Below, in pieces: positions 1-23,537 of a stretch of 23,537 nt of DNA. Every line of letters begins with the position of its first letter. The stretch's first letter is position 1. The notes beneath the pieces were generated by a model. The model was not told the origin of the DNA. It was given only the letters and a program-made list of their open reading frames with translations, and did not search any database. The position numbers and the translations under genes are program-made. Source of the DNA: a virus; IMG/VR virus record IMGVR_UViG_3300032242_003284, positions 1-23,537 of that record; one strand, 5' to 3'.

Positions 1-52
1 AATAAGATCCATCCTGTCCTGATATTCCAGTAATTAGGGCCTTTTTATTCAT
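1..52 (-). CDS. gmd: GDP-mannose 4,6-dehydratase, N-terminal start only (runs off the window)
   Basis: Only the first 17 codons are in the window. They read MNKKALITGISGQDGSY, the Rossmann-fold dinucleotide-binding start that is nearly invariant in GDP-mannose 4,6-dehydratases (KKALITGxxGQDGSYL). The enzyme family makes GDP-4-keto-6-deoxy-D-mannose, the precursor of GDP-fucose, GDP-rhamnose and related sugars. The ATG lies one base after the stop of the upstream glycosyltransferase gene, so it belongs to the same operon, which supports a sugar-modification role. The start is seen directly and the family call rests on this short motif; a related short-chain NDP-sugar epimerase/dehydratase is the main alternative. 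Confidence 0.82.
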   Translation of the reverse strand, partial: MNKKALITGISGQDGSY

Positions 53-53
53 T

Positions 54-1322
54 TTAGTTTATTTTATGCTCTACACGTTCACACCAACCTTTTTCTTCAC
101 TATGAGCCCAATAAACAACTCTTACAGGAATCTTATCAGTTAAAAAATATTCTTCATAATGAATATTCTGCCCTTGATTAAACATATTAAGTTCATGCCC
201 TTCGATAAACTTTGAGTTTATTGATTGACCATCTTCATCATCAAATGCAACCAAAACAAAGTTGTAATTACTTTCCTTGAATGAATTTTTATCTACTGTT
301 ACAAGGTGATAGAATGAGCTCATAAATGAGTCTTCCCATAAATCATTATCTCTAATAAGTGGATTTGGAGGATAGAAGTTATCTATTGTATATTTTTGAA
401 CTGATTTCTTTTTAAAATTAATTCCAGCATATTTTTCATAATCTCTTAATGTACGTTCAGTACCAAGATCATATCCGGTTAAGTCGATGTTTGGATCTTC
501 TTCAGTACCAAAAAGAACTCTTATTTTTTTACGAGCATATTCCTGCTTGTTATACCAGTCTACCCCTTGTTTGCTATCATCATCCCATTTAAGCATTCCT
601 GATCTTTCTTCACGCATTGTTGAATGCCAAACTACCATCTTGTGAGGATGAAACATATCATACCCATGAGTATAAGATCTTACTGTTAGGTTTATCTCCT
701 CACCACTAAAATAAATATCTGGATCATGTCTTATATCTTTAGCCCATTGGCTCTTTGCAAAACAAAAATGCCCTGATAAGAATCTACTCATTGGTGGCTC
801 AGTCATACTTTCATGACCTTCTAATAAACCAGGTCTTATAAAAATAGTACCATGTGGATAAAAACAAACAAATTGCTGTTGCCATGGAACATTTGCCCTT
901 CCTTCTGGATCATTAAATGGAGTATATAAAGGAAGATATGCAGCTAATATAGGCTTATACCCTTTTTTCTCTAGCCCTTTATGCATATCAATTAAGATTT
1001 CATCCCAATTCTCTACAAATCTATGATGAGAATCTAATTGAAGTATGTAATCCTGATTACTTAATAAATTTTCATTTATCTGTGCTCTTGCCCATGGCAG
1101 TCCTTTGGCTTCTGTATAGAGTACATCCATAATATGAAATCTAGGATCTTCTCTGTACTCATCCAAGTTATCAAATCCATCTTCAGGATTGTATTGCCTA
1201 CATATTCCAAAGTGTATCCTGCTTGGATCTTTTGCATTTTCTAATGCACTTTTTATTGTTGGTATAAGTTCAGGATCACGGTAGGATGGAAGATGAACTA
1301 GTATTGTTTTTTTCTTTCTCAT
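54..1322 (-). CDS. Glycosyltransferase, Skp1 GlcNAc-transferase-like family (copy 1)
   Basis: 422-aa protein resembling the GlcNAc glycosyltransferase family (Pfam PF11397, Gnt1-like, GT-A fold). Seen in the sequence: a start with a hydrophobic strand followed by the SYRDPEL motif, a PWAR motif, and LQLDSHHRF near residues 94-102, where Asp97-x-His99 takes the place of the metal-binding DxD. A later GEEINLTVRSYTHGYD stretch is typical of the acceptor-side region. The family transfers a sugar from a nucleotide donor to a protein or glycan. I chose the ATG at 1322 because it overlaps the previous stop as ATGA and matches the start of the paralogue; an in-frame ATG at 1355 would add 11 poorly matching residues. 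The neighbour downstream makes a nucleotide sugar. Target (virion protein, host surface or DNA) unknown. Confidence 0.8.
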   Translation of the reverse strand: MRKKKTILVHLPSYRDPELIPTIKSALENAKDPSRIHFGICRQYNPEDGFDNLDEYREDPRFHIMDVLYTEAKGLPWARAQINENLLSNQDYILQLDSHHRFVENWDEILIDMHKGLEKKGYKPILAAYLPLYTPFNDPEGRANVPWQQQFVCFYPHGTIFIRPGLLEGHESMTEPPMSRFLSGHFCFAKSQWAKDIRHDPDIYFSGEEINLTVRSYTHGYDMFHPHKMVVWHSTMREERSGMLKWDDDSKQGVDWYNKQEYARKKIRVLFGTEEDPNIDLTGYDLGTERTLRDYEKYAGINFKKKSVQKYTIDNFYPPNPLIRDNDLWEDSFMSSFYHLVTVDKNSFKESNYNFVLVAFDDEDGQSINSKFIEGHELNMFNQGQNIHYEEYFLTDKIPVRVVYWAHSEEKGWCERVEHKIN

Positions 1323-2584
1323 GAAGGAATTATTTGCTCTATTCTGTCTAACCATCCTTTAGATATGCTATGTGGCCAAACTAATGATTTATATGGCTTC
1401 CTATCAGCTTCATATTCTCTCCATATATGAATAAATTGATCATCTGGTATTTCAGCAAATAGTCTTTGAATCTCATCGGGGTCTGCATCTTTTCTATATA
1501 AGTCTTTTCCTTCTTCATCCAATAAAGCTACAACTAAACAATCATAATCTGGCTCTGATAGTGATCCTTTATAAACATCAATACAAAGCTTCATATTAGT
1601 AAAAAGATTAGCTTCAAACTCTTCCAAATTATTTGAAATTGGTGGATGTAGTCTCTGATGAGTTTTTCTGTGAATCTGCTGTGTAGAGAACTTAATACCA
1701 GAATATAGTTCATAATCCTGTAACGTTCTTACTTCACCAAACCAGTAATCCTTCATTGCATTCTTAGCACATGGGGTACATTCTCCTATGCCCATTAATG
1801 ATCTAAACCGGAAGTATGAGAAATCATTTCTTGTAGACCATTCTGGATCATCATCCCAATGCTTGCTTTTATTAGCTCTTGTATACTCATGCCAAACATA
1901 TATCTTATTAGGTATAAAAATGTCATACCCCCAAGTATATGCCCTAGCTGCCAATGATGTTTCTTCTCCATGAAAATACATTTGTGGATCGTAAGGAATT
2001 TCTTTAGCAAATTGACCTAATGTAAATATGAAATGGGCAGATAAGAATCTTCCTGGTATTGGTTCCTTCATATCTTCTGGTTTACCAAGAACATCGGGTG
2101 ACAAAAAAGAAGGGCCTTCTGGCAAAAATCTATCAATCATCAAACCCCATATCTCAGATGTTCTTCCTTCAGGATCTGTTGGTGGATTGTATGAAGATGC
2201 GTAAGTAGATAGGATTGGTTTTTGATGTCCTTTTGTTTGAAGATATCCTATCATATCTTTTAACTCAGTGTCCCATCCCTTAATAAATCTATGATGAGAG
2301 TCTAATTGAAAATAATATTCTTCTTCCCCATAACGCTGTTGTATTAAATTTCTAGCCCAGCAAACACCAAATGATTCTTTATAGTAAATATCAATAATAT
2401 TAAATCTAGAATCATCTTTAAACTCATCTAATGTATCCCAGACATCTTCCTCCGAATGTTGCCATGCAATGCAAAACTGTAAATTTTCAGGGTTTTCAGA
2501 TTGTGCAATACAATCTCGGATGGTTGGTAGCAATTCTGGATCACGATAGGCCGCAATCGAAACAAATATTTTATCTTTTTTCAT
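1319..2584 (-). CDS. Glycosyltransferase, Skp1 GlcNAc-transferase-like family (copy 2)
   Basis: 421-aa paralogue of the next gene and of almost identical length. Shared blocks include AAYRDPELLPTIRDC at the N-terminus, CWARN, FQLDSHHRF (Asp95, His97) and GEETSLAARAYTWGYD. The two copies are clearly diverged, so this is an old tandem duplication and not a recent repeat. No signal peptide or membrane segment is visible, so it should act in the host cytoplasm. It has no Shine-Dalgarno sequence; the leader before its ATG is A/T-rich. The middle of the protein contains a short Cys pair (ECTPC) that copy 1 lacks. Family assignment is confident; the acceptor and the donor sugar are not predictable from sequence. 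Confidence 0.82.
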   Translation of the reverse strand: MKKDKIFVSIAAYRDPELLPTIRDCIAQSENPENLQFCIAWQHSEEDVWDTLDEFKDDSRFNIIDIYYKESFGVCWARNLIQQRYGEEEYYFQLDSHHRFIKGWDTELKDMIGYLQTKGHQKPILSTYASSYNPPTDPEGRTSEIWGLMIDRFLPEGPSFLSPDVLGKPEDMKEPIPGRFLSAHFIFTLGQFAKEIPYDPQMYFHGEETSLAARAYTWGYDIFIPNKIYVWHEYTRANKSKHWDDDPEWSTRNDFSYFRFRSLMGIGECTPCAKNAMKDYWFGEVRTLQDYELYSGIKFSTQQIHRKTHQRLHPPISNNLEEFEANLFTNMKLCIDVYKGSLSEPDYDCLVVALLDEEGKDLYRKDADPDEIQRLFAEIPDDQFIHIWREYEADRKPYKSLVWPHSISKGWLDRIEQIIPS

Positions 2585-2622
2585 TTTTGTGATAAATTTT
2601 ATCTATCATCAAAACCTATTTA

Positions 2623-2772
2623 CTAACTTGGTAATTTATTTTTCTCGCTAATATAAACATTTTTCTTGAAACTATCAAGTTCTTTCTCAAGTAATTCTAT
2701 TTTTTCAAGAAGATTTTTGTTTATTTCTTTTAGTTTTTCTATTTCTGTCTTTGCTGTCTTTAATGTAGTCAT
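2623..2772 (-). CDS. Small coiled-coil protein, 49 aa
   Basis: A 49-codon frame starting MTTLKTAKTEIEKLK and ending in NKLPS. Residues 8-37 are rich in Lys, Glu, Leu and Ile with a heptad-like pattern, so a single short coiled coil is likely. Its ATG overlaps the stop of the upstream 71-aa gene as TAATG, which is a common translational-coupling arrangement in this window and the main reason to accept it as real. No family recognised. Confidence 0.6.
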   Translation of the reverse strand: MTTLKTAKTEIEKLKEINKNLLEKIELLEKELDSFKKNVYISEKNKLPS

Positions 2773-2987
2773 TACATTCCTGGGTTTTCTGCCATTTTAA
2801 GCCATTCATTAAACCTATCATATACATTATGTACATCTTCTACTTTTTCCCCTTTAAAAAAGAAGCCATCCCTTGATATCTTAATTATCTCCACCATTTC
2901 ATTATCACTATTGCTAACTCTAAATGTTAGTGTTCCTGGAGTTAATCCTTTGTCATAACCTTCTAAATCAGTATATAATTCTTGCAT
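2772..2987 (-). CDS. Small phage protein of unknown function, 71 aa
   Basis: The 71-aa product has a beta-rich middle (GTLTFRVS, VEIIKIS), then a DGFFFKGEKVED segment and an alpha-helical end (VYDRFNEWLKM). The pattern of a short strand, a phrase like 'GFxxKGExVED' and a terminal helix is recurrent in small uncharacterised tailed-phage proteins, but no function is known. It is the first protein gene after the two RNA genes and is co-oriented with the glycosyltransferase cassette. Confidence 0.65.
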   Translation of the reverse strand: MQELYTDLEGYDKGLTPGTLTFRVSNSDNEMVEIIKISRDGFFFKGEKVEDVHNVYDRFNEWLKMAENPGM

Positions 2988-3005
2988 ATCTTTAATAATT
3001 TATTG

Positions 3006-3079
3006 TGGGCTCGGTCGGAATCGAACCGACGATTACTTGATTATGAGTCAAGAGCCTTAACCAGCTTGGCCACAAACCC
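3006..3079 (-). tRNA. tRNA-Met (CAU anticodon), possibly tRNA-Ile2
   Basis: A complete 74-nt cloverleaf: acceptor GGGTTTG with CGAGCCC (two G-U pairs), D-arm GCC/GGC around a loop containing GCTGG, anticodon stem CTTGA/TCAAG with loop CTCATAA (anticodon CAU), and T-arm GTCGG/CCGAC with loop TTCGATT. The discriminator base is A and CCA is not encoded. CAU can be initiator Met, elongator Met or, if lysidine-modified, Ile2. The acceptor begins with a G-C pair and there is no initiator-type mismatch, so elongator Met or Ile2 is preferred. Confidence 0.93.
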
Positions 3080-3080
3080 A

Positions 3081-3134
3081 AATATCGCTATAATAAGCGA
3101 TAAATGTGAATATCGTTTCTTTTAACGATAAATG
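3081..3134 (-). repeat. Two tandem 26-nt hairpin repeats filling the spacer between the RNA genes
   Basis: Two units at 3081-3106 and 3109-3134 share the pattern aaTATCGYT-N6-ARCGATAaatg. Each folds into a 7-bp stem with a 6-nt loop: TATCGCT/AGCGATA in the first, TATCGTT/AACGATA in the second. The only stem difference is a C-G pair changed to T-A, so the pairing is preserved while the sequence changes; the loops are unrelated. They occupy exactly the gap between the 3' end of the tRNA-like RNA (3135) and the 5' end of tRNA-Met (3079). A role as a processing signal is an inference. Confidence 0.8.
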
Positions 3135-3297
3135 CTGTCAGAGGTGGATTCGAACCACCACGGTGCGATTCAGTTAGTAACATTGCCGGCCGGCTGGTGG
3201 TCATTCCCATATTACTAACCTATTTCGTGCTCACCCTCTCCGAGACAGGAAGAGATTGTCTGCCAAAGCTTTTTACAGCTAATTCCAACACCTGACA
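3135..3297 (-). ncRNA. tRNA-like RNA with D-loop insertion and giant variable arm
   Basis: Reading the minus strand, TGTCAGG (3297-3291) pairs over 7 bp with TCTGACA (3142-3136), followed by G as discriminator. A canonical T-arm is present (GGTGG, TTCGAAT, CCACC; 3159-3143). The D-arm reads TTG-GAATT...GGCAGA-CAA, the pattern of tRNA-Leu, but a 16-nt insert (3280-3265) carrying its own AGCT/AGCT hairpin splits the D-loop. CTCTTC/GGAGAG (3254-3249 with 3241-3236) forms a 6-bp anticodon-like stem with loop CTGTCTC. Between it and the T-arm, 3235-3162 forms a long arm: GGTG/CACC, then a 12-bp stem (3220-3209 with 3083 positions apart at 3183-3172), topped by a GC-rich loop. The nominal anticodon GUC with U37 is atypical, so decoding is doubtful. 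It begins 5 nt after the preceding stop codon. Alternatives are an interrupted or decayed tRNA. Confidence 0.6.
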
Positions 3298-3302
3298 ATT
3301 TA

Positions 3303-3659
3303 CTATTTACTACCTGATGTATAACTTATATTAGCACCGTTAGGAAGATTAGTCCAACTTGTATTAGTATTTGTTATCATACCACCAGGAATATTATAAG
3401 TACCATTACTTCCTGATGTTGATGTAAATATTACACCACTTTCAGGAGTTACACAAGTTACCTTAAATGGATTTTCCCACGGATTTCTATAATGTGGGGG
3501 TGGCATTGGTTCAGTATTGGGAACAACAGTAGGCCATATAATTGGTTCAGCTACCTCGGATAACTTATTTTTTAATAAGTCCCATTGAGCTTGGGTAGGG
3601 ATGCCATCAACAGCATCCACAAACCCATTTAGCCAAAAAATAAATTCTTTACTCGTCAT
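3303..3659 (-). CDS. Phage protein of unknown function, 118 aa
   Basis: The first 40 residues (MTSKEFIFWLNGFVDAV, then a Gln/Trp/Leu-rich helix and LSEV) form a short helical pair typical of a small family in T4-like phages with unknown role. The second half is Pro-rich (VVPNTEPMPPP) and then Thr/Ser/Asn/Gly-rich with beta character, ending in GANISYTSGSK, as in repetitive surface or tail-associated proteins. I start at 3659, one base after the groEL stop; a longer frame from 3686 would run 27 bases into groEL. It is likely co-transcribed with groEL and lies directly ahead of the RNA genes. Confidence 0.65.
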   Translation of the reverse strand: MTSKEFIFWLNGFVDAVDGIPTQAQWDLLKNKLSEVAEPIIWPTVVPNTEPMPPPHYRNPWENPFKVTCVTPESGVIFTSTSGSNGTYNIPGGMITNTNTSWTNLPNGANISYTSGSK

Positions 3660-3660
3660 A

Positions 3661-5301
3661 TTACATTCCACCAAAGTCCATTCCATTCATATTCATAGAA
3701 GGTTCTTCCTTCTTATTTTCAGTAATAATACAATCTGTTAATAGGATTGTACCTGCAGTAGATACTGCATTCGTCAAAGCTGTCTTGATTGTTTTAGTTG
3801 GATCTAAGACACCATCTTGATATAAGTCAACCCACTCGGATGTTTTAACATTATATCCATACCAATATTGATCTCCTGACTGAATATCATTTTGAATCTT
3901 CCAAATTTCTGAATCAGTATATCCTGCATTAGAAAGAATCTTAATGATAGGAGATTCAAGTGCTTGCTCAATAATATCAAATCCAATAATTTCTTCTTGT
4001 GTTTCTAGGTCTACCCTCTTTGATCTAAGAGCTTTTTTTGCCTTAAGTAAAGCAACACCACCACCAGGAGATACACCATCTTCTATGGCAGATTTAGCAG
4101 CATGTAGAGCATCTTCAGCACGATCTTTCTTTTCTTTTATTTCAATGTCAGATGCACCACCAATACTAATAATTGCAACACCACCTGCTAACTTAGATAA
4201 ACGTTCTTGTAGTTTTTCAGTTTCATAGGCTGAGTCCGAACTATCAATTTGATTTTTAATTTGCATAGCTCGTTGTGCAATAGATTCTTCAGATCCTTTA
4301 CCATCTACGATAGTAGTTACTTCTTTCTGAACTGTTGCAAGACGACACTCACCTAGCCAATCTAAGTCAAATTCTTCTAAACGCATTCCTTTCTGTGATG
4401 TAACAACAGTACCTCCAGTAATAACTGCTAAGTCTTCCATAAATTGTAATCTACGATCACCATATTCAGGAGCTTTAACAGCTGCTACTTTAAGACTACC
4501 ACGAGACTTATTAATTACTAAAGTAGCTAACGCTTCTCCATCAATATCCTCAGCTACAACTAGTAGCGAATGATTGTCGTTAGAAAGACTCTCAAGTAGG
4601 CCCAATAATGGTTTAACCTGTGTGATCTTCCCATCATATATTAAGATCTTTGGCTTATCCAATATTGCTGACATCTTGTTATTATCAGTAACAAAATAAG
4701 GTGAACGGAATCCACGATTAAATTGAATACCTTCTACAACTTCGAGAGATGTTTCACCAATACGAGATTCCTCTACCGTAACAATTCCTTCTACACCAAC
4801 CTTATCCATTGCTTCTGCAATTAAAAATCCAATATCTGGATCGTTATTAGCTGAGATTGTTGCTACTTGTTTGATTTGATCTTTTGTCTCTATGCTTTTT
4901 GACTGAGATTCTAATTCATTAATAACAACATTTAGTGCTTTATCGATTCCTTTCTTAACTGCAGCCGGATTATGATGACTCATGATCAAACGATATCCAT
5001 TTTTAACAATACTCTGAGTAAGTAATACTGTTGTTGTAGTACCATCACCACATTCCTTTACAGTTCTTTTTGCTGCCTGCTTAATGATCTGTGCACCAAA
5101 GTCTTCTACGGGATCCTCTAATTGCTTGATTGAATCGGAAATACTTACACCATCTTTTGTGTTCTTAATGGTTCCATACTCATCCTTGAAGATTGTATTT
5201 TTACCACTTGGCCCTAATGATGTAGTAACTGCTTCTGCAACAATATTAATACCAGCTAAAAGTTTTTCTTTTGCCTCTTTACCTAATGTAACTTTATTCA
5301 T
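3661..5301 (-). CDS. groEL: Chaperonin GroEL (Hsp60), phage-encoded
   Basis: 546 aa, the normal length of bacterial GroEL (548 in E. coli). Visible landmarks are the TSLGPSGKN nucleotide-binding loop (about 28-36), GDGTTTT at about 85-91 with the catalytic Asp86 matching E. coli Asp87, the SPGGGVALL segment in the equatorial domain, and a flexible C-terminal tail ending NGMDFGGM. It should form a double-ring ATP-driven folding chamber in the host cytoplasm with the GroES gene located 12 nt upstream. Its sequence departs from host-type GroEL in the apical domain, as expected for a phage version, and substrates such as capsid or tail proteins are likely but not shown. The start follows an A/T-rich leader with no Shine-Dalgarno sequence. 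Confidence 0.97.
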   Translation of the reverse strand: MNKVTLGKEAKEKLLAGINIVAEAVTTSLGPSGKNTIFKDEYGTIKNTKDGVSISDSIKQLEDPVEDFGAQIIKQAAKRTVKECGDGTTTTVLLTQSIVKNGYRLIMSHHNPAAVKKGIDKALNVVINELESQSKSIETKDQIKQVATISANNDPDIGFLIAEAMDKVGVEGIVTVEESRIGETSLEVVEGIQFNRGFRSPYFVTDNNKMSAILDKPKILIYDGKITQVKPLLGLLESLSNDNHSLLVVAEDIDGEALATLVINKSRGSLKVAAVKAPEYGDRRLQFMEDLAVITGGTVVTSQKGMRLEEFDLDWLGECRLATVQKEVTTIVDGKGSEESIAQRAMQIKNQIDSSDSAYETEKLQERLSKLAGGVAIISIGGASDIEIKEKKDRAEDALHAAKSAIEDGVSPGGGVALLKAKKALRSKRVDLETQEEIIGFDIIEQALESPIIKILSNAGYTDSEIWKIQNDIQSGDQYWYGYNVKTSEWVDLYQDGVLDPTKTIKTALTNAVSTAGTILLTDCIITENKKEEPSMNMNGMDFGGM

Positions 5302-5313
5302 GTATATATAACT

Positions 5314-5607
5314 TTATTCTGTGATTACTGCTTGTACAATTGCTTCTTGGCAACTATAATATTGAACTCCATTATGCTCTATAATAATTGGTCCAATCTT
5401 TGGGATAATAACAATTTCTCCAACCTTTAGCTGAGTTGGTAGAATTTCTCCAGTAAAACTATAACGGCCAGGTCCAACGGAAATGATTTTTCCTTTTAAT
5501 GGTCTTTCTTGACCCATATCAGCAATTACAATTGCTCCTCTTCTTTCTTCTTTATCCTTGATTGGCTCAATGATAATAAAATCAAAAACTGCTTTTAATT
5601 CAGACAT
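5314..5607 (-). CDS. groES: Co-chaperonin GroES
   Basis: 97-aa Cpn10 protein, the usual length. The N-terminal strand FDFIIIEPI, the mobile-loop region (KDKEERRGAIVIAD, about 18-31) that docks onto GroEL, KGKIISVGPGRY, and VGEIVIIPKIG followed by a C-terminal strand match the GroES fold. It caps the GroEL ring to enclose substrate. Unlike phage T4, which supplies only gp31 and relies on host GroEL, this phage carries both partners side by side. Gene order is thioredoxin, groES, groEL, with 3-nt and 12-nt gaps, so they are one transcription unit. Confidence 0.95.
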   Translation of the reverse strand: MSELKAVFDFIIIEPIKDKEERRGAIVIADMGQERPLKGKIISVGPGRYSFTGEILPTQLKVGEIVIIPKIGPIIIEHNGVQYYSCQEAIVQAVITE

Positions 5608-5610
5608 AAC

Positions 5611-5871
5611 TTATAGATGTGATTTAATTGTTGCGATATAAAAATTTTTTGGTTGTATTCCTGTAATTCTAGATACTTCCTTACCATCCTTTTCAACAAT
5701 AACGGTAGGAAGGCTCCTGACTTTATGTTGAATAGCTAGCATAGGCTCTTGGTCTATATCTACTTCTTGATAAATTATACCATTTATTTCTGATACAATT
5801 TCATTTATTATGGGTGCCAATGTAGTACAGGGTCCGCACCATCCTGCTTTAAACTTTAATACTTTTACCAT
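5611..5871 (-). CDS. Thioredoxin
   Basis: 86-aa compact thioredoxin with the active site WCGPC (Trp11, Cys12, Cys15) and the cis-proline strand LPTVIV. It is shorter than bacterial TrxA (about 108 aa), having lost the first strand and helix, and resembles the phage and archaeal short form. It transfers electrons from a thioredoxin reductase to disulfides. The window also encodes class I ribonucleotide reductase and no glutaredoxin, so RNR re-reduction is the probable job; supporting chaperonin substrates or acting as a polymerase processivity factor are other possibilities. The promoter 7 nt ahead of the ATG suggests a very short or absent leader. Confidence 0.93.
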   Translation of the reverse strand: MVKVLKFKAGWCGPCTTLAPIINEIVSEINGIIYQEVDIDQEPMLAIQHKVRSLPTVIVEKDGKEVSRITGIQPKNFYIATIKSHL

Positions 5872-5877
5872 GATTTA

Positions 5878-5909
5878 CAAATATAACTAATTAATACAAT
5901 ATAGACAAT
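5878..5909 (-). promoter_or_regulatory. Bacteroidetes-type promoter for the trx-groES-groEL unit
   Basis: On the minus strand a -7 box TATATTTG (5885-5878) matches TANNTTTG fully, with ATTG (5909-5906) at the -33 position after 20 nt. The predicted transcription start would fall at about 5872, practically at the thioredoxin ATG (5871), implying a near-leaderless mRNA. The -33 box overlaps the stop codon of the sliding clamp gene. Confidence 0.6.
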
Positions 5910-6628
5910 TAATCTTGATTAGCAACTAAATAATAATTTACTTCATAATCTTCATTTTTAAAATAAAACTTTATCATTCCCTCTCCGGATATACTTATCT
6001 GAGAAGTTGATGAATCTTTATTTGCTGAAAGTATTTCTTCTACTTCATTAAGTTGAAAAATCATATCATCAAACCTTGTACCACTTGTAAATAAAGGATC
6101 TGGTTCTATTTTTAATGATATCTTGTCAGAGTATTTATTTCTAACATCTCCCATTATAAATATAATGCTACCAGTTTTATCCATCGAAAGTTTAAAAACA
6201 TCGGAATCTATAGCCTTGGATGCTGTTATAAAGTCGTTTGTAAACTCTTTTTCAAACGTAATTACTTGATTAAAACTTTCAGGTAATCCTATACTTTTAG
6301 GAAATTTAGTTATTAAATCTATCTGACATAGTGAAAAGTTAACATCAAATTTTAAATCTTTTAAATTGAGCTTTTCTCCATTATATCCTAATTCAAGTTC
6401 ATCCTTAAAAATAGAAAGCATCTTAAGTAGTTTCTTAGTACTAAAAATTCCTAATTCATCTTTTGTATCAAAAGTCAATTTATTAGTTTGTATAATACCA
6501 ACCAAGTTACTTGCCGGTGATATAAAACTTATTTTAGTTCCATCTTTTGTAGGAGTCCACTTAACAGAATCTACTATGCCACCTAAATAATACTTCTTGA
6601 GAATATTCTCTAAAACCTTAACTTTCAT
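5909..6628 (-). CDS. gp45: DNA polymerase sliding clamp, T4 gp45-like
   Basis: 239 aa against 228 in T4 gp45. The repeated beta-alpha-beta pattern of a PCNA/gp45 clamp is visible, including an N-terminal helix (LENILKKYY), GIFSTKKLLKMLSIF at the start of the second motif, and a C-terminal half ending YEVNYYLVANQD. Three copies should make a ring that tethers the polymerase to DNA. The ATG is 3 bases after the PolB stop, so polymerase and clamp are translated from one message. No clamp-loader genes are present in the window. No Shine-Dalgarno sequence is present; the leader is made almost only of A and T. Confidence 0.9.
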   Translation of the reverse strand: MKVKVLENILKKYYLGGIVDSVKWTPTKDGTKISFISPASNLVGIIQTNKLTFDTKDELGIFSTKKLLKMLSIFKDELELGYNGEKLNLKDLKFDVNFSLCQIDLITKFPKSIGLPESFNQVITFEKEFTNDFITASKAIDSDVFKLSMDKTGSIIFIMGDVRNKYSDKISLKIEPDPLFTSGTRFDDMIFQLNEVEEILSANKDSSTSQISISGEGMIKFYFKNEDYEVNYYLVANQD

Positions 6629-6630
6629 AA

Positions 6631-9327
6631 CTAAAATTTAAAAAATTTACCAACGTTCTCATTAAATGATGGAAAATCCCATTTGATATTTGAATATAAG
6701 TCAGTAAGCTTGTTAAGTAATGATGTATTAAAACCTTCCTCCCTATTAGCATATTTGTCAATAAACTCATTAATAAAATCTGGATCCTCTCCCGTAAAAG
6801 CAATTACGTCAATTTTATACGGATTATCTAATAAAGCTATAAATTTTATTTTATCACCTCTAACGATCATAGAGTGTTTTTTTTCTAATTTTTTAAATTT
6901 AATTAAATCATTATAATATATTACAGATCTACTATTTATTGGAGTTCCTTTTGCAATTGTACTAAATATAGAACCTGCGGTAGGTTTTCTTTCAATATAT
7001 TCAGTTACTTTATTTACTCCTGTTGGTCTAGCTATGCTTGATATTGGTAATGTTTTAACTGTCTTTTTAAAGTTAATTAATTTTTCATCCATTTCAACTT
7101 TTTGTTTTCCAAATAAGATGTCTTTTAAGAATGATTCTGCAAATTCTTTATAGATTGGATTCATATTACTCTTCATAATATCTAATCCTTTGATATCAAA
7201 CTCATCTTTAGGAACTCCTTGATCATTTACTACCCACATCGCATATCTTCTCTTACCTGCCCAATATGCACGTTCTACTACAACTTCTTGTTTAAGTGTA
7301 AGGTATTTATTCTCTTTCGCATTAAAATATTTTTTAATTGGATTATTAAGTTGTTGATTAGCCCTTTCTTGAATTTCTTGAGATATGGCAATAATTTTTT
7401 CAATTCTTTCATTTCTATCAGTAACTTTTGGGAATCTTTTTTTAAGTAATGGATTAATTTCAATATAAAGCGAATCAGTATCAGATGCCACAATATAATC
7501 CTTATCTGTTCCTAATTCTTTATTTATTATTTCATTAACATAGTCAATTGATCCCATAGTAAGTCTTTGACCTGTATTTGTTATAGCCGATGATATCATC
7601 TTATATCCATCAGCAAATCTCCATGTATTAACACCAAAAGTTCCATACATAGCATTCTGAAGAATTTTAAATGCTTGTTGGTAGTTCTTATATAACTTAG
7701 CTCCAGCCTTATCACCTTCCTTACCAGCTTTCTTCATCAAACCACGATAATACTCACGTTTGTCAAACCAATCTTCTAATACTTCACAAGCAATACTTTT
7801 CTTATGTGTTGAGAACATTGCACCTGATGCACCTATAGTAATACCGTTATCTTCAATAAATTTTACAAGTTCACCAATACTTAATCTTGCCTCTTTTAAT
7901 TTATAAGTTTTTCTGTCTAATTTCTCTACAACTACTTGAATAGATTGATCTTTTTGTTTTAATTCTTCTAATGTATTGTTTTGTTCGTAATTATCTTTTG
8001 TTTGAATTCTTCCAATACAAGTTTCTAAACCAGCATTAAGCATCTTAATAATACTCGGGTATAGTGATGTAAAGTCAAGGTCAGACAAATCTTCATATAA
8101 TCCTGGAACAGGATCTTTTAAGTAACCTCCAGCAGAAGGATCATATTTTTTTACAATAGATTCACTATAATATTTTACTATTCCTGATTTAAGTTGTACC
8201 CCACATTCTTTATCTTCATGGCTAACTAATATACCTTCCGTTGTATCTCCTACCTTAACATAATCACCAACTATAAAATCTTTAATAAAACGATTGATTG
8301 TATGAGGTTTATTATTTGGAATGATTCCTTTCCTTTTAAGATAAGTTAATATTGCCCCTTCATTAAGCAAAGTATTAAAATAAATCATTTCATAAGGAGT
8401 ATGGCATAAATGACATATTAATACTGTCAATGCAATAAACTGAAGATTATCTTCTAAAGCTACAATGATTTCAACATCTCGAATATTATAGTCAATAAAC
8501 TTATTAACATCTTCTTTAAATAATCTATCAAGACTTCTATTATCTTCAATCTTTCCTAAATTGGCATACTTAAGACCAATTGCATTTAGCTTATATGATG
8601 GCTCTTCCTTTACAATAAACTTCTTATGAAGTAACATGTAATCTAAAGAAGAAACACCACCTATAGTAATAGGGGAATCTGTTTTCCATGGACTTTCTTT
8701 TATTTTTCCAATAGGACTAAGTTGATTGGCAATATCACATCCTAAAATATTTCTTATTCTATAATATAGATATGGGATATCAAAGAAGTCAGAGTTATAT
8801 CCTACAACAATAGTTGGATCTAATTCTTTCCATTTTTTAATAAATTTATTTATAAGATCAACCTCACTAGAACAAGTTATGATTTCTTTTCCTTCAACAT
8901 TAATATCATTAATTTGACCTTCCTCATCAAGAATAAAACATATCTTTTGTTTTGAGTTATTATCTATTAATGCAATTGCTGTCAGCTTAGTAGGGGTATC
9001 TTTGACATATTGTGGTGTTAATGTACCACCAATCTCAATCTCAATATCTAAATAAACTATATTATGTGACTTTGGCAAGTCATCTGTCTGATAGTACAAA
9101 TCACGAAGTATAAGAAGTTCTTTATCAATATCCTTCTCATATAAATTTGGATTCTCTTTATCGTATTTTTTTGTAGCAGATACTTTAAATCCATCTAAGG
9201 TCATAAAGTCTCCATTCTTATCTATTTTGTAAAAAAAAGGACTGTACTGAAATTTGGTCCAACCTGTTTCATCATCTCTTAGGAAGTAATTTCTACTTTC
9301 AAAATCATAGTGTACGGCTTGAAACAT
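6631..9327 (-). CDS. gp43: Family B replicative DNA polymerase, T4 gp43-like
   Basis: 898 aa, the same length as T4 gp43. The 3'-5' proofreading exonuclease is intact: Exo I YLDIEIE (Asp94, Glu96), Exo II VGYNSDFFD (Asp180), Exo III YNIRD (Tyr280, Asp284). Polymerase motifs follow: A as DFTSLYPSII (from Asp418), B as KILQNAMYG, and C as ASDTDSLY. The C-terminus ends VGKFFKF, two spaced aromatic residues at the place where gp43 binds its clamp. The gene precedes the clamp gene and overlaps the end of the lysin gene by 23 nt. It should be the main replicative polymerase. No frameshift or intron is seen, unlike many phage gp43 genes. Confidence 0.97.
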   Translation of the reverse strand: MFQAVHYDFESRNYFLRDDETGWTKFQYSPFFYKIDKNGDFMTLDGFKVSATKKYDKENPNLYEKDIDKELLILRDLYYQTDDLPKSHNIVYLDIEIEIGGTLTPQYVKDTPTKLTAIALIDNNSKQKICFILDEEGQINDINVEGKEIITCSSEVDLINKFIKKWKELDPTIVVGYNSDFFDIPYLYYRIRNILGCDIANQLSPIGKIKESPWKTDSPITIGGVSSLDYMLLHKKFIVKEEPSYKLNAIGLKYANLGKIEDNRSLDRLFKEDVNKFIDYNIRDVEIIVALEDNLQFIALTVLICHLCHTPYEMIYFNTLLNEGAILTYLKRKGIIPNNKPHTINRFIKDFIVGDYVKVGDTTEGILVSHEDKECGVQLKSGIVKYYSESIVKKYDPSAGGYLKDPVPGLYEDLSDLDFTSLYPSIIKMLNAGLETCIGRIQTKDNYEQNNTLEELKQKDQSIQVVVEKLDRKTYKLKEARLSIGELVKFIEDNGITIGASGAMFSTHKKSIACEVLEDWFDKREYYRGLMKKAGKEGDKAGAKLYKNYQQAFKILQNAMYGTFGVNTWRFADGYKMISSAITNTGQRLTMGSIDYVNEIINKELGTDKDYIVASDTDSLYIEINPLLKKRFPKVTDRNERIEKIIAISQEIQERANQQLNNPIKKYFNAKENKYLTLKQEVVVERAYWAGKRRYAMWVVNDQGVPKDEFDIKGLDIMKSNMNPIYKEFAESFLKDILFGKQKVEMDEKLINFKKTVKTLPISSIARPTGVNKVTEYIERKPTAGSIFSTIAKGTPINSRSVIYYNDLIKFKKLEKKHSMIVRGDKIKFIALLDNPYKIDVIAFTGEDPDFINEFIDKYANREEGFNTSLLNKLTDLYSNIKWDFPSFNENVGKFFKF

Positions 9328-9754
9328 TTGTTGTATCTATCTTATATTTTGATGCTATTTTTACAACTTGCTTAGTATAAGAAGTAGAACGAGCATATTT
9401 CTTTTTTAGAAACCAAAGATAATCTTTTTTACTTAAAATTTTGTACTTCTTAGAAAAATAATTTTGAATGAAGATGTAATGAGAGATACAGTCTTCAATA
9501 GACTTATAAGTTGCATATGATCCTATCTTGCCATTTGCAAATTTCCTATTGTACTTTATGCCAAATATATTGTTGTGCTTGGCAAGTTTTGACTTGTTGT
9601 TTCCTGTTTCTAAGATGAACTGTGCTATAGTTATGTCTTTATATTTTATTTCAGGATGTTCTAGTATTATTTTTATTATTTCATCCTTTCCAATAGATAA
9701 AGCAGTGAAACTCAAGCATATTAGTATGCTTGTAAATAATGTTATTACTTTCAT
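9305..9754 (-). CDS. Secreted glucosaminidase-type lysin (GH73-like)
   Basis: 149 aa. Residues 1-22 are a signal peptide: MK, then a hydrophobic core (VITLFTSILICLSFTALSI) and a small residue before Lys-Asp-Glu. The mature part matches the mannosyl-glycoprotein endo-beta-N-acetylglucosaminidase fold: AQFILETGNNKS with the probable catalytic Glu49, HNNIFGIKY, a YATYKSIEDCISHY helix, and SYTKQVVKIASKY at the C-terminus. It should cleave the glycan chains of peptidoglycan after export. A signal peptide means it can reach the periplasm through host Sec without a holin. It is placed ahead of the DNA polymerase gene and not in a lysis cassette, and has its own promoter. Confidence 0.85.
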   Translation of the reverse strand: MKVITLFTSILICLSFTALSIGKDEIIKIILEHPEIKYKDITIAQFILETGNNKSKLAKHNNIFGIKYNRKFANGKIGSYATYKSIEDCISHYIFIQNYFSKKYKILSKKDYLWFLKKKYARSTSYTKQVVKIASKYKIDTTNVSSRTL

Positions 9755-9771
9755 ATACCTTTATTTTTTAC

Positions 9772-9803
9772 CAAAACTACATTAAAAAATACAACAAACC
9801 AAA
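9772..9803 (-). promoter_or_regulatory. Bacteroidetes-type promoter for the lysin-polymerase-clamp unit
   Basis: Minus strand TAGTTTTG (9779-9772) matches TANNTTTG, with a perfect TTTG (9803-9800) exactly 20 nt upstream. It sits in the 49-bp gap before the lysin start (9754) and predicts a leader of about 12 nt without a Shine-Dalgarno sequence. Confidence 0.72.
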
Positions 9804-9941
9804 TTATCTTCCTTGGCCACTGTATTTCTTAACGTAGTTCTTAGATTGTTTATTGAAAGATGTCTTAGTTTTAGAGTGTCTTCCTATATTTTTTTTCTTA
9901 ATCTCAATTTTTCTAGATTCAACTGATTTTGCTTTTGCCAT
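9804..9941 (-). CDS. Small basic protein, 45 aa
   Basis: The 45-aa product starts MAKAKSVESRK and ends YVKKYSGQGR. About a third of residues are Lys or Arg, so it probably binds nucleic acid or ribosomes. Small Lys-rich proteins ending in a Tyr-x-Gly-Gln-Gly-Arg-like tail occur in T4-like phages without known function. Its start overlaps the end of the upstream 62-aa gene by 23 nt in another frame. Confidence 0.65.
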   Translation of the reverse strand: MAKAKSVESRKIEIKKKNIGRHSKTKTSFNKQSKNYVKKYSGQGR

Positions 9942-10107
9942 GTTCTTCTTGATTTTCAATTTGATTGCCATCTATAATCAAAACGATCTCTTCAAGAACT
10001 TTATTTATCTCTTCAATAGTTAATGTCGGAGTAATTTTATCTTTGATTTCTCTTAATCTCTTAAGGTTATATTCAATGCTTTCCAATTCTTTAAAGGTAT
10101 CTTTCAT
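9919..10107 (-). CDS. Small helical protein of unknown function, 62 aa
   Basis: 62 aa, almost entirely charged and helical: FKELESIEYNLKRLREIKDK, then a TPTLTIEEINK turn and a second helix VLEEIVLIIDG. Predicted two-helix hairpin or coiled coil. The leader before its ATG is A/T-rich and no Shine-Dalgarno sequence is present. No family is recognised. Its 3' end overlaps the start of the 45-aa basic protein, which suggests translational coupling. Confidence 0.6.
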   Translation of the reverse strand: MKDTFKELESIEYNLKRLREIKDKITPTLTIEEINKVLEEIVLIIDGNQIENQEEHGKSKIS

Positions 10108-10138
10108 ATTATAGACTTCAATTATATATATGCGAAAA

Positions 10139-10231
10139 TCAAAAAATATTACTTTCCACTAGATCCGTGGCCACTAGTTCCCCTTTTGGCTTTACTGCCT
10201 CTGGTACTAATTTTTTAAATTTTACTTTCAT
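10139..10231 (-). CDS. Very short reading frame after nrdA, 30 aa
   Basis: The ATG lies 3 nt after the nrdA stop. The zero-frame product is MKVKFKKLVPEAVKPKG then ELVATDLVESNIF. In the -1 frame, after a run of six A at codons 6-7, the same DNA reads ISTRGSKAKRGTSGHGSSGK before a stop: a basic, Gly-rich tail like those of other tiny phage proteins. Which frame is used cannot be decided here. There is no recognised family. Confidence 0.35.
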   Translation of the reverse strand: MKVKFKKLVPEAVKPKGELVATDLVESNIF

Positions 10232-10234
10232 ATC

Positions 10235-11878
10235 CTATGCTTCGCAACTCTGGCAGGCCAAGATATCTTTTGCAAATTCTTGAGCTGCGTTTACTGAATG
10301 TTGGTAATACAATGTTTTAATTCCTAAATCATGGGCTTCAATCATCAATGAATTGATATCCTTTGTAGGAGTGGTAGGGTGTACCATAATATTCAAAGAT
10401 TGTGATTGATCAATATACTTTTGTCTAGCTGCAGCTTGGATAATAATTTCCTTTTGAGATATCTCAATAAATGTTTTAAATACATCCTTTTCTTCCTGAG
10501 TAAGGAAATCCAAATGCTGAACACTTCCAAATGCTTTTAAAATACTCATCCATACTTCAGCGGTATTCATTCCCTTAGATTCTAATAACTGCTCAAGATA
10601 TTTATCTTTTACTGTAAACTTCATCTTAGCAACATCTTTAATATAATAGTTGCTATTATTAGGCTCGATAGACTGCGATACTTGGCCTAAGATGAACGCA
10701 GATGATGTAGTTGGAGCAATAGCTATCAAAGTAGTATTACGTCTTCCATACCCCTTTAAAACCTCTGGTTCTCCATACTCAGTTGCCATCTTAGCTGAGG
10801 CTGCATAAGCTTGGTCATAGATTGTCTTTGCGATCATTGTATTGTACAACTTAGCCTCTAAAGAATTAAAAGCAATCATCTTACTCTTAAGAAAACTATG
10901 CCATCCTAATTGACCAATACCCAATGCACGATGTTTTTCAGCAAATTTAACTGCACGTTGCATAAATTGTATTTTACTTGCTTTTTCAATAAAATCAGTC
11001 ATAACTGCATCTAAAAAGTAAACAAGAGTTTCAATTGCATCTGTATCCTTCCATTCTTCAAAATAAAGAACATTCATTGAAGATAAGTCACAAACAAAGG
11101 ATTCATCGGGACTATCAGGCAAGCATATCTCAGAACACATATTACTATGGGTAACTTTCATATCCTTATCACGATAAACATCTGCGGCACCATTATTTAC
11201 ATTATCAGTAAAAAAGATATAAGGAAATCCAAATTCAGATCTTACTTGTAATACTTTTGCCCATACTTTTCTTTTGGCCTGATCACCGTTCTTCATTTGA
11301 TTTAACCAATAGGTTGGAACACAAACACCAAATGATAAATCTTGTATTGGAGAACCTTCAGAACGAATTGTTAAGAACTCTTCAATATCAGCATGATCAA
11401 TATCCAAATAAGCCGCATGATGACCTCTACGAGAACTTCCTTGACTAATAACATTGGCAGTAGTGTCAAACTTCTTCATGAAATGAACAGCCCCTGAACT
11501 TTGACCATTATCTCTAATGGATGAACCACGTGGACGAATCTTACCGTAATACCCAGAAGTTCCACCACCCATCTTACACATCATTCCTACCTCAGCATCA
11601 GACCAAAGAATACTTTCCATTGTGTCATCTACATAACTTCCAAAACAAGAAATACCAAGACCACGATCAGTACCAAAATTTGTCCATATAGGGCTAGATA
11701 TTGAATACCAACCTTTTGCAATGTTTTCCTTCATCTTTGCAGCAAACCCTGGCTTATTAAGAATCTTTTCTGCATGGTTAACAATAATGTCAACACGTTC
11801 ATCTAAAGTTTGACCTGGTAGTAAATAATCTCTTTCTAAGAAAGTTCTACTAGTTTCGTTGTACCATCTATATTCCAT
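10235..11878 (-). CDS. nrdA: Class I ribonucleotide reductase large subunit
   Basis: 547 aa catalytic subunit converting ribonucleoside diphosphates to deoxyribonucleotides. The catalytic set is complete: redox pair Cys78 (ISCFGS) and Cys263 (FVCDLSSMN), the thiyl-radical site NMCSE (Asn246, Cys248, Glu250), the radical-transfer tyrosine pair in KTLYYQ near residue 528, and a C-terminal CQSC that accepts electrons from thioredoxin. It is about 200 residues shorter than E. coli NrdA because the N-terminal ATP-cone is absent; the protein begins close to the ten-stranded barrel. Loss of the cone predicts no dATP feedback inhibition, useful for a phage flooding the cell with dNTPs. It starts 1 nt after the nrdB stop. 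Confidence 0.96.
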   Translation of the reverse strand: MEYRWYNETSRTFLERDYLLPGQTLDERVDIIVNHAEKILNKPGFAAKMKENIAKGWYSISSPIWTNFGTDRGLGISCFGSYVDDTMESILWSDAEVGMMCKMGGGTSGYYGKIRPRGSSIRDNGQSSGAVHFMKKFDTTANVISQGSSRRGHHAAYLDIDHADIEEFLTIRSEGSPIQDLSFGVCVPTYWLNQMKNGDQAKRKVWAKVLQVRSEFGFPYIFFTDNVNNGAADVYRDKDMKVTHSNMCSEICLPDSPDESFVCDLSSMNVLYFEEWKDTDAIETLVYFLDAVMTDFIEKASKIQFMQRAVKFAEKHRALGIGQLGWHSFLKSKMIAFNSLEAKLYNTMIAKTIYDQAYAASAKMATEYGEPEVLKGYGRRNTTLIAIAPTTSSAFILGQVSQSIEPNNSNYYIKDVAKMKFTVKDKYLEQLLESKGMNTAEVWMSILKAFGSVQHLDFLTQEEKDVFKTFIEISQKEIIIQAAARQKYIDQSQSLNIMVHPTTPTKDINSLMIEAHDLGIKTLYYQHSVNAAQEFAKDILACQSCEA

Positions 11879-11879
11879 A

Positions 11880-12854
11880 TTAAAATAAATCGTTTGAAGT
11901 TATACTTTTTGTTTTCTTGCTATAAGTGACAGGTTTTTTATAGAAAAAATCGGTATGGGTTTGTGCATATATTTCTTCCATAAACCATTCGATGTCAGCT
12001 AACTTATTTTCATCTATTTCAAATATTTTTTCACCACCAATCATCTGTATACTTTCATTAAACCTGTACTTTATAAATTCATATAGAGTTTCCTTCTGAA
12101 TAAATTCTAATTCTCCTTCTTCAAAGATCCAGTCTATTACTTTTACTTCGGCATCATAAGCCTTTCTAGAGGCACGTTCAATCTTTTTGTAGAAATCCTC
12201 ATCAAACCATTCTGGATATTCTTCCTTTACTTTGTTAATAATATAGATTCCAAGTAAACCATGAACTACTTCTTCTTTTTGTGTTGCTTGTACTACATTA
12301 TCAATATCCTTCAGCATATTCTTATGCTTATTAAATGCTTTAATAACTGCAAATTGGCTAAATAAACTAACGTTTTCGGTAAACAAACTGAACAAAGTTA
12401 GTGTCAATGTATACAACTGCTTATTATCACTTGATGCATTTTTTAAATATTTACTTAAATAATCAATTCTACCTTGTATAACCGGGTTTTCTAATAAAAC
12501 AACAAAGTCATCATTTAGTGAAAGTACTTCTAGTAAATGAGAATACGCATCGGAATGGCGAACCTCACTCTCAGCAAAAGTCATTCCAACTTGATCAAAC
12601 TCAGATTTTGGAAACTGATCTCCTAACTTACTCCAAAACTTTTTAACTGAAACTTCTATCTGAGCTATGGCAAGCAACGTGTTCTTTATTGCATTCTTTT
12701 CTTTTGTATTTAACTTAGTATTAAAGTCTTGCACATCACTAGTAAAATTCCATTCTGTATGGATCCAGTATGAATGCCTGATGGCATCTTTGTACTTAAG
12801 GATCTCTGGGTATTCAAAAGGTTTAAATGCGACTCGCTTGTCAAATATACTCAT
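11880..12854 (-). CDS. nrdB: Class I ribonucleotide reductase small (radical) subunit
   Basis: 324 aa ferritin-like protein. AESEVRHSDAYSHLL gives the metal ligands Glu97 and His100 and the radical Tyr104, in the same spacing as E. coli Glu115, His118 and Tyr122. A second ligand set is seen in KEEVVHGLLG. Where E. coli has Asp84 as first ligand, the nearest acid here is Glu67 in AQIEVSV, one residue off the expected spacing. The subunit generates the tyrosyl radical used by NrdA. The gene order is nrdB then nrdA, the reverse of the usual bacterial order. A terminator hairpin lies just before its start. Confidence 0.94.
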   Translation of the reverse strand: MSIFDKRVAFKPFEYPEILKYKDAIRHSYWIHTEWNFTSDVQDFNTKLNTKEKNAIKNTLLAIAQIEVSVKKFWSKLGDQFPKSEFDQVGMTFAESEVRHSDAYSHLLEVLSLNDDFVVLLENPVIQGRIDYLSKYLKNASSDNKQLYTLTLTLFSLFTENVSLFSQFAVIKAFNKHKNMLKDIDNVVQATQKEEVVHGLLGIYIINKVKEEYPEWFDEDFYKKIERASRKAYDAEVKVIDWIFEEGELEFIQKETLYEFIKYRFNESIQMIGGEKIFEIDENKLADIEWFMEEIYAQTHTDFFYKKPVTYSKKTKSITSNDLF

Positions 12855-12876
12855 ATGTTTAATGTATTTAAAGTTG

Positions 12877-12908
12877 AAAAAATAAGCCCCAAACTAAAAG
12901 GGGGCTTA
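12877..12908 (-). terminator. Rho-independent terminator after the helicase gene, just ahead of nrdB
   Basis: On the minus strand TAAGCCCC (12908-12901) pairs with GGGGCTTA (12890-12883) across a 10-nt loop, followed by six T (12882-12877). The 8-bp stem and the T-run are only correctly ordered for minus-strand transcription. It closes the gp32-uvsX-nuclease-helicase unit. It ends 22 nt before the nrdB ATG, and I see no good promoter in between. Confidence 0.85.
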
Positions 12909-12979
12909 AATAAATATAACCGTACTTCTGTATTATGATTTAAGTATTGTAACAAAAACTATAAACATAACAAGAATTT

Positions 12980-14356
12980 TTATATCCTAATACCAAAGAA
13001 AGTATTTGCACCTCCAGCGGCCTTTGATGTAACTTGATCAACAAAGTTGTTAATATTTTCAACTTCTTTGGCTTCATCTCTTGGATCATTGTCAATTCTA
13101 ATATCTCCGTTGCTTGTATTCACCAATGCATTAAATGTTAATCCATCTCCACCATATCTATTCTTAATAAAATGAAATCTACCAGTACCCGCTACCTTAT
13201 CATCTTTGTTTCTTGCAAGTGAAATAATAATATCTGCAATCATAATTTTGTCGTATGATCCTGCAGCATTATCTCCTTCTAGAATATCACTCTTAGCACC
13301 AGTTCTGTTTGCTTGGGATGGGGAAATAATTGGTACCTTAAGTTCTTTTGCAAGTGACTTGGCTTCTATGAATACATCATCAATTTCTTCCTTTCTATCC
13401 TTTCTTGAAGAACTTGGTCGCAAGTAGTCAAGATAGTCAATGATAATCATATCAGGTTTAAATCCTTCGTTTGATTCTAATTGTCTAAGGTGCGATTGAA
13501 TAGTTGCTAATGATGCTCTTTTAGGAGAATACTCCTTGATAACAACAGTGCCTTCTAATCCTTTCATTATTTCCTGTACTTCATTTCTATGATTGCCCAA
13601 ATCTTTAGAATCAATTCCTGTTAGAATAGCATCATATCTTTTTGAAGTATAAATGTCACCTAATTCAAGAGTGTAGTGAACAACGTTAAATCCAAGTTTA
13701 GCTGCATATGCACCCATTGCACAAACTACCCACGACTTACCACCACCTGGAGATCCAAAAACTAATACTAAATCCCCTTCACCAGATCCTCCTTGTGTTA
13801 GAAGATTAAAAGGAGCCCATGGAAATGGTATTGTCTTTCTTAATTCTGCTCGGTATCTAGCTTCAATATCAGTATTGTATTTTAGCCCTGAGTCTTTAGG
13901 GACACCAGCCTTTACTGCCTTACTAATTATATTAAAAATATCATCAAAGTTACCGCCACTTGATACCAAGTCCGCTGATGTCATAATAGCACTTTTCATT
14001 TGTTGATTTCTACAGAATAAAAAGAAATGTTTTTTGACGTATTCACCATCAATCATACTCTTCATATAACCCATAATTATTTCAACTTCTTTTTTAATTT
14101 GAATCTTAAGAATCTCATTTGATACTTTCTTAACTTCAATTGCAAGTGCATCTAAAGTAGGATAGATATGAAATTCAGTATAATACCTTAAGATAGCTTC
14201 AATTAAAAATTGGTGAGATGCACTATTAAAATCTTCTACAATTATAGTATCAAAAACATCATTCAGAAAGTTATTGTCTGAAAGTAGTAATGCGATAACT
14301 TTACTCTGAAAAGGACTTCCGTAATCTTCTAAATTTTGCAAATTATTATTGCTCAT
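12980..14356 (-). CDS. gp41: Replicative DNA helicase, DnaB/T4 gp41-like
   Basis: 458-aa RecA-fold hexameric helicase. An N-terminal helical domain (about 1-150) is followed by the Walker A GSPGGGKS (201-208), Walker B DMIIIDYLDYLRP, and the motif SQANRTGAKS with GSYDKIMIADIIISLARN typical of DnaB motif 4. It should unwind the fork 5'-3' and recruit primase; no primase gene is in the window. It is the last gene of the gp32-uvsX-nuclease unit and is followed by a 125-bp spacer holding the terminator. DnaB-family placement is sure; the gp41 subgroup call rests on the T4-like neighbours. Confidence 0.92.
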   Translation of the reverse strand: MSNNNLQNLEDYGSPFQSKVIALLLSDNNFLNDVFDTIIVEDFNSASHQFLIEAILRYYTEFHIYPTLDALAIEVKKVSNEILKIQIKKEVEIIMGYMKSMIDGEYVKKHFFLFCRNQQMKSAIMTSADLVSSGGNFDDIFNIISKAVKAGVPKDSGLKYNTDIEARYRAELRKTIPFPWAPFNLLTQGGSGEGDLVLVFGSPGGGKSWVVCAMGAYAAKLGFNVVHYTLELGDIYTSKRYDAILTGIDSKDLGNHRNEVQEIMKGLEGTVVIKEYSPKRASLATIQSHLRQLESNEGFKPDMIIIDYLDYLRPSSSRKDRKEEIDDVFIEAKSLAKELKVPIISPSQANRTGAKSDILEGDNAAGSYDKIMIADIIISLARNKDDKVAGTGRFHFIKNRYGGDGLTFNALVNTSNGDIRIDNDPRDEAKEVENINNFVDQVTSKAAGGANTFFGIRI

Positions 14357-14369
14357 ATAACCGGGTTTA

Positions 14370-15377
14370 TTATTTTAAATAACCAAAAGAATCCCTAACC
14401 CACGATTCGTGGAATGAATCCCCAATCCTATCAACATCTGCTAACAGTCTAAAATTATGAGCTGACATTTCATTTATATACTCTATTGATTCATTAATAG
14501 TTTGCTCATATGTACCATCAATATTTGGATTCATGATGTTCATAATTTTTTTGTTTACTTCAAGCTGATATGAAAAACCTAATAATCTTGAATAAATCTT
14601 ATTTTCTGCAATACGTTCTTCTGATAATCGATAGATTTCACTCAAAGTAATAACATCACGAGTTCCCATTTCAGGAAATAACTTTAATGTTGTTTTCTCT
14701 TTCATGCCTTGTACTCCCGGAATATTATCGGATGAATCACCAATTAAAATCTTTAAAGTAAGAAAGTTATGTGGATAAACTCCAAACTCATTAAAGATAT
14801 AATTTTCATCAACTAACATCTTACTTCTTGGATTATAAACTTTTACATTTTTTTCTACAAGTTGATAATAATCCCTATCCGTAGATACAACTGTAACTTC
14901 TTCTTTCTCTTTGTATTTATTTGAAAGATATCCAATTACATCATCTGCTTCATAATTTGATATAGATACCAAAGATACAGGCAATTGTTTTAAGTATTGA
15001 ATCAATCTTCCCATCTGATTTTCCATTGATTCCTCTTCTTCTTCCTTTGAGTTATGGATCTTATAATTAATAACTCTTCCTGTTCCTCTATTAGCCTTGT
15101 AATCAGGAAATAAGTACTTTTTATTAGTACTATTACCCTCTCCATCAAAAACTAATATTATTTTTCTAGGTTTGAAATCTCTTACAATAAATCCAAGTGA
15201 CCGAAGGAATCCAACTAAACCGCCTATATGATCCCCATCTCTATTAATGTGGGTGCTAACTGAATAGCTTCTTATAAACAGATTAGTTGAATCTACAATT
15301 AAAACACCTGTTGGTGTTACCTCGGTTTTCTTTTCCAGGTTACTAAATATAGAATCTAAAAAAGATTGGTCTATCAT
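14370..15377 (-). CDS. 5'-3' exonuclease / flap nuclease, T4 RNase H-like
   Basis: 335-aa FEN-superfamily nuclease. Acidic metal-binding motifs appear in order: VLIVDSTNLFIRS (Asp29), ILVFDGEGN, YEADDVIGYL, VVSTDRDYYQL and LIGDSSDNIPG, the last being the helix-hairpin-helix DNA-binding entrance. It should remove RNA primers and flaps from Okazaki fragments. I place the start at 15377, where the ATG overlaps the uvsX stop as ATGA; an upstream in-frame ATG at 15431 would add 18 residues that do not look like the family. Confidence 0.9.
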   Translation of the reverse strand: MIDQSFLDSIFSNLEKKTEVTPTGVLIVDSTNLFIRSYSVSTHINRDGDHIGGLVGFLRSLGFIVRDFKPRKIILVFDGEGNSTNKKYLFPDYKANRGTGRVINYKIHNSKEEEEESMENQMGRLIQYLKQLPVSLVSISNYEADDVIGYLSNKYKEKEEVTVVSTDRDYYQLVEKNVKVYNPRSKMLVDENYIFNEFGVYPHNFLTLKILIGDSSDNIPGVQGMKEKTTLKLFPEMGTRDVITLSEIYRLSEERIAENKIYSRLLGFSYQLEVNKKIMNIMNPNIDGTYEQTINESIEYINEMSAHNFRLLADVDRIGDSFHESWVRDSFGYLK

Positions 15378-16462
15378 TCTGTATCTTCTACAGGTGAAGT
15401 GAATTCTACAATACTTCCATTTTCTTCCCACTCAGAGTTATCTTCAATAATATCAAACTTTCCTTCTCCTAAAATTGAAACCCATTCTTGAGAATGTTCT
15501 TTTTTATAAGCATCAAGTTGTTTTTTATCATCTTCAATAAATCCATGGATAGTCATAATAACACGACCATTAGTTTGAAGTCCGGTGATGTGATTTTTAT
15601 CTACTGAAACTTTTGTTCTTTTAGCAAATTCAACATCTTTTCCGTTTTTAGTTGCTTTAATCTTACTTGTTCCACTATTGGTCACATTACCAAAAGTTAC
15701 CATCAATGTAGCATCATATGCCATAGATTCACCTCCTTTATTTTTCATCTTTGGTTGTTCCATAAAAGTAGCAGGTTTAGCAACCCAGGTTTTATTGATT
15801 ACAACCATTGTATTAGTATAAGGATAATTTTCCTTTCTTGATAATAAGATCTTTTGATTAATGTAGTTTCCAAACTGAGTAGACATTGCACCCGCATTCC
15901 ATTCGTTGTTATTCTTATTTGACTCAACACTTAGCTTACAAGGAATTGAACCAACGGAATCCCAAAGAAATAAAAGATCGTAGGGCAAATTACCCTTAAC
16001 TTGATGATCTAAAAGATTTGCAATAAATCCAGCAACATCTTCAATTGTGTTTAAAGAAGATCTGTCCGAATATATGAAGAAACCTTCATAATCTGTAATT
16101 TCTCCAGTTTCTTTATCAACTACATCATCTACTTGAAATCCCATTTGCTTTGCATGATGCCAATTCCACTTCATCTCAGTGATAATGAATACAGGCATAA
16201 CTCCCATCTTCTGGGCAGACACGGCAGCCTCTAGGAGGGCCGTAGTCTTTCCAGTGTCCGTGTTTCCACGAAAGATAGTAATATGTCCTTTAGGAATACC
16301 AGGAACCGATAATACTTTTTGAAATGCAGTACTAAGTGGTATCCATTGTTGTTCTTTAAATTTAGTAGCATTATCTAAGTTGTTAGACTTTTTGAATGCA
16401 TTTAAATTAAAACCGGTTTTACTAATTTCTGCTTGTGCAGTTGACTTTTGAGTTTTACCCAT
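15374..16462 (-). CDS. uvsX: RecA/UvsX-like recombinase
   Basis: 362-aa strand-exchange ATPase. Walker A is GNTDTGKT (66-73), Walker B is LLFLWDSVG, and the segment MAYDATLMVTFG with nearby Lys-rich loops fits the DNA-binding L1/L2 region. About 50 residues at the N-terminus would form the subunit-joining arm, and the C-terminus is acidic and ends EEN...VEDTE. It pairs ssDNA with homologous duplex in recombination-dependent replication and repair. Its ATG overlaps the SSB stop by one base (TAATG), so SSB and recombinase are coupled, matching their physical cooperation in T4. Confidence 0.9.
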   Translation of the reverse strand: MGKTQKSTAQAEISKTGFNLNAFKKSNNLDNATKFKEQQWIPLSTAFQKVLSVPGIPKGHITIFRGNTDTGKTTALLEAAVSAQKMGVMPVFIITEMKWNWHHAKQMGFQVDDVVDKETGEITDYEGFFIYSDRSSLNTIEDVAGFIANLLDHQVKGNLPYDLLFLWDSVGSIPCKLSVESNKNNNEWNAGAMSTQFGNYINQKILLSRKENYPYTNTMVVINKTWVAKPATFMEQPKMKNKGGESMAYDATLMVTFGNVTNSGTSKIKATKNGKDVEFAKRTKVSVDKNHITGLQTNGRVIMTIHGFIEDDKKQLDAYKKEHSQEWVSILGEGKFDIIEDNSEWEENGSIVEFTSPVEDTE

Positions 16463-17340
16463 TATTCTTCATCTTGAAAATATGAATCAAAACTTTCAAC
16501 AACATCCTTTTTCTTCTGATCAACTGGCACATCAATAGTTAACATTCCTTTAGAAGTATTATCTGAAGGAGTAGAAACAGTTTCCTTTTCTTGATTAGCT
16601 GTAGAATTAGAATCTTGTTTTTTTGAAGATAATGAAATTTCTCCACTTTGAATTTTAATCAAGTATTCCTTAATTAAATCTTTCATTGTAACATAATCCT
16701 TTTTATATACTGAATACTCATCAAGAATATTAGGTTGATTTTCTAACAATGACTTGACTAAATTAGCATCATCTGATAATGGAGATGTTACCGGTCTTGG
16801 AAGACAACTTGCTACCACAAAACCATTTCCATTTGGATTCTTGGAAAAAGTAACACTAAAGTCACGACCTTGATAAACATCAGTAAAATCACCATACTCG
16901 GTATCTTCTAGAATTTTACCTAATTGGGTGTAAGTCTCTTTTCCAAATCTCCAAATTTTAATTCCACTGTTTTCTTGACCACGAACTACAATTGGAACAT
17001 TAAAACGAGTAGTAGAACGTAGTTTTAAAGCAATTTTCCAATCCTCATTTGGATGACCGTTTCTATTATCATCATTACTTTTTTTCCTGATAGCTTGAAT
17101 TACTTCTTCAACTGGATCAGGCTCACCCCAGTTTTTTAAAGATACTGTTCCTCTATCCAAGTATCCGTAGGTCTCTACTTCAACAAATGGATTTTCAAGA
17201 TTGTGAAGATAAGGAACAATCCGAATACGATATTCCCCTGCTTCAGGTTGGAAAAAACAACTTTTTTTGTTTCCACCATTACCACTTTTGTTTACTTCTT
17301 CTAATCGCTTTTTGATTAGATCTAAATTGATTCCACTCAT
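16462..17340 (-). CDS. gp32: Single-stranded DNA-binding protein, T4 gp32-like
   Basis: 292 aa against 301 in T4 gp32. A basic, Lys-rich N-terminus (IKKRLEEVNKSG) precedes an OB-fold region beginning FFQPEAGEYRIRIVPY. A low-complexity Ser/Thr/Gln linker leads to an acidic aromatic tail (SFDSYFQDEE), the part that recruits partner proteins. Only two Cys (near residues 28 and 189) are present and are far apart, so the zinc ribbon of T4 gp32 seems to be lacking. The gene heads the recombination operon, behind a promoter and a roughly 75-nt leader. Confidence 0.87.
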   Translation of the reverse strand: MSGINLDLIKKRLEEVNKSGNGGNKKSCFFQPEAGEYRIRIVPYLHNLENPFVEVETYGYLDRGTVSLKNWGEPDPVEEVIQAIRKKSNDDNRNGHPNEDWKIALKLRSTTRFNVPIVVRGQENSGIKIWRFGKETYTQLGKILEDTEYGDFTDVYQGRDFSVTFSKNPNGNGFVVASCLPRPVTSPLSDDANLVKSLLENQPNILDEYSVYKKDYVTMKDLIKEYLIKIQSGEISLSSKKQDSNSTANQEKETVSTPSDNTSKGMLTIDVPVDQKKKDVVESFDSYFQDEE

Positions 17341-17420
17341 AACTGTTATTGTTTAATTGTTAAAAAAATATTTACGCACTAATTTAAACAGTAGTTTTAA
17401 GCTACCGAGTATCTTTTGTA

Positions 17421-17452
17421 CAAAAGTATAAATCTTGTACTAACTTTCCAAG
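17421..17452 (-). promoter_or_regulatory. Bacteroidetes-type promoter for the gp32-uvsX-nuclease-helicase unit
   Basis: Minus strand TACTTTTG (17428-17421) matches TANNTTTG, with CTTG (17452-17449) at the -33 place after 20 nt (3 of 4 bases). The -33 box lies inside the 3' end of the preceding 136-aa gene. The expected start near 17415 leaves a leader of about 75 nt, the longest among the four promoters of this type. Confidence 0.62.
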
Positions 17453-17850
17453 TCTATAATCTTGAAAATTTTTGTTTGAATGTGGTTGAACTTTTTATTC
17501 TTTGTTACAAGTAAGCTATTCCTATAGTTTTCCCATGGGATCATAAACTTATTGTCTAATATACCTTCATTTAATATTTTAATCAATTCATTCAAACCAT
17601 CAATACTATATAAAGTATTAGTACGCTTTACACGATGTGCTTGAATTGTATTTGGTAATTTTGCTTCAGAACTAGTATTATTTAAATCAGTATTATAAGT
17701 CAATATAAATTCTTTATTTTCTAAATTACAAGATTCTAAAACAAAAATCTTATTATAAAGTATTTGATATTTATTGTTGATTGTATTTAAATGTCCCTCT
17801 ATCTCAGACTCTACACAAAATGTGCAGAATAATTTGTTGTTTTTTATCAT
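17440..17850 (-). CDS. Phage protein of unknown function, 136 aa
   Basis: 136 aa with an N-terminal Cys pair (FCTFC), a beta strand FILTYNTDL, and a central HRVKRTNTLYSIDGLNELIK block followed by IPWENYRNSLL. The block 'TNTLYSIDGLN' plus 'WxxYxNSLL' looks like a conserved small family in T4-like phages with unknown role. It is encoded 3 nt after the PolA-like gene and overlaps the gp32 promoter, so a replication link is possible. No catalytic motif was seen. Confidence 0.7.
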   Translation of the reverse strand: MIKNNKLFCTFCVESEIEGHLNTINNKYQILYNKIFVLESCNLENKEFILTYNTDLNNTSSEAKLPNTIQAHRVKRTNTLYSIDGLNELIKILNEGILDNKFMIPWENYRNSLLVTKNKKFNHIQTKIFKIIDLES

Positions 17851-17853
17851 AAC

Positions 17854-19218
17854 TTAACCCATGTCATTATAATTGCTTCCATACTTTACTTTATAGGCAA
17901 TTTTATTTATTAAAAATTGATTTATTGATTTTTCTATCTCTTCTTTTTCATTAATATCTAGATCAAACAAAAATGAATCATAAAGATACAAAATTATTTT
18001 TGACTTTTTACCATCTAATAAAGAAAAAAACTTATTAATTACAGACAAATTAACATATGATTCCAATCCCTGTAGTAGGTAATTGAAGAACTTGGTTGAA
18101 TTTATTGAATTAATGTGCTCTAATTTATAAACTCTTCCGCTTATATCAAATAAATATTCACCTTTTTCCTGTAATTCATTAAATATTTTTTTAATATGGG
18201 CATCTAAAGCAATAAAAAATGGTATTTTGCTGTATTCTTTTCTTATACCACCATAAATATTAGAAAATGTTATCTGCTTTGACTTATCATATTCTTCCTT
18301 GGAAAGATCTTGTTTGTTAAAATATAATTTTCCTAAATTACTATGAATATCACAATCATTACCAAAATCATAGTTAATCATCTTTGATATCAAAAAAACA
18401 TGATACGAAGAAAAATCAAGATCCATTAATATATCATTAGATGGTATAAATGCCATTCTTTCTCCATTGTCTTTATTTAAAGCCAAGAAGTTGATCCCAT
18501 TAAAAGAGTTACTAGGTCTACCAGTATAATTGTATAAATTATAGTAGGAGTAAACCTTACCTCTAGATAAACTATAAGAAGGGCTATGAACGTTCGAGAA
18601 ATGCTCTACAAATGACTTTTTATTTAATTTAATACCAGTGGACTCTATTATATAAAATAGTTCGTTAGAAGCCAAACTAACGTCCTTAAAATAAGAATAA
18701 CCACTGATATTCTTTTCCTTTATCATATTCTTCATGATTGGAAGCAAAGCATCAAATTGCTCTTCTTTTTCTTCATAAAGTTTAGTTATTGGTATGTAGA
18801 AGTTTGCATCATTTTTCTTATATTTCTTATAGAAATTAGTCTTAATTGAAGTTATTGTATAATCTAAATTTATACTTTGATTGTTTATAGATGCATAATA
18901 AGAAACATCTAAAACTTGGAGCTTCCTAAAAAAGTACTTTAAAAACTTTCCATTGACAGAATATATCTGATCTTTGTTTAATTTAGATAATCTACTATAA
19001 ATATGCGATAGTTTGATTGTAAGAGCCTCGGAATGACTTATTGGTATGATGTAACCCTTATGACTATTAATAGGTCTTATATAGACACAGCAAACGGATT
19101 GTAACTTAGGGTGATAGTAATCATGGAAAGGAATAACATCCAAATATATTGAAGAGTCTTCTTTCAAAGAATCAAACAACTCATTAACACTATTTTCTGT
19201 TTCTACTATATAGAACAT
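17854..19218 (-). CDS. Divergent family A DNA polymerase-like protein
   Basis: 454 aa. The C-terminal 230 residues carry the PolA motifs in order: YTGRPSN (about 231-237, E. coli TGRLSS), motif A LDFSSYHVF with Asp268, DIHSNLGK (290-297), motif B K-x3-F-x3-YGG (Lys314, Phe318, Tyr322), LLQG (381-384) and motif C LYDSFLF with Asp414. Changes from E. coli Pol I are notable: the steric-gate Glu710 is His273, and VHDE is LYDS, so the second motif C acid is lost. The N-terminal 130 residues have the outline of a DEDD exonuclease (YLDVIP, NGKFLKYFF) but lack its acids, so proofreading is unlikely. It has its own promoter. Catalytic activity is uncertain. Confidence 0.82.
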   Translation of the reverse strand: MFYIVETENSVNELFDSLKEDSSIYLDVIPFHDYYHPKLQSVCCVYIRPINSHKGYIIPISHSEALTIKLSHIYSRLSKLNKDQIYSVNGKFLKYFFRKLQVLDVSYYASINNQSINLDYTITSIKTNFYKKYKKNDANFYIPITKLYEEKEEQFDALLPIMKNMIKEKNISGYSYFKDVSLASNELFYIIESTGIKLNKKSFVEHFSNVHSPSYSLSRGKVYSYYNLYNYTGRPSNSFNGINFLALNKDNGERMAFIPSNDILMDLDFSSYHVFLISKMINYDFGNDCDIHSNLGKLYFNKQDLSKEEYDKSKQITFSNIYGGIRKEYSKIPFFIALDAHIKKIFNELQEKGEYLFDISGRVYKLEHINSINSTKFFNYLLQGLESYVNLSVINKFFSLLDGKKSKIILYLYDSFLFDLDINEKEEIEKSINQFLINKIAYKVKYGSNYNDMG

Positions 19219-19237
19219 CCTAAAACCTTTATTTCAA

Positions 19238-19269
19238 CAAATGTAGACTATTTAATTTTTAAAGTCAAA
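19238..19269 (-). promoter_or_regulatory. Bacteroidetes-type promoter for the PolA-like gene
   Basis: Minus strand TACATTTG (19245-19238) matches TANNTTTG and a perfect TTTG (19269-19266) lies exactly 20 nt upstream. The -33 box lies in the last codons of the preceding 170-aa gene. The expected leader before the ATG at 19218 is about 14 nt. Confidence 0.72.
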
Positions 19270-19764
19270 TGTAACTGAGTAATTTCTTTTTACTATATTT
19301 TCATCCATAGTAGGATCTTCTAAATAATATGAAGCAAATCCTGGATATAATTTATCTAGTTTATCCATATTATTTATAATATCACTATAATTAGCTCTTA
19401 TTAATTTTAAATTTCTTCGTTCCTCCAATGGCCTAGAAGCAATATTATTATAATCCATAGCACTTATTTGCTTAAAACTTTTTTGATCCGATATAGAATC
19501 GTCTTCAATAAAATACTTTACTTCTTCTTTTTGAGTTATAGCCGAATCATATTGATCTAATTGCTTTCTAATATCAGTTACTGGAATTAATTCTTTAGAA
19601 TCATATGTATACGTCTTACCAGTATATTTTTTACCATTAAATAATATATTATAGTAACCTATAAAAGTATCTTTAAGTTGATTATAATTATTTTTAAGGT
19701 CGTTTATAACAAATTCACCACCGTTAGTAAAAAGATTTTCTATAATTTTATTACTAGATATCAT
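19252..19764 (-). CDS. Putative tail or baseplate-associated protein, 170 aa
   Basis: 170-aa protein, Asn/Tyr/Lys-rich, with a helical start (IIENLFTNGGEFVINDLK), a beta segment (YYNILFNGKKYTGKTYTYD) and a helical acidic middle; it ends in KRNYSVTFDFKN. No family was recognised. Its ATG overlaps the stop of the 1161-aa tail protein as ATGA, so it is translationally coupled to it and is probably a virion or assembly component. No signal peptide or membrane segment. Confidence 0.65.
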   Translation of the reverse strand: MISSNKIIENLFTNGGEFVINDLKNNYNQLKDTFIGYYNILFNGKKYTGKTYTYDSKELIPVTDIRKQLDQYDSAITQKEEVKYFIEDDSISDQKSFKQISAMDYNNIASRPLEERRNLKLIRANYSDIINNMDKLDKLYPGFASYYLEDPTMDENIVKRNYSVTFDFKN

Positions 19765-22700
19765 AGTGGTCCAAATTTTAATTCCGGGTGTCTATTAATA
19801 AGATCTCTGATTTGATCGCATTTTTTCATCCTATTCGTTTCTGCTTCTTTACCTCCCCCAACAATACTTCTTGTTATTTTTTTATAAGAATCTTTAAAAT
19901 CTTTGTTATTGTCGCCACTTGGGACATAATCTAAAGGTATAGTAAAATAAGAATTACCTGGAGTAACAAATAAAGTATAAATATATTCTATTTGATATAT
20001 AAACTGTTTAAAATTATTTTCATTAAAAAATCCCATCTCAATTATTTTAGAAGAATATTTTTTAGAAACTTTATCCGATATATCAATAATATCTTTAAAA
20101 TTTTGTGGCACATGATATTTTGATGTTACGCCATTTCTTCTATCTATAACTTGATAGTTTTCAAAGTGTTGGATAAAATTATTTATACTTCCAAGACCAT
20201 TATTTAAATTAGAATTGATTAAAGGTCTTAATCCTAAATATCCATCATTTGTTATATTAAAATTCCATATTTTATGAGCTTCTATTTCATTTAAATTAAG
20301 ATCAAATTTTTTAAACCAGTTTGTTCCTTTACCATCATTTCCCATCAAAGGCTGCCTTAATTGATTTACATCAAATTGAATTAATCCATAGCCAGCACCA
20401 CTCCAAATACCTTTATAGATAAATGGCCTTTGTTCAACTGTTGGGCTCAATAAAGATTCATAAAATGCATTTCCTATAATACATATAATATCCCAAGTAC
20501 TAAACCTTTTTCCACTAGTTCTTGTATTACTTAAATCTCTAAAAAGCTCAGCAAAAAATAAAGCTCTAGCTTCAATCATTGGATCTGATAGTGCTTCTCC
20601 TGGAGGTAATTTCTTTCCAGCTGACAAATTATTATTAAGTTCATGTTCTAAAGTAGTTGCACCAAATCCCATCACAAGAATATCTCCTTGAAATACTTTA
20701 TCTATTTGATCTTTAGGAGAATATTGAGTTCCCGTTTTAAATCTTTTGTCATCTTTATTATATAGGACGTAATTAGTTTTAATATTAGTAAGCCATCCAC
20801 CAGTATTTATTGAATGATCTATGCCTGTAATTGCAAAGTAATAATCAACATCTCTTATATACTTTTTATATAATCCATTTTTATCTTCTTTTCCTGTTTT
20901 ATCATTATATGAATGTACAGAAGATGCAAAAGGTTCAGGAATTACATTATTTTCCAAATTAAGAATGTTTCCGATTAAAAATCCAGATATACCATCAAAT
21001 GTAAGACCTAAATTTAAAGGCAATATTTTACTATTTTTTACAGCCTGATTATATTGATTTCTACTTTCAACAAATCTTAATAAATTTTTTAAATAAGAAT
21101 CATCAAGAACAACTCCAGGATTTTCCTGATCCTCTGAAGATCTTGGCAAATTTTGTAAAAAATAATCAACATACTTTGCCCCAGCTTCTGTCATTTTATT
21201 ATACTCTATTTCCTTCTCCTCTTCCTTTGATTCTTTAATTTTGGAAGAATCTTTTAAATTTATCTTATGATCTTTAACCGTAAAAAATCTATCGCTTAAG
21301 CCATCATTATAAATACCCATAACAGTTGAATCTAATCCATATTGAGTTCCTCCTCCTACTTGAGCTGCAATTGAAATCATTGTAGCTTGCTCTGCAAATA
21401 TTCTAGATTCAACTCCTACATTCTTTACTATTGAACGATCTCCAAATATTGGTATAGAAAATCTATCAAGTTCTACTTTTTTTGCTTTTGATATCTCAAC
21501 AAGAAGATTAGTATCTATTATTTTGCATATTCCCCTAGTATCATCAAAAATCATTTCAAGATTACACATTCCTCCTAATTTAGATGAAATCTCAGTAAGA
21601 ATAGAAGATATAAAAGATGCTAAATTTATTCCACTATCTTTTTTTGAATCTGATTCTGACTGCAACAAAGCATCATTTATTTTAGAATAAAGAAAATGTA
21701 GATTAATTAATATATGAGATGCATTTGCATGGCTATCATCTTTTCTAAAATCAAATATTTTATAATCCTGTCCTGGGCCAAAATCTTTATTTAGATAATT
21801 ACTAAACTTAGTTATTTGAGCTAAAACTTCAGGATCTGTATAATCTCCACGACTACTTAAGTTGCTAATTTTATCAAAAACTAATGGACTAGGTTTAACA
21901 AAACATACATCGTAATTACTTGAAATGACAAGTGGATGATATTTACATGTAATATTTCCTGTATTTATTCTAAAAATAGGTTTAGAATTTTTACTTTTAT
22001 CTGCTTTATAATGAAAAATTGCATAGTTATTTATAAGTCTAATTAAATCTTTTAAATAAATAAACTTTTTTTCATCTATTGAACCAAAAGCATACTCACC
22101 AACACTTCCTTCTTTCCTTGATATCTCTACACTATAGTCATTTTTTAATTTCATTGAAACAACTGGTATTGGATCTGTTGAAGGAAAATCAGAATTAGAA
22201 GCTGCAAACTTTTGATAGTCAATCCCAGATCTATTATCATCAATATCAGAAAATGCGGCCAACTCATAAAAAATACCAGATAATATGCTTTTTGCATATT
22301 GATAATTTAACATGGTTTTATAATTCTCTTTAGCTTTGGTGGAATCACCTTCCTCACCAGTAGAAGGTTTATCATTTATTTCTTCATCTTCATCCTTGCC
22401 TTCGTACCCAGAAGTATTTGTCAAAGCTTGAAATTTAAACATTCCATAATTTTTACCGGATGCCCCATTTTTAAAACTAAATTTTGACATTGGAGTTGTC
22501 TTAGTATCTAAAGCAAAACTACTTACATTTACAGTCATAGAACTAATTAGTTCACCTTTTGATATTAAAGTTGTAGAACAATCATATCCACCATCTTGTC
22601 TTAACTTCCATGAAAAGTTTTTAACAAAACCAATCATTCCATCATAATGATAGTTTGTATCTTTTTTTATCTTATCTATTTTATCGATTATTTGTTGCTC

Positions 22701-23246
22701 AGATTGAGATGTGTCAAAATAATTAACACCATCGGTAATACTTTTTAAATCATTATTATCATCAAGGTAATATGACCATCCCCATTCTAATAAACATGAA
22801 AACCCAGGTCTCATATACAATCTTTCAAGATTTTCTAATTGTCCTTTTGTCCAACATTTATAGTTTATAACAGCTTGTCTTAATGATCCAAGTGGTTGCA
22901 AAGTTGTAATTGTAGCCGATTCTATTCCAGGTAATGGCCTATATCCAAAATCACCAGTATAGTTGTATGCTTCTAATTGATTTCTTTCTTGGTATTCAAC
23001 AAAAGATGCTTCTTTATTTGTAAAAAGGCTTCTTAATACCCATCTTTGAGCTATAGAAGTTCCATCGGCAACATCGCCATGATGATTAACAGATGATTGT
23101 AATTTAATCCATGGCATTTTTCCATTCTTGTAAAGAATGAATTCATTTATTTTTTCATGATTATTCATCAGATTAGCCTGAACTCTTTGTTCAAGAGCAT
23201 CTGTTAATCCTGTAGATAACTCTTCTGTAAAAATATTTTGAGCCAT
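19761..23246 (-). CDS. Large tail/baseplate protein with an embedded tail-lysozyme domain
   Basis: 1161 aa. The N-terminal third contains the stretch LGSLRQAVINYKCW, MRPGFSCLLEWGWS and a following beta region, a pattern seen in large virion structural proteins of T4-like phages. Residues about 915-1010 resemble phage tail lysozyme (Pfam PF18013): IICIIGNAFYESLLSP with the probable catalytic Glu930, followed by GAGYGLIQFDVNQLRQPL. Such a domain cuts peptidoglycan locally during DNA injection. The last 100 residues are helical and basic. The protein follows the LysM-like gene by 2 nt. A baseplate hub role (compare T4 gp5/gp27) is an inference; the lysozyme-like domain is the firmest part. Confidence 0.72.
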   Translation of the reverse strand: MAQNIFTEELSTGLTDALEQRVQANLMNNHEKINEFILYKNGKMPWIKLQSSVNHHGDVADGTSIAQRWVLRSLFTNKEASFVEYQERNQLEAYNYTGDFGYRPLPGIESATITTLQPLGSLRQAVINYKCWTKGQLENLERLYMRPGFSCLLEWGWSYYLDDNNDLKSITDGVNYFDTSQSEQQIIDKIDKIKKDTNYHYDGMIGFVKNFSWKLRQDGGYDCSTTLISKGELISSMTVNVSSFALDTKTTPMSKFSFKNGASGKNYGMFKFQALTNTSGYEGKDEDEEINDKPSTGEEGDSTKAKENYKTMLNYQYAKSILSGIFYELAAFSDIDDNRSGIDYQKFAASNSDFPSTDPIPVVSMKLKNDYSVEISRKEGSVGEYAFGSIDEKKFIYLKDLIRLINNYAIFHYKADKSKNSKPIFRINTGNITCKYHPLVISSNYDVCFVKPSPLVFDKISNLSSRGDYTDPEVLAQITKFSNYLNKDFGPGQDYKIFDFRKDDSHANASHILINLHFLYSKINDALLQSESDSKKDSGINLASFISSILTEISSKLGGMCNLEMIFDDTRGICKIIDTNLLVEISKAKKVELDRFSIPIFGDRSIVKNVGVESRIFAEQATMISIAAQVGGGTQYGLDSTVMGIYNDGLSDRFFTVKDHKINLKDSSKIKESKEEEKEIEYNKMTEAGAKYVDYFLQNLPRSSEDQENPGVVLDDSYLKNLLRFVESRNQYNQAVKNSKILPLNLGLTFDGISGFLIGNILNLENNVIPEPFASSVHSYNDKTGKEDKNGLYKKYIRDVDYYFAITGIDHSINTGGWLTNIKTNYVLYNKDDKRFKTGTQYSPKDQIDKVFQGDILVMGFGATTLEHELNNNLSAGKKLPPGEALSDPMIEARALFFAELFRDLSNTRTSGKRFSTWDIICIIGNAFYESLLSPTVEQRPFIYKGIWSGAGYGLIQFDVNQLRQPLMGNDGKGTNWFKKFDLNLNEIEAHKIWNFNITNDGYLGLRPLINSNLNNGLGSINNFIQHFENYQVIDRRNGVTSKYHVPQNFKDIIDISDKVSKKYSSKIIEMGFFNENNFKQFIYQIEYIYTLFVTPGNSYFTIPLDYVPSGDNNKDFKDSYKKITRSIVGGGKEAETNRMKKCDQIRDLINRHPELKFGPL

Positions 23247-23248
23247 AA

Positions 23249-23527
23249 CTATTTATTAATTTCACTTAATATTGATTGAAATTTGTTTCTATCAGTTGGT
23301 ATTCTTAATTGTAAATTTGCATCCAAATATAGTGATCTTCCAACTAAATTACTATTAGCTAATACTATTACTTTCCAAAATGAAGCATCTCCATAAAATT
23401 GATATGCCAAATTATCTAATCTATCTCCTTCAGATGTTACAATATAAATATCACTACTTGATAATGGAATATTATCAAATATGTTTATTCCTGAGTATTG
23501 AACATTATCTTCTGTGCTTACTATCAT
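23249..23527 (-). CDS. LysM-like baseplate/tail protein
   Basis: 92 aa. The core IYIVTSEGDRLDNLAYQFYG, then DASFWKVIVLANSN and a final LQLRIPTD, matches the LysM pattern (a 'GDRLxxLAxxFYGD' helix, then 'W..I...N' and an 'L.IP' strand). LysM-like units occur in tail-hub and baseplate wedge proteins that sit near the tube or bind peptidoglycan. The start is the ATG at 23527; 10 bases of A/T-rich sequence are left upstream. It is probably one unit with the large baseplate gene 2 nt downstream. Confidence 0.72.
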   Translation of the reverse strand: MIVSTEDNVQYSGINIFDNIPLSSSDIYIVTSEGDRLDNLAYQFYGDASFWKVIVLANSNLVGRSLYLDANLQLRIPTDRNKFQSILSEINK

Positions 23528-23537
23528 AATAACTAAA

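What the first reader, a model, noticed from the sequence alone, without database searches (positions are those of the whole stretch)
3135..3297. 163-nt tRNA-like RNA with a hairpin in the D-loop and a giant variable arm
Seen directly: 7-bp acceptor (one G-U), a canonical T-arm with TTCGAAT, a Leu-type D-arm split by a 16-nt insert that forms its own AGCT/AGCT hairpin, a 6-bp anticodon-like stem with a 7-nt loop, and a 74-nt arm (3235-3162) containing a 12-bp stem with two G-U pairs. Every cloverleaf element appears in order, yet the molecule is twice normal length. The nominal anticodon GUC with U37 is not consistent with a Leu/Ser-type body. This could be a tRNA adapted to a non-decoding job (decoy, regulatory RNA, protein scaffold) or an interrupted tRNA. 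I know of no described family with this architecture.
Basis: partly seen in the sequence, partly recalled or inferred. Interest (0 to 1): 0.8.

Follow-up and report, generated by a model that had tools for sequence, protein, structure and literature searches.

The report
Unrecognised tRNA-shaped RNA family, bacteria and phages
A 163-base RNA in this virus is folded like a transfer RNA but has an oversized side arm; it belongs to a previously unlisted RNA family found in the chromosomes of many Bacteroidota bacteria and in over a hundred of their viruses, apparently built to carry an amino acid or a signal rather than to read the genetic code.

Summary
It is real. A near-identical phage has a copy in which 41/41 pairs are kept, 15 by double changes. 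A covariance model built only from bacterial chromosomes finds the window at 96.9 bits. IMG/VR holds over 100 phage copies, many beside tRNA genes. Independent chromosomal copies occur in about 72% of sampled Cytophagales and 45% of Chitinophagales genomes. They are often divergent from an asnC-like regulator gene and followed by a terminator. No Rfam 15 family matches. Conserved features: U1-A72, G2-C71, U3-A70, G73; anticodon loop YNGUCUC (Asp anticodon and C38, but U37 and often C33); a variable-arm loop with UGACCAC. These are the AspRS determinants plus the GatCAB determinant U1-A72, on a body unsuited to decoding; hosts also have a normal tRNA-Asp. Only phage copies carry perfect palindromes of changing sequence in the variable-arm tip (69/71) and D-loop insert, the signature of self-kissing loops. 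Best reading: a non-decoding, probably aspartylatable tRNA-like RNA, which phages adopted and made self-associating. Chemistry and expression are untested.

The parts
3135..3297 (-). whole tRNA-like RNA (163 nt), 5' end at 3297, discriminator G73 at 3135
   Evidence: chromosome-only model R3 finds exactly 3135-3297
3291..3297 (-). acceptor stem 5' strand UGUCAGG
   Evidence: U1-A72 in 95/97, G2-C71 in 96/97, U3-A70 in 92/97 distinct members
3136..3142 (-). acceptor stem 3' strand UCUGACA
   Evidence: pairs with 3291-3297
3135..3135 (-). discriminator base G73 (followed by CA, not a full CCA)
   Evidence: G73 in 87/90 phage and 67/67 chromosomal sequences
3259..3285 (-). D-loop, Leu-like GAAUU...GGCAGA, with G18 G19 kept
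3265..3280 (-). 16-nt D-loop insert AGCUGUAAAAAGCUUU (hairpin AGCU/AGCU; palindrome AAAGCUUU), absent from L002 and nearly all chromosomal copies
3237..3253 (-). anticodon-like arm UCUUC-CUGUCUC-GGAGA
3242..3248 (-). anticodon-like loop CUGUCUC (GUC at 3246-3244, U37 at 3243, C38 at 3242)
   Evidence: loop composition over the family
3160..3236 (-). giant variable arm
3209..3220 (-). distal 12-bp stem, 5' strand (3' strand 3172-3183)
   Evidence: three double compensatory changes against L002
3195..3208 (-). conserved arm loop GGGAAUGACCACCA (family motif UGACCAC)
3185..3194 (-). tip palindrome GCCGGCCGGC (L002: GCAUGCAUGC)
3143..3159 (-). canonical T-arm GGUGG-UUCGAAU-CCACC
3005..3079 (-). 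ordinary tRNA-Met(CAU), next gene downstream on the same strand

Best explanation
The element is a member of a previously unlisted family of tRNA-derived small RNAs. Shown here: the family is a stand-alone chromosomal gene in many Cytophagales, Chitinophagales and Saprospirales, often divergent from an asnC-like regulator, and phages of these bacteria carry copies, many next to tRNA genes. Inferred: the RNA is processed and CCA-tailed like a tRNA, is aspartylated by AspRS (G34, U35, C36, C38, G73), and does not decode (pyrimidine 37, C33 in half of phage copies). Its charged or uncharged state, or its amino acid, is then used outside normal elongation, with the UGACCAC loop of the long arm as the binding site for a partner. 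Inferred: the phage forms acquired self-complementary loops (variable-arm tip, and often a D-loop hairpin) through which the molecules kiss to form dimers or chains, making the phage copy stable or dominant over the host copy during infection.
For: Family and structure. Independent detection of the window by a model from chromosomal sequences only: 96.9 bits, E 2e-26. Chromosomal distribution: 54/120 genomes of the Chitinophaga order and 85/118 of the Aquirufa order at 73 bits or more, counted from the tables; 0/19 non-Bacteroidota controls and 0/2 Bacteroidales, where the best hit is an ordinary class II tRNA at 61 bits or less. Stand-alone gene: Bacteroidota -7 box TANNTTTG upstream in 35/70 copies against 5.8 in shuffles, and G+C hairpin plus T-run just after the 3' end in many copies. 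Synteny with an AsnC/Lrp-type gene 100-300 bp away in divergent orientation; the protein is nearest to AsnC (156 bits; Lrp 50 bits). Asp determinants: loops and G73, against the published set (PMC9976931). Hosts have a normal tRNA-Asp in 12/12, a separate tmRNA in 6/6 and GatB in 14/14. Palindromes: phage tips 69/71 with a palindrome of 6 or more (shuffle mean 18.5, max 33), chromosomal tips 13/48 (shuffle mean 11.3); long D-loops 28/49 with 8 or more (shuffle mean 2.4). 19 different tip hexamers, and only 2/53 molecules have D and V palindromes that could cross-pair.
Against: No expression, charging or dimer data exist here. A few chromosomal paralogues change position 34 (CUUUCUC, CUCUCUC, CGAUCUC), which would weaken aspartylation. 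AspRS also favours G1-C72, whereas the family has U1-A72. G73 plus a large variable region partly fits SerRS as well. The AsnC-like protein scores below NCBI's equivalog cut-off (156 against 227 bits), and the synteny is absent from the Saprospiraceae and Flammeovirga loci seen. Palindromes could be selected at the DNA level.
Confidence: 0.5

Rival explanations
1. A regulatory or scaffold RNA that is never charged: the tRNA fold gives processing and stability, and the exposed GUCUC and UGACCAC loops pair with mRNA or rRNA or bind a protein.
For: Both loops are conserved far beyond structure; stand-alone promoter and terminator; precedent in the pseudo-tRNA tRNA-Other of Bacillus cereus (PMC3399842).
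Against: Near-invariance of U1-A72, G2-C71, U3-A70 and G73 is expected for an enzyme that handles the acceptor end, not for a scaffold.
Confidence: 0.25
2. A working decoding tRNA (Asp or Ser) with oversized arms.
For: Full Asp anticodon with C38 and G73; intact T-loop and G18 G19; U33 present in most chromosomal copies.
Against: U37 in nearly all members, C33 in 46 of 90 distinct phage copies, normal tRNA-Asp in 12/12 hosts, paralogues with altered position 34.
Confidence: 0.1
3. In phages it is a decoy or spare for a host tRNA-targeting defence nuclease (anticodon nuclease); palindromic loops stabilise or mask it.
For: 61 of 92 phage copies lie within 1 kb of a recognised tRNA gene, a setting linked to counter-defence; phage copies keep the loop but change the rest.
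Against: The family is an old chromosomal gene with its own synteny, so decoying cannot be its original role; no nuclease gene was tested as a partner.
Confidence: 0.12
4. The palindromes act on the DNA (cruciform or protein site) or come from a mutational process, and the RNA stays monomeric.
For: Perfect inverted repeats are also DNA symmetry elements (one search shows the palindromes themselves).
Against: Hexamer sequence is free while symmetry is kept (19 V-tip and 16 D-loop hexamers), unlike a protein site; chromosomal homologues are at chance; they sit in the two RNA loops most exposed in a tRNA fold.
Confidence: 0.2
5. An interrupted tRNA gene from which an intron is spliced.
For: Length twice that of a tRNA.
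Against: The arm covaries as an extension of the class II variable arm in 97 distinct members, many members lack any D-loop insert, and short paralogues have their own short closed arms.
Confidence: 0.02

Closest known systems
class II tRNA (Leu/Ser/Tyr), Rfam RF00005
   Same: 7-bp acceptor, Leu-like D-arm with G18 G19, 7-nt anticodon loop, canonical T-arm, variable arm in the class II position
   Different: 74-nt arm with conserved UGACCAC loop; U37, often C33; G73 with an Asp-type loop; not found by ARAGORN, and no RF00005 match at E up to 10 for the window
T4 RNA C (species 1) and RNA D (species 2)
   Same: stable non-tRNA RNAs inside a phage tRNA cluster; RNA C has a T-arm
   Different: No family score (12.4 bits); no GUCUC or UGACCAC loops
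tRNA-Other of Bacillus cereus (pseudo-tRNA)
   Same: chromosomal tRNA-shaped RNA that does not function in translation (PMC3399842)
   Different: Not sequence-compared here; from the abstract, part of a larger regulatory RNA beside a genomic island
ROOL and GOLLD RNAs
   Same: phage RNAs often near tRNA islands that form homo-oligomers through kissing loops (PMC12286853)
   Different: Much larger (GOLLD over 800 nt), no tRNA body; no Rfam hit in the window or the 7 member loci scanned
HIV-1 dimerisation initiation site
   Same: short perfect palindromes such as GCGCGC and GTGCAC in an exposed loop (comparison from general knowledge; review PMC5874298 listed but not read)
   Different: Genomic RNA of a retrovirus, unrelated
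tmRNA
   Same: tRNA-like end; encoded in some of the same phage loci and hosts
   Different: The hosts have a separate tmRNA; this RNA has a full D-arm and anticodon arm

Membership tests
decoding tRNA | cloverleaf with 7-bp acceptor, T-loop, G18 G19 | tested here: met
decoding tRNA | U33 and purine 37 in the anticodon loop | tested here: not met
   C33 in 46 of 90 distinct phage rows; pyrimidine 37 in all but one distinct A8 row
decoding tRNA | recognised by Rfam tRNA model or ARAGORN | tested here: not met
decoding tRNA | binds the ribosome and is used at a codon | not testable with these tools
   needs ribosome profiling or translation assay
AspRS substrate | G34, U35, C36, C38, G73 | tested here: met
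   all five in the window; nearly all members; set from PMC9976931
AspRS substrate | G1-C72 as in bacterial tRNA-Asp | tested here: not met
   U1-A72 in 95/97
GatCAB substrate (tRNA-Asn/Gln type) | U1-A72 present, antideterminants G1-C72 and U20a absent | tested here: met
   D-loop reads GG-C-A/T in members (a minority read U at 20a); GatB present in 14/14 hosts
SerRS substrate | G73, C72, G2-C71, C11-G24, large variable region | tested here: inconclusive
   G73, G2-C71 and long arm met; C72 not met (A72); 11-24 is U-A in 79/97 and C-G in 14/97
T4 RNA C/D family | sequence or structure homology | tested here: not met
ROOL / GOLLD | Rfam model match | tested here: not met
RNA homo-oligomer | conserved self-complementary exposed loops | tested here: met
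   (phage members only)
RNA homo-oligomer | physical dimer | not testable with these tools
   needs native gel or cryo-EM

The most novel reading that the evidence does not exclude
The RNA is a tRNA-shaped carrier on which aspartate is converted to asparagine outside protein synthesis: AspRS charges it (GUC, C38, G73), GatCAB amidates it because of U1-A72, and an AsnC-type regulator transcribed divergently from it controls its amount, the position that asnA occupies in E. coli (from general knowledge). Phages carry their own copy, which assembles into RNA dimers or chains through rapidly changing palindromic kissing loops.
Probability: 0.15. Interest if true: 0.95.

Novelty: categorically new. 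Interest (0 to 1): 0.87.

Why it matters
A structured RNA gene present in a large share of genomes of two bacterial orders, and in over a hundred phage contigs, is absent from Rfam 15 and missed by ARAGORN. It keeps charging determinants while losing decoding ones, so it is a natural test of what tRNAs do outside translation, and its AsnC neighbour gives a concrete physiological handle. The contrast between palindromic phage copies and non-palindromic host copies makes RNA self-assembly as a phage trait directly testable.

Tried and rejected
Single-sequence folding energy as proof: only z = -1.9, not relied on. Exact 18-mer and gapped searches of the loop motif alone returned protein-coding chance hits (L079, L080, L082), discarded after inspection. 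BLASTN against isolated phages found no member at E up to 0.1 with two family members as queries, and only short AT-rich or generic tRNA matches at E up to 10. T4 RNA C/D as homologues: rejected. tmRNA: rejected (separate tmRNA in hosts). A small open reading frame starting at the AUG of the loop runs through the T-arm in both first members; set aside as coincidence because the loop is conserved at every base between two otherwise diverged copies and the frame runs through the tRNA 3' half. Intramolecular D-V kissing: rejected, 2 of 53. Pairing of the arm loop with the T-arm: rejected, because the T-arm changes in L002 while the loop does not. Canonical tRNA-Asp pattern was too strict; repeated with BLAST. 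Many non-Bacteroidota pattern hits in the genome scan (Halomonas, Nocardioides and others) proved to be chance. Tree of the core: too few columns to settle the number of phage acquisitions; it needs about three label changes.

Full report
The observation. The element lies on the minus strand from 3297 to 3135. Standard tools miss it: ARAGORN finds only the neighbouring tRNA-Met, and Rfam 15 finds only that tRNA at gathering thresholds and nothing tRNA-like here even at E up to 10. The free energy itself is unremarkable (z = -1.87), so the case needed homologues.

First homologue. A GroEL search brought in a phage (L002) that is about 96% identical to the window over most of its length but only about 75% identical in the tRNA region. 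Its copy is cleaner: a standard 11-nt Leu-type D-loop without insert, a 5-bp anticodon stem with loop UUGUCUC, and an encoded GCCA end. All 41 pairs of the proposed fold are kept, 15 of them by changes on both sides, spread over all the main stems including the long arm and its tip hairpin; slid controls keep at most 14 pairs and show at most 3 double changes.

From two sequences to a family. A covariance model from the two (R1) found the RNA in 11 of 50 related phage records, mostly in tRNA arrays. Contigs reach 321 kb, so jumbo phages are included. A scan of bacterial genomes showed the family in chromosomes of Chitinophaga, Aquirufa, Sporocytophaga, Flammeovirga, Cyclobacteriaceae and Saprospiraceae, including tandem arrays (5 copies in Flammeovirga L263, 4 in Sporocytophaga L302). 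To remove circularity I built a model only from chromosomal rows (R3); it finds the window at exactly 3135-3297 with 96.9 bits.

Distribution. With a wider model (R2) scores are bimodal: family members at 73 bits or more, ordinary class II tRNAs at about 65 or less. In an even sample, 54 of 120 genomes of the order of Chitinophaga and 85 of 118 of the order of Aquirufa hold a member (my count; many genomes may be incomplete). None of 19 non-Bacteroidota genomes, one Prevotella and one Bacteroidaceae genome do. In a phylum-wide sample with the narrower R1 the hits of 60 bits or more are in roughly a tenth of 392 genomes.

Structure and conservation. On 97 distinct sequences 93.7% of cells pair, 37 of 42 pairs have double changes, and no shuffle reaches the observed values (the alignment was fitted to R1, so pair counts lean towards that structure, but the first pair and R3's detection of the window do not depend on it in the same way). 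Constant features are U1-A72 (95/97), G2-C71 (96/97), U3-A70 (92/97), G73, the loop GUCUC, and UGACCAC in the arm. Short paralogues of about 110-120 nt without the distal arm occur beside full copies.

Gene setting. In Cytophagales and Chitinophagales loci the RNA lies about 100-300 bp from, and divergent to, an AsnC/Lrp-family gene, with sufB or trmB nearby. The protein is closest to AsnC (156 bits, below the equivalog cut-off of 227; Lrp scores 50). A Bacteroidota-type -7 box lies upstream in 35 of 70 copies against 5.8 expected, and many copies are followed within a few bases by an intrinsic-terminator-like hairpin and T-run. Most single-locus genomes have one copy. This is a stand-alone gene.

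What it can and cannot do. Bacterial aspartate identity rests on G73, G34, U35, C36 and C38, and amidation of Asp-tRNA by GatCAB needs U1-A72 and is blocked by G1-C72 and U20a (PMC9976931). The family has the five Asp determinants almost throughout, lacks G1-C72, and has U1-A72. The hosts have a normal tRNA-Asp (12/12), GatB (14/14), AsnRS (14/14) and a separate tmRNA (6/6). Position 37 is a pyrimidine in all but one distinct A8 row, and position 33 is C in 46 of 90 distinct phage copies. I infer that charging is retained and decoding is not. SerRS remains possible (long arm, G73, G2-C71) but C72 is missing.

Phage-specific palindromes. Among phage members 69 of 71 distinct arm tips hold a perfect palindrome of at least 6 nt (shuffle mean 18.5, maximum 33) and 53 hold 8 or more (4.5, 10). 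Chromosomal tips are at chance (13 of 48; 11.3). Long D-loops hold 8-nt palindromes in 28 of 49 cases (2.4, 6). Distinct tips include related sequences, so these are not all independent events. There are 19 different tip hexamers and 16 D-loop hexamers, and D and V palindromes of one molecule almost never match (2 of 53). Symmetry kept under changing sequence is what homotypic kissing loops predict; the window has GCCGGCCGGC where L002 has GCAUGCAUGC. Some loops carry the palindrome out of register with the stem (GGG-UAGCU-CCC, GGC-UAUCGAU-GCC), which stem formation alone would not explain. Phage copies with both D insert and C33 form the largest class (45 distinct), and a second class has only the tip palindrome (26).

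Comparison with the known. The nearest precedents are T4 RNA C and D, which are not homologous; the B. cereus pseudo-tRNA (PMC3399842); and the oligomeric phage RNAs ROOL and GOLLD near tRNA islands (PMC12286853). None shares this architecture. My literature searches cover open-access papers only and found no description; a description elsewhere cannot be excluded.

Confidence. That this is a real, conserved, previously unlisted RNA family: about 0.95. That it is non-decoding: about 0.75. That it is aminoacylated, most likely with Asp: about 0.5. That phage copies self-associate through the palindromes: about 0.6. That it serves Asp-to-Asn conversion under AsnC control: about 0.15.

Noticed in passing
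L046 12805-12924 and L042 8560-8680: Another class II tRNA-like RNA with a 27-30-nt D-loop hairpin whose loop holds CCGG or TCCGGA and an apparent 8-nt anticodon loop (L046 beside tRNA-Met); weak match to the family (21-24 bits), possibly a second tRNA-like family with kissing loops.
   Followed up: partly
L190 1076-1462, L120 868-1313 and other phage loci: Several of the phage loci also encode tmRNA (Rfam gathering hits; ARAGORN calls tmRNA at 23 of 92 phage copies), some with long tags such as DEMSTMTFEDLMSFVGADYALAA.
   Followed up: partly
L015 11466-11539, L062 and L068 12522-12595: tRNAs with four-base apparent anticodons (AAAA, AAAT) beside tRNA-Met in related phages.
   Followed up: no
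window 3080-3131: Two short inverted repeats with TATCG motifs between the tRNA-like gene and tRNA-Met, conserved in L002 although the flanking RNAs diverged; possibly processing or regulatory elements.
   Followed up: no
window 2998-3317 against L002: The tRNA segment is a 75%-identity island in an otherwise about 96%-identical genome, suggesting replacement by recombination.
   Followed up: partly
L109 3961-4107: A second, degenerate copy next to a full copy in one phage, lacking the UGACCAC tip.
   Followed up: no
G051, G052, G054, G056: In Chitinophaga genomes the asparaginyl-tRNA synthetase gene lies 7-10 kb from the RNA and the asnC-like gene; not seen in the other genomes checked.
   Followed up: no
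L127 2043-2212: The D-loop insert of this phage copy itself contains GUCUC, the same string as the anticodon loop.
   Followed up: no
window 3661-5607: The phage encodes its own GroEL and GroES next to thioredoxin and replication genes; GroEL relatives, most at about 50% identity, occur in some 75 other IMG/VR loci.
   Followed up: no
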